The notes under the pieces are model-generated. The model did no database searches and was not told the origin of the DNA. It saw nothing but the letters and a program-made list of their open reading frames with translations. A stretch of 64,000 nt of DNA from Thermanaerothrix daxensis (GTDB lineage Bacteria > Chloroflexota > Anaerolineae > Anaerolineales > Anaerolineaceae). The first letter of the stretch is position 1, and every line of letters starts with the position of its first letter. Below are positions 1-64,000 of this stretch, one piece after another. The stretch covers positions 62,001 to 126,000 of the forward strand of contig NZ_LGKO01000005.1 of the NCBI RefSeq assembly GCF_001306145.1. Direction: 5' to 3'. The position numbers were made by a program, and so were the translations under genes.

Positions 1-1232
1 GACGCCCCGGCGTGGGTAAAACCACCATGCTGCGCGAGGCAGCGCGCATTTTGGCCGAGAAGGCACGCGTGGTGATCGTGGACACCTCGAATGAAATCGG
101 TGGGGACGGCGATGTGCCGCACCCGGCCGTGGGCAAAGCCCGCCGTATGCAGGTGCCCACGCCCTCGCTCCAGCACGAGGTCATGATCGAGGCGGTGGAG
201 AACCACAACCCCGAGGTGATCATCATTGACGAAATCGGGCGCGAACTGGAGGCCCAGGCGGCCCGCACCATTGCCGAACGTGGGGTGCAACTGGTAGCCA
301 CGGCTCACGGGCGCACTCTGGAAAACCTACTGCTCAACCCCACCCTTTCTGACCTGGTGGGAGGCGTGGAGTCGGTGACCCTTTCGGACGAGGAGGCGCG
401 CCGCCGCGGCACGCAGAAGACGGTGCTGGAGCGCCGTTCTCCGCCCACCTTTGATGTGCTGATTGAGATCCAGGAGCGCAACCGCTTGCACGTTCATGCG
501 GATGTGGCGGCCGCCGTGGATGCCCTGCTGCGAGGGTACCCGATCCCGCCGGAAGTTCGCTACCGCGATGAAAACGGCGAGATTCACATCGAGCGCCCGG
601 CGGCGCCGGCCATGCCGCGTGCCCTACCGAGCGGTCTGCGGCGTGCCTTTGGCAATGCCAGCGAGTACGCCCCGGCCACCGGGCGGGGGACACGCACCCC
701 GGCCACGCCCTCGCCTTCACCTTCCCTGCCGGAGTACGAGCCGGCTTCGCCTTCCACCCCCACCCCGCTGCCGACCATTCGCATCTACCTATATGGGGTG
801 GCGCGCAATCGCCTGCTGCAGGCTGCCAAGCGCCTGGGCGTACCGGCCATCGTGGTGCCCACGCTAGAAGAGGCGGATGTGCTGATGACCCTGCGCACCT
901 ACTACCGCTCCCGCCAGCAGCCGGTGGTGATGGCCGAGGAGCGGCAGATGCCGATTTACGTCCTGCGTGCCAACACCATCAACCAAATGGAGCAATCGCT
1001 GGTGGAGATTTTTAACCTGACCCCAGAAAATACGCCAGCGGAGTGGGAAGTCATTGCGGCGCAGACTCAGATTGCCATTCAGAGTGTGCTGAACGGCCAG
1101 CGCTATGTGGATTTACCTCCCGCTTCGGCAGAAGTGCGCCGCTTCCAGCACCAGATGGCCCGGCAGTACAATCTGGTCTCGCATTCTTACGGCAAGGAAC
1201 CCAACCGCCGGGTGCGCATTTTTCGCGATTAA
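1..1232 (+). CDS. R3H domain AAA ATPase (SpoIIIAA/Ycf45-like), 5' truncated
   Basis: The gene begins upstream of the window: the open frame runs through the first bases and reads RPGVGKTT, a Walker A motif, at its visible start. A Walker B-like stretch VIIIDEIG follows, then an AAA-type ATPase core resembling the stage III sporulation AA / Ycf45 family. After a Pro/Ser/Thr-rich linker comes a C-terminal R3H single-strand nucleic-acid-binding domain ([19 protein letters not shown]). Family knowledge suggests a nucleic-acid-associated ATPase; the cellular role is unknown. The thymidylate kinase gene follows 31 bases later on the same strand. The domain calls are firm, the function is not. Confidence 0.82.
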
Positions 1233-1263
1233 GCCTGCCGGTTGACTTCAGGAGCATGCCACG

Positions 1264-1923
1264 GTGTTCATCACTCTGGAAGGACCGGAAGGCAGTGGAA
1301 AGACGACCCAGGCGCGGGAACTGGCCGAGTTCCTGCGCCAGCAGGGTTATGCCATTCTGACCACGCGCGAACCCGGGGGAACCAGCATTGGGGATCAGGT
1401 GCGGGCGATCCTGACCGATTTGCAGAATGCGACCATGCATCCCCGCACCGAGATTTTGCTTTTCCTGGCTGCGCGTGCGCAACTGGTGGAAGAGGTGATT
1501 CGTCCGGCGCTGGCACGGGGCTATGTGGTGCTGTGTGACCGTTATGCCGATTCCACCCTCGCTTATCAAGGATACGGGCACGGTGTCAGTCTGGAGACCC
1601 TGCGCGCCTTGCTGGCTTTTGCCACCGGGGGGCTGATTCCCGATTTGACGCTGTTGCTGGATGTGGACCCTGAGGTGGGGCTGCAGCGGCGCAGGCGAGC
1701 CGGGCAGTGGAACCGCCTGGATGCCTACGACTTGGATTTTCACCGGCGGGTGCGTCAGGGCTACCTGGAATTAGCGCGCCAGGAACCTCACCGTTGGTTC
1801 GTGGTAGATGCGTCGCAACCGGCAGAGGTGGTACAATCTACCCTGCGGCAGGTGGTGATGGAGCGCTTGCGCCTTCACCCTGCCTCAGCGACTCCAGCTG
1901 AAAGAAAGGATCCCCTTGCATGA
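1264..1923 (+). CDS. tmk: Thymidylate kinase
   Basis: Phosphorylates dTMP to dTDP in the cytoplasm for DNA synthesis. The 219-residue length is normal for the family. Visible motifs are the P-loop EGPEGSGKTT at residues 7-16, the dTMP-binding REPGGT, and the DRY motif with YADSTLAYQG. The start is GTG, chosen because AGGAG lies about 9 bases upstream (1250-1254). The stop overlaps the next ATG in an ATGA junction, so the downstream lipoprotein is probably translated in coupling with it. No key residue is missing. Confidence 0.95.
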   Translation: MFITLEGPEGSGKTTQARELAEFLRQQGYAILTTREPGGTSIGDQVRAILTDLQNATMHPRTEILLFLAARAQLVEEVIRPALARGYVVLCDRYADSTLAYQGYGHGVSLETLRALLAFATGGLIPDLTLLLDVDPEVGLQRRRRAGQWNRLDAYDLDFHRRVRQGYLELARQEPHRWFVVDASQPAEVVQSTLRQVVMERLRLHPASATPAERKDPLA

Positions 1924-3158
1924 GGAAATTACTCTGGTTAATCCTTCTGAGCCTGGTCGTGGGTGCTTGTGCGCCTGCTACCCCAGCCCCCACGCCCACC
2001 CCAACCAGCGCCCCCACCGAGGCGGCACCTCCGACCGAGTGCCGGGTGGTGGATTTGTTCCCAAGTCCAAAGAATCCCGCTGACCTAAGGTTACCGGCGA
2101 TCACCGCGCAGGATCACAGCCGTGGTGCCAACAAAGCCCGTGTGACCATTCTGGAATACACCGACCTTCAGTGCCCGTATTGTGCTCTGGCGGCGGGCTT
2201 TCTCAAAGATTTTGAGAATCAACACGCTCAGGAAGTACGGGTGGTCTTTCGCCATTTTCCGCTGAATTCGCATGATAAAGCGCAATTGGCAGCGCAGGCC
2301 ACTGAAGCGGCGGCTTTGCAGGGTAAGTTCTGGGAAATGCACGATTTTCTGTTTGAACAGCAACCGGCTTGGGCAATGAAGACACCCACCGAATTTGAAG
2401 CCTGGGTCATAGAGCAGGCTGCCACGCTGGGGCTAGATACTCAGCGACTGGCCAGGGATATGAAGAGCGATGCCGTGGTGGAAAAGGTGAAGAAATCCCT
2501 GCAGGAGGCGATTGATCTGGGGCTGGGCGGCACTCCATCTTTATTTATCTTCCTGGATGATCAACTCACCTTTGTGCCCAATGATCGGGTGCCCTATGAT
2601 GCGCAGACCCTCAACCTCATCCTTGACCTGCATAAACTGCGCGATCGCCAATACAAGCAATGCCCGCCCATGGTCATCAATCCAACCAGGCAATACACGG
2701 CCACCCTCAAAACCGAAAAAGGCGATATTGTGATTCGGCTCTATGCCGATAAGGCTCCCTTTACAGTGAACAACTTTGTCTTTCTGGCGCGCAACGGGTG
2801 GTACAACGGGGTGACCTTTCACCGGGTCATTCCGGATTTCGTCGCCCAAACCGGTGATCCGACCGGTACGGGCCTGGGTGGGCCAGGGTATCAATTCCCG
2901 AATGAGATTGACCCCAATTTGAAGTACGACCGTGCGGGTATCGTGGGGATGGCGAACGCCGGCCCCAATACCAACGGCAGTCAATTCTTTATTACCTACC
3001 AGGCCTTGCCGGATTTGGACGGCAATTATCCTATCTTCGGCGAAGTGATTTCTGGGATGGACGTGCTCAAAGCCCTGACCCCACGCGATCCTGATCAGAG
3101 TCAGGGTGTTCTTCCGCCGGGAGATAAGATTCTCAGCGTCACCATCGAAGAGAAATGA
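1920..3158 (+). CDS. Lipoprotein fusing a DsbA-like thioredoxin domain to a cyclophilin PPIase
   Basis: Predicted exported folding factor. The N-terminus has a signal peptide with lipobox LVVGAC (Cys17) and a Pro/Thr-rich linker. Residues about 65-240 form a DsbA/thioredoxin_4 domain with active-site CPYC at 85-88 and a GTPS loop holding the cis-Pro. Residues about 258-410 form a cyclophilin domain with the catalytic Arg in FHRVIPDF and GSQFFI. Disulfide oxidation or isomerisation and proline isomerisation would thus sit on one membrane-anchored chain outside the cell. It overlaps tmk by 4 bases and the next gene by 4 bases. The two-domain fusion is uncommon; the domain calls are secure, the substrates unknown. 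Confidence 0.88.
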   Translation: MRKLLWLILLSLVVGACAPATPAPTPTPTSAPTEAAPPTECRVVDLFPSPKNPADLRLPAITAQDHSRGANKARVTILEYTDLQCPYCALAAGFLKDFENQHAQEVRVVFRHFPLNSHDKAQLAAQATEAAALQGKFWEMHDFLFEQQPAWAMKTPTEFEAWVIEQAATLGLDTQRLARDMKSDAVVEKVKKSLQEAIDLGLGGTPSLFIFLDDQLTFVPNDRVPYDAQTLNLILDLHKLRDRQYKQCPPMVINPTRQYTATLKTEKGDIVIRLYADKAPFTVNNFVFLARNGWYNGVTFHRVIPDFVAQTGDPTGTGLGGPGYQFPNEIDPNLKYDRAGIVGMANAGPNTNGSQFFITYQALPDLDGNYPIFGEVISGMDVLKALTPRDPDQSQGVLPPGDKILSVTIEEK

Positions 3159-4402
3159 TACCCTCATCCTTCACTCCGTCGGCGCCTCCCGCGTGGCAAT
3201 CCGTGCTCTTTCTGGTCTTCAGCAGCCTGGGAACGCTGCTGGGCCTGGGCGGTGCGGTGATGTTGGCGTTTTTGGGGCTAGTGGCATTGGTAGCCGGGGA
3301 GGCCGGGGGCGTGCAACAGGTAACCGGCGCGCTGAGTCTGGCGGCGACGGCGCTGTTGGTGACCTTATTGTGCCTGCCGGGAGTGATCCACGCTTACCGC
3401 GCCTTGCGGGGCCATGTGCGCCCCATGCGCCCGCTGGGACGCGGATTGCCTTGGCTCACCCTGGGCGTGCTGGCCTGGCCTTTGCTGGTGGGGCTGTATG
3501 GGGCGCTGGAAAAAGCACCGGGTGCGTGGCTGGTTCTCCCCCCTTTGATTGTAGTGAGCGCACTGTTGCCTTTGCTTTGGTTCCTCTATCTGGGGGCGCA
3601 AGGTCTGGCTCTGGATTGGGAGAGCGATGGGTGGGGGGTGATAAGCACCAGCCTGGTGATTACCATGCCGCTAATCCTTGTGGTGGAGGTGGGGCTGTTC
3701 CTGGTGCTGGCCGTGGGAGCATTCGTCTGGGTGGCAGGACGGCCGGAACTGGCTCAGCAATTGCAGGACCTGGTGCGCACTCTGGAAACGGTGGATCCGC
3801 GGGTGCTGGAGGCCTACCTTCAGGATGTGTTTTCCCAGCCCAGTGCCCTCACCTTGCTCCTCCTGCTCGTCGCGGGGGCCATTCCGCTGATTGAGGAATT
3901 CTTCAAACCGCTGGCCGTTTGGACGTTTGCGGGGCGCAAGATTACCCCGGCACAAGGGTACCTGATTGGATTGCTGGCCGGCGCCTGCTTTGCCCTCTTA
4001 GAGAATTTGAGCGCGCTCAGTGGGGTGGCCGGGATGGGCAGTCTGCCCACGCTGGTAGGGCGGGTAGGCACGGCTCTGCTTCATATGACCACCAGCGGTC
4101 TGGTGGGCTGGAGCCTGGCCAGTGCCTGGCAAGGGCACAGCCCCTGGCGGGTGCTGGGCACCTATCTGCTGGCTGTGTTTTTGCACGGTCTGTGGAATGC
4201 TTTTGGATTGCTGATGGGCATCGGGACCCTTTTCCCGATGCCGTCAAGCGCTACTTCACAACTGGCTCATCTTGGTTCGCTGGCTCCGATCATCTTGGGA
4301 ATTTTAGCGATCTTCAACTTTATTTTCATCCTCGCCGCTAACCGGCATTTCCGCCGCGAAGTGGCGGCAGGCAGGGAAACCCCACCGCCGACGGTGGGAT
4401 AA
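3155..4402 (+). CDS. PrsW-like intramembrane metalloprotease
   Basis: A very hydrophobic 415-residue protein with around nine predicted membrane segments. The motif IEEFFKP near residue 250, an internal Glu in ALLENLSAL, and the late His in AVFLHGLWNAFG match the EE, E and H...N motifs of the PrsW/CPBP family of membrane proteases. The family cleaves membrane substrates such as anti-sigma factors; the substrate here is unknown. It starts in an ATGA overlap with the fusion lipoprotein gene. A CAAX-type CPBP protease is the alternative family reading. Confidence 0.75.
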   Translation: MIPSSFTPSAPPAWQSVLFLVFSSLGTLLGLGGAVMLAFLGLVALVAGEAGGVQQVTGALSLAATALLVTLLCLPGVIHAYRALRGHVRPMRPLGRGLPWLTLGVLAWPLLVGLYGALEKAPGAWLVLPPLIVVSALLPLLWFLYLGAQGLALDWESDGWGVISTSLVITMPLILVVEVGLFLVLAVGAFVWVAGRPELAQQLQDLVRTLETVDPRVLEAYLQDVFSQPSALTLLLLLVAGAIPLIEEFFKPLAVWTFAGRKITPAQGYLIGLLAGACFALLENLSALSGVAGMGSLPTLVGRVGTALLHMTTSGLVGWSLASAWQGHSPWRVLGTYLLAVFLHGLWNAFGLLMGIGTLFPMPSSATSQLAHLGSLAPIILGILAIFNFIFILAANRHFRREVAAGRETPPPTVG

Positions 4403-4423
4403 ATCTTTTAGGGAGTGTGGTTT

Positions 4424-5092
4424 GTGGACTGGATTTCGTTCGGCATTGATCTGATCCTGCACCTGGATCGTTATCTTGATCTCATCATCCGCAGTTTTGG
4501 GCTGTGGACGTATCTAATCCTTTTTGTGGTGATCTTTATCGAGACCGGCCTGGTGGTAACACCCTTCCTGCCGGGGGACTCGCTGCTCTTTGCGGCCGGG
4601 GCCTTTGCCGCTAAGGGGTCATTTAACGTGTCTTTCTTGTTTTTCATGCTCTGGCTGGCGGCGGTATTGGGAGATACGGTGAACTACTGGATTGGACACT
4701 ATGTGGGGCCGCGCGTCTTCCGCGAGAATGTGCGCTGGCTCAAACGCGAGTATCTGGAGCGCACCCAGGCTTTTTACGAGAAGCACGGCGGTAAGACCAT
4801 CTTTCTAGCGCGTTTTATCCCCATCATTCGCACGTTTGCTCCCTTTGTGGCCGGGATCGGCAAAATGCGCTACGGTTACTTCATCACCTATAACGTGGTG
4901 GGCGGGCTGGTTTGGACCGCCCTGTTCATCTTTGGGGGGTATTTCTTCGGCAATTTGCCGGTGGTGAAGCATAATTTTTCCTTAATCATCATTGCGATCA
5001 TTGTGATCTCGGTGATGCCTGCAGTTGTGGAGGCGCTGCGCAGTCGGCGCGCTCCGGCTTCGGTGGCGCCGCCTAAAACCTCAGTAGATTAA
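4424..5092 (+). CDS. DedA family membrane protein
   Basis: A DedA/SNARE-associated family integral membrane protein, about 222 residues, with the diagnostic stretches PFLPGDSLLFAAG, GDTVNYWIGHYVG and FLARFIPIIRTFAPFVAG. DedA proteins are linked to lipid carrier (undecaprenyl phosphate or phospholipid) translocation and membrane homeostasis. GTG at 4424 is preferred because GGGAG at 4411-4415 gives good spacing; an in-frame GTG at 4415 would overlap that ribosome-binding site. It lies directly before an acyltransferase gene, consistent with a lipid or envelope role. Confidence 0.88.
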   Translation: MDWISFGIDLILHLDRYLDLIIRSFGLWTYLILFVVIFIETGLVVTPFLPGDSLLFAAGAFAAKGSFNVSFLFFMLWLAAVLGDTVNYWIGHYVGPRVFRENVRWLKREYLERTQAFYEKHGGKTIFLARFIPIIRTFAPFVAGIGKMRYGYFITYNVVGGLVWTALFIFGGYFFGNLPVVKHNFSLIIIAIIVISVMPAVVEALRSRRAPASVAPPKTSVD

Positions 5093-5098
5093 GAGGGT

Positions 5099-5110
5099 TA
5101 TACTTTAAAC
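5099..5110 (+). promoter_or_regulatory. Candidate -10 element placed for a leaderless start
   Basis: TATACT at 5099-5104 is followed by only six bases before the ATG of the acyltransferase gene, with no ribosome-binding site. A transcript from this element would begin at or next to the start codon. No good -35 is seen. Confidence 0.4.
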
Positions 5111-5842
5111 ATGGAGCATTCCCTGCGCCGTTCGGCTCACCCGGTCATGACCCGCGAGCAACTGCAAGCCCTGTTGCGCTTTCTGTACCGACACCTCACC
5201 CGCACGGAATTTGTCGGGTTGGAACACTTGCCGCGTGAGGGCGGGGTGCTGGTGGTAACCAACCACGTCAGCCGTTTGGACGTGCCTTTGCTTTTCATCA
5301 ACCCGGTGCGGCCGGATATCACCGCGTTGGTGGCGGACAAATACCTGCGTTATCCGCTTTTCCGCTTTATGGTCGAGGTGGCTGAAGCCATCTGGATTGA
5401 CCGCAGTAAAGCAGATTTTACGGCGCTCAAGCAGGCGGTTGAGGTTCTGCGCCAGGGTCGGGCGTTGGGCATTGCTCCCGAAGGCACGCGTAGCAAGACC
5501 GGCCAACTGCTGGAAGGCAAACCGGGGACGGTGCTGGTGGCGCAGCGAGCCAACGTCCCGATTGTCCCGGTAGGGCTGGCCGGCACGGAAAAAGCCCTCC
5601 GCTCTTTGCTCACTCTGCGCCGCGGGCGGATTGTGGCGCGCTTCGGCCCGGCCTTCCGCCTGCCGCCGCTGGATCCGGCCAACCGCCAGGAGGACCTGCG
5701 CCGTCAGACGGATGAGATCATGTGCCGTATCGCGGTTTTGCTGCCCGCATCCTACCGCGGCTATTATGCCGATCATCCGCGCGTGAAGGAATTGGAGGCC
5801 GAAGGCAACCCGCCCCCGCCGCAAGAGGTGGTGCGCCTGTAG
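5111..5842 (+). CDS. plsC: 1-acyl-sn-glycerol-3-phosphate acyltransferase (PlsC-like)
   Basis: Transfers an acyl chain to lysophosphatidic acid in phospholipid synthesis at the inner membrane face (family knowledge). The acyltransferase motifs are present: NHVSRLD (the NHxxxxD catalytic motif), IWIDRSK, APEGTRSKTG and VPIVPVGLAG. At 243 residues the length is typical. The ATG at 5111 is the first start after the DedA gene; it lacks a ribosome-binding site but has TATACT six bases upstream. An ATG at 5147 is the alternative. Acceptor specificity cannot be read from sequence. Confidence 0.87.
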   Translation: MEHSLRRSAHPVMTREQLQALLRFLYRHLTRTEFVGLEHLPREGGVLVVTNHVSRLDVPLLFINPVRPDITALVADKYLRYPLFRFMVEVAEAIWIDRSKADFTALKQAVEVLRQGRALGIAPEGTRSKTGQLLEGKPGTVLVAQRANVPIVPVGLAGTEKALRSLLTLRRGRIVARFGPAFRLPPLDPANRQEDLRRQTDEIMCRIAVLLPASYRGYYADHPRVKELEAEGNPPPPQEVVRL

Positions 5843-5886
5843 GCGGGGCTTACCGGCTGCGTCAATTCATTTTCCCTTGCCCTCCC

Positions 5887-6867
5887 ATGCCGGTCCGGGT
5901 CATTCCCCACACTCATTCGATGAGCACTGCTGCCCATCGTCGGGCTGTGCTGGAAGCGTTGCTGGTTACCTTCCTGTGGTCCACCTCTTGGGTGCTGATC
6001 AAACTGGGGCTGCGGGCCGATCTGCCCTCTCTGACCTTTGCCGGCTTGCGTTACTGCCTGGCGTTTGTGTGCCTGCTGCCCTGGTTATTGGGATCACCGG
6101 AGCATCGGGCCACTTTGCGCAGGCTTCCGCGTGCCTTGTGGGGGCAGTTGCTTCTCTACGGAATTATCTCCTACGCCGTGGCACAGGGGGCGCAATTTTT
6201 CAGCCTGGGTTTATTGCCTTCGGCGACCGTTTCGTTGGTGCTCAACCTTTCCCCTCTGGCCGTAGCCGGCCTGGCTGCCGGGCTGACCCGCGAACGCCCG
6301 GCAGGGTGGCAGTGGGTGGGGGTGGGACTTTCTGCCGCCGGGACGCTGCTCTACTTCCTGCCCCTTAACCTGGCCGGCGCCGGGTTGGTGGGTTTGCTGG
6401 CGGCGGGGGTGGGGATGCTGGCCAATGCAGGGGCTTCAATCCTGGGACGGGCCATTAATGCACGTAGCGGGCTCTCGCCGCTGGTAGTCACCACGCTTAG
6501 CATGGGGTTGGGTTCCTGGCCAATGTTGGCGGCGGGGTGGCTCTGGCAGGGGCCGGCCACCCTGGGGCCGCTTCAATGGGCCATCATTGCCTGGCTGGCA
6601 GTTGTCAATACCGCCCTGGCGTTCACGCTTTGGAACCGCACCTTGCAAACTCTGAGCGCCGTAGAATCCAGCCTGATGGCCAACACCATGCTCCCTCAGA
6701 TCGTCCTGCTAACCTGGCTTTGTTTGGGTGAAGCCGTGGGTGTGAAGGGCATTATTGGTCTGGTGCTGGTCACCCTGGGGGTGGCGCTGGTGCAGTGGTC
6801 ATCTTCTGGCGCGCAGGGGGCTGCCCGTGATGAGGGCCCAGGCGTGCCGCAGGCTAGTGGAGAGTAA
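5887..6867 (+). CDS. EamA/DMT superfamily transporter
   Basis: Ten hydrophobic segments in two EamA repeats, with typical stretches such as FLWSTSWVLIKLGLR near the N-terminus and SSLMANTMLPQIVLLTW in the second half. Family members export amino acids or other metabolites; the substrate is unknown. Neither ATG at 5887 nor the in-frame ATG at 5920 has a clear ribosome-binding site; 5920 would begin MSTAAHRRAV just before the first helix. The stop overlaps by 14 bases with the end of the convergent redoxin gene. Confidence 0.85.
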   Translation: MPVRVIPHTHSMSTAAHRRAVLEALLVTFLWSTSWVLIKLGLRADLPSLTFAGLRYCLAFVCLLPWLLGSPEHRATLRRLPRALWGQLLLYGIISYAVAQGAQFFSLGLLPSATVSLVLNLSPLAVAGLAAGLTRERPAGWQWVGVGLSAAGTLLYFLPLNLAGAGLVGLLAAGVGMLANAGASILGRAINARSGLSPLVVTTLSMGLGSWPMLAAGWLWQGPATLGPLQWAIIAWLAVVNTALAFTLWNRTLQTLSAVESSLMANTMLPQIVLLTWLCLGEAVGVKGIIGLVLVTLGVALVQWSSSGAQGAARDEGPGVPQASGE

Positions 6868-7372
6868 GGGCACAGCCGTAAGCCAGCGTTTCGCGCACCT
6901 CCGGTAAGCGACCTGCCAGCAAGGCCTGCACGGCTTCATCTACGTAAAATCGGGTGGGGGTGCGCTGACGGAAGGTTACGTCATCAAAGGCGCCCTGATA
7001 GCGCAGGAGGCCTATCGTGTCAACCACGAAGAAATGTGGGGTGGTTTGGACGACATAATGCCTGGCTACGGCTTGATCGGCGTCATGCAGTACACGTGGC
7101 AGGCCACGCTCGATAGCGGCTTGTTTCAATTGGGCCGGAGTTTCTTCCAGCACGGAGGCGATCGGAAGCAATACCACCGGCTCACCCCAACTGGCAGCAC
7201 GCTCCACCACACGGGGATCGGTGCGCTGACACCAGGCGCATTCTGCCGACCAGAAGTACAACACCACAATTTTGCCCCGCAGGTTTTCCAGGGACCAGAT
7301 GTGCCCTTCCAGATCCGGCAGGGAGAACAAAGGGGCGGGTTGATCCAGAGGTAGAGAGGGTGGAGTAGCCAT
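6854..7372 (-). CDS. TlpA/AhpC-type redoxin
   Basis: A thioredoxin-fold protein of 172 residues with CAWC at 45-48 in FWSAECAWCQ and a TTPHFFVVD stretch carrying the cis-Pro. It resembles TlpA/ResA-like redoxins and peroxiredoxins, but no signal peptide is seen, so a cytoplasmic location is inferred. It stands alone, convergent with the EamA gene and divergent from the mevalonate genes. AAGGA lies about 12 bases before the ATG. The partner is unknown. Confidence 0.8.
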   Translation of the reverse strand: MATPPSLPLDQPAPLFSLPDLEGHIWSLENLRGKIVVLYFWSAECAWCQRTDPRVVERAASWGEPVVLLPIASVLEETPAQLKQAAIERGLPRVLHDADQAVARHYVVQTTPHFFVVDTIGLLRYQGAFDDVTFRQRTPTRFYVDEAVQALLAGRLPEVRETLAYGCALTLH

Positions 7373-7560
7373 AGGTGAGGTTTTCCTTGTCAGGGATAAA
7401 TGCCAGGAAAGTGTCTGTGATGCAAATTATAGCAGGAGATAAGCGATCAGAATTTTCCGGTTTCCTGAATTCCGAATCGTGTATAACCTTTGTTTCACAA
7501 ATTGATAGATTTTGAGGGTTGCCCCCGAGTATGATAGGGCCAGGTAAGTGAATTTGAGCC

Positions 7561-7568
7561 GTGAGGAG
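7561..7568 (+). promoter_or_regulatory. Ribosome-binding site deciding the mvaA start
   Basis: GTGAGGAG at this position sits 8 bases before the GTG at 7577 and overlaps the alternative GTG at 7568, which favours 7577 as the real start. Confidence 0.6.
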
Positions 7569-7576
7569 TGCTTTCT

Positions 7577-8875
7577 GTGGCCGAAACATCTACCGGGACA
7601 ACCCCGAAATTTTACGATCTCACCCTGGAACAGCGCTGGCAGTGGTTGCAGACGCACACGAATCTGAGCGCGGAAGAGATTGCCGCGCTGAGCGGGAAGG
7701 CGGGTTTGAGCGCCGAACAGGCCGATCACATGATTGAAAACGTGATCGGTACCTTTGCCCTGCCGCTGGGAATTGCGCGTCACTTTGTTGTCAATGGACG
7801 TGAAGTGTTGGTGCCGATGGCGGTCGAGGAGCCTTCGGTGGTTGCGGGGGCGTCTTTTGCGGCGCGCCTGGCCCGTGCCGGGGGCGGCTTTACGGCCCAT
7901 ACGACCGAGCCGCACATGATCGGACAAATGCAAATCCTGGATCTGCCCGACCCATCCTCGGCGCGCCTACGCCTGCTGGAAGCCCGTGAGGCCCTGCTGG
8001 CCGAAGCAGCGGCGGTGGATCCGGTGCTGCAACGCCTGGGTGGGGGGCCGCGTGATTTAGAGGTGCGGCTGATCGAATCCTCCCCCATTGGGCCGTTCCT
8101 GGTGCTGCACCTTATCTATGACGTGCGCGATGCCATGGGGGCGAATGCCGTCAACACGGCGGTAGAGCGCCTGGCCGGGCGAGTGCAGGCCATCACGGGA
8201 GGCAGGGTGCTTTTGCGCATTCTCTCCAACCTGGCCGATCGCCGTCTGGCGCGGGCGCGCTGCACCATTCCCCTCCGTGAACTGGCCTTTGGTGATTTTC
8301 GCCCCGAGACGGTGCGAGATGGCATCATCGCCGCCTGGGCTTTTGCGGCGGCTGACCCCTACCGCGCCGCCACGCATAACAAAGGCATTATGAACGGCGT
8401 GGATGCGGTGGTCATCGCGACTGGCAACGACTGGCGTGCGGTGGAGGCCGGGGCACATGCTTACGCGGCGCGCAGTGGGCGCTATACCAGCCTGAGCACC
8501 TGGGGAAAGGATGCCGAGGGCAACCTGGTGGGCACGCTGGAGATGCCGTTGGCGGTGGGCATCGTCGGTGGGGCAACCCGGGTGCACCCGGCGGCGCGGG
8601 CGGCGCTCAAACTGATGGGCGTTTCAACCGCGCGTGAACTGGCTGAGATCATTGTCTCGGTGGGGCTGGCGCAGAACCTGGCGGCGCTGCGTGCCCTGGC
8701 AACCGAGGGCATCCAGCGCGGGCACATGGCCCTGCACGCCCGCCAGGTGGCGATTGCTGCCGGAGCGACTGGTGAGATGATCGAGCGCCTGGCCGAGCAA
8801 CTGGTGCGTGAAAATACCGTGCGCATAGACCGCGCCGAAGAAATCCTACGTGAATGGAGTCAGAAACACTCATGA
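7577..8875 (+). CDS. mvaA: Hydroxymethylglutaryl-CoA reductase, class II-like
   Basis: Reduces HMG-CoA to mevalonate, the committed step of the mevalonate route to isoprenoids. At 432 residues the protein has the class II size. Motifs seen are ENVIG near residue 54, [11 protein letters not shown] with the catalytic Glu near 84, [10 protein letters not shown], the Lys-containing [11 protein letters not shown], and a C-terminal His in [11 protein letters not shown]. Class II enzymes may run in either direction, but the following HMG-CoA synthase gene, overlapping by four bases, argues for synthesis. It is the first gene of a four-gene row ending at the terminator at 11666. Confidence 0.93.
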
Positions 8876-9951
8876 CGGAGACTTTCCCTCAAACTACGTT
8901 TGCGCCTTTGAAACCCGATCGCCCGGTTGGAATAATTGGCTACGGGGCATATGTTCCCCAGTATCGCCTGCCCGCGAGCGAGGTCGCTCGCATCTGGAAG
9001 GGGGGACGGGCTGCCACGCCCATCAAGGAGAAGGCCGTGGCGGGCCTGGACGAGGACGTGGCAACCATGGCCATTGAGGCAGCACGCAATGCTCTCAAGC
9101 GCGCTGGCATTCCGGCGGATCACCTGCGTGCTGTGTGGGTGGGTTCGGAATCGCACCCCTACGCGGTCAAACCCACTTCCACCATTGTGGCAGAGGCCAT
9201 CGGTGCAGTGCCGCATATCCAGGCCGCCGACTGGGAATTTGCGTGCAAGGCCGGCACGGAGGCGCTGGTGGCCAGCATGGGTCTGGTGGGTTCGGGCATG
9301 GCGCGCTACGCCATGGCCATTGGTGCCGATACGGCCCAGGGGCGCCCCGGCGACGAACTGGAATTCACCGCGGCCTCGGGGGCGGCGGCCTACATCGTGG
9401 GTCCGGCAGAGGAGGCGTTGGCGGTGATCGAGGCCTCGTTCTCCTATGTCACCGATACCCCCGATTTTTGGCGCCGCCCGGAGCAGAAATTCCCCATGCA
9501 CGGTCAGCGCTTTACCGGTGAACCGGCATACTTCAAGCACATCACCGAAGCCGCTCAGCACCTGATGAAAGCAACCGGCACGACGGCGCAGGATTTTCGT
9601 TACGCCGTTTTTCACCAGCCCAACACCAAGTTCCCGCAGCGCGTGGCGAGTTTGCTTGGCTTCACCCCGGAGCAGATCAAGCCGGGTTTGCTCTCTCCGA
9701 TCATCGGCAATACCTACGCAGCGGCGGCATTGATCGGCTTGGCGGCAACGCTGGATGTTGCCCAGCCTGGTGATCGCATCCTGGTGACTTCATTCGGCTC
9801 GGGTGCCGGGTCGGATGCCTTCATCATCCGCGTCACCGAGGCCATCACCCAGCGCCGGGGGGTGGCACCCACCACGCAGGCGTACATTGCCCGCCGGGTT
9901 GAGATTGATTACGGAACCTATGTGCGCTTCCGCGGGAAACTGGCAAGTTGA
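8872..9951 (+). CDS. Hydroxymethylglutaryl-CoA synthase, archaeal type
   Basis: Condenses acetyl-CoA with acetoacetyl-CoA to HMG-CoA. The catalytic set is intact: Glu93 in [11 protein letters not shown], Cys125 in FACKAGTEA, His248 in [10 protein letters not shown]. The sequence and the neighbouring thiolase-fold and DUF35 genes match the archaeal HMGCS arrangement, in which the three proteins form a complex (established for methanogens). The ATG at 8872 lies in an ATGA overlap with mvaA and is preferred over an in-frame ATG at 8854. About 359 residues, normal for the archaeal form. Confidence 0.93.
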
Positions 9952-9962
9952 GGGGGATGGCC

Positions 9963-11123
9963 ATGCGCGATGTGGTGATTGCAGGGATCGGAATGACCCC
10001 GGTGGGCGAGCACTGGGAAATTTCGTTGCGCAGTCTGGCCTACCGTGCCATTCGGGCCGCGCGCCAGGATGCGGGCGGGTTACAGCCCCAGGCCCTCTAT
10101 GTGGGCAATTTTCTGGCCATTGACTCTTCGCGTCAGGCCAACCTGGCCTGCCTGATTGCCGATAATGCCGGTTTGGGTGGGATCGAGGCGATGACGGTTG
10201 AGGCGGCCGATGCCTCGGGCGCAGCGGCGTTTCATGTGGGCTATCTGGCCGTGGCTTCGGGGTTGGTGGATGTGGTGCTGGTGGTGGGGGTCGAAAAGTA
10301 TACCGATGCCCTTGGCCCGGAGCAGGAGAGCGCTGTGGCGCAGGCGATGGATTACGATTACGAGGTCATGCAGGGGTTGACCCTGGCTGCCCAGGCGGCA
10401 CTGGTGATGCAGCGTTATCTTTACGAATATCGCCCCCCGCGCGAGGCATTTGCGGCGTTTCCCATGCTGGCCCATGCCAATGCGGTGACTAACCCCTATG
10501 CCATGTACCGCCGGGCAGTCAGCCGCGAGGCGTATGAGCGGGCGGAGATGATTGCCGATCCCCTGCGCCTGTTCGATATGGCCCCCTATGCCGATGGTGC
10601 AGCAGCGGTGGTGCTGACCACGCCGGAACGGGCACGTGACGTAACGCACCCGCTGGTTGCCGTGCGCGGCTCCATCGGTGCCATTGACACCCTGGCGCTC
10701 CACGATCGCCCTGATCCGCTGGCGTTTGAGGCGGCCTACCACTCGGTGCAGCGTGCCTGCGAAATGGCCGGGATCAGGCCGGGCGAGGTGGATCTCTTTG
10801 AACTGGACGATGCCTTTTCGATCTACGCCGTGCTCAGCCTGGAAGCGGCGGGCTTTGCCGAACGCGGGCAGGGCTGGCGGCTGGCCGAGCAGGATGCCCT
10901 CGGCCTGCGCGGGCGTCTGCCCATCTTGACCATGGGCGGCTCGAAGGCGCGTGGCAATCCGCTGGGCGCGACAGGCGTCTATCAGATTGTGGAAGCGGCG
11001 CTGCAATTGCGGGGCGAAGCGGGCGCCAACCAGGTTCCCAACGCGCGGCGGGCGCTGGTGCAAAACCTGGCCGGGCCGGCTTCCAGCGCCTTCACGCATG
11101 TCCTGGAGCGCTATTCGGGTTGA
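9963..11123 (+). CDS. Thiolase-fold protein lacking the usual catalytic residues
   Basis: By position and overall sequence this is the acetyl-CoA acetyltransferase of the archaeal-type HMGCS complex: it has TVEAADASGAAAFHVGYLAV, AHANAVTNPYAMYRR and GGSKARGNPLGATG. The nucleophilic Cys expected in the VEAACASG motif is Asp83 here; the His of the family HDxF motif reads Asp282 (ELDDAF); and the His of GHPxGATG reads Asn332. Normal Claisen thiolysis is therefore doubtful. A thiolase-fold aldolase (as known for Ltp2-type proteins paired with DUF35) or a structural subunit are alternatives. ATG at 9963 is chosen because AGGGGG sits six bases upstream; ATG at 9957 also fits. Confidence 0.85.
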   Translation: MRDVVIAGIGMTPVGEHWEISLRSLAYRAIRAARQDAGGLQPQALYVGNFLAIDSSRQANLACLIADNAGLGGIEAMTVEAADASGAAAFHVGYLAVASGLVDVVLVVGVEKYTDALGPEQESAVAQAMDYDYEVMQGLTLAAQAALVMQRYLYEYRPPREAFAAFPMLAHANAVTNPYAMYRRAVSREAYERAEMIADPLRLFDMAPYADGAAAVVLTTPERARDVTHPLVAVRGSIGAIDTLALHDRPDPLAFEAAYHSVQRACEMAGIRPGEVDLFELDDAFSIYAVLSLEAAGFAERGQGWRLAEQDALGLRGRLPILTMGGSKARGNPLGATGVYQIVEAALQLRGEAGANQVPNARRALVQNLAGPASSAFTHVLERYSG

Positions 11124-11224
11124 TGCAAGGTTTTGAGAGTCTTCCGCCGTCAATTTGATAGGAATTGATAGGTGTACATGGTTAAAGTTAGGCTGATTGT
11201 AAAGGACAGAAAGGAGAAGCAGGC

Positions 11225-11632
11225 ATGGAAATTCCGCGACATTGGCGCTTGAAACAGCAACGTTATGCCCTGGTGGGGGAGGTTTGCCCACACTGTGAGG
11301 AGAAAATTTTCCCTCCCCGGGATGTATGCCCTTATTGCGGCAACGAAGCCAAGACCCAGTTCACCTTCAGCGGGCGGGGCACGGTGTTTTCATTCACCAC
11401 GCTGACCGAAGCGCCGGCCGGGTTTGAACAGGCAGCGCCCTACACGGTGGCGCTGGTCAAACTGGAAGAGGGCCCGGTGATCACCGCGCAGTTGACCGAT
11501 CTGGGGGATCGGCCGGTGGAGATCGGGATGCCCGTGGAGATGGTCACGCGCAAGATCCGTGCCGAGGATGAGGCGCGCGGGGTGATCCTTTACGGGTACA
11601 AGTTCAGGCCGGTGATGGAAACGCCAAAGTAG
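11225..11632 (+). CDS. DUF35 OB-fold / zinc-ribbon acyl-CoA-associated protein
   Basis: A 135-residue protein with a rubredoxin-like zinc ribbon (Cys21, Cys24, Cys35, Cys38 in CPHC and CPYC) followed by an OB-fold domain. DUF35 proteins bridge thiolase and HMG-CoA synthase in archaea and bind CoA (family knowledge), and also partner thiolase-fold aldolases in steroid catabolism. It has a strong AAGGAG site and sits about 100 bases after the thiolase-fold gene. The gap contains a repeated GATAGG-type sequence of no known meaning. It completes the four-gene row. Confidence 0.9.
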   Translation: MEIPRHWRLKQQRYALVGEVCPHCEEKIFPPRDVCPYCGNEAKTQFTFSGRGTVFSFTTLTEAPAGFEQAAPYTVALVKLEEGPVITAQLTDLGDRPVEIGMPVEMVTRKIRAEDEARGVILYGYKFRPVMETPK

Positions 11633-11665
11633 TCAACCGCCTCAAGATAACCGGAAATTTTAGTC

Positions 11666-11698
11666 AAAAGCGTTCCCGATCGTTGGGAACGCTTTTTT
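11666..11698 (+). terminator. Rho-independent terminator after the mevalonate genes
   Basis: A 12-base perfect stem (AAAAGCGTTCCC / GGGAACGCTTTT) with a 7-base loop, running into a T tract, 34 bases after the DUF35 stop. Confidence 0.9.
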
Positions 11699-12221
11699 GT
11701 TTCCTTATTTATTGACCGGTTTTACCGCCAACTTCTCCGCCTCGGGTTCAGGCGTGGCGCTGAAGTGATACCGCTTCCGTGCCAGGTGGGTGGGGAGGGG
11801 CTTTAATGGATTGTGTGTCAATGGCTGCTTCCAAGAGGTGAGAGTATATAATAATTTTTAGAAAGGTGGCAGCGGTTGTTGAATGCGGCGGGGGGAAAAT
11901 CGGCTATCTTGACTTTGAAAAGGGTGATCTTGATTGGCTCAAGGGTTATTATCATGGTGACCCCATGGCACAGAGGTAACTTCACAAAAGGAGAGCAGAA
12001 TATAGATGGGCGAAGGCGCAAAGGGCAGCAGGGAGTTCGTCTGGAGATGGTGGGAAATGCAGATACCCAACGTCTGTTCAACCGGCGCACGCCGCCGACC
12101 GCTTTGCAGTGCAGGTGAAGTCCAAGCCGTTCGCTGCCACATTTCGAAGCAAGGACCAAGACGACTTGTCCCGTTCTAAAAGGAGCGAAGAAAACGTATA
12201 AAACACAGGAGGATTGGATAA
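11699..12221. other. 523-base stretch without a confident gene
   Basis: No convincing complete gene is visible. The reverse strand holds an open, start-less frame of about 49 codons ending at TAA (11705-11707) and reading KRYHFSATPEPEAEKLAV near its end; it might be a gene remnant but no family is recognised. From about 11820 the base composition becomes richer in A and T, as in the PH-domain gene that follows. Confidence 0.4.
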
Positions 12222-12782
12222 ATGGGTTACGTCAAAGACAGTTTAATGCCTAACGAGAAGGTTCTCTTTACTGCACGTGTTCATCCCGCGGTTTTTTTGC
12301 CCTCAATTTTGACGTTTGTTATGACAATTGCATTTTTTGTTTATAGCAGTAAGGTAATGATGGTCAGTAAAGCAGGCTCACCGCCTTCTCAAACTTCTGC
12401 TGTCAATGGTGGAGGAATTCTATTGCTTTGCTTTTCTGGTTTTCTATTTCTTTACTCAATATGGCTTGGTTTGCAAGCATTAATCGTAGTATTAACAACT
12501 GAGTTTGCGGTTACAAATCATCGCGTCATTGCCAAAACAGGGTTTATCCGCAGACACACTCTCGAAATGCTTTTGCCTAAAATTGAGAGCATATCAGTAA
12601 ATCAGAATATACTTGGTAGGTTATTGAATTTTGGTACGGTCACTGTAACTGGCACGGGCGGAACAAAGGAAAGTTTTAGAGCGATTGTTGACCCTATTGG
12701 AGTTAGGAAGAAAATCAATCAAATTATTGAAGGTTATATGCGGTATCAACAACAACTTTCCAATCAACAGACAGGTGGATAA
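12222..12782 (+). CDS. Membrane protein with bacterial PH (bPH2/YdbT-like) domain
   Basis: Two hydrophobic segments (around residues 22-42 and 65-90) precede a bacterial PH-like domain with TTEFAVTNHRVIAKTGFIRRHTLE in two recognisable parts, followed by LLPKIESISVNQNILGRLLNFG and VTGTGGTKESF, the usual signature order of this family. The function of such proteins is poorly defined; they are membrane-bound. AGGAGG precedes the ATG at good spacing. Codon and base use are clearly more AT-rich than the flanking genes, suggesting recent acquisition. No partner gene is adjacent. Confidence 0.85.
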   Translation: MGYVKDSLMPNEKVLFTARVHPAVFLPSILTFVMTIAFFVYSSKVMMVSKAGSPPSQTSAVNGGGILLLCFSGFLFLYSIWLGLQALIVVLTTEFAVTNHRVIAKTGFIRRHTLEMLLPKIESISVNQNILGRLLNFGTVTVTGTGGTKESFRAIVDPIGVRKKINQIIEGYMRYQQQLSNQQTGG

Positions 12783-12870
12783 CAGAGCGTACACTTGACA
12801 TGTGGGATTCAGCGGCGCTTTCGAGCATTTTCCTTACTTCGGGTTTTTCTTGCTCACGAAGCAAAATACC

Positions 12871-12890
12871 ATCCTGTCCATGTACAGGAT
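12871..12890. repeat. Short inverted repeat
   Basis: ATCCTGT and ACAGGAT (7 bases each) flank a 6-base spacer just upstream of the glycosyltransferase pseudogene. Function unknown. Confidence 0.5.
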
Positions 12891-12930
12891 AATGCAAACC
12901 ATTAGCGATAAGGGTTCAGGGTTGTCCACA

Positions 12931-13453
12931 ATGCTAAACTCAGAAACTAAATCTCGTCTAGCACATGTTATATGTCTATTAGGGTTATTCTTGCGCGTGT
13001 TTTTCTTTGGAACGGGTCGCTCTCTTGGGTTGGACAAAGCCATGTTGGCTCTCAATATTGTAAATCGTTCATTTCTAGAATTAATCAAACCCTAGATCAC
13101 AATCAAGCAGCACCGATCGGTTTTTTTGCTTTTAGAGAAGGCAGTGGTTAGTTTGTTGGGCAACAGCGATTACGCCTTGGGAACTATCGCGCTTGTGGCC
13201 GGCTTGATCTCAATTCAATGATGTATGCAGTGTCAAAACGATATATTGAAAAGTCATGTGTGCTTGTTTCAATCGGACTGTTGGCTCTCTCTCCAAGGCT
13301 CATTTATTACATTACTCTTCGGAGTTGAGACAATACTCGGTTGATATATTGGCAATATTGACATTGTTGTTGATTGCTTCAAGATACTACCATGAGGAGG
13401 TGGAACTCCGTAATTTAATTGTCTTTGGTGAGTTGTCTTTGGTGTCGCGGTAA
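12931..13453 (+). pseudogene. Decayed and truncated GT39-type membrane glycosyltransferase
   Basis: Joined reading frames spell the N-terminal part of a GT39/ArnT-like glycosyltransferase. The first frame gives SRLAHVICLLGLFLRVFF and LDKAMLALNIVNRSFLELIKP, then a stop at 13093-13095. The same frame resumes as LEKAVVSLLGNSDYALG. A second frame reads MMYAVSKRYIEKSCVLVSIG and LLALSPRLIYY, and a third reads HYSSELRQYSVDIL, the family's Y-S-E-xR-xYS motif. At least two frameshifts and one stop interrupt it, and the remaining ~350 residues of a normal enzyme are absent. The acidic Asp-Glu catalytic pair of the family reads LDKA. The low GC matches the PH-domain gene just before it. Confidence 0.75.
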
Positions 13454-13456
13454 TGC

Positions 13457-13508
13457 CTCTCTCGGTTATGAGAGAGACACACGCCTTCCCGGTTTACAGG
13501 AAGGCGTG
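13457..13508. other. Two adjacent hairpins
   Basis: CTCTCTC/GAGAGAG (13457-13476, 6-base loop) and CACGCCTTCC/GGAAGGCGTG (13480-13508, 9-base loop). They lie beyond the end of the reverse-strand adaptor gene and could end its transcript, but no T tract follows on either strand. Confidence 0.45.
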
Positions 13509-13615
13509 CGTTGATTCTGGGGAACAGATGATTTTTTGAATCGATCTGCGCGCTTGCCTTGCGGTGGGTAGGGGGTGCCGCTTAATCCGCCGGCCCTACC
13601 TTGGCGGCAGAGGCG

Positions 13616-14788
13616 CTAGGGCTTGAAGCGCACCTCCACGGTCATGCCCCAGCGCAGGCGCGGGTCGGGTGCCTCCAGGCGTAGGCGCACGGTGTAGACA
13701 ATGTCACCGCCCTTGGTGGCGAACTGGTCGCTGATGCGCTCCACCGTGCCCTTCAGCGTCACCTCGGGCAGGGCATCGGCCACAATCTCCGCCTCCTGCC
13801 CGACGTTGATGTTGACCACGTCCGTCTCGCTCAGGTCGGTGGTTTCCACGTAAAGGGTGTCCAGGTCCGCCAGCAGGATCACGGGCTGGTTGGGCATTAC
13901 CGATTCGCCCGACGCCACCCGCACCTCCACCACGGTGCCGGCAAAAGGGGCTTTGAGTTCTAGGCTATCCAGGCTGGCCTGTGCTGCGGCCACCTGGGCC
14001 TCGGCCTGGCGCAGTTGCGCCTCGGCCAGCGCCAGATCATCCGGGTCGGGGCCCGACTGACGCTGTTCGTAGGTGTGGCGCGCCTCTGCTAATGCGGCTT
14101 CGGCGGCGGCCACCGCCGCACGCGCCTGCTCCAGGCGGTTGTTCAGACGATCATAATCGCGTTGGGCTTTTTTCAGGCGGTCCTGGGCATTTTCCAGCCG
14201 ATCTTCGGCACGCTTGCGGGTGGGGTTGTCGGGATCCAGGTTCTTGTATCTGTCCACCTCTTCCTGGGCGTCCTTCACCTCATCCTGGGCTCGGGTTACC
14301 TCTTCCCAGGCGCGATCTATCTGGTCGCGGTAAGCATCGGTATCCAGGTTGTCCAGCGCCTGTTGGGCATCCAGCAGAGCCTGTTCGGCCTGCGCGACGG
14401 CCTGGCGGGCCTGGGCTGCGGCCAGGTCGGCGGTACGTTTGAGGTCATCCAGGTGTTGCTGGGCCTGCAGGCGTGCCAGTTCGGCAGCCGCCAGCGCGGC
14501 TTCAGCCTGCTCACGATCGCCCAGGCGCATCAGCACCTCACCTGCCTGGACGCGCTGGCCTTCCTCCACCAGCACTGCATCAACCCGACCGCTGACGCGG
14601 AAAATGAGCCAGGCCGAGTCGCGCGGTACCACGCGTCCTTCGGCAATGATCCAATCCGGCGCTGACGCAGCGGGAGGTGCGGTGGGGGTTGGCGCGGGCG
14701 CCGGTTGGCCCACCAGGTTGCACCCGCTGAGGCTCCCGAGCAGAAGGATAAACAGGGAAAGAAGGCCCCAAAAACGTTTTGCGCTCAT
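13616..14788 (-). CDS. ABC/RND-type membrane fusion lipoprotein (HlyD family)
   Basis: Periplasmic/extracytoplasmic adaptor of an export system. It has a lipoprotein signal (LGSLSGC), a short Pro/Ala/Thr linker, two biotinyl-lipoyl-like halves (GRVDAVLVEEGQRVQAGEVL and LKAPFAGTVVEVRVASGE) and between them a long coiled-coil hairpin of Ala/Gln/Glu-rich heptads (about residues 85-230). ATG at 14788 follows GGAGGG and is preferred over upstream in-frame starts that would extend into the permease gene. It is the last gene of a four-gene export row with a MacB-like permease and two ATPases. Confidence 0.9.
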   Translation of the reverse strand: MSAKRFWGLLSLFILLLGSLSGCNLVGQPAPAPTPTAPPAASAPDWIIAEGRVVPRDSAWLIFRVSGRVDAVLVEEGQRVQAGEVLMRLGDREQAEAALAAAELARLQAQQHLDDLKRTADLAAAQARQAVAQAEQALLDAQQALDNLDTDAYRDQIDRAWEEVTRAQDEVKDAQEEVDRYKNLDPDNPTRKRAEDRLENAQDRLKKAQRDYDRLNNRLEQARAAVAAAEAALAEARHTYEQRQSGPDPDDLALAEAQLRQAEAQVAAAQASLDSLELKAPFAGTVVEVRVASGESVMPNQPVILLADLDTLYVETTDLSETDVVNINVGQEAEIVADALPEVTLKGTVERISDQFATKGGDIVYTVRLRLEAPDPRLRWGMTVEVRFKP

Positions 14789-14810
14789 TTTGCTCCCTCC
14801 AGAGTGGGGT

Positions 14811-17219
14811 TTATTCATAAGCCAGCACCTCACGTATGGTCAAACGGACGGCCGTGCGTGCCGGCAGCAAGCTGGCGATCACCGAAAGCACCAGCACAAC
14901 GCCCAGCCAGGCCAGGAAGCCGGTTGGGGTGTAGGCAAAGAGGGCCGGTGCGTTGAAAATGGCGTGGCTGATCACGTTGGAAAGCAGGCGACTGATGGGG
15001 AAGGCGGCCAGCGAAGCCAGTATCCAGGACATCAGCCCAATGAGCACGCCCTCAACAATGACCAGCAAGCGGATGGTGCCATCCGAAGCGCCAATGGCAC
15101 GCATGATACCGATTTCACGCGTGCGCTCCATCACATTCAGGCTCATCGTGCCGGCCAGGCCAATGCTGCCGACGATGGCCGCCAGGCCGGAGAGGATGAG
15201 CAGGAAGTTCGTCAGCACATCCAGACCCTTGGCGGTCTTCTCCAATACCGAAAGCCCTGCCCGCGCCTCGCTGATGTTGTAGCCGCGCCCTTTCAGGTAG
15301 GCATCCACACGGCGGGCCAGGTCTTCCTGCTCGGCGAGGGTGAGGTTAGCCCGGTCGGCGGCCACGCGGAAGAGCAACCCCCGCCCCGATTGCCCCAACT
15401 GCCGGCTTAATTCATCGTAGGGCACATAAGCCAGGTGCCCCAGGTTTTGCCCGGCCAGTTGGAGAAAGCCCACCACCACCCAATCGCGCTCACTGCCGTT
15501 TATGCGCAGATGCAGGGTATCTCCCACATGTAGGTTGGGCAGGGTGGCGCGGAAGCGTTCGTTGACCACCAGCACGTTGCGGTCGCCGGCTTGCAGCCAG
15601 CGTCCTTCACGCAGGATGGGGGTAACCAGGGTCGTCTCAATGGGCACTCCGATCAGTTGAACGGTATCCAGAACCTGATCGCCCTCCCCCATCAGATCGG
15701 CGCGGGTATACGCCCAGCCCTCAACATGCCCCACACCGGGCACCTGAGCCAGGTCGTTTTTCACGCGCTGGATGCGCTGCGGGGCTTCAAAGGTGAGGTT
15801 CACATCGGCCAAGAAGTAGCGCGAGAGTTGCTGGATGTACCGCTCAATCGCCGCCTGGGTGTTGAAGGTGGCAATGAAAATGGCCCCGCCCAGCGTCAAG
15901 GTGATGAGGGTCAGGATCAGGCGCTGGGTGCGGCGGAAGGTGTTGCGCAGGGAGATGAGGAGCGGGCGGGGCAGGCCGCGGAAGCGCTTTTGCAGACGTT
16001 CGATCCAGTGCGGGGTTTGGACAGCCTCGCTGGGGCGGATGCCGCTGATGACCTCGTGTATGCGCACGCGCACGCCGTGCAGAATGGGCAGCAGGGCTGC
16101 CCCCTGGGGCACGGCCAGCGCCAGCACCACCTGAACGAGGATCGCCAGCGGTACGACGCGGAAGCCCTGCAACTGCAGGTTGATGCGATTGGCCAGGTAG
16201 TCCAGGAGAACATAGGAAAAGCGAGCCGAAAGCGGCAGGGCAAGGAGCAGGGCCAGCACCCCGTAAGTCAGAATGAGCACCTGGTAGATGCCGGCGACCT
16301 GCCAGCGCCGCGCGCCGATCAACTTCATCACCCCAATCTGCACCATTTGCTGGGCCAGCAGGGCGTTCAAAGTGTTGGTGATCAGGAAGCCGCTCAGAAA
16401 AACCACCAGCGCACCCAGGACGAAGAGCACCCCCACTACCGCGTCCACGTAGATGCGGTTGGGGTGGTTTTCAGAGGTGCGTACGGCCGAACTGAGGATG
16501 AGCACTCCCTGGGCTTCTACCTCACGGCGCACGCGCTGGGCGACTTGGCGGATGGCGGCCTCATCGTTTCCCTCCTCGACTGTCACGTAAAGGGTGTTCC
16601 AGGCCTCATTCTGGTCCAGCCAGGGCAGGGTGGCGGGGGTGATGTAGCCCTGGGGCGCGGCCAGGAAGAACCCCCCGCCGCCTGCTGCGGCACCGAGGGT
16701 CAAGTCTTTAACGATGCCCACGAAGTGCAGGCGGCGCGTCTTGCCAGAAGGCAATTCCACGGTGATCCAATCCCCCAGCCCAACCCCAATTTCGCTCAAC
16801 TTGGATTGTTCCACCACCACCTCTTTATCTTCTGGCGGCCAGGTACCCTCCAGAAGATGCACGCGGTTGATGGCCTGGGTGCCCATATCCGGGATGGCGT
16901 TGAAGTCCATCGGAATCCAGTCGCCGTGTACAGTCTGCACGCGCAGGCTGATTTTGTGCACCCCCAACGCATCGCGCACGCCTTTTACGCTTTTGACTCG
17001 CTCCACCAGATCATCGTCGAAGGGGGTGGTCACCAGCATGATGTTGGCCGGGTTGACCGCGCGGTAACCGGTGACCATGTCTTCGGCGATCACGCGGTGA
17101 TTGGTGATCAGGATGCCAATGGCGAACAGCCCCACGGCAATCGAGAGTACTACCAGGAGCGAGCGCCCCAGGTTGCCGATGAGATCGCTGAGCACTTTGC
17201 GCCATCGGGGTCGCATCAT
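14811..17219 (-). CDS. ABC transporter permease, MacB/FtsX family
   Basis: An 802-residue permease with two FtsX-type transmembrane modules and two extracytoplasmic MacB_PCD-like domains. Four-helix blocks lie near residues 18-40, 260-400, 425-450 and 680-790, with the typical ALLAQQMVQIGVMKLIGARR and MERTREIGIMRAIGASDG loops. It likely works with the adaptor and one or both ATPases to export a lipophilic compound or move lipoproteins. It overlaps the first ATPase gene by four bases. The substrate is unknown; the TetR regulator upstream hints at an efflux role. Confidence 0.9.
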   Translation of the reverse strand: MMRPRWRKVLSDLIGNLGRSLLVVLSIAVGLFAIGILITNHRVIAEDMVTGYRAVNPANIMLVTTPFDDDLVERVKSVKGVRDALGVHKISLRVQTVHGDWIPMDFNAIPDMGTQAINRVHLLEGTWPPEDKEVVVEQSKLSEIGVGLGDWITVELPSGKTRRLHFVGIVKDLTLGAAAGGGGFFLAAPQGYITPATLPWLDQNEAWNTLYVTVEEGNDEAAIRQVAQRVRREVEAQGVLILSSAVRTSENHPNRIYVDAVVGVLFVLGALVVFLSGFLITNTLNALLAQQMVQIGVMKLIGARRWQVAGIYQVLILTYGVLALLLALPLSARFSYVLLDYLANRINLQLQGFRVVPLAILVQVVLALAVPQGAALLPILHGVRVRIHEVISGIRPSEAVQTPHWIERLQKRFRGLPRPLLISLRNTFRRTQRLILTLITLTLGGAIFIATFNTQAAIERYIQQLSRYFLADVNLTFEAPQRIQRVKNDLAQVPGVGHVEGWAYTRADLMGEGDQVLDTVQLIGVPIETTLVTPILREGRWLQAGDRNVLVVNERFRATLPNLHVGDTLHLRINGSERDWVVVGFLQLAGQNLGHLAYVPYDELSRQLGQSGRGLLFRVAADRANLTLAEQEDLARRVDAYLKGRGYNISEARAGLSVLEKTAKGLDVLTNFLLILSGLAAIVGSIGLAGTMSLNVMERTREIGIMRAIGASDGTIRLLVIVEGVLIGLMSWILASLAAFPISRLLSNVISHAIFNAPALFAYTPTGFLAWLGVVLVLSVIASLLPARTAVRLTIREVLAYE

Positions 17220-18289
17220 GCGTGGCCTCCGTGTCGGTTTTGCAGCGTGGTGATGAGGTCCGGGGCACTCTGGCGCAGGCTCTCCCAGGCTTTCTCGTCG
17301 AGCAGGAGCACGAGGGCACCACTGGTGTCAGCGGTGTAGGTGGTTGCTTCCTCAGCGTGCGAAAAGGCACGCCACGTACCAGCCGAAAGCGGCGCAGGGC
17401 GCGCCAGCAAGCGCCGGCGGCTTGGGCGGGGATGCAGAGTGCCTTCCAGCACCATGGCCCAACGACAGGCCGGCAGGGAAGCCGTGGGAGGCAGGCGCAG
17501 GGTCTGCAAGTGGCGGTTGAGCAGGCGCATCTTCGTGTGGCTGAGGTGCGGCCAGGTGGCCACAATCGCAGGATGGATCAATTCACCATCAGAGATGACC
17601 AGCACGCGGTGAGCCCGTTGCGCCAGGCTGAGGTCGTGGGTGACCATGACCAGGGTCTTGCCGTGTGCCACCAGGTCGGTGAAAATCTCCATCACCTGGG
17701 CGGCCGTGCGCGAGTCCAGGTTGCCGGTGGGTTCGTCGGCCACCAGGATGGGCGGGTCGTTGGCCAGGGCGCGGGCGATGGCGGCACACTGCTGCTGGCC
17801 TCCCGAAAGCGCTGCCGGAAGTTTGTGGGCCACTTTTTCCAGCCCCACCCGGCGCAGGAGCGCCATGGCACGCTCCTCCCGTTCGGCCGGGTCGTAGCGG
17901 TTGCAAAAGTCCATCGGCAGCATGACGTTTTCCAGCACCGAGAGCATCGGCAGTAACTGGAAGAATTGGAATACAATGCCCAGGTTGTGCCCGCGCCAGA
18001 CGGAGAGTGCCCCTTCACTCAGAGTGTTGAGCAGGGTGCCATTGACGCGCACCTCGCCGCGGGTGGGACGATCAATTCCGGTGATCATGTTGACCAGGGT
18101 GGATTTACCGCTGCCAGATTTGCCGGTGACGCTGACAAATTCACCGCCGCGGATGCTCAGGTTGATGTTTTTGAGCGCCTCAAAGGTGCCTGCCGGCATC
18201 TTAAAGACCTTCCACACCTCTTTCAGGTGGATGAGGGCTTCCTCAGCACTGGGTTGACTCAGGGCGATGGTGGGTTGAGTCAGGGGCAT
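17216..18289 (-). CDS. ABC transporter ATP-binding protein with extra C-terminal domain
   Basis: Energises the MacB-like permease. The nucleotide-binding domain (about residues 15-235) has Walker A GKSGSGKST, the signature LSGGQQQCAAIARAL, and Walker B ILVADEPTGNLD. In the signature region, a Cys replaces the common Arg after LSGGQQQ. An additional ~110 residues follow, ending in ALVLLLDEKAWESLRQ; this part is not recognised and is absent from ordinary MacB/LolD ATPases. It overlaps the permease gene and lies 12 bases after the second ATPase gene. Confidence 0.9.
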   Translation of the reverse strand: MPLTQPTIALSQPSAEEALIHLKEVWKVFKMPAGTFEALKNINLSIRGGEFVSVTGKSGSGKSTLVNMITGIDRPTRGEVRVNGTLLNTLSEGALSVWRGHNLGIVFQFFQLLPMLSVLENVMLPMDFCNRYDPAEREERAMALLRRVGLEKVAHKLPAALSGGQQQCAAIARALANDPPILVADEPTGNLDSRTAAQVMEIFTDLVAHGKTLVMVTHDLSLAQRAHRVLVISDGELIHPAIVATWPHLSHTKMRLLNRHLQTLRLPPTASLPACRWAMVLEGTLHPRPSRRRLLARPAPLSAGTWRAFSHAEEATTYTADTSGALVLLLDEKAWESLRQSAPDLITTLQNRHGGHA

Positions 18290-18301
18290 GGTTTTGCCTC
18301 C

Positions 18302-19045
18302 TTACCCCAGTGCTGCTTGGCGATCGGCAACCAGGCGCCCATCGGCGATCCACACCACGCGCGAGAAGCGCCGTTCCAGGCTGAGGTCATGCGTGACCAT
18401 GAGGATGGTCTTGCCCGCGGCGACCAGGCGTTCAAAGATGTGCAAGATGCCCTCCGCCGTCCCCGAATCCAGCCGGCCGGTGGGTTCATCGGCGAGCAGG
18501 ATGGGGGGATCGTTGGCCAGGGCACGGGCGATGGCCACCCGCTGCTGCTGACCGCCGGAGATGGCCGAGGGCAGCTTGTGAATGTGCTCCTCAAGTTCCA
18601 CCTGGCGCAGCAACTCGCGTGCGCGCTCCACCGATTTGCGCCCCTGCCACAGGCCGCAGAAGTCCATCGGCAAGAGCACGTTTTCCAGCAGGGTGAGGGT
18701 GGGCATGAGCAGGAAGTTTTGGGTGATCACGCCCAGCGTGCGCCCCCGCCACAGGGCCAGGCGGTCCTCATCCAGGTCGTGCACCCGCACGCCGTTTACC
18801 AGCACCTCGCCTTCGGTCAGCGCGTCAATTCCGCTGATCATGTTGAGCAGGGTGGTCTTTCCCGCGCCGGATTTGCCGATGATGCCGAGGAACTCCCCCG
18901 GGTAGACCTCCAGATCAATGCCGTGCAGCGCCCAAAAATCCCCCGCCGGGGTGTGGTAAGCCTTTTTGACCCCGCGCAGGGAGATGATGGGGGAGGGCGT
19001 TGCGGCGCTGACCGGAGCACTGTTGGAGAGGGAAGGGTTCAGCAT
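18302..19045 (-). CDS. ABC transporter ATP-binding protein, MacB/LolD type
   Basis: First gene of the export row. Walker A GKSGAGKTT, signature ISGGQQQRVAIARAL, Walker B ILLADEPTGRLD and switch VTHDLSL are all intact. The ATG at 19045 is preferred to an in-frame TTG at 19066. Two separate ATPases beside one double-module permease suggest a heterodimeric motor (inference). The gene is divergent from the TetR regulator across a 120-base gap holding a perfect palindrome. Confidence 0.92.
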   Translation of the reverse strand: MLNPSLSNSAPVSAATPSPIISLRGVKKAYHTPAGDFWALHGIDLEVYPGEFLGIIGKSGAGKTTLLNMISGIDALTEGEVLVNGVRVHDLDEDRLALWRGRTLGVITQNFLLMPTLTLLENVLLPMDFCGLWQGRKSVERARELLRQVELEEHIHKLPSAISGGQQQRVAIARALANDPPILLADEPTGRLDSGTAEGILHIFERLVAAGKTILMVTHDLSLERRFSRVVWIADGRLVADRQAALG

Positions 19046-19087
19046 AGGGCTTGGATGTCGGATCAAGAAACAGGATTGCTGTTCTGT

Positions 19088-19132
19088 GATAAAATAGATA
19101 ATGTGTCCAATTATGGACGCAGTGTCTATAAT
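19088..19132. promoter_or_regulatory. Divergent promoter with palindromic operator
   Basis: GTCCA-ATTA-TGGAC at 19105-19118 is a perfect inverted repeat between the export row and the TetR gene. For the TetR gene, TATAAT at 19127-19132 is a consensus -10; a weak TGTCCA -35 at 17-base spacing lies inside the palindrome. TetR-family proteins usually repress such divergent pairs. Confidence 0.5.
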
Positions 19133-19165
19133 TATATGCCGTTAGCCGGGTTTGTCAATTAGCCC

Positions 19166-19828
19166 ATGCGTCAGATTCCCCCTGTCAACCCCGAGGACGC
19201 CTTGCGGGCCGCGGAAGAAAGCGACCGCCGTGCCGACCGGCGCATTCAGCGCACCCGGCAGCAATTACGTGAGGCGCTGCTGGCGCTGATCCTGGAGCGC
19301 GGCTACGAGGCACTGCGCGTGGAGGACATCACCGAGCGGGCGAACCTGGGACGAGCCACCTTTTACCTGCACTATCGGGATAAAGAGGCCCTGCTTCTGG
19401 ATAGCATCCAGCAGACGGTGGATGAACTGCTGGCGCAGGTGAGCGCCTTTGCGCCTCCACGCCTGGAAGCGGGCTCGGAGGCTGCCGCACGCTGGCTGCA
19501 GCGTGCCATTGCGCTGGTGTTTGAGCACGCTGCTGGCAGTGCCACGCTGTACCGCGTGATTCTGCGCGGAGAGGGCACGGCGGCCATCTCCCGGCGCATT
19601 CACGCCATGATCTGCCAGGCGGTGCTCGCCTACCTGGAAGCCCATCGCCCACACCAAATGCCCCCCTTGCCGGCGGATGTGTTGGCGAACTACTTTGCCG
19701 GCGCGCTGCTGGCCCTGCTGACCTGGTGGTTGGAGAACGGTATGCCCTACGGCGCTGCGGAGATGGCGGCCATGTTCTACCGCCTGTTTTACAATGGGGT
19801 GGGGCACCTGGGGGCGACGGAAGGCTGA
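19166..19828 (+). CDS. TetR/AcrR family transcriptional regulator
   Basis: Typical 220-residue TetR protein: an N-terminal helix-turn-helix at about residues 30-78 (LILERGYEALRVEDITERAN, then LGRATFYLHYRDKEALL) and a C-terminal ligand-binding helical domain. It probably represses the divergent ABC export genes and itself, relieved by a ligand of the pump (inference from orientation and the palindrome at 19105). The ATG at 19166 lacks a strong ribosome-binding site. The ligand is unknown. Confidence 0.9.
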   Translation: MRQIPPVNPEDALRAAEESDRRADRRIQRTRQQLREALLALILERGYEALRVEDITERANLGRATFYLHYRDKEALLLDSIQQTVDELLAQVSAFAPPRLEAGSEAAARWLQRAIALVFEHAAGSATLYRVILRGEGTAAISRRIHAMICQAVLAYLEAHRPHQMPPLPADVLANYFAGALLALLTWWLENGMPYGAAEMAAMFYRLFYNGVGHLGATEG

Positions 19829-19936
19829 GCGTTACCAGAGAGCGGCTTCGCCCTGCAACTCGCAGGGCGTTTTTTAATGTAAGTTTCCAAAACAGATGTT
19901 ATGATGAGGTTGCAAAATATCCTAAGGAGGTGAAAG

Positions 19937-20533
19937 ATGTCCGCAAAAGAACGGGTTATTGAGATCACAGACCCTCCGTTCATTCAGCATTTGTTCGGCA
20001 GTCCATCCTGGGCCTGGTTGTGGCTGATTGTGCGTGTTTATGTGGGCTACACCTGGCTGACCTCAGGCCTGGGCAAAATCAGCAACCCGGCCTGGGTGCA
20101 AACCGGCCTGGCGCTGAAGGGCTTCTGGCAGAACGCCGTCGTGGTGCCGGAGCCCCCGGCCCGTCCGCCCATTGCCTTTGAGTGGTACCGGGCGTTCATT
20201 CAGGCTCTGCTGGATGGTGGGCATTATGTCTGGTTTGCCAAATTAATTGTGGCCGGGGAGATCCTGGTCGGCATTGCCTTGATCCTGGGCGCCTTTGTGG
20301 GGATTGCCGCTTTCTTTGGTGCCTTCATGAACTGGAACTTTATGATGGCTGGCACCGCCAGCATCAACCCGGTCTTGTTCACGCTGTCCATCTTCCTCAT
20401 CCTGGCGTGGAAGACGGCGGGATGGTGGGGTCTGGATCGCTGGCTGCTACCCTTGTTGGGGACGCCGTGGCGCCCCGGGCGGGTCTTTGCCGGGGGAAGT
20501 CCCGGGACCGCACCTGGCGAAGGCACGCCGTAA
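19937..20533 (+). CDS. DoxX-like membrane protein
   Basis: A 198-residue membrane protein with an N-terminal amphipathic part and about four transmembrane helices. The stretches VRVYVGYTWLTSGLGKI and GEILVGIALILGAFVGIAAF are typical of the DoxX/DoxD family (thiosulfate:quinone oxidoreductase small subunit and relatives). A very strong AAGGAGGTG site lies at good spacing before the ATG. The C-terminus is Gly/Pro-rich. It stands alone between the TetR gene and a bidirectional terminator. The precise role is unknown; DoxX relatives act in membrane redox processes. Confidence 0.82.
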   Translation: MSAKERVIEITDPPFIQHLFGSPSWAWLWLIVRVYVGYTWLTSGLGKISNPAWVQTGLALKGFWQNAVVVPEPPARPPIAFEWYRAFIQALLDGGHYVWFAKLIVAGEILVGIALILGAFVGIAAFFGAFMNWNFMMAGTASINPVLFTLSIFLILAWKTAGWWGLDRWLLPLLGTPWRPGRVFAGGSPGTAPGEGTP

Positions 20534-20570
20534 TACGCGGTAGCCCGGCCTGCTTCATGATGCCGTAAAA

Positions 20571-20602
20571 AAGCCCCCGGGATCTGACCCTCCCGGGGGC
20601 TT
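20571..20602. terminator. Bidirectional terminator
   Basis: A 12-base perfect stem (AAGCCCCCGGGA / TCCCGGGGGCTT) with an 8-base loop. It lies between the convergent DoxX-like and UbiA genes and is preceded by an A run. Confidence 0.85.
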
Positions 20603-20629
20603 TATGCTCCGGTTTGTGGGCGGGGGAGG

Positions 20630-21529
20630 TTACGCGGCCAGGAACAGTCCCACTGCCACCAGGACCGGCGTGATCAGGTTGAGGGTCACGTTCAAGCCCA
20701 GGTAGGGCATCAGGTGGGGCAGGTCATCGGCATGGCGTAACACGCCGCGGATCACACGGGGCAGGAGGATGGCTGCAAGCAGGCCCAGCAGACTGGTGGC
20801 GGGGAGCACGCCCCCAACCACCCCCACCACGACGGAAAGGTATGCCAGCCCCAGGAACAGGGCGTAGATATAGGCACTGCGCTGGCGCCCCAGCAGGATC
20901 GGGTAATGGTGGCGCCCCACACTGCGGTCGGCTTCTACATCGGGGAACTGATTGAGCAGAAGCAGGTTGTTGACCAGGAAGAACGGCACCAGTGAAGCCA
21001 CTACAACCGTGGCCGAAAGTTCACCCCCCAGGGCCAGATGCGTTCCAATGACCATCAGCGGGCCAAAGCCCAGCCCCGGCGCGATCAGGCACAGGACCGG
21101 CAGGCGCGTGATCAACGGGGTATAGGCCACAATGACCAGGATGCCCAGCAGGCCGATCATGGCCAGGGTCCACCCACGCAGGGCCACAAAGTAGGCCCCG
21201 ATCAGGCTCAGCACAAGCAGGCTGATCAATCCAATCCACAATGCCGCTGGCGCCAGGGTGGGTTGCTGCGGGAGAGTGCCGCTCCCGCCGCTAAAGGGCG
21301 TGCGCTGGGTGCGCAGGTCCAGCCCGGTTTTGAAGTCCACGTATTCATTGAGGGCATTAACGCTGATGTGGGCCGCCAGGGCGGCGACCAGCACCAGCCC
21401 TATGTGCCACCAGGCGGCCAGGTGACCGGTTTGCCAGTAGGCTGTGCCTACCCCCAGGAGCACGCACGCCGGGGTCAGCAAAAGAAAGGGGACACGCATG
21501 GGGCCAAGCAGATTTTTCCACGAGGTCAT
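20630..21529 (-). CDS. UbiA-family prenyltransferase (MenA-like)
   Basis: Integral membrane prenyltransferase of 299 residues with around eight helices. The first Asp-rich motif reads NALNEYVDFKTGLD and the second, DVEADRSVGRHHYP, lies in the second half. Family enzymes attach polyprenyl chains to aromatic acceptors, e.g. MenA in menaquinone synthesis, which would suit an anaerobic or facultative respirer. The acceptor cannot be told from sequence. The ATG at 21529 (MTSWKNLLGPMRVPF) is used; the frame stays open further upstream but without membrane-protein character. Confidence 0.82.
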   Translation of the reverse strand: MTSWKNLLGPMRVPFLLLTPACVLLGVGTAYWQTGHLAAWWHIGLVLVAALAAHISVNALNEYVDFKTGLDLRTQRTPFSGGSGTLPQQPTLAPAALWIGLISLLVLSLIGAYFVALRGWTLAMIGLLGILVIVAYTPLITRLPVLCLIAPGLGFGPLMVIGTHLALGGELSATVVVASLVPFFLVNNLLLLNQFPDVEADRSVGRHHYPILLGRQRSAYIYALFLGLAYLSVVVGVVGGVLPATSLLGLLAAILLPRVIRGVLRHADDLPHLMPYLGLNVTLNLITPVLVAVGLFLAA

Positions 21530-21656
21530 AGGATGGCTATCTCCGTGCAGCAAGATTTCGATGAGGAATGGGGGGGCCAGGGATAATCTATCCCTGGCCA
21601 GATGCCCCCTAATTATCACGAGATCCGGGCGAAGCGTCAAGCCATTTGGCGCAGGA

Positions 21657-22391
21657 TCAGGAAGTGGCCGTTTGGGAAGCCCGGAGCGCTTCAACCGGCT
21701 GCGGGAGCGGTGTGGTGGCGCGTAAGAAGCCGGCAAAGAGGAGCACCGCACCGATGAACTCGCTGATGTAGAGGGCGCCCGGGATGCCCATGCGACTGAA
21801 CGCGCCGCCGAACGCTGGCGATAAAGCACCGAGGGCAATCAACACGTTGCCGATGGTGCGGTGCAGCAGTACCCGCTTGCGCCAAAATAGCCAGGCCGAG
21901 TAGGCCGCGCCGCCGACCAGCAGCACTGTTCCATAGAGGTTAAAGAAGGGCGTCAGTGTGCGCACGCCGGGAGTGACTATGGCGCGCCCACTCAGTTCGC
22001 TTGCGGAGGCGCTCCCGCTTGCCATCAAGGCGGGGTTGAGTTCGGCTCCAAAGACGCGCCATGCCCCGTAGAGCGAGCCCAGCGCCAGGATGACCATGAG
22101 CGCATGGGCGACTCCGCGTTTGCGTATCAGCAGGTACGCCGTGCCTTGCCCCAACCAGGCTGCGACCAGCATGGCTCCGAACAGGTACCACAGGCGAAAG
22201 ATCAAGGGGTTCCAGCCAAAAGCGCCGTAATACCCCTCGCAGAATCCGCCGATGGCGTAAAAGAGCATTCCAATCCCCCACAGCAGGTGATGGGCGCCCC
22301 GCTTTCGGATGAAGCGGCGCAGCACCGCCCCGGCAAATATCAAACTCACCCCACTGGAAAGAAACGGTAAAACGGTGGTGAAGAAGTTCAT
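21657..22391 (-). CDS. Uncharacterised seven-helix membrane protein
   Basis: No family recognised. The 244 residues form about seven hydrophobic segments with short loops, including GIGMLFYAIGGFCEGYYGAF and SRMGIPGALYISEFIGAVLL. AAGGAGG lies at good spacing before the ATG. A 47-residue single-helix protein gene lies immediately upstream (25 bases) on the same strand, so the two are probably cotranscribed. No catalytic motif is visible. Confidence 0.75.
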   Translation of the reverse strand: MNFFTTVLPFLSSGVSLIFAGAVLRRFIRKRGAHHLLWGIGMLFYAIGGFCEGYYGAFGWNPLIFRLWYLFGAMLVAAWLGQGTAYLLIRKRGVAHALMVILALGSLYGAWRVFGAELNPALMASGSASASELSGRAIVTPGVRTLTPFFNLYGTVLLVGGAAYSAWLFWRKRVLLHRTIGNVLIALGALSPAFGGAFSRMGIPGALYISEFIGAVLLFAGFLRATTPLPQPVEALRASQTATS

Positions 22392-22415
22392 TGAAAAACC
22401 TCCTTGGAAATTTTT

Positions 22416-22559
22416 TTAAAGACCGCCCAGTACCACCGCTAGGCTGATGCCGATCAACACCAGGATTGCCAGGCCAATGAGAATGAGGATGATAGGAATG
22501 ACCCGTTCCCAGAAAGGCGGATAGCGGCGCGGTGGGCGGTGGTGGGGAGACTGGATCAT
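22416..22559 (-). CDS. Small single-pass membrane protein (47 aa)
   Basis: Starts ATG with AAGGTGG eight bases upstream. The first 17 residues are Pro/Arg/His-rich (MIQSPHHRPPRRYPPF), followed by one strong helix (VIPIILILIGLAILVLIGIS) and a short tail ending LGGL. The Arg-rich N-terminus predicts an inside orientation. It lies upstream of the seven-helix protein gene, possibly as its small partner. The ribosome-binding site and clear topology make it likely real. Confidence 0.6.
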   Translation of the reverse strand: MIQSPHHRPPRRYPPFWERVIPIILILIGLAILVLIGISLAVVLGGL

Positions 22560-22705
22560 GGTGACCACCTTTGTCCATAATTATGCAACGCCGGAATTAA
22601 GACAGGATGAAATTTTCGCCATCGTCGCTCTACTATTTTCAACCTGCGAGGGGCGTGGGATAATTAACCCGCGCAAGAGGATCTTCGTTCCTGGAGGAGG
22701 CTGCG

Positions 22706-23797
22706 ATGGAAACGTACCCCATCCCCATGGTGCCGGGCCCGGTACGGGTACCGCCCGAGGTTCTGGCTGCGCTACAGGTGGATTACGGTTCGGGGGACCT
22801 GGAGCGTGAGTTCCTCGACCTGTACAATCAGGTTGAGGCAAACTTGCAACAACTGTGCGCCACCCGTAACCGTATTGTCGTCCAAACTGGCGAGGGGATG
22901 CTGGCACTGTGGGGGGCGCTGAAGAGCACGCTGCGGCCGGGAGAGCGGGTGCTGGCGCTGGCTACCGGTGTCTTCGGCTACGGCATTGCCGAGATGGCCA
23001 GGGCCATCGGTGCCGAGGTTAAAATCATTGGCCTGCCGTACGATGCCACCCTGAACAATTGGGAAGAGATCGAGGCGGCCATCCACGAATTCAAGCCCAA
23101 GATGATCACCGCCGTGCATTGCGAGACCCCTTCGGGCACGCTCAACCCCCTGGCTGAGGTGGGACGCTTGAAGGCAAAATATGGGGTGCCCCTCCTCTAT
23201 GTGGATGCGGTTTCCAGCATTGGGGGGACGCCGGTAGAGGTAGATGCGTGGGGAATTGACCTGGCGCTGGGTGGCTCGCAAAAGGTGCTTTCGGCGCCGC
23301 CCATGATGGCGTTTGTGGCGGTCAGTGAAGCAGCCTGGGAGATCATCGAGCAGGTGGATTATGTGGGCTACGATGCGCTAAAGCCCTTCCGCCATGCGCA
23401 GACGCGCTTCGAGTTTCCCTATACCCCGAATTGGCACGGCGTGGCGAGCCTCAAAGTGGCATCGGATCTGCTCCTGCAAGAGGGGTTGGCAAATGTGTTT
23501 GCGCGTCATGAGCAGGTGGCGGCTTACTGCCGGCAACGTCTGCAGGCGTTGGGCTTACGCTTACTGCCGCGCCCGGAGGCCATCCCCTCACCGACGGTCA
23601 CAGCCGTTTATGTCCCTGAGGGCATTGCCTGGCCGGATCTGGATGCGCGCTTTCGCCAGCATGGGCTGGTGGTGGGCGGTTCCTACGGGCCGCTGGCGGG
23701 CAAGGTCTTTCGCCTGGGGCACATGGGCAGTCAGGCAGATATGCGTCTGGTAACCCAGGCGCTGGATGTGATCGAACACGTGGTGCGTGCTCTTTAG
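22706..23797 (+). CDS. Class V aminotransferase (alanine-glyoxylate / serine-pyruvate type)
   Basis: PLP enzyme of 363 residues with the family opening YPIPMVPGPVRVPPEVL, the cofactor-binding Asp in LLYVDAVSSIGG, and the PLP Lys in GGSQKVLSAPP. The type transfers amino groups from Ala or Ser to glyoxylate or a related oxoacid (family knowledge). GGAGGAGG precedes the ATG. A 2-hydroxyacid dehydrogenase gene nearby on the other strand would fit serine/hydroxypyruvate or glyoxylate metabolism. Ends 4 bases into the convergent HAD gene. Confidence 0.88.
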   Translation: METYPIPMVPGPVRVPPEVLAALQVDYGSGDLEREFLDLYNQVEANLQQLCATRNRIVVQTGEGMLALWGALKSTLRPGERVLALATGVFGYGIAEMARAIGAEVKIIGLPYDATLNNWEEIEAAIHEFKPKMITAVHCETPSGTLNPLAEVGRLKAKYGVPLLYVDAVSSIGGTPVEVDAWGIDLALGGSQKVLSAPPMMAFVAVSEAAWEIIEQVDYVGYDALKPFRHAQTRFEFPYTPNWHGVASLKVASDLLLQEGLANVFARHEQVAAYCRQRLQALGLRLLPRPEAIPSPTVTAVYVPEGIAWPDLDARFRQHGLVVGGSYGPLAGKVFRLGHMGSQADMRLVTQALDVIEHVVRAL

Positions 23798-24564
23798 GCA
23801 GGCGGGCGGTTTTGCCAGGTTTCCAGCAGTGCGGGTAGGTCGCTCAGGCGCTCCAGCGCGGCATCGGGCTGGATGGGTTCGGGCAGGCTGGAGGGGGCGG
23901 TTGGGCCGCTATGGCGGGTGAGCCAGATCCCCCGCATCCCGACCCGCTGTGCGCCCCACACATCTGCCCAGAGCAGGTCCCCCACCATGACTGCCTGGGG
24001 GGCCTTGACCCCAAAATGATGCAGGGCATGGGTGAAGATGGCCGGGTGGGGTTTGCGCCAGCCCACCTCCGCCGAGATGAAGATGTGGTCCAGCAAAGGC
24101 CGTAACCCGGCCTTGTCTACCAGGCGTTGGACATCTGCGGCATCGCCGGCATTGGAGATCAGCCCCATGCGGTAGCCGCGCCGCCGCAGGGTATCCAGGG
24201 TGGGCAGGGCATCGGCTTCGGGCTGCCAGCGTGCCTCCGTAGGGGCGTAAAGGGCTGCCAGCGCTTCCGCTAGATCCGCAGGTGCAGGTTCGGGGTGGCC
24301 GTAGGAGCGCAGAAACTCTCTCAGCAGGGTGTTGGTGGGAGTTTCGATCAGGGTCTGATCGCGCCGGAAGTAGTACTCTTGCAGCCTTCGTAGAAAGAGT
24401 GGCGCCAGGGCAGCGGCATCCAGGGCGTAGCCGCGGGCACGGAGGGTTTCCAGCATGGCATGGGCGCCCTCGGCCAGTGCTTCATTCAGGTTTCCCTCAA
24501 AGTAGATCAGCGTGTGACCTAGGTCAAAGAAGATTACCTCAATTGCTTGGGTTGTTCCGACCAA
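23794..24564 (-). CDS. HAD superfamily hydrolase
   Basis: A 256-residue subclass IA HAD protein. Motif I reads FFDLGHTLIYF: the nucleophile Asp is present but the second Asp of DxD is Gly, which is unusual for a phosphatase and may reduce or alter activity. Motif II is LISNAGDA, the motif III Lys lies in VGWRKPHPAIF, and motif IV reads VGDLLWADVWGAQ. The start is TTG with GAGGTG upstream. It follows the 2-hydroxyacid dehydrogenase by nine bases. Phosphoglycolate-type substrates are possible but unproven. Confidence 0.82.
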   Translation of the reverse strand: MVGTTQAIEVIFFDLGHTLIYFEGNLNEALAEGAHAMLETLRARGYALDAAALAPLFLRRLQEYYFRRDQTLIETPTNTLLREFLRSYGHPEPAPADLAEALAALYAPTEARWQPEADALPTLDTLRRRGYRMGLISNAGDAADVQRLVDKAGLRPLLDHIFISAEVGWRKPHPAIFTHALHHFGVKAPQAVMVGDLLWADVWGAQRVGMRGIWLTRHSGPTAPSSLPEPIQPDAALERLSDLPALLETWQNRPPA

Positions 24565-24573
24565 GGCGGCACC

Positions 24574-25596
24574 TCAATAACCCCGCTGTCCCTGGTAGCG
24601 GTTGAGCAGTACACCCCCGCTCAGGTAGCGGCGCAGGTTTTCGGCAAACAACTCCACCGCTCGCTGCATGTAGTGACGGCTGACCCCGGCAATGTGGGGG
24701 GTGATGATCACGTTAGGCAGTTTCCAAAAGGGGCTTTCTGCCGGCAAGGGTTCTTCCGGGAAGACATCCAGCGCGGCGCCAGCAATGCGGCGTTCCTGCA
24801 GTGCCTGGAGCAGGGCGGCGCTGTCTACCACTCCACCCCGGCTGACGTCAATCAGGTAGGCGGTGCGTTTCATCGCTGCCAGAGCCTCGGTGTTGATGAT
24901 CCCGCGCGTGGCTGGGGTAAGCGGCAGGCAAATCACCACAAAGTCGCAACCGCGCAGCATGGAGGCGAGAGCCTGAATGGGGTAGAGGCGGGTAAAGAGG
25001 TCGCCAGTGGGGTCGCCCAGGCCCGGGCGGGTGTAGCCCTCGTCCTCTGGGTGCATCACATCGCGCTTGGTGGCCAGCAGGGTCACCCCAAATGGGCGCA
25101 GCAGGCGGGCGATTTCGCGCCCCACGCTCCCATAACCGACGATGCCCACCGTGCTCTCGCGCAATTCCAGGGGTGCCAGGCGCTCCCAGCGGTCGCCGGG
25201 CCATTCGGCGCGATGTTGCAGGTTGAACACCTCCGGCAGGTGATGCCCCAGCGCCAGCATCATCATTAGGGCGTGCTCGGCCACCTGAGAGGCGGCGGCT
25301 CCGCTCAATGTGGTGATCTGCACCTCGGGCTTTTGCAGTAGAGGGGCATTAAGGAGGTGATCAATGCCGGCGTAGTGGATCTGGACCCAGCGCAGGCGGG
25401 GGGCCTGCTCGGGTTTGGGCAGTACCGAATCGGTGTAGAGGACTTCCGCCTGGGTCCACAACTCGGGAGGGATCTCATCTGGGTGGCGTGCCGGGTGCAC
25501 GGTCAGGCGCAGGCGTGGCGAGATTTCGCGCAAAATGGTCACCAGAGGCTCGGGAAAGGCCACCGTGATGAGTACGTGAACAGGGGTTGTTGCCAT
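24574..25596 (-). CDS. D-2-hydroxyacid dehydrogenase
   Basis: NAD(P)-dependent oxidoreductase of 340 residues. The nucleotide-binding GYGSVGREIARLL (GxGxxG), the Arg-containing LIDVSRGGVVDS, a Glu in DVFPEEPLP, and the catalytic His in PHIAGVSRHYMQRA are visible. Likely substrates are glyoxylate/hydroxypyruvate or a branched 2-oxoacid. The ATG follows GGAGGACG. It is transcribed with the HAD hydrolase and follows the CoA-transferase pair on the same strand by 31 bases. Confidence 0.9.
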   Translation of the reverse strand: MATTPVHVLITVAFPEPLVTILREISPRLRLTVHPARHPDEIPPELWTQAEVLYTDSVLPKPEQAPRLRWVQIHYAGIDHLLNAPLLQKPEVQITTLSGAAASQVAEHALMMMLALGHHLPEVFNLQHRAEWPGDRWERLAPLELRESTVGIVGYGSVGREIARLLRPFGVTLLATKRDVMHPEDEGYTRPGLGDPTGDLFTRLYPIQALASMLRGCDFVVICLPLTPATRGIINTEALAAMKRTAYLIDVSRGGVVDSAALLQALQERRIAGAALDVFPEEPLPAESPFWKLPNVIITPHIAGVSRHYMQRAVELFAENLRRYLSGGVLLNRYQGQRGY

Positions 25597-25627
25597 GTGC
25601 AGGTCGTCCTCCGCATATCCGCTGCAA

Positions 25628-26389
25628 TCAGCGGATGTAAATTCCCTGGGGGTCCAGTTCCTCGCGTAGGATGCGCAGTTCTTCGTCGGTGGGGGGCTCG
25701 GTGGTGCGCAGGTTGGCTGCCACCCGAAGTGGCCAGCCGGTATTGGCCTGGACCTGCTCCACCGTCACGCCGGGGTGGAGCGCCGTCAGGATTAGTTCGC
25801 CGCTCTCATCCGGTTCCAGGATGCCCAAATCCGTGACCACAGCCTGGGGGCCGCCGCCGCGCACGCCGCTGGCAATGCGTTCGGCACGCCCGCTCAAAAA
25901 GCCGGCTGAGGTGCGGAAATCCACCCGCTCGGGAAAGCGACGCTTTTGATGGGGGGTGATGATGTAACAGCGGTTGGCCCACGCTGCGATCTCCATTGAG
26001 CCCCCCGAGCCCGGCAGGCGCACCTTGGGGTGGAAGTAATCCCCGATGACGGTGGCGTTGATGTTGCCAAAGCGGTCAATCTGGGCTCCGCCGAGAAAGC
26101 CCACGTCAATCAATCCGCGTTGCAGGTAGAGGCTGAAGATATCGTACATGCTGCACACCGAAGCGGCGCCGCTGACCAGGGTGGGGTCGCCAATGGAGAG
26201 CGGCAGGCGCGAGGGGCGGGCGCCGATTACCCCCGCCTCATACACTAAAACCAGATTGGGGGCGTGGGTGCGCTGGGCCAGATTGCAGGCCAGATTGGGC
26301 AGCCCCACCCCAACGAAGACGACATCGTGATCGCGCAACAGACGCGCGGCGTTGATGGTCATCAGTTCGGCAGCGGTGTAGGCGCTCAT
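25628..26389 (-). CDS. CoA-transferase family I, subunit B
   Basis: Second subunit of a GctAB/IpdAB-like CoA transferase, about 253 residues. The family active-site Glu probably lies in VYEAGVIGARPSRLP near residue 55; GGAQIDRFGNINATVIG and a GGSGG-like LPGSGGSMEI follow. The ATG at 26389 (MSAYTAAELM) follows one base after the stop of subunit A, with GGAG upstream. It moves CoA between acids, or if IpdB-like opens a ring substrate; the substrate cannot be told. Confidence 0.85.
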   Translation of the reverse strand: MSAYTAAELMTINAARLLRDHDVVFVGVGLPNLACNLAQRTHAPNLVLVYEAGVIGARPSRLPLSIGDPTLVSGAASVCSMYDIFSLYLQRGLIDVGFLGGAQIDRFGNINATVIGDYFHPKVRLPGSGGSMEIAAWANRCYIITPHQKRRFPERVDFRTSAGFLSGRAERIASGVRGGGPQAVVTDLGILEPDESGELILTALHPGVTVEQVQANTGWPLRVAANLRTTEPPTDEELRILREELDPQGIYIR

Positions 26390-26390
26390 T

Positions 26391-27299
26391 TCAGTAATCT
26401 CCGTAGTTGATTGGGGCTGACCAGCGCGGCTTGACTGCCAGTCGCTGATGGGTCTCTTCACCCAGTTTTTGCCAGTATTCCTGGCGATCCTTGACGCCGA
26501 AGACCCATTCCTCCAGCCAGGCCAGCACGGCTTCACGTGACTCACTCAGTTTATCCCAGGTCAGGTAGAAGGCGTTATCCCGGTCGTAGTAGCCCTGTGT
26601 GTAGGAGGGATGCGCGCAGTAAGGCACGTGGCACACGGCATCCACAACAAATTCGGGGATCAGCGTGCGGTTGGGATCAGAGCGGATGACTTCCTCTTCC
26701 ACAATTTCCTCGGCGGTGAGGATGACATGGCGGGCGGCAAAAGCGGCTTCTTTTTGCTCTCCAATGATGCCCCAGATATGGGCGTTACCGCGGCGGTCGG
26801 CACGCTGGACGTGGATGATGGCGACATCCGGGTTGAGGGGGGGGACCACCACCACCTCGCGCCCGGTGTAGGGGTCCTGCAAGCGGCGGTAGTTGGGGTT
26901 GACGCGCTCCAGATCACCCGCCGCAGTTGGGTTCATAGGCATGAAGGGCAATCCGGCGGCTCCGGCCTGCAGGCGTGAGATCATGCCAAAGTGGGAGTAC
27001 TCTTCCCACTCCAGCCGCCCCGCTTCGATCTCGGCGCGCACAATGCGCAGCGAACCCACACCGGGGTTGCCCATGTAGGAAAAAATGAGTTTTCGCGCAC
27101 AACCGGCGGCGATCATCTGTTCGTAAATCAGGTCGGGGGTGGCGCGGGCCAGGACGAGATTGCGCCGCCCCTGACGGATGATCTCGTGCGCGGCGGCGAA
27201 GGGGATCAGGTGGGTGAAACCGGCGGCGTAGACGCAATCGCCATCGTGGACGAACTCAGCAATGGCTTCGGTGAGAGAACAGCGTTTATCGGAGGGCAT
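26391..27299 (-). CDS. CoA-transferase family I, subunit A
   Basis: First subunit of the CoA-transferase pair, 302 residues, with YAAGFTHLIPFAAAHEIIRQ, a FSYMGNPGVGSL stretch, and a C-terminal HPSYTQGYYDRD region as seen in GctA/IpdA relatives. The gene is directly followed by subunit B with one base between them. It lies downstream of the RocA-type dehydrogenase across a hairpin, so partial read-through is likely. The weak ribosome-binding site lies 16 bases before the ATG. Confidence 0.85.
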   Translation of the reverse strand: MPSDKRCSLTEAIAEFVHDGDCVYAAGFTHLIPFAAAHEIIRQGRRNLVLARATPDLIYEQMIAAGCARKLIFSYMGNPGVGSLRIVRAEIEAGRLEWEEYSHFGMISRLQAGAAGLPFMPMNPTAAGDLERVNPNYRRLQDPYTGREVVVVPPLNPDVAIIHVQRADRRGNAHIWGIIGEQKEAAFAARHVILTAEEIVEEEVIRSDPNRTLIPEFVVDAVCHVPYCAHPSYTQGYYDRDNAFYLTWDKLSESREAVLAWLEEWVFGVKDRQEYWQKLGEETHQRLAVKPRWSAPINYGDY

Positions 27300-27334
27300 G
27301 GCAGGTCAGTCAGACGTCCTTTCTGGGGGTTGAG

Positions 27335-27367
27335 GCGGGGGCTGTCCGGAAACAAGACAACCCCCGC
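27335..27367 (-). other. Intercistronic hairpin after the dehydrogenase gene
   Basis: GCGGGGGTTGTC and GACAGCCCCCGC (one G-T pair) around a 9-base loop, 9 bases after the dehydrogenase stop. No T tract follows, so it is more likely a processing or attenuation element than a full terminator. Confidence 0.5.
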
Positions 27368-27375
27368 GGCAGGGG

Positions 27376-28962
27376 CTAGAGTCGGCGGATCAGGGTGCGC
27401 GATTGCTCGTGCATGTAGAGTTGCAGGTAGTGCACGCCGCCGGCGTTCTTCCCGGTCGAACCGGAGCCTTTCCATCCACCAAAGGGCTGGAAGCCGGGCC
27501 AGGCACCCGTGGTCGCGCCTTGCGGGCGGTTGGCGTATACTACGCCCGCTTCGATGTGCTCGAAGAACCATTGGGCTTCCTCTTCCGTGCCGTAGAAGCC
27601 GGCAGTTAGGCCGTAATCTACGTCATTCGCCAGGCGCATGGCCTCTTCGAGCGATTCGACCCTGGCGATGGTGCTGATGGGCAGAAACATCTCGTACTTC
27701 CACAAACGATGGTCCAGCGGCACATTCGCCACCAGAGTAGGAGTGCAGAAGTAGCCTTTAGCGTACTCGCCTTCAGTGAGCACTTTGCCGCCGGTCAGGA
27801 TGGTGCCCGCCTGGCTCAGTTCCTCGCAGAAGGCCTGGTAATCGGCATAGGATTTGCGGTTGATCACCGGGCCGAGGAAGTTCTTGCGCTCGGTTGGATC
27901 CCCGATGCTCAGTTTGTTGGTGAGTTCGATCAGACGACTGACCAACTGGTCGTACACCGGGGCTTCAATGTAAATGCGCGAACAGGCGGAGCATTTTTGC
28001 CCCTGCAGTCCGAAGGCCGAGCGCACAATTCCGGCGGCAGCGTCTTCCAGGTTGGCGTGGCGGCTGACGATGGCGGGGTTCTTGCCCCCCATTTCAAGGA
28101 TGGTCGGGCGCGGCCAGCGTCCCTGGGCGAACGAGCGGTAGATGTGCATGCCCACATCGTACGAGCCGGTAAAGGTGATTCCGTCCACCTCAGGGCTGTC
28201 AATGAGCGCCTGGCCGAGGGTACTGCCGGGACCGGTGACGTAGTTAATCACACCATCCGGTAAACCAGCATCGCGCAGGCACTCGGCGATCAGGCGCACG
28301 CTCCAGGGGGTATCACTGGCGGGCTTCATTACCACGGTGTTGCCGGTGACCAGCGCGGCGGCGGCAGGCCCACCGGTCAGCGCGCAGGGGAAGTTGAAGG
28401 GGCTGATCACCAGCCACACGCCGTAGGGGCGCAGCACTGAAAAATTGCGCGCTTCAAACCCAACCAGCGGATCACGGCCCATCTCGACGACAAAACCGTT
28501 GTTTGCCTCCATGCGGTCGCAAGCGTAGCGGAAAAGGTCCGCCGTTTCGGCCACGTCGCCCAGGGCTTCCATGCGGTTCTTGCCCACTTCCAGCGAGACC
28601 ACCGCGGCGATTTCGTAGATGCGCTGGTCAATCAGGTCGGCAGCCTTGCGGATCAGGGCGACGCGATCTTGCCACTTCATGCGGCTCCAGGCCGGGAATG
28701 CGCGTCGTGCAGCCGCCAGGGCGGCCCGAGCGTCCTCAGCCGTGCCCTGTTGGAAAATTCCTAATACCACATCTGTATTGGCGGGGTTGCGGTCTTCGAA
28801 TTTTTTCTCAGCAAACACCTCTTTGCCATCAATGATCATGCCGTACTCGTGTCCCAGCCTGGCTTTGACCTGTGCCAGGGCTTGCTCAAAACGCGTGTGC
28901 AACTCTTCTGGCGGGTTGAACATGGTGGCATAGGTCAGTTTGAATGTGCTTTCGGCGGTCAT
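27376..28962 (-). CDS. rocA: 1-pyrroline-5-carboxylate / aldehyde dehydrogenase (RocA-type)
   Basis: A 528-residue aldehyde dehydrogenase closest in layout to stand-alone 1-pyrroline-5-carboxylate dehydrogenase, which oxidises glutamate semialdehyde to glutamate. Seen are the NPANTDVVLG opening, VISPFNFPCALTGGPAAAAL, the catalytic Glu in LEMGGKNPAIV, the catalytic Cys in GQKCSACSRIYIEAP and the C-terminal PFGGWKGSGS. No proline dehydrogenase gene is adjacent; the downstream genes are CoA-transferase subunits. The ATG follows GGAGGGCG. Confidence 0.88.
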   Translation of the reverse strand: MTAESTFKLTYATMFNPPEELHTRFEQALAQVKARLGHEYGMIIDGKEVFAEKKFEDRNPANTDVVLGIFQQGTAEDARAALAAARRAFPAWSRMKWQDRVALIRKAADLIDQRIYEIAAVVSLEVGKNRMEALGDVAETADLFRYACDRMEANNGFVVEMGRDPLVGFEARNFSVLRPYGVWLVISPFNFPCALTGGPAAAALVTGNTVVMKPASDTPWSVRLIAECLRDAGLPDGVINYVTGPGSTLGQALIDSPEVDGITFTGSYDVGMHIYRSFAQGRWPRPTILEMGGKNPAIVSRHANLEDAAAGIVRSAFGLQGQKCSACSRIYIEAPVYDQLVSRLIELTNKLSIGDPTERKNFLGPVINRKSYADYQAFCEELSQAGTILTGGKVLTEGEYAKGYFCTPTLVANVPLDHRLWKYEMFLPISTIARVESLEEAMRLANDVDYGLTAGFYGTEEEAQWFFEHIEAGVVYANRPQGATTGAWPGFQPFGGWKGSGSTGKNAGGVHYLQLYMHEQSRTLIRRL

Positions 28963-29129
28963 AAACTAACGCCCTCCTTTGTGAGACAGGAAAAATTTGG
29001 GGTGCGCCTGAACCGCTCAGGCAGTATTAAGTATAGTCAGGGCGGATAGGCAAGTCAAAGCCAGGGTGTCAGGCAGTTGGCAGGAAGTTCATCCTGATTG
29101 ACCGCTGCCCAGAGGGGGTGGGTGAGCAG

Positions 29130-29145
29130 TGTTATAATCGAAAAT
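29130..29145 (+). promoter_or_regulatory. Extended -10 promoter, probably leaderless
   Basis: TGTTATAAT at 29130-29138 is an extended consensus -10. Seven bases later comes the in-frame GTG at 29146, so the transcript would start at or beside the start codon. Confidence 0.5.
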
Positions 29146-30450
29146 GTGTCAAGATTCTGGCGCTTTGCAGGGCCGATTCTGCTGATCGGTGGTGTGGGGC
29201 TGGGTGCGTTATGGACGATGCCGGGCGTGCGTGAGCGGGTACTGTGGCATTTTGAATCCTGGCGGGTCCAGATTCGTTATGCGCTCAAGCCACCCCAGGC
29301 GGCTGTGTTTGTGCCGGAGGCAACGATCTCGCCTCTGGCGGTGACTCCTAGCCAAACGCTGGCCACGCCCACGGTGACGCCGACCGCCCTACCCGTGCTT
29401 GCCGAGGCCTCCTCTGTCGCTGTCACTCCCACGGCACTGCCTACCCCCACTCCCACCCCCTTGCCACCTGAAGTGCATCTTACCGGCGGGCGCTATTACG
29501 ATCAGCACGGGCTGTGGAATTACTGCGCCCCGGCTACCCTGGCGATAGCCCTTTCCTACTGGGGCTGGGAAGGGGATCGTACCGACATTGGCCGGGTGGT
29601 CAAGCCGTTTGAGAAAGATAAGAACGTCATGCCGTATGAACTGGCGGATTACGTGGAAAGTTACACCGGTCTGCGCGCCCTGGTACGGGCGGGAGGCACA
29701 TTGGATCTGCTCAAACGCTTGGTGGCGGCCGGTTTCCCGGTAGTGATTGAAAAGGGCGTGTACCTGCGTGACTACAACGGTCGTCTGGGCTGGATGGGTC
29801 ACTATACCGTGGTCAGCGGTTATGAAGAGGCGGCGGGGCGCTTTATCACCCAAGATGCTTACTTCTCACCGGATTACCCGGTAACCTACGAAGATCTGCT
29901 CTGGCAGTGGCGTTCATTCAACTATGTTTTTCTGGTGATCTACCCACCGGAGCGAGAGGCAGAGGTGATGGCAGTACTGGGTCCCTATGCCGATGCGACC
30001 GAGTCTTACCGCCAGGCTATGCAAACGGCCTCGTACGAAGCCAGTGCATTGAGCGGCCTGGAGCAGTTTTTTGCGCTTTTTAACTACGGCACCAGCCTGG
30101 TCAATCTGCAAGACTACGCCGGCGCCGCGCGGGCCTACGATCAGGCTTTCAGCCTGATGGCCAGCCTGCCGGAGGATAAGCGCCCCTGGCGCATGATGTG
30201 GTACCAGACCGGTCCCTATTTCGCCTACTACTACACTGGGCGCTACTGGGATGTCATCCGCCTGGCAGATACCACCATCGGCGCGGCGGATCAGCCCTAT
30301 ATCGAAGAGTCGTTTATCTGGCGGGCGCGAGCGCGCCTGGCGCTGGGGGATACGGCCGGGGCGGCTGAAGATGTGCGCACGGCCCTGGAATACCACCCTG
30401 GTTTTATCCCTGCTGTGGAACTGGCCCAAGCCATGCATCTTCAACCCTGA
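29146..30450 (+). CDS. Membrane-anchored C39-like peptidase with C-terminal helical repeats
   Basis: One N-terminal membrane helix (GPILLIGGVGLGALW), a Pro/Thr linker (TPTALPTPTPTPLPP), then a peptidase C39-like domain with the catalytic Cys in NYCAPATLAIALSYWGW, His in GHYTVVSGYEE and Asp in FITQDAYF. The rest is helical with TPR-like repeats (YAGAARAYDQAFSLM; LGDTAGAAEDVRTALEYHPG). The domain faces outside the cell. The GTG at 29146 is chosen because the promoter lies within the longer frame that begins with TTG at 29098. Substrate unknown. Confidence 0.82.
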   Translation: MSRFWRFAGPILLIGGVGLGALWTMPGVRERVLWHFESWRVQIRYALKPPQAAVFVPEATISPLAVTPSQTLATPTVTPTALPVLAEASSVAVTPTALPTPTPTPLPPEVHLTGGRYYDQHGLWNYCAPATLAIALSYWGWEGDRTDIGRVVKPFEKDKNVMPYELADYVESYTGLRALVRAGGTLDLLKRLVAAGFPVVIEKGVYLRDYNGRLGWMGHYTVVSGYEEAAGRFITQDAYFSPDYPVTYEDLLWQWRSFNYVFLVIYPPEREAEVMAVLGPYADATESYRQAMQTASYEASALSGLEQFFALFNYGTSLVNLQDYAGAARAYDQAFSLMASLPEDKRPWRMMWYQTGPYFAYYYTGRYWDVIRLADTTIGAADQPYIEESFIWRARARLALGDTAGAAEDVRTALEYHPGFIPAVELAQAMHLQP

Positions 30451-30463
30451 GGATGAGGAGATC

Positions 30464-31729
30464 ATGCTGCGCATTCTGCACTTTGCCGATGCTCACATTG
30501 ATATCGCCAACCGGGGGCGTCAAGACCCCCAAACAGGCTTGCCCATCCGGGTGCTGGATTTTCTGAATGCGTTGGATGTCATTGTTGAGACTGCTATTCG
30601 CGAGAGGGTGGACCTGGTGCTATTTGCCGGGGATGCCTATAAAGACCGCACACCGGCTCCCACGTTTCAACGCGAGTGGGGTAAACGGATGATGCGCCTT
30701 TCACGGGCGGGCATTCCCACATTGCTGCTGGTGGGCAACCATGACATCTCGCCGGCTTTGGGGCGGGCGCACACGCTGCAAGAATTTGAGACGCTTGAAG
30801 TGCCGAATGTGCGCGTGCTGGGGCGTCTGGCCCTGCTTAAGCCCGTTGACTTATGGGGCCTGCCGTTGCAGGTGCTGGCCATCCCCTGGATCTCCCGTTC
30901 CACGTTGATAGGGTTGGAAGAACTGAGTGGCAGTGAGCCGGAACGGGTCTACGAACGTTTGCAGGAAAATTTGACCTGGGCAGTGGAGAAGTTGTTGGAG
31001 GAAGTGGATCCCACCCTGCCGCTCATCCTCACCGCACACGCTTCGGTAGAGGGGGCCGTGTATGGAGGCGAGCGACTGATCATGCTGGGGAATGATTTCG
31101 TGATCCCGCGCGGCCTGTTACTGCACCCCAAGGTGGATTACGTGGCGCTAGGGCACATTCACAAACACCAGGATCTGAATCCGGGGGGCTACCCGGCGGT
31201 GGTCTACCCGGGTTCGATTGAACGCGTGGATTTTGGAGAAGCCGCGGATGAGAAGGGTTTTGTCCTTGTGGAGGTGGATCGTGGAACCACCCGTTACGCG
31301 TGGCGTCCGTTGCCGGGGCGCCAAATTGTGGATACAAAGGTGGATTTGAGCGAACTGGAAAAAGTGGAGTGCGAGAAGCCTCTGCCTGGGGTGGTGATGG
31401 AGACCATTCGCCGACACCTGCCCCCACCTCAGGCTCTTGAAGGGGCCATTGTGCGTTTGGTCCTGGAATACCCGCGGGCCTGGGAGACGCTGCTGGACGA
31501 GGCGGCGCTACGCAAGTTGCTAGAGCCTGCCCTGGAAGTCCATCTGGTGCGCCGTCCACGGGCGGAGATGCGCCTGCGCCTGGCCGGGGAGGCAAGCATT
31601 GCCCAGCGCACGCCGCTCGAACTGCTGGAATTGTATTGGAAATCGCTTTCACTGCCGCCGGACGAAATTCAGGCACTGCAAGATCTGGCGCGACAGGTGC
31701 TGTCCCAGGCGGAAGGTAAATTCATTTAG
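30464..31729 (+). CDS. sbcD: SbcD-like DNA repair exonuclease subunit
   Basis: Mre11/SbcD-type nuclease of 421 residues. The metallophosphoesterase motifs are in order: HFADAHID, LFAGDAYKDR, VGNHD, LTAHASVEG and ALGHIHKHQ. With SbcC it forms the ATP-dependent nuclease that opens hairpins and trims DNA ends. ATG at 30464 follows GAGGATGAGGAG. Unusually the partner sbcC gene is not adjacent: a CNNM/CorC gene of 1.3 kb lies between them. The spacing to that gene is 32 bases. Confidence 0.92.
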   Translation: MLRILHFADAHIDIANRGRQDPQTGLPIRVLDFLNALDVIVETAIRERVDLVLFAGDAYKDRTPAPTFQREWGKRMMRLSRAGIPTLLLVGNHDISPALGRAHTLQEFETLEVPNVRVLGRLALLKPVDLWGLPLQVLAIPWISRSTLIGLEELSGSEPERVYERLQENLTWAVEKLLEEVDPTLPLILTAHASVEGAVYGGERLIMLGNDFVIPRGLLLHPKVDYVALGHIHKHQDLNPGGYPAVVYPGSIERVDFGEAADEKGFVLVEVDRGTTRYAWRPLPGRQIVDTKVDLSELEKVECEKPLPGVVMETIRRHLPPPQALEGAIVRLVLEYPRAWETLLDEAALRKLLEPALEVHLVRRPRAEMRLRLAGEASIAQRTPLELLELYWKSLSLPPDEIQALQDLARQVLSQAEGKFI

Positions 31730-31761
31730 CATGAACCTGTGTTTGGATCTCATTCAGTACA

Positions 31762-33087
31762 ATGGACGAAAGTAACCACATTTTAGAAATTCTGGTCATC
31801 TTTCTGTTGATCCTGCTGAACGGCTTTTTCGCGATGTCGGAAATGGCGCTCGTCTCCGTGCGCAAAGTGCGTTTACAACAGCAGGCCGAAGAAGGAGAAA
31901 AGGGGGCGCAGACTGCCCTGGAACTGACCGAATCGCCCAATCGTTTTCTCTCCACCATTCAGGTGGGCATCACGCTGATCGGTATTCTGGCGGGTGCACT
32001 GGGTGGGGCGACCCTCTCGGGCGACCTGGCGCGCTGGCTGTCGCAGTGGCCTGCGCTGGCCCCGTACGGCCAGGCCCTTGCGCTGGCACTGGTGGTGCTG
32101 GCAACTACCTACTTCTCGCTGGTGCTGGGAGAACTGATCCCCAAGCGCCTGGCGCTTTACTACCCGGAGCGGATTGCCACGGTGGTCTCACGGCCCATGC
32201 TGACGCTCTCGCGGCTCACGGCGCCGGTGGTTAGCCTGCTGAGTGCCTCTACAGAAGTTGGATTACGTCTGCTGGGAGTGCGCCCTTCGGCAGAGCCGGA
32301 ATTTACCGAGGAGGATATTCGCGGGTTGATTGAGCAAGGCACCCAGGAGGGCATTTTTGAGAGCAGCGAACAGCGCATGGTGGAAGGGGTGTTTCGCCTG
32401 GGGGATCGAACGGTAGATGCGATCATGACGCCGCGCACGGAGATTGAATGGATTGACCTGGAGGAAAGCCCCCAGGAGATCCTTGAGCAGGTTCTCGGCA
32501 GCCGCCACACCCGTTTCCCGGTGGCGCAGGGCGATCTGGATAGCGTGCTGGGGGTGATTTCGGCGCGGGACGTGCTGGCGCAGTCTTTGCGTGGGGGCGA
32601 ATTCAACCTCTCCCCCTGGATTCAGCCGCCGCTCTTCGTTCCCGATAGCATGAGCGTGCTGAAAGTGCTCGAAGCCCTCAAGAGTGCAGGGGTTTCTGTT
32701 GCCCTGGTGATTGACGAATACGGTGGTGTGCTGGGCATGGTGACGCACTATGACCTGCTCAAAGCCATTGTGGGTGAACTGGGGGAAGCGGGCGAAAGCA
32801 GTGAGCCGCTGTGGGTGCAACGTGAAGACGGTTCCTGGTTGATGGATGGACTGCTCCCCATTGATCAATTCAAAGAACTGCTGGATTTGGAAACCCTTCC
32901 TGAGGAAGAGCGGGTGGGCTATCAAACTCTGGCGGGATTTGTCCTGTCCCAGTTGGGGGTCATTCCTGTGGCGGGCCAGGTGTTTGAGTGGAATGGTCTG
33001 CGATTTGAGGTGGTGGATATGGACGGACGACGCATTGATAAGGTATTGGTCTCGCGTATCCCATCTTCTGCGCAGGAGGGGGCATGA
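31762..33087 (+). CDS. CNNM/CorC (HlyC) family membrane protein with CBS pair
   Basis: A 441-residue protein: a DUF21 membrane domain of about four helices (residues 1-190), a CBS-domain pair (about 205-330, MTPRTEIEWIDLEES and VALVIDEYGGVLGMVTHYDL), and a C-terminal CorC/HlyC domain (about 345-430). Relatives move or sense Mg2+/Co2+. No clear ribosome-binding site precedes the ATG. It lies between sbcD and sbcC, with a four-base overlap into sbcC, so all three are probably one transcript. Confidence 0.9.
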   Translation: MDESNHILEILVIFLLILLNGFFAMSEMALVSVRKVRLQQQAEEGEKGAQTALELTESPNRFLSTIQVGITLIGILAGALGGATLSGDLARWLSQWPALAPYGQALALALVVLATTYFSLVLGELIPKRLALYYPERIATVVSRPMLTLSRLTAPVVSLLSASTEVGLRLLGVRPSAEPEFTEEDIRGLIEQGTQEGIFESSEQRMVEGVFRLGDRTVDAIMTPRTEIEWIDLEESPQEILEQVLGSRHTRFPVAQGDLDSVLGVISARDVLAQSLRGGEFNLSPWIQPPLFVPDSMSVLKVLEALKSAGVSVALVIDEYGGVLGMVTHYDLLKAIVGELGEAGESSEPLWVQREDGSWLMDGLLPIDQFKELLDLETLPEEERVGYQTLAGFVLSQLGVIPVAGQVFEWNGLRFEVVDMDGRRIDKVLVSRIPSSAQEGA

Positions 33088-35648
33088 TTCCGGTCCGTCT
33101 GCGCTTGCAGGGGTTTTTATCGTACCGCCAGCCTCAGGAAGTGGATTTTACCCAGTTTGATATGGCCTGCATCAGCGGGCACAACGGCGCTGGCAAATCC
33201 TCTTTACTGGATGCCATCACCTGGGCTCTGTTCGGCGTAGCCCGCACCAAAAGCCAGGACGATGTGATTCACAATCAGATGGATCGTGCCGAGGTGATGC
33301 TGGATTTCCAGTACGAGGAACACCTTTATCGGGTGCAGCGTGCACGCTTGCGCGGCAAATCTACCTTGCTGGAATTCTTTGTTCGGGATGAGGACGGTAA
33401 TTGGCGGCCCCTCACTGAAAGCAAGATCAAGGACACCGAGGCACGGATTCAGCATCTCCTGCGCATGGATTATGAGGCCTTTATCAATGCCTCCTTCTTC
33501 CTTCAGGGAAAGGCAGATCAGTTCACGGTGAAAAGCCCCGGCGACCGCAAAGAGATTCTGATGAGCATTTTGGGGCTGGATGCGTGGGATGCCTATAAAG
33601 AAGCGGCCGCAGCCCGTCGGCGGCAGGCGGAGCAGGAACAGGCGGCTTTAGAAGGTCAGATGCAGGAGATTGAACGTGAACTGGCCGAGGAAGGTGAGCG
33701 GCGGGCAGCCTTGCAAAAATTAGAAGAGGACTTGAGGCAAGCCGAGGCCCTACGCCGGGCCCGCGAAGAGGTGTTGGCCTCTGCCCGGCAGGTAGCAGCA
33801 GCACTGGCCGAGCAGAAGCGGCTGGTTGAAACGTTGCGCGAGCAGTGGCAGAAGGCGTGTCAGGCGCTGGAAGGCCAGCAGGCCCTGATGGCCGAGCGAA
33901 AAGCCCAGTGGGAGGAAGTGCAGGGGCTTTTAGTCCATGCGGCGGAGATCGAGGCCGCCTACGCGGAGTGGCAGGCAGCACGGCGCGACCTGGAGGCTTG
34001 GGAGGCGTTGGCGACCCGTTTCCGGGATCTGGAAAGCCAACGGCAGGCTCTGCGCCAGGAGATTGCGCTGGAACAAACCCGATTGGAGGGCGAATGGCGG
34101 GGATTAAAGGAGAGGGAAGCCGAAATCCTTGCTCTGCAGGCTCAGATGCTGAATACGGAGAAGGAAGTGGCTGCCTCACGCCAGAACCTGCAGGTCCTGG
34201 AAACTCGTTTGGCCGAGCGCGAAGCCCTTCAGCGCAAGAAGGAAGCCGCCTATCAGGAGCAGGCGGAACTGAGTGCGGAAAATAACCTGCTCAAAACCCA
34301 GATGGAGGAGATTAAAAGGCGCATTGAGAGCCTGCAAGCCGTCACCGGCGCAGTGTGTCCGCTATGTGGTCAACCTCTGCCGCCTGCCGAACGTCTGCGC
34401 CTGATCGAAGAGTTACAGCAGGAGGGAAAAGCGAAGGGTGATCGCTTCCGCGCCAATAAAGCGCGCTTGCAGGAACTGGGCGAGGAAATTCGTGACCTGG
34501 ATGGGCGCCTGAACGAGTTGGAAGTTGTTGAAAGTCAGATCAAGTCGCTTACCGCCTACCTGGCACAGGTAGAAGAGCGCCAGCAACACGCCCTGCGTCA
34601 AATGGAGATGTGGCAGTCCGAAGGGGCACCGCGCCTGGCAGAAATAGAGGCGCGCCTGCGCGAAGGGCAGTTTGCCCTGGCCGTGCGCGAGGCACTGGCC
34701 GCATTGGATGCCCAATGCCGTGAGTTAGGGTATGACCCGGCGGGGCATGAGGCCGCCCGGCAGCGTGAGCAGGACCTGCGCTCCAGCGAAGAGGCCCTGC
34801 GCCGTCTGGAGAGAGCACGTGCCGAGGCGAGCAGCCTGGAACGGGAATTGGCTCATTTGGAAGCACAACGCGCCGAAAAGGAGCGCGAGGTAAGCGAATC
34901 AGAGGAGATGTACCGCCAGGCTGAGGCACGTTATGTCCGTGATGCCGCCAATTTGCCGGACCTGGAGGCGCTCGAGCAGGAGGTTCAGGCGCTTAAACTG
35001 AATGAGAATCGCTTGCGGGTTGAGGTGGGGGCTGCCCGGCAGAAAGTGCAGGTGCTTCCTCAACTCAAAAAACGGCTGGAAGATCTGCAATCCCGCCGTG
35101 ATGAAACCAAACGCATGATTGCGCGCCTGAAGACCCTCGAACGTGCGTTCGGCAAGGACGGGGTGCCGGCTTTGCTGATTGAGCAGGCTCTGCCGGAGAT
35201 CGAGGCTCAGGCCAATGAGTTACTCGACCGCCTCAGCAACGGGAGCATGTCGGTATCGTTTGAGACCCAGGCGGAGTACAAGACCAAGGTGGGTGAGAAG
35301 AAAGAAACCCTTGAAATCATCATCCGGGATGGAGCCGGCTCTCGGCCCTATGAGATGTTCTCCGGGGGTGAGGCGTTCCGCATCAATTTTGCCATCCGGC
35401 TGGCATTGGCGCGGGTGCTGGCCATGCGGGCCGGGGCGCGCCTGCAAACGTTGGTCATTGATGAGGGGTTTGGCAGTCAGGATGCCGAAGGCCGCCAGCG
35501 CCTGGTGGAGGCCCTCTCCATTGTGCGCAATGATTTTGCCAAAATCCTGGTAATCACTCACTTGGATGAACTTAAAGATGCCTTCCCGGCGCGCCTGGAA
35601 GTTGAGAAAACCCCCAACGGTTCGCAGATTCGTCTATGGAAGGCATGA
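33084..35648 (+). CDS. sbcC: SbcC/Rad50-like SMC ATPase
   Basis: An 854-residue ATPase. Walker A GHNGAGKSSLLDAITWALFG is near residue 32; a long coiled coil is interrupted near residue 425 by a zinc hook CPLC; the signature MFSGGEAFRINFAIRLAL and Walker B LVIDEGFGSQD stand near the C-terminus. It bridges and feeds DNA to SbcD. AGGAGG precedes the ATG, which overlaps the CNNM/CorC stop. Shorter than E. coli SbcC (about 1050 residues) but normal for SbcC/Rad50 proteins of many phyla. Confidence 0.93.
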   Translation: MIPVRLRLQGFLSYRQPQEVDFTQFDMACISGHNGAGKSSLLDAITWALFGVARTKSQDDVIHNQMDRAEVMLDFQYEEHLYRVQRARLRGKSTLLEFFVRDEDGNWRPLTESKIKDTEARIQHLLRMDYEAFINASFFLQGKADQFTVKSPGDRKEILMSILGLDAWDAYKEAAAARRRQAEQEQAALEGQMQEIERELAEEGERRAALQKLEEDLRQAEALRRAREEVLASARQVAAALAEQKRLVETLREQWQKACQALEGQQALMAERKAQWEEVQGLLVHAAEIEAAYAEWQAARRDLEAWEALATRFRDLESQRQALRQEIALEQTRLEGEWRGLKEREAEILALQAQMLNTEKEVAASRQNLQVLETRLAEREALQRKKEAAYQEQAELSAENNLLKTQMEEIKRRIESLQAVTGAVCPLCGQPLPPAERLRLIEELQQEGKAKGDRFRANKARLQELGEEIRDLDGRLNELEVVESQIKSLTAYLAQVEERQQHALRQMEMWQSEGAPRLAEIEARLREGQFALAVREALAALDAQCRELGYDPAGHEAARQREQDLRSSEEALRRLERARAEASSLERELAHLEAQRAEKEREVSESEEMYRQAEARYVRDAANLPDLEALEQEVQALKLNENRLRVEVGAARQKVQVLPQLKKRLEDLQSRRDETKRMIARLKTLERAFGKDGVPALLIEQALPEIEAQANELLDRLSNGSMSVSFETQAEYKTKVGEKKETLEIIIRDGAGSRPYEMFSGGEAFRINFAIRLALARVLAMRAGARLQTLVIDEGFGSQDAEGRQRLVEALSIVRNDFAKILVITHLDELKDAFPARLEVEKTPNGSQIRLWKA

Positions 35649-36790
35649 CAAGCATTCCCTGGCGCGTGGGGGTGCAGCAGCGCGTGCTTCCCACCTATCG
35701 CGTCCCCTTCTTCACAGCCCTGGCACGTGCCTGTGCCGGGGGGCTGAGCCTCTTTGCTGGCCAGCCCCGCCCCCAGGAGGCCATTGAGAGCGCTTGCCAG
35801 GTGGAGGGGGTCACTCTCTACCCAGCCCGCAATCTGCACTTGCTGGGAGGGCCGGTTTACCTCTGCTGGCAGTGTGGGCTGCGCACCTGGTTAGAAGTGT
35901 GGCAGCCCCAGGTCCTGATTGTCGAGGCTAACCCCCGCTATTTGAGCACCCCCACGGCAATTGGGTGGATGAAGCGTCATGGTGGGGTGGTCATCGGCTG
36001 GGGACTGGGTGCACCGGGGGGGCGAGCGCCTGCATGGCTGGCGTGGGCACGTGTAGCCTGGCGGCGGCGCTTCCTGAAGGCTTTTGACGCCCTCATTGCC
36101 TACAGTCGGCGCGGGGCGGCGGAGTATGCGGCACTCGGATTTGACCCGGCGCGCATCGTGGTGGCCCCCAACGCGGTCGCCTCACGACCTGCCGGTGCCC
36201 CTCCCATGCGTCCGCCCGAATACCGCAACGGGCAACCAACGGTGCTCTTTGTGGGGCGCTTGCAGGCGCGTAAGCGGGTGGATGTGCTCATACGCGCGTG
36301 TGCTGGCTTGCCGGCTGTGCTTCAGCCCCGCTTGCTCATTGTAGGCGATGGGCCGGCGCGTCCCGACTTGGAGGCGCTGGCTCGGGCAGTGTACCCGCAC
36401 ACCGAGTTTCTGGGAGCGCGCCACGGCGAGGCACTGCGCCCCATCTTTGAGCAGGCGGATCTCTTTGTCCTGCCCGGCACGGGTGGGCTGGCCGTCCAGC
36501 AGGCCATGGCGCATGCGCTGCCAGTGATTGTAGCCGTTGGGGATGGGACGCAAGAAGATCTGGTGCGCCCGACAAATGGTTGGCACGTGCCTCCCGATGA
36601 TTTGCCTGCGCTGACCGGAGTCCTGGCTGAGGCGCTGAGCGATCCCCTGCGGTTGCGGCGGATGGGGGCGGAATCGTTCCGCATCGTGGATGAAGAGATT
36701 AATCTGGAGAGCATGGTGGCGACCTTTGCCCAGGCCATTCACTTAGCCTGGGCTTACCGCCATGGAACGGGAGATGCACCATGCACCTGA
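35636..36790 (+). CDS. GT4-family glycosyltransferase
   Basis: A 384-residue GT-B enzyme with the family C-terminal signature: VLFVGRLQARKRVDVLIRA, LLIVGDGPARPDLE, and ADLFVLPGTGGLAVQQAMAH where the donor-binding Glu of EGFG/E...E is replaced in this stretch by GGLAVQ, a variation worth noting. It probably adds a sugar to a cell-envelope acceptor. The start overlaps sbcC by 13 bases; an ATG at 35645 in an ATGA junction is the alternative. It overlaps the next glycosyltransferase gene by 10 bases. Confidence 0.85.
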   Translation: MEGMTSIPWRVGVQQRVLPTYRVPFFTALARACAGGLSLFAGQPRPQEAIESACQVEGVTLYPARNLHLLGGPVYLCWQCGLRTWLEVWQPQVLIVEANPRYLSTPTAIGWMKRHGGVVIGWGLGAPGGRAPAWLAWARVAWRRRFLKAFDALIAYSRRGAAEYAALGFDPARIVVAPNAVASRPAGAPPMRPPEYRNGQPTVLFVGRLQARKRVDVLIRACAGLPAVLQPRLLIVGDGPARPDLEALARAVYPHTEFLGARHGEALRPIFEQADLFVLPGTGGLAVQQAMAHALPVIVAVGDGTQEDLVRPTNGWHVPPDDLPALTGVLAEALSDPLRLRRMGAESFRIVDEEINLESMVATFAQAIHLAWAYRHGTGDAPCT

Positions 36791-37968
36791 TGCTCATTGC
36801 AGATGGCCGCAGCCCGATCACCCGCGCCTGGCTGGGGATGCTGCGCCCGCTAGGATGGCATCTGACCCTGATATCCACGTACCCTTGTCCTGCCCCGGCT
36901 GAAGTGGAGCATTTCGAGATTCTACCGGTGGCATTTGGCGGCCTGGGTGGGGGTGGAGCAAGGGCTTCCGGGACGGGGGGGATGCGCCGCCGCTGGCGAA
37001 GGCCCCTGCAGGGGTTGCGTTACTGGCTGGGACCCCTCACTCTGGGGTTGTATGCGCCGCGCCTGCGGCAATGGGTGCGCCGATTGCAGCCCGATGTCGT
37101 TCACGCCCTGCGCATTCCTTATGAGGGGATGCTGGCGACTTACACTCCTGCGGAAGTGCCGCTGGTTATTTCCATCTGGGGCAACGACTTGACCCTGCAC
37201 GCGCGTGGTTCTCCTCTGATGGCGCGTTTGACCCGGCGTGCCCTGCACCGGGCCGCGGCGCTGATCACCGACTGCCGCCGGGACCGGCACCTGGCTCTCC
37301 ATTGGGGATACGCTCCGGCCAAGCCAACTCTAGTGGTTCCGGGGAACGGTGGGCTGGATTTGGAACGTCTGCCCACCCTGCGTGCCCGGCTGGGAGAACC
37401 TTGGGCAGCGCACCTGGGGGAGGACGAGTCGCTCTGGGTGCTTAACCCCCGAGGGATGCGCCAGTACGTGCTGAGTGATTTGTTTTTCCAGGTGGTGCCT
37501 CTGGTGCGCGAGCGCTTGCCTGGGGTGCGTTTCCTCTGCCCCGGCATGGCTGGCCAGCCCCAGGCCGAGGCCTGGGTGAGTCGCCTGCACCTGGAAGAGG
37601 CGGTGGTGCTCTTGCCTACCCTGCCTCAGGGCCAGTTGTGGGATCTTTTCGCACGGGCGCCGGTGATGGTCTCGCTGGCCACGCACGACGGTACGCCCAA
37701 CACCCTGCTGGAGGCCATGGCCTGGGGGTGTTTTCCGGTCCTGGGGGATCTACAAAGCCTGCGAGAATGGGTGGTGCCGGGCGTAAACGGCTTGCTGGTG
37801 GATTTGCGCCGCCCGCAGAACATCGCCGAGGCCCTGGTCCTGGCGCTGGAGGCCCCCGACCTGCGACGGCGTGCCGCCGAGATCAACCGGGGGTTGATTC
37901 GCGAGCGCGCCGAGGTTAATCGAGTGCGCCAGGAGGTGCAGCATTTTTTCCAAGAATTGGGCAAATAG
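36781..37968 (+). CDS. GT4-family glycosyltransferase
   Basis: A second GT-B enzyme of 395 residues. It has an acceptor-domain segment LQPDVVHALRIPYEGML, VPLVISIWGNDLTLH, and a donor domain ending SLATHDGTPNTLLEAMAWGC, which holds the conserved Glu and the usual TPN-LLEAMA signature. GGGAG precedes the ATG, which overlaps the preceding glycosyltransferase gene. The pair likely act in the same glycan pathway (inference). Confidence 0.87.
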   Translation: MHLMLIADGRSPITRAWLGMLRPLGWHLTLISTYPCPAPAEVEHFEILPVAFGGLGGGGARASGTGGMRRRWRRPLQGLRYWLGPLTLGLYAPRLRQWVRRLQPDVVHALRIPYEGMLATYTPAEVPLVISIWGNDLTLHARGSPLMARLTRRALHRAAALITDCRRDRHLALHWGYAPAKPTLVVPGNGGLDLERLPTLRARLGEPWAAHLGEDESLWVLNPRGMRQYVLSDLFFQVVPLVRERLPGVRFLCPGMAGQPQAEAWVSRLHLEEAVVLLPTLPQGQLWDLFARAPVMVSLATHDGTPNTLLEAMAWGCFPVLGDLQSLREWVVPGVNGLLVDLRRPQNIAEALVLALEAPDLRRRAAEINRGLIRERAEVNRVRQEVQHFFQELGK

Positions 37969-38032
37969 GATTAGAATAACAGGCGCATCAGGTCTTTTCC
38001 CTTTCCAGCATTCTCTCAGGCGTGAGGTCATC

Positions 38033-38995
38033 ATGGACGATGAAATGCAGATACGGGCGCGGTGGCGTGGCGTGGCGGTCGGCGCGGCAGTTGGTGATGC
38101 GCTGGGCATGCCTCTGGAATTCGGGCTGGCTTCGCACCCGCGCGCGCTGATTCGCACCATGTTACCAGGACGCCTACCGGCAGGCAGTTTCACCGATGAT
38201 ACTGAACTGGCGCTGGCAGTGGCTGAGACCTTGCTGGCACGCGGGTACCTGGATGCGGATGATTTGGCAGGGCGCTTTGCCGATTGGTACCGCAGCGAGC
38301 CACCGGATGTGGGCGTGCATACCCAAGCAGTGCTCAGTCGCCTGGCGGCAGGTGAACCCTGGGAGGAGGCCGCCGAAGCCGTTTTTCGCGAGCGCCCGGA
38401 GAGCGCGGGGAATGGCGCCTTGATGCGATCCTGGCCGGTGGCGCTGGCCTACTGGCGTGATCTGGAAGCCCTGCGTGAGGCCAGCGTGCTCCAATGCCGG
38501 GTGACCCATCGCCATGCGGAATGTGTGGCGGCGTGCGTGTTTCTCAATACCATGCTGGCGCGGCTCATTGCGGGTGCTACTCTGGAAGCCGCGTTGGAGA
38601 CGGCTTTCGCCCAGGCGGCGCCCTTGCCGGAAGGATTGGCACATGCCATTCGGCTGGCACCGCGACGGCGGCGCGAAGAACTGCGCAACACCGGGTGGGT
38701 GCGCCACACGCTGGAAACGGCAGTCTGGAGCCTCTTCAATAGCCACACCTTTGAGGAAGCCCTCATTCAAGCCGTCAACCTGGGGGCAGATGCCGATACG
38801 GCAGGCGCGGTGACCGGTGCACTGGCGGGGGCGCTTTACGGCGTGGAGGCCATCCCTGAGGCATGGCGCACGGCACTGCGGGGGGAGTGGCCGCTGAAGA
38901 GCGGGCGTCTCTGGCGCTGGACGGATTTCGTTGCCCTGGCTGACCGCCTGGCGGCTCTGGCAGGGCATTCAAATGATGCCCCTAATAAGATATAA
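38033..38995 (+). CDS. ADP-ribosylglycohydrolase family protein
   Basis: A 320-residue DraG/ARH-fold hydrolase. The metal-binding motifs are clear: FTDDTELALAVAE near residue 57 and NLGADADTAGAVTGALAGA near the C-terminus, with GAAVGDALGMPLEF at the N-terminus. These enzymes remove ADP-ribose from proteins or small molecules using two Mg2+ ions. GAGG precedes the ATG and TTAGAATAACA, a possible -10, lies about 60 bases upstream. No ADP-ribosyltransferase is seen nearby. It ends before a terminator. Confidence 0.9.
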   Translation: MDDEMQIRARWRGVAVGAAVGDALGMPLEFGLASHPRALIRTMLPGRLPAGSFTDDTELALAVAETLLARGYLDADDLAGRFADWYRSEPPDVGVHTQAVLSRLAAGEPWEEAAEAVFRERPESAGNGALMRSWPVALAYWRDLEALREASVLQCRVTHRHAECVAACVFLNTMLARLIAGATLEAALETAFAQAAPLPEGLAHAIRLAPRRRREELRNTGWVRHTLETAVWSLFNSHTFEEALIQAVNLGADADTAGAVTGALAGALYGVEAIPEAWRTALRGEWPLKSGRLWRWTDFVALADRLAALAGHSNDAPNKI

Positions 38996-39041
38996 TAGAT
39001 ACAATAAACCTTAAATAGGCAGATTGGGCGTGGTAACCCCC

Positions 39042-39075
39042 ACCACCCATGAGGGGTGGTTCTTGTTTTTGGGGG
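39042..39075 (+). terminator. Rho-independent terminator
   Basis: ACCACCC/GGGTGGT with a 5-base loop followed by a T-rich tract, 46 bases after the ADP-ribosylglycohydrolase stop. Confidence 0.75.
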
Positions 39076-39141
39076 AGGGTGCGCACAGTTCGTCTTGCCC
39101 GGTGTTAGGTCATTTACGGAGCCAGAAAGTTAGCCGGGTGA

Positions 39142-39164
39142 GGGGAGTGCCGATCTACCTCCCC
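39142..39164 (+). other. Hairpin in the leader of the propeller gene
   Basis: GGGGAG/CTCCCC around an 11-base loop, 15 bases before the start codon. Could affect translation; no known riboswitch recognised. Confidence 0.35.
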
Positions 39165-39178
39165 AGGGATGGGAAAAG

Positions 39179-40453
39179 ATGAAAATGTGTCGCATCATTT
39201 TAGGCCTTTTGTTGATCGCCGGGCTGGGTTGGGCCGGCCAGCAGGTTGGGGCGCAGACAGGTGGGGTTACCACCCTCTACCTGCCTCTGGTAGGGCGGGG
39301 TTTGCCTCTGCCACCGCCGGATGAAGCCGCAAGCCGATTACGGGTGCCGCCCGGCTTTGCCATTCGCATTTTTGCGCAGAATCTACCGGCCCGCCCTCGC
39401 TTCATGGCATTTGGGCCGGATGGCTGGCTCTACGTGAGCCTGATGAACAGCGGGCAGATTGCGCGCCTGCCCGATCGCGACGCAGATGGGCTGGCGGATG
39501 CGGTCGAGGTGGTGGCGAGCGACCTGTATTTGCCGCACGGGCTGGAGTGGCACGCGGGCTGGCTTTACGTGGCCGAGGGAGATCGTGTTGAGCGCCTGCG
39601 GGATGAGGATGGCAATGGGAGTCTGGAGACGCGCAAGTTGGTCACCGATAACATTCCACCCCCGGTGGGGCATTCCAGTCGCACCCTGCACATTGGCCCG
39701 GATGGAAAACTCTATGTGAGCGCGGGCTCGAGTTGCAATGTATGTGAGGAAGAAGATCCGCGTCGGGCGGCCATCCTGCGCTTTAACTTGGATGGCAGCA
39801 TTCCCGCCGATAATCCCTTTGCTGGCGACGCAGATCCTCACAGGCGTCCGCTGTGGGCATGGGGATTGCGCAACAGTGTGGATTTTCTGTGGATCCCCTC
39901 CGGTGACCTGTGGGCCGACCACAACGGCAGTGACGGGCTGGGTGATGATCTGCCGCCGGAGGAAATCATTATTCCCGTGCAGCGCGGCGCCTGGTACGGC
40001 TGGCCGTACTGCTACACGCCTGGGGTGGGGCGGGTCAGTGGGCTGGAGGTCCGTGACGAACGATTGGCTCTGCCGAGCGGTCTGAATTGTGCCCAGGCCG
40101 TCCCGGCGCTGTTTACAGCCTCGGCTCACAGTGCTCCATTGGGGATGACGCTGGGGGCGGGAACGCTCTTCCCACCGGCTTACCGCCAAAGCCTCTACGT
40201 GGCCTACCACGGTTCGTGGAATACGAGCCCGGCGAATTATCGTGATTGCAAGGTGGAGCGCATCCTGTTGGATGATCTCGGCCAACCGGTTTCGGCTGAG
40301 CCTTTTGTGGATGGTTTTCGCGCGGCGGGAAAACCCTGCGGCGATACGGCCACCTGGGGACGCCCGGCGGATGTCATCTTTGGCCCGGAGGGGGCCATGT
40401 ACATCTCGGATGATAAGGGCATGCGGGTGTATCGGGTCATCCCTACACCCTAA
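39179..40453 (+). CDS. Exported PQQ-type sorbosone/glucose dehydrogenase-like beta-propeller
   Basis: A signal peptide (LGLLLIAGLGWAGQQVGAQT) is followed by a six-bladed propeller of the sorbosone/soluble glucose dehydrogenase superfamily. Seen are GFAIRIFAQNLPARPRFMAF, LPHGLEWHAGWLYVAEGDRV, GHSSRTLHIGPDGKLYVSAG, LWAWGLRNSVDF and WYGWPYCYTPGVG. Family members oxidise sugars outside the cytoplasm with PQQ, though many relatives are uncharacterised. A short Cys pair (CNVC) lies near residue 186. ATG at 39179 follows GGGA; ATG at 39185 is the alternative. No PQQ synthesis gene is in the window. Confidence 0.83.
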   Translation: MKMCRIILGLLLIAGLGWAGQQVGAQTGGVTTLYLPLVGRGLPLPPPDEAASRLRVPPGFAIRIFAQNLPARPRFMAFGPDGWLYVSLMNSGQIARLPDRDADGLADAVEVVASDLYLPHGLEWHAGWLYVAEGDRVERLRDEDGNGSLETRKLVTDNIPPPVGHSSRTLHIGPDGKLYVSAGSSCNVCEEEDPRRAAILRFNLDGSIPADNPFAGDADPHRRPLWAWGLRNSVDFLWIPSGDLWADHNGSDGLGDDLPPEEIIIPVQRGAWYGWPYCYTPGVGRVSGLEVRDERLALPSGLNCAQAVPALFTASAHSAPLGMTLGAGTLFPPAYRQSLYVAYHGSWNTSPANYRDCKVERILLDDLGQPVSAEPFVDGFRAAGKPCGDTATWGRPADVIFGPEGAMYISDDKGMRVYRVIPTP

Positions 40454-40504
40454 TCTCAGGGGGCAGTGTCGGCAGGGGATTCGGCGGAGCGTCTGCGGGT
40501 GGCT

Positions 40505-41140
40505 TCAGGGGCAGGGCCGTAGCGTGGCCTGCAAGTCGGGCCAGGCCCATTCGGGCAGGGGGACGATGAAAGTGAGTTCCCAACCCGCGGCGCGGCGGTA
40601 GAAGATCAAGCCGGTTGCTACCACCCCACGGCCACTCAGACTCAGCGCCTCCCAGTCCAGAGCGAGGTCACCCAAGACCAGCAGGGCTTTCTGGGGGCTT
40701 TCGCCGTATTCCGGATTGTAACCCAGGCAGGTCGGGGTGCCGGCTTGCAAGGCCTGGCGTATGGGCGCTATGATTTCCGGCGCATTGTTGTAGCCCGGTG
40801 GGGTGGCGCCAACAGCAAAGGGGGCAAAGGCAACTCCTTGATCGCCGATCACCCCGACCAGTGCTTCTGCCCGCTGGTGGCTAAGCGCATCTTTCACCTC
40901 CCGCAGCACTTCTACCAGGTCGGCGGGTGTGGAAGAGGTGGCCGTGGGCGGAAGCGTTGGGGGTGGAGTAAGGGTGGAAAGCGCTTGGGTGGCGAACGGA
41001 GAGGGGGACGGGCTGGAGGTGGCAAGGAGAGGGGTGAGGGCAGGGGGTGACGGGGACGTGATGGGCGTGTGCAATGTACAACCGATTGCCAATCCTACCA
41101 CCCCGGAAATCATCCACAGAATTTTCAGGGAATTTCGCAC
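40505..41140 (-). CDS. Uncharacterised lipoprotein with Pro/Ser/Thr linker
   Basis: The signal peptide ends in lipobox LAIGC (Cys21), followed by about 45 residues rich in Pro, Ser and Thr, then a globular domain of about 140 residues (AEALVGVIGDQGVAFAPF ... GWELTFIVPLPEW). No family recognised. It is the last gene of a reverse-strand row with a small disulfide protein and two YlbF-like proteins, starting nine bases after the preceding stop. Confidence 0.7.
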   Translation of the reverse strand: MRNSLKILWMISGVVGLAIGCTLHTPITSPSPPALTPLLATSSPSPSPFATQALSTLTPPPTLPPTATSSTPADLVEVLREVKDALSHQRAEALVGVIGDQGVAFAPFAVGATPPGYNNAPEIIAPIRQALQAGTPTCLGYNPEYGESPQKALLVLGDLALDWEALSLSGRGVVATGLIFYRRAAGWELTFIVPLPEWAWPDLQATLRPCP

Positions 41141-41149
41141 ACCTGTATC

Positions 41150-41431
41150 TTAACCCGCTTTTTGACCGTTGCCGCTCAAGGCTTGACGGTACCAGGCCAG
41201 AATTTCCTCACGCTTGGGCAGTCGTCCGGCACATACCACTTTTTCATTCACAACCAACGCCGGAGTGAGTAGCACCGGGTATTGTTCAATAGCCAGAATA
41301 TCTCTGATATGCTCCAGGGTGGCCGGAAGGTCGGGGATTTCCTGAAGAAGTTGTTGAAGCGCGCCTCGCGCTGCCTGTTCGAGCGCGTAGCATCTGGCAC
41401 AACCGGTTCCCAGGATTTTGATGTTCAGCAT
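41150..41431 (-). CDS. Small thioredoxin-like redox-active disulfide protein
   Basis: A 93-residue glutaredoxin/thioredoxin-fold protein with CARC at residues 11-14 in ILGTGCARCYAL and a TPALVVNEKVVCAG stretch holding the cis-Pro. This matches the archaeal-type small redox-active disulfide protein family (MTH895-like). GAGGAGG lies six bases before the ATG at 41431. It sits between the YlbF-like genes and a lipoprotein gene on the same strand. Partner unknown. Confidence 0.85.
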   Translation of the reverse strand: MLNIKILGTGCARCYALEQAARGALQQLLQEIPDLPATLEHIRDILAIEQYPVLLTPALVVNEKVVCAGRLPKREEILAWYRQALSGNGQKAG

Positions 41432-41454
41432 GGGCACCTCCTCAAATGAAGAAA

Positions 41455-41832
41455 TCAGGCTGAGTGGTTCTCGACGGCTAACACAGCGGCGGAGTAATCT
41501 ATGCCAAGGCGGAGGGTCAATTCATCGGCGATTGTCGCCAGGTAGGGTTTCAACGCGTTCAAGGCCTCCTCACGCGCCTGGATGCTGGGATGTTGAAAAA
41601 CTTGTTGCTTGAGGTTGTTGTAGAATTGAATTTCTGCACGAGAAAGCACCTCACCCCCCTCCTGGCGGCGTACCAAATCGGTAAATAGTGCGTAAAGGCG
41701 CTGTTCCAAATCCACCGCCTCGGGATCGGCTTCGAAACGGCTCAGGGCTAGATGATAGGCCTGTACCAGGGGGTGCTGGCGCAGGCTTTCGCCCAGGGCT
41801 TGGGCAGCGGCGATAATCTCAGGGCTCAGCAA
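41455..41832 (-). CDS. YlbF/YmcA-family protein
   Basis: A 125-residue all-helical protein of the YlbF (RicF)/YmcA (RicA) family, with IIAAAQALGESLRQHPLVQA and AEIQFYNNLKQQVFQHP typical of it. In Bacillus these proteins form the RicAFT complex that guides RNase Y processing and development (family knowledge). This copy has no Cys. The start is TTG with AAGGAGAG upstream. A second family member precedes it on the same strand. Confidence 0.75.
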   Translation of the reverse strand: MLSPEIIAAAQALGESLRQHPLVQAYHLALSRFEADPEAVDLEQRLYALFTDLVRRQEGGEVLSRAEIQFYNNLKQQVFQHPSIQAREEALNALKPYLATIADELTLRLGIDYSAAVLAVENHSA

Positions 41833-41864
41833 GGTTGTACTCTCCTTATTACGGTGTACATTGT

Positions 41865-42260
41865 TTAGTGCCCACAGGCACAGCCGCTGCGGCGCGCGTT
41901 GCGAGCAAAAGCCACGCCGGCGGCCTGGCTGATCACAGCATCTACCTCGGCCAAAAGGTGGATTACCTCGGCTTCACGTTGACGATAAGCCTGCATCACC
42001 GGCAAAGCGTTCATCTCATCCATCAGTTGCTCCTGAGCCTGTGAATGGGCCAGGAAGTCGCCCTCATTTCTCTGCATCGCAGCATGATGCTCACGGATTT
42101 GGGCAGTTAACCGCCGTACCCGCTCATCATGGCTGGCAGCCTGGTAGGCCTGCACAAAGGCCTGATAGATTTCGGTCGCTTGCAGGAGGGTTGCCAGCGC
42201 ATGGGCTTGGGTCCCGATTGTGGCTTCCAGGGTGGGATCAGAAAGGGATGTATCGGGCAT
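41865..42260 (-). CDS. YlbF-family protein with C-terminal CxC tail
   Basis: A 131-residue helical protein related to the next gene, with ALATLLQATEIYQAFVQAYQ and AQEQLMDEMNALPVMQAYRQ. It ends in GCACGH (Cys127, Cys129), a possible metal or iron-sulfur ligand tail; the Bacillus RicAFT complex carries iron-sulfur clusters (established). Upstream on its strand there is TTTAGAATAACA, a possible -10, and a CCCC-AAAA-GGGG hairpin. It is the first gene of a four-gene row. Confidence 0.72.
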   Translation of the reverse strand: MPDTSLSDPTLEATIGTQAHALATLLQATEIYQAFVQAYQAASHDERVRRLTAQIREHHAAMQRNEGDFLAHSQAQEQLMDEMNALPVMQAYRQREAEVIHLLAEVDAVISQAAGVAFARNARRSGCACGH

Positions 42261-42417
42261 TGGCTGCGAATCCGAAGTTGAAGGTTATTCACAAGAACGA
42301 ATGTTATTCTAAACCCCTTTTGGGGGCGGAGCAAGTGTCAAACCTCATTCTCTCCCAATGATGACGAATGACAATTGACATCTGGGTGGAGGGTGGGCAA
42401 AGCCTACTGGCCGGAGC

Positions 42418-43254
42418 TCAATCCGTGGCGGGGGTCGCAAGTTTCTGCGCTGACCCTTTGAGCATGTCCCATCCCTGCAGGAACAGCCCTGCCTGGGTCA
42501 GCCCCATTCCCACCAGCAGTACCGTCAGTGCGATGGTCAACAGCGTGATCATACGGGGCAGGTTGGCTTCCAGCCGCCTTGCGGATTCCAGCAGATTCTG
42601 GGTGGTAGTCTGGTATTCTGCGACGACCGCTTGGGCGTTCTCCAGGCTTTCACGGATGTGCCGGATCTCCCCGGCCATGCGACGAGTTTCGCTTTGGATG
42701 CGGCCCAGGTTGCCTCCTGTATTTTTCAGCCCATTTTCCATGTCGGAGAAAGAGGCCGATAGCCCATCTAGGCTGGTTGCCACCTCTCCCAGTGCGGTGG
42801 AGAGGGGCATCTCGGGGGTGTAAGGCTTGCCGGGGAAGAAGGGAATGGAGGTTACGGCGTGCAACACCCCTTCCAGTACCTGGGCGCTGGTCTGGGCGGC
42901 CAAAAGGGAGCCTTGCGCGGCTTTGACGGTGGTGGGTAGACTGCGCCCGGTCAGCGCCACCAGCGAATCCATCAATCGGGCCGTGTCTTCAATGGAATTT
43001 TCCAGCGTTGTGAGGGCTTCGTCCAGATGGATCACACTGGCTTTGGCCGCGCTCAGCGACTGTGAGACCACTTCCAGTCCCCGTGAGGTGGTCTCAAGGG
43101 TGGTGATGATTAACCGCACCCCTGAGGTCAGCGATTGGGTGACGGGCTTCCGTGCCCACCACACCCCTGCCACCCCAGCCAGGTTGATCAGCAGGCCGAA
43201 GATTGCTGTGATGACCAGTGCAAGACCGATTAATCGTCGGGATAGCGTTCTCAT
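42418..43254 (-). CDS. Coiled-coil membrane protein, uncharacterised
   Basis: One helix at each end (GLALVITAIFGLLINLAGVAG near residue 20 shown in part; ITLLTIALTVLLVGMGLTQ near residue 245) flank about 190 residues of heptad-like sequence (LTTLENSIEDTARLMDSLV; MENGLKNTGGNLGRIQSETR). It resembles the membrane-signal part of methyl-accepting proteins but has no signalling domain. GAGG precedes the ATG. Function unknown. Confidence 0.7.
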   Translation of the reverse strand: MRTLSRRLIGLALVITAIFGLLINLAGVAGVWWARKPVTQSLTSGVRLIITTLETTSRGLEVVSQSLSAAKASVIHLDEALTTLENSIEDTARLMDSLVALTGRSLPTTVKAAQGSLLAAQTSAQVLEGVLHAVTSIPFFPGKPYTPEMPLSTALGEVATSLDGLSASFSDMENGLKNTGGNLGRIQSETRRMAGEIRHIRESLENAQAVVAEYQTTTQNLLESARRLEANLPRMITLLTIALTVLLVGMGLTQAGLFLQGWDMLKGSAQKLATPATD

Positions 43255-43343
43255 GATAACCTCCTCGTTATAAGGGATGGTCCTATCCCGGTCTACTCAG
43301 ATCCACCAGGAGGGGAGAATTGGGCTGGTATGGTTGTGCCTCA

Positions 43344-43907
43344 TCATAAGGCCGGATTCAGGACCGCCCCACCACCCAGAGGAAAGAGGCGGAGCGATTT
43401 GCTGTGAGCCGGGGAGACCTCAGTGATGCCCAGGGCAATCCCCTGCGTTTGAATGGGGAGGGTCACTCTCTGGGCAATGGCAATGGCTTCTGGCACGCGA
43501 TTCGATGGCAGGCCGAATGCCAGCGTACAATGGGGCACCCACGCACCTACCCGATAATGCTCCCAAAGACCCTCGGTGCAAGGCTCAAAGACGGTCTGGA
43601 ATTGGGCGTGGAAGTTGAGAAGGAAGTGCGTGACTGTGACGCCCAGATACACGGTGGCTTCTGGGGTGGGAAAGACACCCAGGCTCGAAAATGTGAGGGG
43701 AAATGGGGCGTATTGGCGGGCAAACTGCTCGAGCGCAGCCACGACTTCCCCCAGATGGAGACGGTCACTAATTCCTAAGGAGAGGTGGGGGCGGTAACCA
43801 CTCTCGCGCATGGAGGAACTCACTCGGGCTTCGGCAAGCCAACCCCACACTTGGAGCACTAGCATTTCCGCAGGGGGACCAAAATAAAGTTCAACCGCGA
43901 AACTCAT
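43344..43907 (-). CDS. 2H phosphoesterase (2'-5' RNA ligase family)
   Basis: A 187-residue protein with both HxSL/HxTL catalytic motifs: RPHLSLGI near residue 40 and PHCTLAFG near residue 127. Family members cut or join 2',3'-cyclic or 2'-5' phosphodiesters in RNA or nucleotides. The sequence between the motifs (PLTFSSLGVFPTPEATVYLG) is typical of the YjcG/LigT-like class. It stands with wide gaps on both sides. Confidence 0.85.
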   Translation of the reverse strand: MSFAVELYFGPPAEMLVLQVWGWLAEARVSSSMRESGYRPHLSLGISDRLHLGEVVAALEQFARQYAPFPLTFSSLGVFPTPEATVYLGVTVTHFLLNFHAQFQTVFEPCTEGLWEHYRVGAWVPHCTLAFGLPSNRVPEAIAIAQRVTLPIQTQGIALGITEVSPAHSKSLRLFPLGGGAVLNPAL

Positions 43908-44085
43908 GGAGGGCTTCCGTTTAGTGTTCTGCCCGACTTTGGTGAAGCATGGGTGGCAGGGGGCACTGGCTGAGAAGTATTTTCACCGGTGGTGTCTTAA
44001 TTGTAGCCGAAAACGCAAAATGCCCCCTCGGTACAGATGAATTAACCCGGGGGTTACCCCGCGGGGTGGGAGCGAAGCGCTGTGG

Positions 44086-45348
44086 CTAACCGTGCAGACT
44101 GCTGCGAAAGATTTTGTACTCGTCGGGGACGGGGTTGCCACCTTCCCACATAACGTAACGGAAATCATCCGGCGAGGTGTTCCCCTCGGAGTTGATCAGC
44201 AGTACCTGTGAATGCGGTCCCAGACCGAGGTAATCGCGCAGTTCGCGTGCGCCGGGGTACTCCATGATAAAGAGCAGGGCGCCTAACGTAACCGCTCCCG
44301 ATTCGCCGGAGATGATCATGGGATCGCCGCGCAGAGGAACGCCGTACACACGCATCCCCTTGGCGGCCACGTAATCCGGGCAAATGGCGAAGACATCAGC
44401 GATTTGGTAGAGAACCCGCCAGGCCAAGGGGTTGGGCTCGCCACAAGCCAGGCCCGCCATGATGGTGTCCAAGTCTCCTTCAAACTTATGCGGCTGACCA
44501 TCGCCAATTTTGGCCGAAAGGTACAGACAGGCGGCTTTGGTCGGTTCGACGACCACCGAGAGCGGGCGCTCCGGGCCGAAGAGGTTGGCGTAATAACCCA
44601 GCGTGGCGGCAGCCAGTGAGCCGACTCCGGCCTGGACGAAAACGTGGGTCGGTTTGCTCAACCCCTGGGCAGCCAGTTGCTCCTGGGCTTCGCTGAGCAT
44701 GGTGGTGTAGCCCTGCATGACCCACGTGGGGATGGATTCATACCCTTCCCAGGCTGTATCTGAGATGACCACCCAACCATAGCGCTGGGCATCTTCGTTG
44801 ACCTGACGCACGGCATCGTCGTAGGTGCCATCAATCACTACCACCTTGGCGCCAGTCTGCTGAATGGCCTGGATGCGCTGTTGAGAGGTCAGTTTATGGA
44901 CGTAAATGACCGCTTTAAATCCCATTTGCGCAGCAGACCAGGCCACCCCGCGCCCGTGATTGCCGTCGGTGGCGGCGGCAAAGGTGATCTCGCCCAGGCG
45001 CTCGCGCAAAGCGCCGCTGCTCAGTTCGGCAAAGGAGAGCTCGCGGTCGGTAATGCCCAGACGCTCTCGCACCCACCGGTATATGGCGTAAGACCCTCCC
45101 AACACCTTGAACGAGCGTAGATCCAGGCGAGCCGATTCGTCTTTGACCCAGATGCCCCCCAGGCCGAGACGCGCGGCCAGATTGGGCAATCCCACCAAAG
45201 GGCTCATGCGGTAGCCCGGCAACTGGCGGTGAAACCGCCGCGCTTGCCACGGAACTTCGGGGGGAAGCAGTGCCTGTACCACCGCCGGGTCAAACCCGGC
45301 CCGTGCGCGCGGGTTAATCCACCATTCAATAGGTCGTTCGCTGGCCAT
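44086..45348 (-). CDS. dpaL: Diaminopropionate ammonia-lyase
   Basis: A PLP fold II enzyme of 420 residues. FHRQLPGYRMSPLVGLPNLA opens it, the PLP Lys is in DLRSFKVLGGSYA, the phosphate loop lies in AATDGNHGRGVAW, and VQAGVGSLAAATLGYY follows. Together these match diaminopropionate ammonia-lyase, which turns 2,3-diaminopropionate into pyruvate and ammonia. A threonine dehydratase-like lyase is the alternative. GAGGTG precedes the ATG. TATACT, a likely -10, lies about 50 bases upstream. The gene stands alone. Confidence 0.85.
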   Translation of the reverse strand: MASERPIEWWINPRARAGFDPAVVQALLPPEVPWQARRFHRQLPGYRMSPLVGLPNLAARLGLGGIWVKDESARLDLRSFKVLGGSYAIYRWVRERLGITDRELSFAELSSGALRERLGEITFAAATDGNHGRGVAWSAAQMGFKAVIYVHKLTSQQRIQAIQQTGAKVVVIDGTYDDAVRQVNEDAQRYGWVVISDTAWEGYESIPTWVMQGYTTMLSEAQEQLAAQGLSKPTHVFVQAGVGSLAAATLGYYANLFGPERPLSVVVEPTKAACLYLSAKIGDGQPHKFEGDLDTIMAGLACGEPNPLAWRVLYQIADVFAICPDYVAAKGMRVYGVPLRGDPMIISGESGAVTLGALLFIMEYPGARELRDYLGLGPHSQVLLINSEGNTSPDDFRYVMWEGGNPVPDEYKIFRSSLHG

Positions 45349-45501
45349 GGCTCACCTCATCAAAATGTCTGACAACTTTTTACTGCATATAGTATAACCC
45401 CAAATTCGGCACCGGGATAGAGACATGCCTTCACGGCCGTAGGGAGAATATCCCCTCTTCTGCTTAGCGAGCGTCTGAATGGTGAGGTCGTTCTCGGCCG
45501 G

Positions 45502-46482
45502 CTAGGCTGTCTCGGGTTTTCCCCATTCCTCCATTAAGGAATCCCGGGGTAGGTCCGGGGGTGGAAGTTCGGAGGCCAGTACGTTTTCTAACGGGGGCAG
45601 GCGTTGGACCTGCAGCAAGATGGTGGGCAGTAAGCGGAGCTTGCGCCAGGTGGAGGTGTGGGCGCGGCGGGTATGCACCTGATAACCGATCCGCTCAATT
45701 TCATGCAGTATGGCAGCATATAACAAAGCGGCGGCTCCCACCGCCGGACGCGCACGCGGGTGGAGCAGACGTATGCCCGGTAGAGCGCGGCGGTAGAGGA
45801 CGCGGGCGCGGGCGATCTCGAATTGCATCAGCCCGATGAAGCGGGAGTCCATCACGCCGTTCAGAATGTCCTCGCGCTGGAGGCCGAACTTCTCCAGGTC
45901 CTCTTGGGGCAAGTAAACCCGTCCACGGTGGGCATCCTCCCCCACATCGCGCAGGATGTTAGTCAGTTGCAACGCAATTCCCAGTTCAATTGCGAAAGGA
46001 GCGGCTTGCTCGAAGGTGGCACCCGGTGCCAGGCCAATGATGGGGATGGCCAATAGCCCCACTGTGGAGGCAACGTGGTAGCAGTACAGCCGCAGGTCAT
46101 CCCAGGTGCTGTACTGACAGTAGGTCAGGTCCATGGCAACCCCGTCAATCAGCGCCTGTTCATAGCGGCGGTCCACTCCGTGGATACGTCGTACCATGCC
46201 CCAGGCATATAGCAGGGGATGAGGTTGGTCTTCGGGCTCTAGGGCCACCTGCGCCCGCCAGCGCTCCAGGTCGTTCAGAGTGGCGCATTGCGAGTCTACC
46301 AGGTCGTCGGTGGCGCGGCAGAAGGCATACAGCGCACGGATGGCCTGCCGTTCCCGGCGTGGTAATAGCGCGGTAGCAAAGTAGAAAGTGCGCGAGTATG
46401 ATTTGATCACCGCTTCTGTGAGCGCAAAAGCCTCGGCTGGGCGCAGGGGGGCAGGTGAGTGGAGCGGGGATTGCCGGGTCAT
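45502..46482 (-). CDS. crtB: Phytoene/squalene synthase family protein
   Basis: Joins two geranylgeranyl-PP (or farnesyl-PP) units to make phytoene or a C30 analogue. Both Asp-rich motifs are present: RATDDLVDS near residue 57 and DVGEDAHRGRVYLP near 180. The family SRTFYFATALLP is near the N-terminus. The ATG at 46482 lies 13 bases past the crtI stop, so translation follows on from crtI. At 326 residues the size is normal. Its precursors would come from the mevalonate genes elsewhere in the window (inference). Confidence 0.92.
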   Translation of the reverse strand: MTRQSPLHSPAPLRPAEAFALTEAVIKSYSRTFYFATALLPRRERQAIRALYAFCRATDDLVDSQCATLNDLERWRAQVALEPEDQPHPLLYAWGMVRRIHGVDRRYEQALIDGVAMDLTYCQYSTWDDLRLYCYHVASTVGLLAIPIIGLAPGATFEQAAPFAIELGIALQLTNILRDVGEDAHRGRVYLPQEDLEKFGLQREDILNGVMDSRFIGLMQFEIARARVLYRRALPGIRLLHPRARPAVGAAALLYAAILHEIERIGYQVHTRRAHTSTWRKLRLLPTILLQVQRLPPLENVLASELPPPDLPRDSLMEEWGKPETA

Positions 46483-46495
46483 GACATGGTCCTGG

Positions 46496-47989
46496 TCAGG
46501 AGGATGGCGGGTTGAGAATGAGTTTTTCAACCACCTTAGCCGAAGACACCACACCCGGTAAACCGGCGCCCGGGTGAGTGCCCGCACCGACAAAGTAGAG
46601 ATTTTCGAATTCCTCCGAGCGGTTATGCGGCCGGAACCAGGCCGATTGGGTCAGGATGGGTTCCACCGAGAAGGCAGAGCCAAGATAACTGTTGAGCACA
46701 TCGCGGAAGTGGAGCGGGTCAATGTAATGTTCAACCACCAGATTTTCACGTAGACCAGGCAGGTAGTGGGCTTCCAGGAACTCCAGGATGCGGTTCTTGT
46801 AGGGGATGGCGGTTTCCTCCCAGTTTACCTTACCCCCCAGGTGCGGGACCGGCGAGAGGACGTAGAAGGCTTCATGGCCTTCGGGTGCCAGCGAGGGGTC
46901 GGTGAGCGTGGGCATGTGCAGGTAGAGCGAGAAATCTTCAGCCAGCACCTTGCGGCGGAAGATGTCATCCAGCAATCCCTTGTAGCGGGGGCCCAGGATG
47001 ATGTTGTGGTGTGCCAGGCGACTATCCAGGTAGCGCCGTCGGGTACCAAAGTAGATCACGAACAGGGACATGCTGTAGCGCATGCGTTCGATGCGACGGT
47101 TGGTGTATTTGCGTCGGTAGACTTCTGGGATGAGGTAGCGGTAGGTGAAGGCGACATCAGCGTTTGAGATGATGATATCTGCTGTCTCCACGCTACCGTC
47201 TTTCAGGCGGATGCCCTGCACGCGCCGCCGCCCTGTATCTACCAGGATTTCGTCCACCTCGGCATTGAGCACCAACCGCCCGCCCATTTCCTGGAACAGG
47301 CGCACCAGCGCATTTACCAGTGCCCCTGTACCGCCCATAGCAAAGTAAACGCCCCATTCGCGCTCCAGGTAGTGGATCATGGCATAAATACTGCTGGCAT
47401 CGTACGGATTGCCCCCGATCAGGAGGGGGTGGAAGGAAAAGACCTGGCGCAGAAAATCATTCTGCACAAATTGAGAGACATAAGTATAAACACTTTGATA
47501 AGAACGCAGTCGCACCAGATCTGGGGCCACTTTGAGCATGTCTTTCAGGTGGGTGAACGGCTGATCGGCCAGTTGCAGAAACCCCTTCTCGAAGATGGGG
47601 CGGGTGCTTTCCAAAAAACGCCGGTACCCTTCTTTATCGGCCGGATTCCATTTTTCAATTTGAGCGTAGATCAGATCTGTTTGGTTGTTATATTCAAAAG
47701 AACGCCCCTCAGCGTCGAAAATGCGGTAAAAGGGATTGACCGGTACAAAGGTGACATAATCCTCACGCTTGCGCCCAGCCAGTTCAAACAATTCATCGAA
47801 TAAAAAGGGTGCTGTGATGACGGTGGGCCCGCCGTCAAATTTGAATCCATCCATTTCATACACGTAGGCTCGGCCGCCCGGCTTGTCGCGCTTTTCGAAT
47901 ATCGTGACCGGGTAGCCCCGTGCGGCCAGACGTATGGCAACGGCCAGACCGCCGAATCCGGAGCCTATGACAATGACGCGTTTTGACAT
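46496..47989 (-). CDS. crtI: Phytoene desaturase (CrtI/CrtN family)
   Basis: FAD-dependent desaturase of 497 residues. The N-terminal dinucleotide motif reads [16 protein letters not shown], followed by [15 protein letters not shown] and [11 protein letters not shown]. The C-terminal signature [16 protein letters not shown] is complete. It introduces double bases of conjugation into phytoene (or diapophytoene). GGAGGG lies eight bases before the ATG at 47989, which is preferred to an in-frame TTG at 48004. It lies upstream of crtB in one unit. A TTTGTATA element shared with the MerR genes lies 70 bases upstream. Confidence 0.93.
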
Positions 47990-48042
47990 GAGATGTCCCT
48001 CCAAGGTGTGAATTATTCCGATTTCAGTTATAGCATAGAGCG

Positions 48043-48067
48043 AGACGGGGCACCCCGTCTTTGTATA
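48043..48067 (-). promoter_or_regulatory. Palindrome and TTTGTATA box upstream of crtI
   Basis: AGACGGGG-CA-CCCCGTCT (48043-48060) is a perfect inverted repeat, directly followed by TTTGTATA (48060-48067). The same octamer occurs twice before the distal MerR gene. It may be the operator for the B12-binding regulators (inference). Confidence 0.45.
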
Positions 48068-48134
48068 AGGATTGTCAAGGTGCGAGCGAAAGAATGAACG
48101 CCTGGGGCTTGAACCTACGCGCTAGAAAAAATCT

Positions 48135-48593
48135 TTAGGGCGTTCCCCTGTGAGCCAGGGCGCGGGCCAGCGCGTGCTGACGATAGGTGAACAGGAAGCG
48201 CAACCCCAATGGTGAGAAGATCACGCGCGTCCAGAGGTGGCGCCACCCGGGGCGGTAAGTGTATCGGATTTGGTCCTCAACAACGGTGTGATTGGCATCC
48301 AGAGGGATAAAGGTGTGTCGGTGACGCCAGAATTTCAGAGGACCTTGCACCTGCTCATCCGTAAACCCCTGCCTGAAATCCACCTCGCGATGGATGGCCT
48401 CCCAAAAGATTGAGAAGAGACCCAGGCTCAAGCGGAACCGCAGACGGGAGCCCTCGCCCAGGGGTTCATGGTAGAGGATCTCTAGGCACAAAGGGGGTGG
48501 GGTAAGCCGTGCCAACGCCTGGGGCTGTTGATGAAAGGCGATGACGGCTTCGAGAGGCGCCTTCAAGGTGAAGCGATGGCGAAATTCTGGCAT
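48135..48593 (-). CDS. SRPBCC (START/cyclase-like) protein
   Basis: A 152-residue SRPBCC-fold protein: FRHRFTLKAPLEAVIAFHQQ opens it, and FWRHRHTFIPLDANHTVVED is the typical central sheet. Such proteins bind hydrophobic ligands; they recur in carotenoid gene clusters but their role there is not settled. It starts seven bases after the MFS stop and likely belongs to the MerR-MFS-SRPBCC unit. Confidence 0.82.
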   Translation of the reverse strand: MPEFRHRFTLKAPLEAVIAFHQQPQALARLTPPPLCLEILYHEPLGEGSRLRFRLSLGLFSIFWEAIHREVDFRQGFTDEQVQGPLKFWRHRHTFIPLDANHTVVEDQIRYTYRPGWRHLWTRVIFSPLGLRFLFTYRQHALARALAHRGTP

Positions 48594-48600
48594 CTTGGGG

Positions 48601-49824
48601 TTACTGTTCTGGAGTGACTTTCACTACCGGTTGCCTTTGGAACTCCAGGGAGAGGGGAGCCCGATAAACATAGCGCCAGACATAGGTGGTAAGCCACAGT
48701 AACAGAACACCACTGAACACACCAGGTGCCCATGTTCCCAGGTTGGCCAGCAGAAGGCTGCCCACGGCAGGGGATAGGATGCGCGTCAGGGCTTCCAGTG
48801 CCGAGGCGATTCCCAGCGTGCCGCCGACTTCAATGGGGGCAACCGTCTTGCTAATGGCGCTGTTGATGACGGTGTTGAGCACGCCCCCGCTGAGAGCGGT
48901 GGGAGCCAGGATCAGCAGGAGAACCGGCACGCTTGGGGCCAATGCCCATCCGATTAAGGAGAGGGCCATCAGAGCCGTGGAGGCCAGGATGAGCGTGCGC
49001 TCCTCGAAGCGCTGAGCCAATTTCCCAACTGCCACGCCCTGCACCAGGACCGAGAGCAGTCCCACATAAGCCAAAATGTAGCCCGTCTCCCGCGCGCCCA
49101 GGTCAAAGCGCCGCAGGGCGTAGAGAGCGAAGATGGTCTGGAACATCGAGAAGGCCAGTGCAAAGAAAAAGCGGGTGTGCAGTAAGGGCCCGACCAGGGG
49201 CTTGCGCAGCGCTTCTACCATGGCTCGTAACGTCAGCGGAGGGCGCTCGCGAGCATCCTGGCGTGCTTGCGCCGTCAGGGATTCGGGCAACCAGGCAACG
49301 ACCAGGAGGAAGTTAATCAACGAGAGCGCTGCAGCGCCCAGCGCCGGCACCGCAAACCCCCACTGCGAGAGCAATCCTCCCAGGGCCGGGCCGATGATAA
49401 AACCCAACCCGAAAGCGGCCCCGATCAGCCCCAGGCCACGGGCACGGCTGCGTGCATCCGTGACATCGCTGATGTAGGCCTGGGCCACGCTGATGTTTCC
49501 GCCGGTGAAGCCGGCCAGAATGCGCGCGACAAAGAGCATTTCAAGGGACTGCGCCAGGGCCAGCAGAACGAACCCGACCAGGTTGCCAGCAATGCTGATC
49601 AGCAGCACCGGCCGTCGCCCCACCCGGTCAGAAAGGCGTCCTAGCAGGGGGGTGCCAACAAATTGGGCGGCTGCGTAAACGGCTACCAGCAGCCCCACCT
49701 CAAAATCCGTGGCGCCAAAGGTTTCGGCATAATAGGGCAGGAGGGGCAAAATCAGCCCAAAACCCAGCAGATCAATGAAAACGATTAGGAAAATTGAAGA
49801 TAAACGTCGGTTGTTTCGTAGCAT
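48601..49824 (-). CDS. MFS transporter (TetA/DHA1-like)
   Basis: A 407-residue, twelve-helix major facilitator. The loop 2-3 motif reads GRLSDRVGRRPVLL and the helix 5 motif C reads GLIGAAFGLGFIIGPALGG, typical of drug:H+ antiporters. The substrate is unknown. It lies seven bases after the B12-binding MerR gene and before the SRPBCC gene on the same strand, so it is probably under the same light or B12 control as the carotenoid genes (inference). Confidence 0.9.
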   Translation of the reverse strand: MLRNNRRLSSIFLIVFIDLLGFGLILPLLPYYAETFGATDFEVGLLVAVYAAAQFVGTPLLGRLSDRVGRRPVLLISIAGNLVGFVLLALAQSLEMLFVARILAGFTGGNISVAQAYISDVTDARSRARGLGLIGAAFGLGFIIGPALGGLLSQWGFAVPALGAAALSLINFLLVVAWLPESLTAQARQDARERPPLTLRAMVEALRKPLVGPLLHTRFFFALAFSMFQTIFALYALRRFDLGARETGYILAYVGLLSVLVQGVAVGKLAQRFEERTLILASTALMALSLIGWALAPSVPVLLLILAPTALSGGVLNTVINSAISKTVAPIEVGGTLGIASALEALTRILSPAVGSLLLANLGTWAPGVFSGVLLLWLTTYVWRYVYRAPLSLEFQRQPVVKVTPEQ

Positions 49825-49831
49825 GAGAGAG

Positions 49832-50803
49832 TCACCTCCGGGAGGTCTTGGAGATGTGTTCTTGCATCAAACGTTCAATCAGAGCGACGGCTTCGGGGAG
49901 AGGTGCCCGCAGGTAGATGGCAGGGATCTCTTCGGGTAAACGCAGATCCTGGAATGCCTGGCCACCCAGCACGACCCAGGGTTTAGGGTCGGGAAATGCG
50001 GCAAGGGCCTGTGGCAGATCGAGCAGGTTGCGCGTCACTTCCGGCCGGGTGGCCGTGAACAGCAGCAGGCGCGGCTTGAGCGGTCCCAATGCTTCGGCCA
50101 TGCCCTCCAGTTTCAGGTCCTGGCCCAGGTACTTCACATTCCACCCACGCCAGCGCAGCATTACCACCAGCATGAGCAGGCCAATCTGATGGGTTTCGCC
50201 CGGGGCGCAGGCGGCGACGATGACACCAGGGTGGCGGGGCGGTGCCGAGGCGGCCAGCAGGCTCATCAGATGCTGTAAACAGAACTGAGTGGCAAAATGC
50301 TCCACGGCAACCGGCAACTCACCGCGGTGCCAGGCCTCGCCAATTTCCACCAGCATGGGCTGTACGACCTCAGCCAGCACCTGGTCAATGGCGTACAGCG
50401 CTGAGGCACGGCGCAAGATTTCGGTGGCGGCTTCTTCGTTGAAGTGCGTCAGGGCCTCGTAGAGGTCGCGGGCCAGGTGGCTGGGGGAGATGGGCTGCCG
50501 GATGGGGTAAAAGCGCGTTTGCTCGGCCACCGGGTCACGGCCCAGGGAGCGTAACTCGCGCCAGTACTCCACCGCCCGTCCAATGCTTAAACCGCTCTCG
50601 ATTTGCTGTTTGAGCCAGCGCAGCAGGTGGAGATCGTACTCGGAGTAAAGGCGGTAGCCCTGGTGGCTGCGACGGGGGTGAGGCAGGCCGTAGCGGCGTT
50701 CCCAGGCACGTAAAGTGACGGGCGGTAGCCCTACCAGGCGCGATACAGCCTTGATGTTGTAGACCGGCGCGTAAGGATCGTGAGAGCTCTCAGTGTTTTC
50801 CAT
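49832..50803 (-). CDS. MerR-type regulator with B12-binding domain (CarH/LitR-like)
   Basis: A 323-residue regulator. The N-terminal MerR helix-turn-helix (about residues 15-82) includes VTLRAWERRYGLPHPRR. The C-terminal cobalamin-binding part has the complete CarH set: Trp158 followed by nine residues and Glu168-His169 (WHRGELPVAVEH), and the axial His205 in GETHQIG. Family members hold adenosylcobalamin, repress carotenoid genes in the dark and release DNA in light (established for Thermus and Myxococcus). It lies next to carotenoid genes and a second paralogue. Confidence 0.92.
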   Translation of the reverse strand: MENTESSHDPYAPVYNIKAVSRLVGLPPVTLRAWERRYGLPHPRRSHQGYRLYSEYDLHLLRWLKQQIESGLSIGRAVEYWRELRSLGRDPVAEQTRFYPIRQPISPSHLARDLYEALTHFNEEAATEILRRASALYAIDQVLAEVVQPMLVEIGEAWHRGELPVAVEHFATQFCLQHLMSLLAASAPPRHPGVIVAACAPGETHQIGLLMLVVMLRWRGWNVKYLGQDLKLEGMAEALGPLKPRLLLFTATRPEVTRNLLDLPQALAAFPDPKPWVVLGGQAFQDLRLPEEIPAIYLRAPLPEAVALIERLMQEHISKTSRR

Positions 50804-50883
50804 CTAATTTTGATTGGGCGCAATTCTACCTATATGGATGATATATGTAAATATTATCACAGAGGAGTGCTATATGTATCTCC

Positions 50884-50891
50884 TTTGTACA
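50884..50891 (-). promoter_or_regulatory. TTTGTACA element upstream of the proximal MerR gene
   Basis: TTTGTACA, one base different from the TTTGTATA boxes, lies 81 bases before the ATG of the proximal MerR gene. Confidence 0.35.
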
Positions 50892-50916
50892 AGCCCGCGT
50901 TGCTTGCACAAGCCCC

Positions 50917-51882
50917 TTAACGGACGGTGCGCGAGGTACTCTTCAACAGGTCACCGATTTTATCCGCGCCCTCCGAGAGGGTCTTGCCCAGGAAAACGCC
51001 CGGTACGCGCTGGATCAGATCGGGCATCCTGAGAAAGGCAGCCCCTCCGTACCCGAAAAGCGGCGTCGGGCGCAGTCGGGATAATTTTTCCTGCAGGCGG
51101 CGCATCGCCAGGGCGGATTCTTCTGAGGTGGCGGTCAGAACGATCAGCGCGGGGCGCTCTTCGCGGGCATAATCAACCAGATCCTCCAAGGGAATGTCGG
51201 GCCCCAGGTACTCCACGCGATACCCTTCACTGCGCAGCAGGATAGCCAGCATCAGGGCGCCTAGTTCGTGCTGCTCATAAGGCGCTCCGCCTACCAGGAT
51301 GAAGGGATTCCCCCGGCGCACGGGGTAGGTTTGTAAGAGAGTCAGCAGTTTACCGCGTAAAAAGGCGCTGGCAAAGTGCTCGGTTGTAATGCGAATATCG
51401 CCCCGGTACCACGCTTCTCCAATCTGAACCAAACAGGGGACCAGCACTTGTTCAAACAAGGGGCGCAGGGCGTAGCTGCTCATGGCCTCGCGCAGGATCT
51501 CGCTCGCGCGGGCTTCATCATGCCGGATCAGGGCTTTGTAAAGTTGCTGGGTATAAACCTCCGGAGCAGCGCTGGCGGGCCGGGTTGGAGCCTGAGGCGT
51601 GGTAGGAATGGCCTCGGGCCACAAGCCGTTGCGGACCATCTGGCGCAGTTCAGCCACTGCCTCGCTGATGCTCAGGCCGTTGTCGGTGCGGTCTTTGAGC
51701 CAGCGCAGGATGGCCACATCGCGGTCGGAGTAGAGTCGGTACCGGTTCTCGGAGCGGTGCGGGGTGAGCACCTCGTGCCGTCGTTCCCAGGCGCGCAGGG
51801 TCACCGGGCGCACACCCGTCTGGGCGCTAACGGCCTTGATGGTGTACTTGGGTTCATCAGAAAGTTCTAAAATGCTGGGCAT
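50917..51882 (-). CDS. MerR-type regulator with B12-binding domain (CarH/LitR-like), paralogue
   Basis: A 321-residue paralogue of the next gene, with the same domain order: MerR helix-turn-helix (PVTLRAWERRHEVLTPHRSE) and B12-binding part with Trp158, Glu168-His169 (WYRGDIRITTEH) and axial His205 in YEQHELG. Both copies keep every known cobalamin contact, unlike the Myxococcus CarA/CarH pair in which CarA can act without B12. ATG at 51882 follows AAGGAG and is preferred over an in-frame upstream start. Three TTTGTAYA-like boxes cover its promoter, consistent with self-control. Confidence 0.92.
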   Translation of the reverse strand: MPSILELSDEPKYTIKAVSAQTGVRPVTLRAWERRHEVLTPHRSENRYRLYSDRDVAILRWLKDRTDNGLSISEAVAELRQMVRNGLWPEAIPTTPQAPTRPASAAPEVYTQQLYKALIRHDEARASEILREAMSSYALRPLFEQVLVPCLVQIGEAWYRGDIRITTEHFASAFLRGKLLTLLQTYPVRRGNPFILVGGAPYEQHELGALMLAILLRSEGYRVEYLGPDIPLEDLVDYAREERPALIVLTATSEESALAMRRLQEKLSRLRPTPLFGYGGAAFLRMPDLIQRVPGVFLGKTLSEGADKIGDLLKSTSRTVR

Positions 51883-51919
51883 GGCCTTCTCCTTTTCAAG
51901 TCGGTACATTCGGCCTGTT

Positions 51920-51972
51920 GTTGTACATAGTGTAGCATATTATACAGCCTTTGTATAGCCCCTATTTGTATA
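51920..51972 (-). promoter_or_regulatory. Promoter with repeated TTTGTAYA boxes (candidate MerR/B12 operator)
   Basis: TTTGTATA at 51950-51957 and 51965-51972 repeat with a 15-base period. TATACA at 51941-51946 is an inverted partner, and GTTGTACA at 51920-51927 is a fourth copy. On the reverse strand TATAAT lies at 51938-51943 region overlapping these boxes. Confidence 0.5.
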
Positions 51973-52063
51973 ATCTTGGGTTTGGAGGGGTTTCAAAGTT
52001 TGATCTCGAGGGCCGTTTTCTTTGGCCAATTAGCGGCAAGTGATTGTCTTAATGTTTCAGATT

Positions 52064-52106
52064 CATAAAAAACATCTGGCCTTGCCGCACTCCGCGGCAA
52101 GGCCAG
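52064..52106 (-). terminator. Terminator of the membrane-protein/oxidase row
   Basis: A 13-base perfect stem (CTGGCCTTGCCGC and its complement) with a 5-base loop; on the reverse strand it runs into ATG then TTTTTT. It lies 24 bases past the last gene of the row. Confidence 0.88.
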
Positions 52107-52129
52107 GAAGGGTCCACAATAGGGTGCAC

Positions 52130-52831
52130 CTAGCGGCGTAGCAGGGGTTCAGAGTGAGGAGGGGTTAAAGGTAAATGGATATGGAAGTGCCACTTTCGGA
52201 CGAATAAATAAACCCCCAACCCTACCTGCCCTACCCCTGCTAATATTCTCAGAACTGGGAAGGCGGCGGCCCAATTTACCCCATTCCAGGTGTGAGTTGC
52301 GGCCATCCAAAATGGTAGAGTCAATGTAAAGATGCCGGTTACCCAGAGCGTAAAGGCAGCGATTTGGTCGCTCCCGTGTGTTGTATCCTGCCTGGTACCT
52401 GCGAAAACAGACCGCAATCTGGGTAGAAGGAAGACCAAAAAGAAGATGAGGGTAAGGGCAGTGGTATAAACGACTGCATCCACTGGCATGGATTTCCCGC
52501 GCAGGGCCCGCGAGGTCGCCATATGGAGCACACCAACCAGCAAACCCGCGATCAAGACCCTCACCGCATATTGGTGGGCGCCTGTGTGCCTGCGAATCAG
52601 GAGAACAACTGCGCGTATTCCCAATATACCAATAGATGTTGTGATGATCACGAACAAGATATATAGCCACTGAAAGCGAGCCAGTGGAGCCATATTCGGT
52701 CCAAACCCGTTAGGGTTAATGGCAACGCAACTCGTTCCCAGGCCGCTGGCCAGGGTGAAAAGGGCGGTTATTCCCATCATGAGGATCGCCAAAATGCGCA
52801 AAAAGCGAATCCATCCAGGTAATTCTTTCAT
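52130..52831 (-). CDS. Uncharacterised seven-helix membrane protein
   Basis: No family recognised. The 233 residues hold about seven hydrophobic segments, e.g. FQWLYILFVIITTSIGILGI and VLIAGLLVGVLHMATSRALR, with scattered His (HTGAHQYAV, GVLHMATS) and a His-rich tail (KWHFHIHLPL). GGGAGGGCACC precedes the ATG. It is the last gene of the row containing the oxidase-like protein and CtaB. A quinone- or heme-related role is possible but not shown. Confidence 0.72.
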   Translation of the reverse strand: MKELPGWIRFLRILAILMMGITALFTLASGLGTSCVAINPNGFGPNMAPLARFQWLYILFVIITTSIGILGIRAVVLLIRRHTGAHQYAVRVLIAGLLVGVLHMATSRALRGKSMPVDAVVYTTALTLIFFLVFLLPRLRSVFAGTRQDTTHGSDQIAAFTLWVTGIFTLTLPFWMAATHTWNGVNWAAAFPVLRILAGVGQVGLGVYLFVRKWHFHIHLPLTPPHSEPLLRR

Positions 52832-52884
52832 GGTGCCCTCCCTAAATTGAAAGGTGAATTTTGAAAGATCTCCAACTGCTTACC

Positions 52885-53490
52885 TCAGCGTAGATTAAGG
52901 CCGATAACCAGGCAGAGGGTTGAAAACAATAGTGACCACGGGAGTCGTTCCATCCATTTGTCCCATTTGCTTGCCGAACGCCCCATCCGCTGCCAGAGTA
53001 AGATCATGCCACTAATGCCAATGATGGCCCCCCCTAAACTCATTCCAAGGATAAAAGGCCTGATTTGATACAGTGCAAAAGCCAATAGAGGCAGTCCCAC
53101 GATAACCAGACCAGCGACTCCATGGACGAAAGCCACTGCTCCCACCCGTAGAGTCGGATGGGCTCTCATAAACCGGGTTATGGCGATGCCCACCCAGCCA
53201 ATCAGTATGAAACCCAGATAAGCGCTGGTGAAAGTCGGGGCATATTCGTTAACCAATCCCAGGGAGAGGCTCAAGGGGATTAGGGCCGCGAACCAGACTC
53301 CAACGACGCTATTTAACACTTCTCGCCCCATGAGGATCAACCAAACGCTCGCTACCAGGAGGATGCCAAAACCCAGGGTATAGGCCCAAGTGGCAAAGGG
53401 TGTGCTTCCAGGGTGACCCGCTGCAATTTGCCAGGCAGAAAGCAGAGCGGTGAGAGCAAGAGGGAGGACAAAGGAGAACTTTGCACGCAT
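52885..53490 (-). CDS. Uncharacterised membrane protein
   Basis: A 201-residue protein with about six hydrophobic segments, including GFGILLVASVWLILMGREVL and YLGFILIGWVGIAITRFMRA. No conserved catalytic motif is seen and no family recognised. It begins three bases after the CtaB-like gene stop, without its own strong ribosome-binding site, so it is likely translationally coupled to it. Confidence 0.72.
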   Translation of the reverse strand: MRAKFSFVLPLALTALLSAWQIAAGHPGSTPFATWAYTLGFGILLVASVWLILMGREVLNSVVGVWFAALIPLSLSLGLVNEYAPTFTSAYLGFILIGWVGIAITRFMRAHPTLRVGAVAFVHGVAGLVIVGLPLLAFALYQIRPFILGMSLGGAIIGISGMILLWQRMGRSASKWDKWMERLPWSLLFSTLCLVIGLNLR

Positions 53491-53493
53491 GGG

Positions 53494-54360
53494 TCAGAGA
53501 GCCAGAAGGAGCATGGCAGAAAGCATGTAAAGCGAAGCATATTTATACAGGCTAAAGTGGGTGCGTTCGGTAGGTCTAAGCATGACGATCAAGGCCAGAC
53601 AGAGCAACCCGGCTGAAAGGACCAACAGCAGGCGTAGATAACCCCATTGCATGCCCAGCCAAATTCCCGCTAATGTAATGGCAGCAGTGGCTAACAGACT
53701 GGAGATAGTTATGATCAATCGGGTGGTCCTGAAGCCATAGCGTGCGGGAAAGGTCGGGATGTGGGCAGCCTGATATTCATTAAAGTGCTTCAAAGAGAAA
53801 GTCAGGATGTGCGTGGGTATCCAAAACAGGACGGCCAGGGCCAGCAAAAGGCCAATCCCATCAATGGTCCCTGTCCCCAGGGTACGCCCTGCTAAAACCG
53901 GCATTCCTCCTGAGATGCCCCCCCAGAGGATGCTCCAGCAGGTGCGGCGCTTTAGCCAGAGGGTATAAACGATTACATCGAAAAACCAGCCAGCGAAGAC
54001 AATCCAGCCGTAGCCCGTGCTGATACCGAATGCCCAACCCACGCCCAGTACTGAAAGGATGACCCCCAAAATGAATGTCTCGTGGGGCGTAAGGACGCCC
54101 GCGGCCAGTGGTCGGCTCTGGGTACGCTGCATTTTGGCATCAATATCGCGGTCCCACCACATATTGAGTACGGTGCTCCCGCTGATAGCCAATCCAAGAC
54201 TGACCCCGAGGACGAACACACTGTCCAGGTGATAGACTGGGCAACGGGCACTCATGTAACCGGCCAACCCGGTAGCCAGGAGCAAGCCAGTTTGTAAAGG
54301 TTTAATCAGCGAACCATAGAGCCTGATCCGCTGTTTGATCACCGTTAACCATGTTTGCAT
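53494..54360 (-). CDS. ctaB: CtaB-like protoheme IX farnesyltransferase (UbiA family)
   Basis: A 288-residue UbiA-fold enzyme. The prenyl-diphosphate motif reads NMWWDRDIDAKMQRTQSRPL, the hallmark of heme O synthase; LWIPTHILTFSLKHFNEYQ with the second motif follows (here FWIPTHILTFSLKH). It would make heme O from heme B in the membrane. GGAGGTG precedes the ATG at 54360. Its place in the row suggests that the oxidase-like protein upstream uses heme O or A, which would not be expected of a classical heme-b NO reductase. Confidence 0.88.
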   Translation of the reverse strand: MQTWLTVIKQRIRLYGSLIKPLQTGLLLATGLAGYMSARCPVYHLDSVFVLGVSLGLAISGSTVLNMWWDRDIDAKMQRTQSRPLAAGVLTPHETFILGVILSVLGVGWAFGISTGYGWIVFAGWFFDVIVYTLWLKRRTCWSILWGGISGGMPVLAGRTLGTGTIDGIGLLLALAVLFWIPTHILTFSLKHFNEYQAAHIPTFPARYGFRTTRLIITISSLLATAAITLAGIWLGMQWGYLRLLLVLSAGLLCLALIVMLRPTERTHFSLYKYASLYMLSAMLLLAL

Positions 54361-54387
54361 AAACACCTCCGAAAGTGACAGCACGCC

Positions 54388-55329
54388 TCAGGGTTCGCGC
54401 ACACAGCGAAAGCCCGTCCCGGGTCCGTAATATGAAGGAGTGGCATTGTTGGTTACCCACACCCGTAAATCTGGAGGGTAGCTGTCTTTAGAGCCGCCGC
54501 GCATGAAGCGATAATGCATGCCCGGGGTAATGTCACTTACCCACTGCCAGACATTTCCCGCCATATCGTAAAGCCCGTATGGGCTGGGAGAGTCCAGGGT
54601 GGCAAAACCGGCGTAAGTCTCCCCATTGTAAAATCCGACAGGGGTGGTGCCGGACCCGTAGGTTCGCATATCCTCAAAAGGATCGCCACTGGCGTAGAAA
54701 TTGGCATTTGCCTTTGTGAGATCCCATCCCCAGGGATAAGGTCGTCCGTCAATTCCGCGCGCGGCTTTTTCCCATTCTAGGCCAGTTGGCAAGCGGTATC
54801 CGTAATAGCGGCAGTATCCCCAGGCCCCGAACCAGGAAACGTTGGTCATTGGGTGATTGCTTAAGCCGGAGCGGGGGGCAAAGATCTTTCCATCGAAAGT
54901 GAAGGGAGAGGCGGGATCGTTAAGCGGCACAAAGGGGTAATTTTTGGGAGAGATGGCTTCCTCGTGTTTTGCCCCATGGAACGGGTCGCCAGGATAAAAG
55001 CCTACCAGTTGGTCCGCCTCAATTTTGACAAATCCATCGGCCAGCGCTTGATTGAGAAAACGGGTGTATTGTTCAACAGTAACATCCGTGACCATGATAG
55101 TATAAGAGTGTGTCAGGGTAACCTGATCATTAAACTGCCCGGCCAGGAAAGGCCCTGCCGGAATGACCACCCAGGCCTCCGGATCAATACTAGTGTCAAC
55201 GCTTAATACCGAGGCTTCGGCCACGCTGGAACGACAGGCGCTCAATCCCAGCAGGCCGAGCAGGCAAAAGAGCCCCCATGTAAGGCGAGGAATCATTTCA
55301 CAAATAGAGGAAAATTGTACATGCCTCAT
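54388..55329 (-). CDS. SUMF1/FGE-like domain lipoprotein (NirV-like)
   Basis: A signal peptide with lipobox-like LGLSAC (Cys32 region), then a formylglycine-generating-enzyme/SUMF1 fold: YTIMVTDVTVEQYTRFLNQA, NHPMTNVSWFGAWGYCRYYG, YRLPTGLEWEKAARG, YGLYDMAGNVWQWVSD and RFMRGGSKDS are the family stretches in order. The paired catalytic Cys of true FGE are not seen near the C-terminus, so sulfatase activation is unlikely. NirV, a relative encoded near nitrite reductase, is the closest context analogue (inference). It overlaps the oxidase-like gene in an ATGA junction. Confidence 0.82.
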   Translation of the reverse strand: MRHVQFSSICEMIPRLTWGLFCLLGLLGLSACRSSVAEASVLSVDTSIDPEAWVVIPAGPFLAGQFNDQVTLTHSYTIMVTDVTVEQYTRFLNQALADGFVKIEADQLVGFYPGDPFHGAKHEEAISPKNYPFVPLNDPASPFTFDGKIFAPRSGLSNHPMTNVSWFGAWGYCRYYGYRLPTGLEWEKAARGIDGRPYPWGWDLTKANANFYASGDPFEDMRTYGSGTTPVGFYNGETYAGFATLDSPSPYGLYDMAGNVWQWVSDITPGMHYRFMRGGSKDSYPPDLRVWVTNNATPSYYGPGTGFRCVREP

Positions 55330-56804
55330 GCCTTTACCTCCAATGCGGGGTCACTTTGTTGGGCTTCTTCTGCCCAACGGCCCTGGCGCCGAAACAGATC
55401 CAGCAATCGCCAGACCAGAATCAAGGCTAGAATGACCAGCACCGTTCCCAAACCGATGTCGGTGAGCAGGAGCACGGTGTTGACCAAGGATTGTTGAGCA
55501 CTTTCACTCACTACCAGGCGCTTAAGTTCGTAAACGGTCACGGCTGCAAAAGCTAGGTCGGAGAACACAATCACCCCCCAACCGTAGAGCCGACGCACAA
55601 GCCCTTTCAGACCGATCATGTCTCCGTAGTAGAGCAAGATGATGGTGGCAATGATCCCGGAAAGGACGTGCCAATGGCCAGTCAGGATAAGGCGTTCTTC
55701 ACGCGCGGGCCATTGACGGAAGATCTCGTCCAACCTTACAGCAACAAAAATTCCAACCCCGCTGACGGTGAAATTCATGAATACCATTTGCCAGAGCGGG
55801 CCAAAACGCAGGGGGTCGTGAAGCAAGGCACGTAATTTCTGGATCGCATTTGGTTTGACAAATCCCTGGCTCCCTTCGCGGATCAACTCGTCCCAACCAT
55901 AAATGACCAGCATTAAAGCCCCCAGCATGGCCGGGGTGGCTCCCACGTAAATAATCATATGGGCAATGGGCTCCAGGGGTGTTACCACTCCCCAGACTCC
56001 CAGATTGAGAACAAGGGTACCCAGGATGAACAGGGGCATGGCAATTTTATGTAAAATGCCTTTGAAATCTAACCAGCGCCCGATGATAAGCGTTAACATG
56101 ATGGCAATAAGCGCCAGCATGATGTGGAGATGCCCAATAACTGCATACTGAAAGCCGGTTTTTTCCGGTAAGCGGATAATGTTCTCGGCCAGGAAGACCC
56201 GAAATCCGTTGCCAAAGTACGCCCCGGGCACGGCTCCAAAGAGGGCCGAGATCACAGTGGTGAGAGCGGTGGTAAAGAAAGCCACCCGTTCAAGGTCAAC
56301 GCCGTTGCGGGTGTGAGCGTAAGCCTTGGTGGTGACGAAGTAAGCCCGATCCCAAGGCCACAAAGCGATGCAGAGCAACACACCAGCGAAGAAGATCAGG
56401 GTTAGACCAGCGATGTACAGACCGTGTAAAGCCCAGTTGTGCCCCCAGTAAGCGAACCCCATTCCAGAAATCATCGCGACCAGGTACCCCACGGTGATCA
56501 GAGTTCGCACTGCTGTGCGGAGAAATGTTTTCATTTTCAGGAGGGCGGTGATGATGTAGGTCTCAATGGCAATAACCCCCATAGCAATCGTGTGGTAGAG
56601 AATAATGATGCGTCCCTCGCGCTCTGCAGGTAATAACTGCATCCCCAGGGAGCGTACAATCCAATCCCGTACCCCCAATTCTGCCATGGGACCCGATAAC
56701 ATCCCGAATAATGCGGTTTCCAGCCCGATCATGGCAACGGCTACTAAAATTAAGCCTTTGGTCGAACCGAAAAGATAACTCAAGCGCTGCCGAATCGTAA
56801 GCAT
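55326..56804 (-). CDS. Divergent heme-copper oxidase subunit I / NorB-like membrane protein
   Basis: About 492 residues and twelve or more helices. His71 in LYHTIAMGVIAIE resembles the helix II low-spin heme ligand; GHWHVLSG (His377, His379) resembles the helix X HFHYVLS pair; GHLHIMLAL (His225, His227) and PIAHMII (His282) lie where copper-site ligands would be, but the usual HPEVY and HH motifs are missing. It may be a nitric oxide reductase-like or atypical terminal reductase. ATG at 56804 follows AGGAG. The neighbours are CtaB, a NirV-like lipoprotein and a Crp/Fnr regulator. The fold call is moderate, the reaction unknown. Confidence 0.65.
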   Translation of the reverse strand: MLTIRQRLSYLFGSTKGLILVAVAMIGLETALFGMLSGPMAELGVRDWIVRSLGMQLLPAEREGRIIILYHTIAMGVIAIETYIITALLKMKTFLRTAVRTLITVGYLVAMISGMGFAYWGHNWALHGLYIAGLTLIFFAGVLLCIALWPWDRAYFVTTKAYAHTRNGVDLERVAFFTTALTTVISALFGAVPGAYFGNGFRVFLAENIIRLPEKTGFQYAVIGHLHIMLALIAIMLTLIIGRWLDFKGILHKIAMPLFILGTLVLNLGVWGVVTPLEPIAHMIIYVGATPAMLGALMLVIYGWDELIREGSQGFVKPNAIQKLRALLHDPLRFGPLWQMVFMNFTVSGVGIFVAVRLDEIFRQWPAREERLILTGHWHVLSGIIATIILLYYGDMIGLKGLVRRLYGWGVIVFSDLAFAAVTVYELKRLVVSESAQQSLVNTVLLLTDIGLGTVLVILALILVWRLLDLFRRQGRWAEEAQQSDPALEVKA

Positions 56805-56849
56805 AGCCAATCTCCTGGCAAAGTGGATTCTCTGACCCTTTGCCCCATT

Positions 56850-56895
56850 TGTTATGTTAATCACAAAAACGCACCTGGTCTTTGACTAAGGTTAA
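56850..56895 (-). promoter_or_regulatory. Candidate Crp/Fnr-controlled promoter of the oxidase-like gene
   Basis: On the reverse strand TTAAC-CTTA-GTCAA (56882-56895) matches an FNR/NNR-type palindrome and lies exactly 41.5 bases before the predicted start point (about 56847). TAACAT falls at the -10 place. A CRP-like TGTGA-N6-TAACA (56850-56865) overlaps that -10. Confidence 0.45.
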
Positions 56896-56925
56896 TCCCT
56901 AACTGTGAAATGACCCATAACGAAT

Positions 56926-56952
56926 GTTCCTAAGGGGAAATCCCTTAGGAAC
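56926..56952 (-). other. Intercistronic hairpin
   Basis: GTTCCTAAGGG/CCCTTAGGAAC, 11 perfect pairs with a 5-base loop, between the seven-helix protein gene and the oxidase-like gene. It could end or trim the upstream transcript. Confidence 0.6.
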
Positions 56953-56977
56953 CTTTGGGGCATAGGAAGAGCATCCT

Positions 56978-57754
56978 TTACGCACGTGGCTTTACGAAAT
57001 AATCCCACCATCGGGGTTGAATCAGAATTACGAGTAAACCCAAGCTGGCTAAGGGGGCCAGGGCAAAGAGCGAGAAACGCCCCAATTGTTGTGCGGTTAC
57101 CACCGCTAACGGGATGCCAACCACCAGTTCGGTGGTTGCGGCAAGTAATCCCATCACCCGTGCCCATTCACGGGGCTTATGCAGAATGGCTAGGGTTACA
57201 ACGGCCCAACCCAACATGGCTATCCAATGCAGACGTTGCACCAGGGTAAAAATGGGATCCCCGTGGGTGATTATACGGCTGGTGCTTGAGACGCCATTCA
57301 TCCAGCAAAAAATGTATGCCATGCCTGTCAATAGCCCCAACAGCGTCTGGCGCCAGGACACTTTTTCCACGGCTCTTAAGAATAGAAAATACAGCGCCAG
57401 GTAGGGCCAGAAGAGGGGGAAGTAGACCGGGGGTAAGCCGGCGGCCATATAGGGGACATTTACAAACCACGATCCTAACAGGGCCAGTACCAACCCGATA
57501 GTGGAAAGGAAAAAGGCCCAGGAGCGCCCGGTAAAGAATCCGTAGGCGCTCACGGCGAAGAAAACTCCCGCCGACAAGCCGAAATCTGCCATCAGTGGGT
57601 GAATGTATTTCAATAAGATTTCACATCCTGGCTCGGCGGATTCGGCGCTCATCCCAACGCGGTACCATTGCAGGAAAAGTACAATGTGCCCAATGATCCC
57701 CATGAGGGCTGCAATGAGCGCCAATACACCACCTAAAACTTGACGATTTTTCAT
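56978..57754 (-). CDS. Uncharacterised seven-helix membrane protein
   Basis: A 258-residue protein with about seven to eight hydrophobic segments (LGGVLALIAALMGIIGHIVL; GLVLALLGSWFVNVPYMAAG). Possible ligands are His in MGIIGHIVLF, KYIHPLMAD and QRLHWIAML; one extracellular-looking Cys lies in EPGCEILLKYIH. No family recognised. AGGAGG precedes the ATG. It lies 17 bases after the Cys/His-rich lipoprotein gene, and the oxidase-like gene follows after a hairpin. Confidence 0.72.
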   Translation of the reverse strand: MKNRQVLGGVLALIAALMGIIGHIVLFLQWYRVGMSAESAEPGCEILLKYIHPLMADFGLSAGVFFAVSAYGFFTGRSWAFFLSTIGLVLALLGSWFVNVPYMAAGLPPVYFPLFWPYLALYFLFLRAVEKVSWRQTLLGLLTGMAYIFCWMNGVSSTSRIITHGDPIFTLVQRLHWIAMLGWAVVTLAILHKPREWARVMGLLAATTELVVGIPLAVVTAQQLGRFSLFALAPLASLGLLVILIQPRWWDYFVKPRA

Positions 57755-57771
57755 CCTAGCCTCCTCGTTTT

Positions 57772-58203
57772 CTATGGATTGTTAATTTCGCCGGTGTGGC
57801 AGGAACAGCCATTGTAATAAGCCGCATCATGATGAGCCGCTACATAAACAACCGTTCCTGGGGCAATGGTTAGATTGCAACCTTTCAGAAATGTGGGGGA
57901 TCGCTCCCAGGCCATGACCTGGACTTTGCACGAAACGTAGACGGTGCCGCTCCAGGTATCATTGCAGAGGGGACCTTCAACAACTTTATCTACCACCACC
58001 ATCTTTCCTCCGATCTTGACCAGGATGGGGGTTGGGGAGGGTCCTGGCGTTGGGGTTGTCGGAGGCATGGGGGTGGGTAAGGCTGTCAGATAAGAAGGGG
58101 GTTCGCCCGCAGATTGACAGGGATTCTTTTCAGACTGACAGGCGGAGATCAGGATGTTTGCTAAGATTAGTACGAAAAGCCTCAACAAGTGGGTAGGCCG
58201 CAT
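57772..58203 (-). CDS. Cys/His-rich lipoprotein
   Basis: The signal peptide ends in lipobox ILISAC, followed by a Pro/Thr linker (PTPMPPTTPTPGPSPTP) and a ~75-residue domain. The domain has GPLCNDTWSGTVYVSCKVQV, LKGCNLTIAPG, then AAHHDAAYYNGCSCHTGE at the C-terminus, so several Cys and a HH pair could bind a metal or cluster. The CxCH run is not a normal CxxCH heme site. No family recognised. GGAGGTG precedes the ATG at 58203. First gene of the row, divergent from the Crp/Fnr gene. Confidence 0.72.
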   Translation of the reverse strand: MRPTHLLRLFVLILANILISACQSEKNPCQSAGEPPSYLTALPTPMPPTTPTPGPSPTPILVKIGGKMVVVDKVVEGPLCNDTWSGTVYVSCKVQVMAWERSPTFLKGCNLTIAPGTVVYVAAHHDAAYYNGCSCHTGEINNP

Positions 58204-58219
58204 GTTCACCTCCCGTCTG

Positions 58220-58279
58220 TGTGAAACATAGCACAAAGGCGGTCAAGGCGGCTTTAACTTAACGCAAATAAGATAGAAT
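58220..58279. promoter_or_regulatory. Divergent promoter region with CRP-type palindrome
   Basis: TGTGA-N6-GCACA at 58220-58235 is one base from the CRP palindrome. On the reverse strand it covers an extended -10 (TGC-TATGTT, 58225-58230 core) of the lipoprotein gene. On the forward strand TAGAAT at 58274-58279 lies six bases before the Crp/Fnr ATG. Confidence 0.5.
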
Positions 58280-58285
58280 GGAGTT

Positions 58286-58957
58286 ATGAAACTCTTCGAT
58301 GTGCTCCAAACGCATTCTGTCTTTGCCTCCCTGGAAGAGGAAGAGCAAATGTACCTTGCCCAACATGCCCGGGTACACCCGTATCAGAAAGGCGAGGTGG
58401 TGGCGGTACAAGGTGATGAATGGCCTCATCTTTTCTTGATTCTGAAAGGGGAAATCCAGGCGGTTAAAGTCTCACCCGAGGGCCGGGCATTGATGGTGAC
58501 GACTTTTTCCAGAAATGAGATCTTTTGGGGCCCTGCTTTTTTTGAAGAGGGTCTCTTGCTGCCAGTTACTCTGGAGGCTGCCCAACCTGCCACCCTGGCC
58601 ATATGGTCGCGAGCGGTCTTAGAGCCCTTGCTGGTTAAGGGGGGAATAGGGTGGGCATTAGCGCGCCTGATGCTTCAGTACATGCTGCGAGCAAACATCC
58701 TGCTGGAACGTCTGGCGTTTCAGCCCGTAACGGCACGGCTGGCACACTTACTGCTTGAGCACTTCCAGGCCACAGAAAGCCCCGCCATTCCACGTACTTT
58801 GACCCTGGATGAAATTGCCGCGCGCATCGGCACCACGCGCGAGGTGGTCTGCCGCACCCTTTACTACCTGGCAGATCGGAACATGATCGAGGTGACCCGG
58901 ACGGAGTTCATCCTTGTTGATCGTGAGGGATTGAAGCATTTGGCAGAGGGTTCTTAA
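58286..58957 (+). CDS. Crp/Fnr family transcriptional regulator
   Basis: A 223-residue regulator with an N-terminal cyclic-nucleotide-binding-like barrel and a C-terminal winged helix. The recognition helix reads TTREVVCRTL, keeping Arg185, Glu186 and Arg190 equivalent to the three CRP residues that read TGTGA half-sites. No N-terminal Cys cluster is present, so it is not an iron-sulfur FNR; it may bind a nucleotide, or heme/NO as in DNR. It is divergent from the oxidase-like row and is the obvious candidate to control it. Likely leaderless: TAGAAT lies six bases before ATG. Confidence 0.9.
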   Translation: MKLFDVLQTHSVFASLEEEEQMYLAQHARVHPYQKGEVVAVQGDEWPHLFLILKGEIQAVKVSPEGRALMVTTFSRNEIFWGPAFFEEGLLLPVTLEAAQPATLAIWSRAVLEPLLVKGGIGWALARLMLQYMLRANILLERLAFQPVTARLAHLLLEHFQATESPAIPRTLTLDEIAARIGTTREVVCRTLYYLADRNMIEVTRTEFILVDREGLKHLAEGS

Positions 58958-58990
58958 ACTCTCAATTCCACTTTCCCATATTCCGCTTCG

Positions 58991-59007
58991 CGTGATAGCA
59001 TTAACAT
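58991..59007 (+). promoter_or_regulatory. CRP-like site over a TAACAT -10 before the aminotransferase
   Basis: CGTGA-TAGCAT-TAACA resembles the site before the oxidase-like gene, and both overlap a TAACAT hexamer at a similar distance (43-57 bases) from the start codon. Eye-level match only. Confidence 0.3.
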
Positions 59008-59049
59008 GCCCTTCCCATGAGAGGGGTATCTTATCGTGAGGTTGACTCT

Positions 59050-60399
59050 ATGTCTGATCTTCCCGATTCTGAGCTTCTGCCTCTATGCCTGGAACACAAT
59101 TTTTGGACCTGGTCGGCGCAGGCTCAGGTACAGCCCATTCCAATCCAGCGCGCCAGGGGGGTCTATTTTTGGGATATTCACGGCAAGCGCTACCTGGATT
59201 TCAATTCCATGGTCATGTGTGTCAATATTGGTCATGGGGATGAGCGAGTGGTGGAGGCTATTGCCCGTCAGGCGCGTGAACTGGCGTTTGCTGGCCCGCA
59301 GATGGCTACCCGCCCGCGTGCCTTGCTCGGCAAATTGCTGGCGGAAATCACTCCCCCGGGCTTGACCAAGTTCCTCTACACGTTGGGCGGGGCAGATGCT
59401 AACGAGAACGCCATCAAATTGGCGCGCGGCTATACCGGGCGATGGAAGATCCTGACGCGCTATCGCTCTTATCACGGGGCCACCTACGGCGCCATTGCTG
59501 CTACCGGCGATCCGCGCCGCCTGGCCTGGGAGCCCCTTACCATGCCCGGCGTGGTGCATTTTCTGGATCCCTATCGCTATCGCTCCACCTTTCACCGCAC
59601 CTGCCCCGACCTGCCCGAGGAGGAATTCACACAGGATTACCTCAACCACCTGGAAGAAGTGATCCAGTACGAAGGGCCGCAGACCATTGCTGCCATTCTG
59701 CTTGAGACGGTCACCGGCACCAACGGGGTGATCATCCCTCCTCGCGGGTACCTGGAGGGGGTGCGCGCGCTGTGCGACCGCTACGGCATTCTGCTGATCT
59801 GTGATGAAGTGATGAGTGGGTTTGGGCGCACGGGGGCGTGGTTTGCGGTGGAGCATTACGGCGTCGTGCCCGACCTGATGACCATGGCGAAGGGGTTGAC
59901 CTCGGGATATGCTCCGCTGGGAGCGGTGGCCATGAAACCCGAGATCGCCGCGTACTACAACGAGCGCGTCTACCAGGGTGGGCTGACCTACAACGGCCAT
60001 CCCATCTCTCTGGCGGCGGCCATTGCCACCATCGAGGTGATGAAAGAAGATCACCTGGTGGAACGTGCCCGCGCCACCGGTGAGGTGCTGGCCGAGATGC
60101 TCGCAGAACTGATGGATCGCCACCCCTCGGTGGGTGAGGTGCGCTCCATCGGTCTTTTTGGGGCGATTGAACTGGTACGAAACCGTCAGACGCGCGAGCC
60201 TCTGGCTCCTTATAACGGTAGCAGTCCCGAGATGATGGCTCTGCGCCGTTTTTTGCTGGATCGCGGGCTGTTCCTCTACACTCATTGGAACGTCGTGCTG
60301 ATCATCCCGCCGCTCATCATCACCCCGGAACAACTGGCTGAGGGTTTTGCCATCCTGGATGAGGGCTTACAGATTACCGATCGGGCGGTTGAAGCATAG
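59050..60399 (+). CDS. Class III aminotransferase
   Basis: PLP-dependent aminotransferase of 449 residues. The cofactor Asp is in LLICDEVMSGFGRTG and the PLP Lys in MTMAKGLTSGYAPLGAV. The N-terminal RARGVYFWDIHGKRYLDFNS and the later YQGGLTYNGHPISLAAA are family standard, closest in layout to omega-amino-acid or taurine:pyruvate aminotransferases. The donor is not known. ATG at 59050 follows GAGG; an in-frame ATG at 59017 is the alternative. A CRP-like site lies upstream. Confidence 0.88.
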   Translation: MSDLPDSELLPLCLEHNFWTWSAQAQVQPIPIQRARGVYFWDIHGKRYLDFNSMVMCVNIGHGDERVVEAIARQARELAFAGPQMATRPRALLGKLLAEITPPGLTKFLYTLGGADANENAIKLARGYTGRWKILTRYRSYHGATYGAIAATGDPRRLAWEPLTMPGVVHFLDPYRYRSTFHRTCPDLPEEEFTQDYLNHLEEVIQYEGPQTIAAILLETVTGTNGVIIPPRGYLEGVRALCDRYGILLICDEVMSGFGRTGAWFAVEHYGVVPDLMTMAKGLTSGYAPLGAVAMKPEIAAYYNERVYQGGLTYNGHPISLAAAIATIEVMKEDHLVERARATGEVLAEMLAELMDRHPSVGEVRSIGLFGAIELVRNRQTREPLAPYNGSSPEMMALRRFLLDRGLFLYTHWNVVLIIPPLIITPEQLAEGFAILDEGLQITDRAVEA

Positions 60400-60484
60400 G
60401 TGTAACCTTATTCCCCGCCCACGCATCTAAGTAAAGGTTATTGTTTCGGAGATAAATCATCCAAATCAACGAGGAGTACAAGCC

Positions 60485-61456
60485 ATGGAGATCAATCTGG
60501 GTGCAGTGACTGCGTCCTCGTCATCTCACTCCAATGATGTGGAAAATTTGCTCGTCCTTGGGGCCGGGCCGGCCGGTTTGGCGGCGGCGCTCTATGCCGC
60601 CCGTGCCGAACTTGCGCCCCTGGTGTTGACTGGTACTGAATTGGGCGGTCAGGCTGCGCTGACCCACATGATTGAAAACTACCCCGGTTTTCCCGAGGGC
60701 GTTGGTGGGATGGAACTGGGGGAATTGTTTCAAAAGCAGGCAGAGCGCTTTGGAGCACGCCTGGAATTTGATACGGCCGAGGCGGTGGACCTATCTCAAC
60801 GACCTTTCCGGGTGCGTACGTACGACAAGGAGTACCTGGCGCGCACGCTCATCATTGCCACTGGCGCCAGCCCCAACCACCTTCAAGTTCCCGGAGAGGC
60901 AGAATTCACGGGTCGCGGAGTTTCCTACTGTGCTACGTGCGATGGCTGGTTTTTCAAGGATAAGGAGGTCATTGTGGTGGGGGGCGGCGATAGCGCGCTG
61001 GAAGAGGGAATTTTCCTCACTCGCTATGCCAGGCAGGTGACCATCGTACATCGGCGTGATCAATTACGCGCGGGGGCCATCTTACAGCGCCGCGCGCGTG
61101 AGAATCCGAAGATCCGGTTTATCTGGAACACGGTGGTGCGCGAGATCCGCGGCAACACGGCGGTGGAGGCAGTGCGCCTGGAAAATGTGAAGACCGGAGA
61201 AGTCTGGGAGCAACCCACCGACGGCGTGTTTATCTTCATCGGCCATCGGCCCAATACAGCGCTCTTCCAGGGGCAATTGAAACTGGATGCCCAGGGCTAC
61301 ATTAAAACGGATGCGCTGATGCGGACCAGCGTGCCCGGTGTGTTTGCGGCGGGTGAGGTGATGGACCCGCATTTTCGCCAGGTGGTGACCTCTGCCGGTA
61401 TGGGCGCCGCAGCGGCTATGATGGCCATTCGCTTCCTGCAAGAGCAAGAGGGGTAG
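60485..61456 (+). CDS. trxB: Thioredoxin reductase-like flavoprotein
   Basis: A 323-residue FAD/NAD(P)H disulfide reductase. The FAD motif is [16 protein letters not shown] at 26-41; the redox pair is Cys149-Cys152 in [11 protein letters not shown]; the NADPH motif is [10 protein letters not shown]; the C-terminal FAD motif is [11 protein letters not shown]. It would pass electrons to thioredoxins such as the redoxins in this window (inference). GAGGAG precedes the ATG. A perfect terminator follows. The C-terminal half fits the thioredoxin reductase class. Confidence 0.92.
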
Positions 61457-61497
61457 AGCATTGACCTTTGAGGGCGGGTAAGGCTGACCACCTGACA

Positions 61498-61530
61498 AAA
61501 AGGCTGCCCTGATCAACCGGGCAGCCTTTT
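61498..61530. terminator. Bidirectional terminator
   Basis: A 12-base perfect stem (AAAAGGCTGCCC / GGGCAGCCTTTT) with a 9-base loop between the convergent flavoprotein and LysM genes. Confidence 0.9.
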
Positions 61531-61550
61531 GTATTTACTAACCGCGCGGG

Positions 61551-62690
61551 TCAGGGTGTGGGCGAGGGTGAACCCGCTGCCCACCAGACGAAGACGCGCA
61601 GTGCACTGGGTGATCCGGCCTGTTCGTAAATGGGCTTGCCATCCAGGGAGGTCCCGGTCTGGCGCACCGGCACTACAAACCATTGTAGTACATGGGGCAC
61701 GGTATCCACCGGGCGGAACGAAGCCGGCACGATGTATTTGGTATCCGTCACATAATCTACCAGGCGGCGACCGCGTCCTTCTGTCAGGTCCTCAATGGTC
61801 ACGGCGTACGCCTCGTTATCTCGCAAAGTGCCCACCGAAGCCCATTGCAGGGTCACCGAATCGTTGGCAGCAGTAAAGACGGCGCCGTTGGCGGGCAGGA
61901 GCAGGTTAGGTGCCGGATACGGCGGGGGTGGGGTTGGGGTGGGAGTGGGGCCGGGGGTGGGCAGTCGCTCGCACAGCGGGATTTGCAGTACCTGCCCCTC
62001 GTAAACAATGTCGCTGGTCAGGCCGTTATAGGTCTTGATGGACTCCATGGAGACGTTATAACGGGCGGCAATGATGCTCAGGGTGTCATTGGCCGTCACC
62101 GTGTAATCCAGTTTTTGGCAGGCGGCTTCGGTGGCTTCGGCCGGGCTGAGCGTGTTGGTCGGTTGCGGAGATGGGGTGGGGGTGGGTTGGGGAATGAGCA
62201 ATTTTTGCCCCACCACCAGGTTATCACACGCCACCGGCAGGTTGTTCAGAGCAATGATGCTGGAGACGGAGACCCCAAACGTGTAGGCGATGGTGATGCA
62301 GTTATCCCCAGAGCGGACGGTGTACTCAATGGGTGGCAGGGGGGTAAAGGTGGGCTCCAGGGTTGGGGTCGGGCTGGCGGTGGGGGTCAGGGTGATGGTG
62401 GGGGTCACGGTCAGGGTAGGTGTGGCCGTGGGTTCCACCACTCGTCCGGTGCCTTGCAGTGCCGCAAAGACCGTGCCCGCGCCGATGGCCAGCAGCAGGA
62501 CCATTAATCCCAACGCAATCGGGAGTGAAAGGGTGATTTCAGGAAGGCGAGGCCCCTGGAGCGGGCTGCCTTTTTTGCTTCCCTCAGGGGTAAAGGTGTG
62601 GCCGCAGACCAGACAGCGGGTTGCTCCTTCACTGGTGCGCGCTCCACAAATTGGGCAAACTTTGGTTTTGGTCGTTTCCTCTGGACTCAT
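61551..62690 (-). CDS. Zinc-ribbon membrane protein with two LysM domains
   Basis: A cytoplasmic N-terminal zinc ribbon (CPICG...CLVCG, residues 12-31), one membrane helix (LSLPIALGLMVLLLAIGAG), a long Thr/Pro linker, and two LysM domains (YTVRSGDNCITIAYTFGVSV near 150 and YTVTANDTLSIIAARYNVSM near 215) joined by Pro/Thr linkers, then a C-terminal beta domain. LysM binds peptidoglycan-type glycans, so the protein may link membrane and wall. An L,D-transpeptidase gene lies upstream on the same strand. Confidence 0.88.
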   Translation of the reverse strand: MSPEETTKTKVCPICGARTSEGATRCLVCGHTFTPEGSKKGSPLQGPRLPEITLSLPIALGLMVLLLAIGAGTVFAALQGTGRVVEPTATPTLTVTPTITLTPTASPTPTLEPTFTPLPPIEYTVRSGDNCITIAYTFGVSVSSIIALNNLPVACDNLVVGQKLLIPQPTPTPSPQPTNTLSPAEATEAACQKLDYTVTANDTLSIIAARYNVSMESIKTYNGLTSDIVYEGQVLQIPLCERLPTPGPTPTPTPPPPYPAPNLLLPANGAVFTAANDSVTLQWASVGTLRDNEAYAVTIEDLTEGRGRRLVDYVTDTKYIVPASFRPVDTVPHVLQWFVVPVRQTGTSLDGKPIYEQAGSPSALRVFVWWAAGSPSPTP

Positions 62691-62787
62691 AGACCTTATC
62701 CTTAAAATATGCCGTATAAGGGTTCGCGGCAGGGGGTATTATAACATAGTCGTTTTTCTGGCAAGGGGTGGCCTCTCGGCTGCCGGT

Positions 62788-63819
62788 TCAGACAACTATC
62801 ACGCGTGTGCCGTAGCCTATCTTTTCGATGTCCTCCGGACCGGCTACGGGGGTTGTCCAGCGGTAAAGCCAGCGTGCTTCGGCGGTGCGCATGTTGATGC
62901 AGCCGTGGCTGCGGGGGGTGCCAAAATCGGTGTGCCAGTAAGTGCCGTGAAAAGCCACGCCGGTAGCCTCAAAGAAGCACGTCCAGGGTACACCGGGTAG
63001 TTCGTAGTCTTCGGGGTTGCCCGTCAAGCGACCCTCCCCCATGTGTTTGGAGGGCATCTTGGAGTAGATGTTGAACTCCCCCTTGGGGGTTTCCCATGGA
63101 ATTTCTCCGGGAGGTGAACGGAACAACCCTGAGGAGATCTTGGTTTGGAAAACCGGCGTTTCCCCTTCGTAGCAGGTCAGGGTTTGGCGGGCAATGGAGA
63201 CTTCAATCCACTTCTGGTGAGGGGGCACATCCGGAGAGATGGGAGCAAATTCTTCCGGTCTCAGCAGGCGCAGATGCAGAGCAGGGGCGTGATACTCAAT
63301 TTCCAGCAATTCATCCTTAATGCGGTACCAGGGACTGCCATCAGGTCCTTCGTCTATTCCCACCACCCAGTGGGTGGATTCGAAGTAAAGGCGGTATAAT
63401 GGCTGCCAGCCCTGCGACCTCGTGTAGCGCAAAGCCTGGGTGTAGGGCACGGTGACTTCGGCCAGGTTGAGCGCCGCTGGCAGGTTCGTGGGGACCGGAT
63501 TATATTGAATGCGCACGCGCTGCGTGTTGGCCCGATGGATGTAACCGCCCCATACCCGATACCACACCGGATTGTAGGCAGGGCCGGCTTCCGACTCCAC
63601 CTCGGCGTAGATGTTGACCAGTTCGTCGCGGTAGCGCTGAAAGCGAATGCGGCTTTTGTCCGAAGGCTGGCTGTAGACGCTGACCGAACGCACGGTGACA
63701 CGCAGCAGATCCTCTTGGGTGGCATCGCGGAAGGTGCCCTCCCAGGGGCGGAACGCCAGTGTCCCCAGGCTGAGCGCCATCAGGCGCAAAAATTCGCGGC
63801 GCGAAAGGCGGGTGCTCAT
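62788..63819 (-). CDS. Tat-exported L,D-transpeptidase (YkuD family)
   Basis: A twin-arginine signal (SRREFLRLMALSLGTLAF) begins the 343-residue protein. The C-terminal YkuD domain starts at IEVSIARQTLTCYEGETPVF and ends in the active site HGTYWHTDFGTPRSHGCINM, with catalytic His and Cys. It would cross-link peptidoglycan or anchor proteins outside the membrane. The middle region has SH3-like repeats (VSVYSQPSDKSRIRFQRY). ATG at 63819 is preferred to an in-frame TTG at 63825. It is divergent from the last gene. Confidence 0.92.
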   Translation of the reverse strand: MSTRLSRREFLRLMALSLGTLAFRPWEGTFRDATQEDLLRVTVRSVSVYSQPSDKSRIRFQRYRDELVNIYAEVESEAGPAYNPVWYRVWGGYIHRANTQRVRIQYNPVPTNLPAALNLAEVTVPYTQALRYTRSQGWQPLYRLYFESTHWVVGIDEGPDGSPWYRIKDELLEIEYHAPALHLRLLRPEEFAPISPDVPPHQKWIEVSIARQTLTCYEGETPVFQTKISSGLFRSPPGEIPWETPKGEFNIYSKMPSKHMGEGRLTGNPEDYELPGVPWTCFFEATGVAFHGTYWHTDFGTPRSHGCINMRTAEARWLYRWTTPVAGPEDIEKIGYGTRVIVV

Positions 63820-63839
63820 TTGCAAAGGATTATACCAGT

Positions 63840-64000
63840 GTGAGGGATCTCCTTTTGGCGCTTCTTTCCGCGGTGCTGGGGGCGCTAGCCAACTGGCTGG
63901 CGCGTGATCTTCTGCGCCGTTTTCGATTGCGGGAGATCTTCGGGCTCAATTTTGCCCTCATCTTTGGCATGATGTTGCCTCTGGCTCCGCTCTACTTTAG
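63840..64000 (+). CDS. N-terminal part of a membrane protein, 3' truncated
   Basis: An open frame from GTG at 63840 runs off the window. The 53 visible residues contain two hydrophobic segments (LLLALLSAVLGALANWLA and FALIFGMMLPLAPLYF) joined by a basic loop, as in EamA/DMT-type transporters. TATACC lies three bases upstream of the GTG. Too short for a family call. Confidence 0.5.
   Translation, partial: MRDLLLALLSAVLGALANWLARDLLRRFRLREIFGLNFALIFGMMLPLAPLYF

Follow-up and report, generated by a model that had tools for sequence, protein, structure and literature searches.

A conserved gene cluster of Thermanaerothrix daxensis points to an unrecognised enzyme for nitric oxide or oxygen handling

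A cluster of seven genes in T. daxensis, g1 to g7, points to an unrecognised enzyme for the handling of nitric oxide or oxygen. Its central product, g5, is a non-canonical protein of the heme-copper oxidase (HCO) fold in which the CuB His-His of helix VII, the Tyr of oxidases, and the Glu of NorB in helix VI are absent, and structure prediction leaves little doubt about the fold itself. Together with a SUMF1-like lipoprotein and CtaB, g5 constitutes a fixed operon core, the conservation of which is far from chance. Genome counts of NO and O2 reductases rely on HCO profiles, and an HCO-fold family outside the profiles tried would be missed in surveys of the nitrogen cycle and respiration. The active site of g5 would also show how far the HCO fold may drift with its hemes kept, and a repeat that is detectable in its sequence bears on the origin of this fold.

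Results

Organization of the locus

The window, i.e., the whole stretch of 64,000 nucleotides that was analyzed, contains the features listed in Table 1. The layout described in the first-pass annotation was reproduced: all seven open reading frames are on the minus strand, a strong terminator with a 14-pair stem and a T-run follows g1, and the Crp/Fnr-family gene (PF13545 and PF00027 matches) is divergent. The intergenic gaps from g1 to g7 are 53, 3, 3, -4 (an overlap), 173, and 17 nt, and the ATG of g5 at 56804 is preceded by AGGAGA. Since the 173-nt gap before g5 has its own candidate regulatory site, the cluster may comprise two transcription units.

Table 1. Coordinates of the genes and sequence elements of the g5 locus in the window
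Feature	Position	Strand	Description
g1	52130..52831	-	Membrane protein; C35, H103, and H180 invariant in 15 aligned sequences
g2	52885..53490	-	Membrane protein; H123 invariant in 15 aligned sequences
g3	53494..54384	-	CtaB/CyoE heme O synthase of the g5 operon
g4	54388..55329	-	SUMF1/FGE-domain lipoprotein; Cys32 (lipobox), Cys173, and Cys309 conserved
g5	55326..56804	-	12-TM protein, predicted HCO fold
g6	56978..57754	-	Membrane protein, approximately 8 predicted helices, without conserved His
g7	57772..58203	-	Lipoprotein; Cys and His conserved, CSCH at the C terminus
Divergent Crp/Fnr-family regulator gene	58286..58957	+	PF13545, PF00027
FNR/HcpR-type palindrome TTAACCTTAGTCAA (minus-strand letters)	56882..56895		One mismatch; 91 nt before g5
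CRP-type palindrome TGTGAAACATAGCACA	58220..58235		9/10 match; in the divergent promoter
Intrinsic-terminator-like hairpin after g1	52076..52106	-	14-pair stem and T-run

The assignment of g3 to CtaB was upheld by its match to TIGR01473 (UbiA/CtaB; E 5.9e-62; 210.0 bits in one search, just under the cut-off of 210.3, and 211 bits, above it, in another) and by an Asp-rich motif (D78, D80, D82, and R91) conserved in 62 sequences, as in CtaB/CyoE; the other strong CtaB of the T. daxensis genome is located approximately 4 kb from Cox1. The lipoprotein g4 matched PF03781 (E 9.7e-34), in agreement with its description as SUMF1-like. The two catalytic Cys residues that formylglycine-generating enzyme (FGE) has close to its C terminus are absent from g4, in which C32, C173, and C309 are the only Cys residues conserved in 68 sequences. 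The other five products (g1, g2, g5, g6, and g7) gave no Pfam or NCBIfam match above the curated cut-offs, with sub-threshold matches for g1, g5, and g7 only. A PDB sequence search returned nothing for g2 and g6 and a single chance-level match to cytochrome b-245 for g1 (E 0.07). None of 16 members of the g6 family matched Pfam, and the g6 model, folded from a single sequence, was of low confidence (pLDDT 57.6). The possibility that g7 is a cytochrome c was ruled out because CSCH is found in 9 of 14 relatives and CxxCH in 5. As had been noted earlier, no gene for subunit II or a cytochrome c was recognized in the cluster, and neither was NorC among its open reading frames and their Pfam matches.

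Conservation of the gene neighborhood

Recurrence of the neighborhood in other genomes, which had been proposed as a check, was found across 84 non-duplicate loci (five duplicates were left out, and the denominators are the loci with enough sequence). The FGE gene (g4) is downstream of g5 in 78/78 testable loci at a center distance of 684-1265 nt, and the CtaB gene (g3) in 75/77 at 1643-2627 nt. The remaining genes are less constant: a g2-type gene is downstream of g5 in 54/68 loci and a further paralogue is frequently upstream (43/75), while g1 is present in 51/64, g6 upstream in 45/66, and g7 in 13/62. Eight loci were left out of locus clustering. The cluster occurs mostly in Anaerolineae-type bacteria and in a few other phyla. 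Among 298 sampled genomes of one class, 56 had a g5 match, some of these being fragments, and in a 13-genome match set the match of one genome was limited to a stop-containing fragment of 37 residues; plasmid and phage collections yielded no g5 match.

Predicted fold and sequence searches

An HCO fold for 55326-56804, on which the first-pass annotation had made its proposal depend, was predicted by AlphaFold (pLDDT 82.4, pTM 0.87, 12 helices). The first matches of this model in Foldseek were ba3 and cbb3 (E 4.1e-4 and 7.7e-4). In a structural comparison, the matches listed spanned Z 18.5-22.4, the best extending over 410 residues (Z 22.4), with Z 19.6 for the NO reductase 4xyd_A, and all 50 matches listed were HCO, NO-reductase, or respiratory-supercomplex entries. 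Residues 351-380, among them H377 and H379, are modeled poorly (block means of 53, 40, and 52).

The description of g5 as heme-copper-oxidase-like was thus retained for the modeled fold, whereas likeness to NorB by sequence was not found: the COX1 profile PF00115 matched 0 of 50 family members at E<=1, and hhalign gave 3.1% against the NOR/cbb3 set. Values against the Cox1, NOR/cbb3, and B-type sets ranged between 0.2 and 3.1%, compared with 98.4% for the positive control (NOR/cbb3 against Cox1), and, therefore, we do not claim membership of g5 in the HCOs at the sequence level. No accepted match was obtained in Pfam or NCBIfam; a PDB sequence search with the single protein gave a chance-level match only (E 0.15), and searches with A2 and A5 gave none. 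Two weak hhalign alignments placed TM9-TM10 of HCOs onto TM5-TM6 of g5, which prompted a test for an internal repeat; a repeat was detectable by sequence in the g5 family, and the NOR/cbb3 set likewise has one according to hhalign. An alignment of the second third of g5 with the last third of Cox1 (19.9% over 33 columns) was not built upon.

Histidines and active-site residues

Seven His residues of g5 (H71, H127, H225, H227, H282, H377, and H379) are invariant in 50/50 members and also in 29/29 sequences of an alignment that takes in 13 divergent members with identity down to 35%. With helix numbers taken from the AlphaFold model, they are distributed over helices II, IV, VI, VIII, and X, H282 being at the start of TM8. 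The heme ligands of HCOs are represented by the TM2 His (H71) and the TM10 His-x-His (H377 and H379), and the TM6 His by H225. Heme binding by g5 is very probable. Helix VII (250-270), in contrast to that of HCOs, has neither the His-His that serves as CuB/FeB ligand nor any invariant His; H252 at its start is found in 46/50 members, but in only 18/29 of the wider alignment. A/B- or C-type O2 reductases have a crosslinked Tyr in TM6 or TM7, while Tyr in helix VII of g5 is sporadic (no more than 5/29 at any one place). In cNOR/qNOR, which also have NorC or a fused cytochrome-like domain, a TM6 Glu is situated four residues past the FeB His; g5 has Met at this position (H225+4) in 29/29 sequences. 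The mismatch with a classical NO reductase noted at first pass stands, and consists of the absence of the TM6 Glu and NorC and the presence of a dedicated heme O synthase in the operon.

Heme O and genome content

COX1 was found in 47/56 genomes carrying g5 and in 164/242 others. Among the nine carriers without a COX1 match, five were examined for CtaA and CtaB (G271, G345, G479, and G496 were left out). None of these five operon-bearing genomes has CtaA, and in four (G111, G395, G398, and G281) the CtaB of the operon is the only strong CtaB match, consistent with the heme O link suggested previously. The fifth, G267, has a second strong CtaB, which counts against the preferred reading of g5 as a heme O-dependent reductase. 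G111 is 99% complete and carries the operon with its sole strong CtaB, and COX1 and heme A synthase are absent; g5 is therefore likely to be a user of heme O in G111, and use of heme O by g5 in general appears probable. A link to denitrification via NosZ was negative, since NosZ above the cut-off is rarer in carriers (5/56) than in the others (56/242).

Regulatory sites and divergent relatives

FNR/HcpR-type sites (at least 9/10) precede g5 in 30/85 loci, with five duplicates left out, versus 80/1700 random windows; since the motif was defined post hoc and the loci are related, Fisher values are descriptive only. In the window alone, one-mismatch matches to TTGACN4GTCAA numbered 3 versus 1.4 expected, which is not above chance. 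CRP-type sites were found at 19/31 divergent Crp-family genes versus 30/1550 random windows. The divergent regulator has a single Cys and the recognition helix TTREVVCR. FNR and CRP sites lack specificity for NO, which counts against a reading in terms of NO.

Among 13 divergent loci that were read, one adjoins a flavodiiron protein gene and four have CtaB, and in three (L148, L174, and L175) the g5 relative directly follows an HCO with NOR-like acids in TM6. An NnrS-like neighbor in L016 has, judged by eye, a TM2 His, a TM6 HxH, and a later His. The handling of NO that was proposed initially is thus supported indirectly by regulatory sites and the neighbors of divergent relatives.

Discussion

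The reading that we prefer, at slightly short of even odds, places g5 as catalytic subunit in an unrecognized branch of the HCO fold, as a heme O-dependent gas reductase most likely acting on NO. It is based on the predicted fold, invariant His residues, fixed core, linkage to heme O, FNR/CRP sites, and neighbors of divergent relatives, and is weakened by the absence of an HCO sequence match and of the helix VII His pair, by the weak model at 351-380, and by the lack of a known electron-donor subunit. Taken separately, a role as a catalytic reductase is favored somewhat, while NO as the substrate is a tentative choice.

In this proposed mechanism, a low-spin heme would be held by H71 (helix II) and H379 (helix X), as in HCOs, and a high-spin heme, probably heme O from the dedicated CtaB, by H377, while H225, H227, H282, and H127 (helices VI, VIII, and IV) would take the place of the classical CuB site, which lies in helices VI and VII. 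Electrons would arrive from the quinol pool or another donor and reduce a small gas, most probably NO to N2O, which would detoxify the gas or yield energy under anoxia. CRP/FNR-family regulators would switch the operon on, and the SUMF1-like lipoprotein g4 and the membrane proteins g1, g2, and g6 may act as structural or assembly partners. Possibly, though we would not wager on it, g5 represents a class of its own among HCO-fold gas reductases, one with heme O, without subunit II, and with a seven-His array in place of CuB; on the same tentative footing, this array would follow the threefold repeat of the fold, with one His each in helices IV and VIII and HxH in both VI and X.

In known systems, heme O is employed by O2 reductases. 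This use, the O2 reductases ba3 and cbb3 as the closest folds among the matches listed, and the COX1 frequencies given above would also suit a new type of O2 reductase that uses heme O to scavenge O2, or to respire it, when oxygen is low. We consider this unlikely because of the invariant Met at H225+4, the absence of a conserved helix VII Tyr and the CuB His pair, and the FNR/HcpR-type sites before g5. The constant pairing of g5 with CtaB, and the NOR-like HCO immediately upstream in L148, L174, and L175, may instead indicate an accessory hemoprotein that acts for other oxidases or NO reductases by storing heme O, handing it over, or inserting it; however, G111 and G395 carry the operon without a COX1-type protein to serve, and we judge this role improbable. 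An NnrS-like heme-based protein of NO/O2 stress without turnover, suggested by the similar His layout in L016 and the inclusion of NnrS genes in NO regulons (PMC1274295), is very unlikely because PF05940 matches none of the 50 members and g5 invariably has the TM10 HxH found in catalytic HCOs.

Comparison with known systems

The variant NO reductases eNOR, gNOR, sNOR, bNOR, and nNOR, annotated through an HCO-family HMM search in PMC12569097, resemble g5 by description in that they combine the HCO fold with an altered active site; g5, which has no COX1 match, is set apart from them by description. NnrS is rare in the phylum (2/61 genomes, one over the cut-off) and shares the TM2 His and TM6 HxH with g5, as judged by eye on the NnrS-like neighbor; PF05940 is absent from the 23 families matched by the 50 g5 members at E<=1, and g5 differs from NnrS in this lack of a profile match, in its TM10 HxH, and in its fixed operon with CtaB and FGE. 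The predicted fold and the lack of a conserved Tyr in TM6 are shared with cNOR/qNOR (NorB), whereas g5 differs in the Met that takes the place of the TM6 Glu at H225+4, in the absence of NorC, and in having a heme O synthase of its own. With HCO subunit I (PF00115; ba3, cbb3, and aa3), g5 has in common the predicted 12-TM fold, the TM2 His, the TM6 His, and the TM10 HxH. It departs from subunit I in that sequence similarity is not detectable, the TM7 His-His and a conserved crosslink Tyr are absent, and a gene for subunit II or III was not recognized in the cluster; in addition, TM4 and TM8 of g5 each have an extra invariant His, and TM6 contains a second HxH.

Organization and conservation of the operon

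The cluster g1-g7 is a genuine, conserved operon. At its centre is g5, a membrane protein of no recognised family with a predicted heme-copper oxidase (HCO) fold, accompanied by a dedicated heme O synthase. The first-pass annotation, which had suspected a respiratory or NO-handling system with a NorB-like subunit, was correct in kind regarding the operon, the predicted fold, and the synthase, while its NorB detail did not hold. In the window (contig C2, 62001-126000, of a 3.0-Mb genome), the transcription order is g7 (lipoprotein), g6 (membrane protein), a 173-nt gap, g5, g4 (SUMF1-like lipoprotein, the FGE gene), g3 (CtaB), g2, and g1 (membrane proteins), and accepted families were limited to g3, g4, and the regulator. 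The gap contains an 11-pair hairpin with no subsequent T-run, which may serve in processing or attenuation. Elsewhere in the window, a desaturase-like FAD gene similar by eye to phytoene desaturase and two MerR-type regulators carrying B12-binding domains are reminiscent of light-controlled carotenoid loci.

Features and their coordinates
Feature	Location	Strand
Cluster g1-g7	window 52130-58203	minus
g5	window 55326-56804	minus
Terminator-like hairpin, 14 pairs	window 52076-52106	
Crp-family regulator, divergent from cluster	window 58286-58957	
TGTGA-N6-TCACA-type copy	window 58220-58235	
Hairpin in g6-g5 gap	window 56926-56952	
Desaturase-like FAD gene and MerR/B12 genes	window 46496-51909	
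Divergent HCO subunit I, TM6 His to Asp	L148:9819-11879, L174:1599-3476, L175:6135-8186	
Membrane proteins with few HCO ligands	L149:678-2279, L150:613-2223, L151:763-2229, L165:839-2179	
Frames of 724 and 749 residues	G071:C154:5148-6545, G080:C25:27274-28671	
Broken g5 homologue	L086:2713-4173	
4Fe-4S and HSCGA-motif proteins	L016:1557-4115	
4Fe-4S and HSCGA-motif proteins	L019:13980-17566	

With its own genome counted, a g5 match was present in 10 of 41 close genomes and in 56 of the 298 genomes sampled from the class, several of the latter being fragments only. A scan of GTDB species genomes gave 293 stretches encoding a relative; the best 80 of these were retained, and were labelled mostly Anaerolineae, Anaerolineales, or Chloroflexi MAGs, the nearest (84%) being from a Thermanaerothrix sp. 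and one each being labelled Neomarinimicrobiota, KSB1, Ignavibacteria, and Aminicenantes. Among 84 non-duplicate loci, counted where there was enough room for the gene, g5 was followed by the FGE gene in 78/78 and by CtaB in 75/77, with g2 and g1 downstream in 54/68 and 51/64, g6 and g7 upstream in 45/66 and 13/62, and a Crp-family gene anywhere in the upstream flank in 50/58 (same strand in 24); since loci were picked by similarity, these counts describe the close subfamily. One g5 homologue (L086) was split over two frames, as would result from a frameshift or an error in sequencing. Upstream of the operon, L016 and L019 encode a membrane 4Fe-4S protein (Fer4_5 in L016) and a secreted HSCGA-motif protein, the motif being repeated in L019. 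A full-text literature search covering titles and abstract beginnings found no paper describing the g5 family; the NO-reductase survey by Murali et al. (2024) lies outside that coverage.

Predicted fold of g5

COX1 or NnrS matches at E<=1 were found in 0 of 50 g5 members, NCBIfam matches at E<=0.01 in 0 of 29 family sequences, and no PDB sequence was found by the family profiles. The AlphaFold model, built from a 50-row alignment (pLDDT 82.4, pTM 0.87), has 12 long helices and is weaker at residues 351-380 (block means 53, 40, and 52), which contain H377 and H379. Foldseek placed ba3 and cbb3 oxidases on top, with two chains at E<=0.001, and VIA-align matched the cbb3 chain 8smr_E at Z 22.4 (rmsd 4.3, 410 residues); for comparison, the tool's note reports a best Z of approximately 14 across five largely helical models that lack a clear match. 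The 50 VIA-align matches listed were all from HCO, NOR, or respiratory-supercomplex entries, the titles of which do not always name the chain. From the model, g5 is predicted to have an HCO fold; it has no HCO sequence signature.

Probable heme O supply

In the window's genome, a CtaA-CtaB frame lies approximately 4 kb on from an ordinary Cox1, which makes the operon CtaB a second, dedicated copy. Five operon-bearing genomes without a COX1 match were compared (G111, 99% complete and 1% contaminated; G395, 95% and 3%; G267, 93% complete; G398, 82%; G281, 73%). CtaA was absent from all five, CtaB adjoined g5 and the FGE gene in each, and the operon CtaB was the sole strong TIGR01473 match in four, the exception being G267; weaker UbiA-type matches had E values of 7e-9 in G111, 4e-17 in G395, and 4e-19 in G398. 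Since the heme O synthase there has no other recognised client, g5 likely uses heme O from the operon CtaB, a profile-invisible HCO elsewhere in these draft genomes being possible.

Candidate regulatory sites

In 30 of 85 loci, versus 80 of 1700 random windows, the 200 nt preceding g5 contain a TTGAY-N4-RTCAA palindrome matching at 9/10 positions or more, in 26 of the 30 at 71-99 nt, and perfect copies occurred in 15/85 versus 5/1700; the window's copy (9/10) is 91 nt upstream. A TGTGA-N6-TCACA palindrome scoring at least 9 preceded 19 of 31 divergent Crp-family genes (29 loci) versus 30 of 1550 random windows. Rodionov et al. (2005; PMC1274295) assign the HcpR motifs wyTTGACnnnnGTCAArw and wTGTGAnnnnnnTCACAw to different delta-proteobacteria, place TTGACnnnnGTCAA before Synechocystis norB, which is divergent from an hcpR relative, and tie the TGTGA type to an Arg in the recognition helix, which the window regulator likewise has (TTREVVCR). 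Because these motifs fit FNR and CRP too, the candidate sites support anaerobic or nitrosative control of the operon without proving NO.

Possible substrates

Thirteen loci with divergent g5 relatives were read (L147, L148, and L172-L182). CtaB followed g5 in four, directly in L172, L173, and L179 and within approximately 0.5 kb in L181; a flavodiiron protein gene, the top NCBIfam match of which was NO reductase flavorubredoxin, below cut-off, was directly upstream in one (L147); an HCO subunit I was upstream in three, directly in L148 and L175 and approximately 0.6 kb away in L174; and five had none of these neighbours. A cupredoxin-like subunit II without the CuA Cys precedes the HCO in L148 and L175. 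In an alignment inspected by eye, the three HCOs retain the TM7 His-His and TM10 His-x-His, and have Asp for the TM6 CuB His and at the NorB Glu place, and are perhaps divergent NO reductases. These neighbours point to NO chemistry around the g5 family.

Oxygen chemistry would fit as well with the somewhat higher frequency of COX1 among carriers of g5 (47/56 versus 164/242 other genomes, kinship ignored). Among the results against, no known donor subunit was found for the g5 system, and the system is not a standard denitrification partner, since NosZ above cut-off was rarer in carriers (5/56 versus 56/242, kinship ignored).

At weak COX1-match sites, four loci encode membrane proteins with few HCO ligands, one of which (L165) has an AHAH motif resembling by eye the TM6 His-x-His of g5. 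Two long frames, in G071 and G080, each have three separate partial COX1 matches, as if repeat-built.

Histidines of g5 and comparison with HCOs

Seven of the eleven His of g5 are invariant in 50/50 sequences and in a set of 29/29 that includes 13 divergent members with 35-46% identity: H71 (TM2), H127 (TM4), H225 and H227 (TM6), H282 (TM8 start), and H377 and H379 (TM10). All are in even-numbered helices of the model, 4-13 residues from the helix start, which presumably places them on one membrane side. By hhalign, the second third of g5 resembles the last (95.3%, E 2e-8); the first third resembles the second weakly (7.0%) and the last hardly at all (1.3%), and no reversed control exceeds 1.7%. 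The weak alignment between the first and second thirds, read by eye, pairs H71 with H227 and H127 with H282; this pairing and the similarity of the thirds suggest that the His array tracks the threefold repeat of the HCO fold. The Cox1 set gave no repeat between thirds (<=1.0%), and the NOR/cbb3 set gave a comparable one between thirds one and three (95.0%). Although g5 differs from HCOs in missing the TM7 His-His pair and in having Met at H225+4 in 29/29 sequences, where HCOs have Tyr or Glu four residues after the TM6 His, it shares with them the TM2 His, TM6 His, and TM10 His-x-His.
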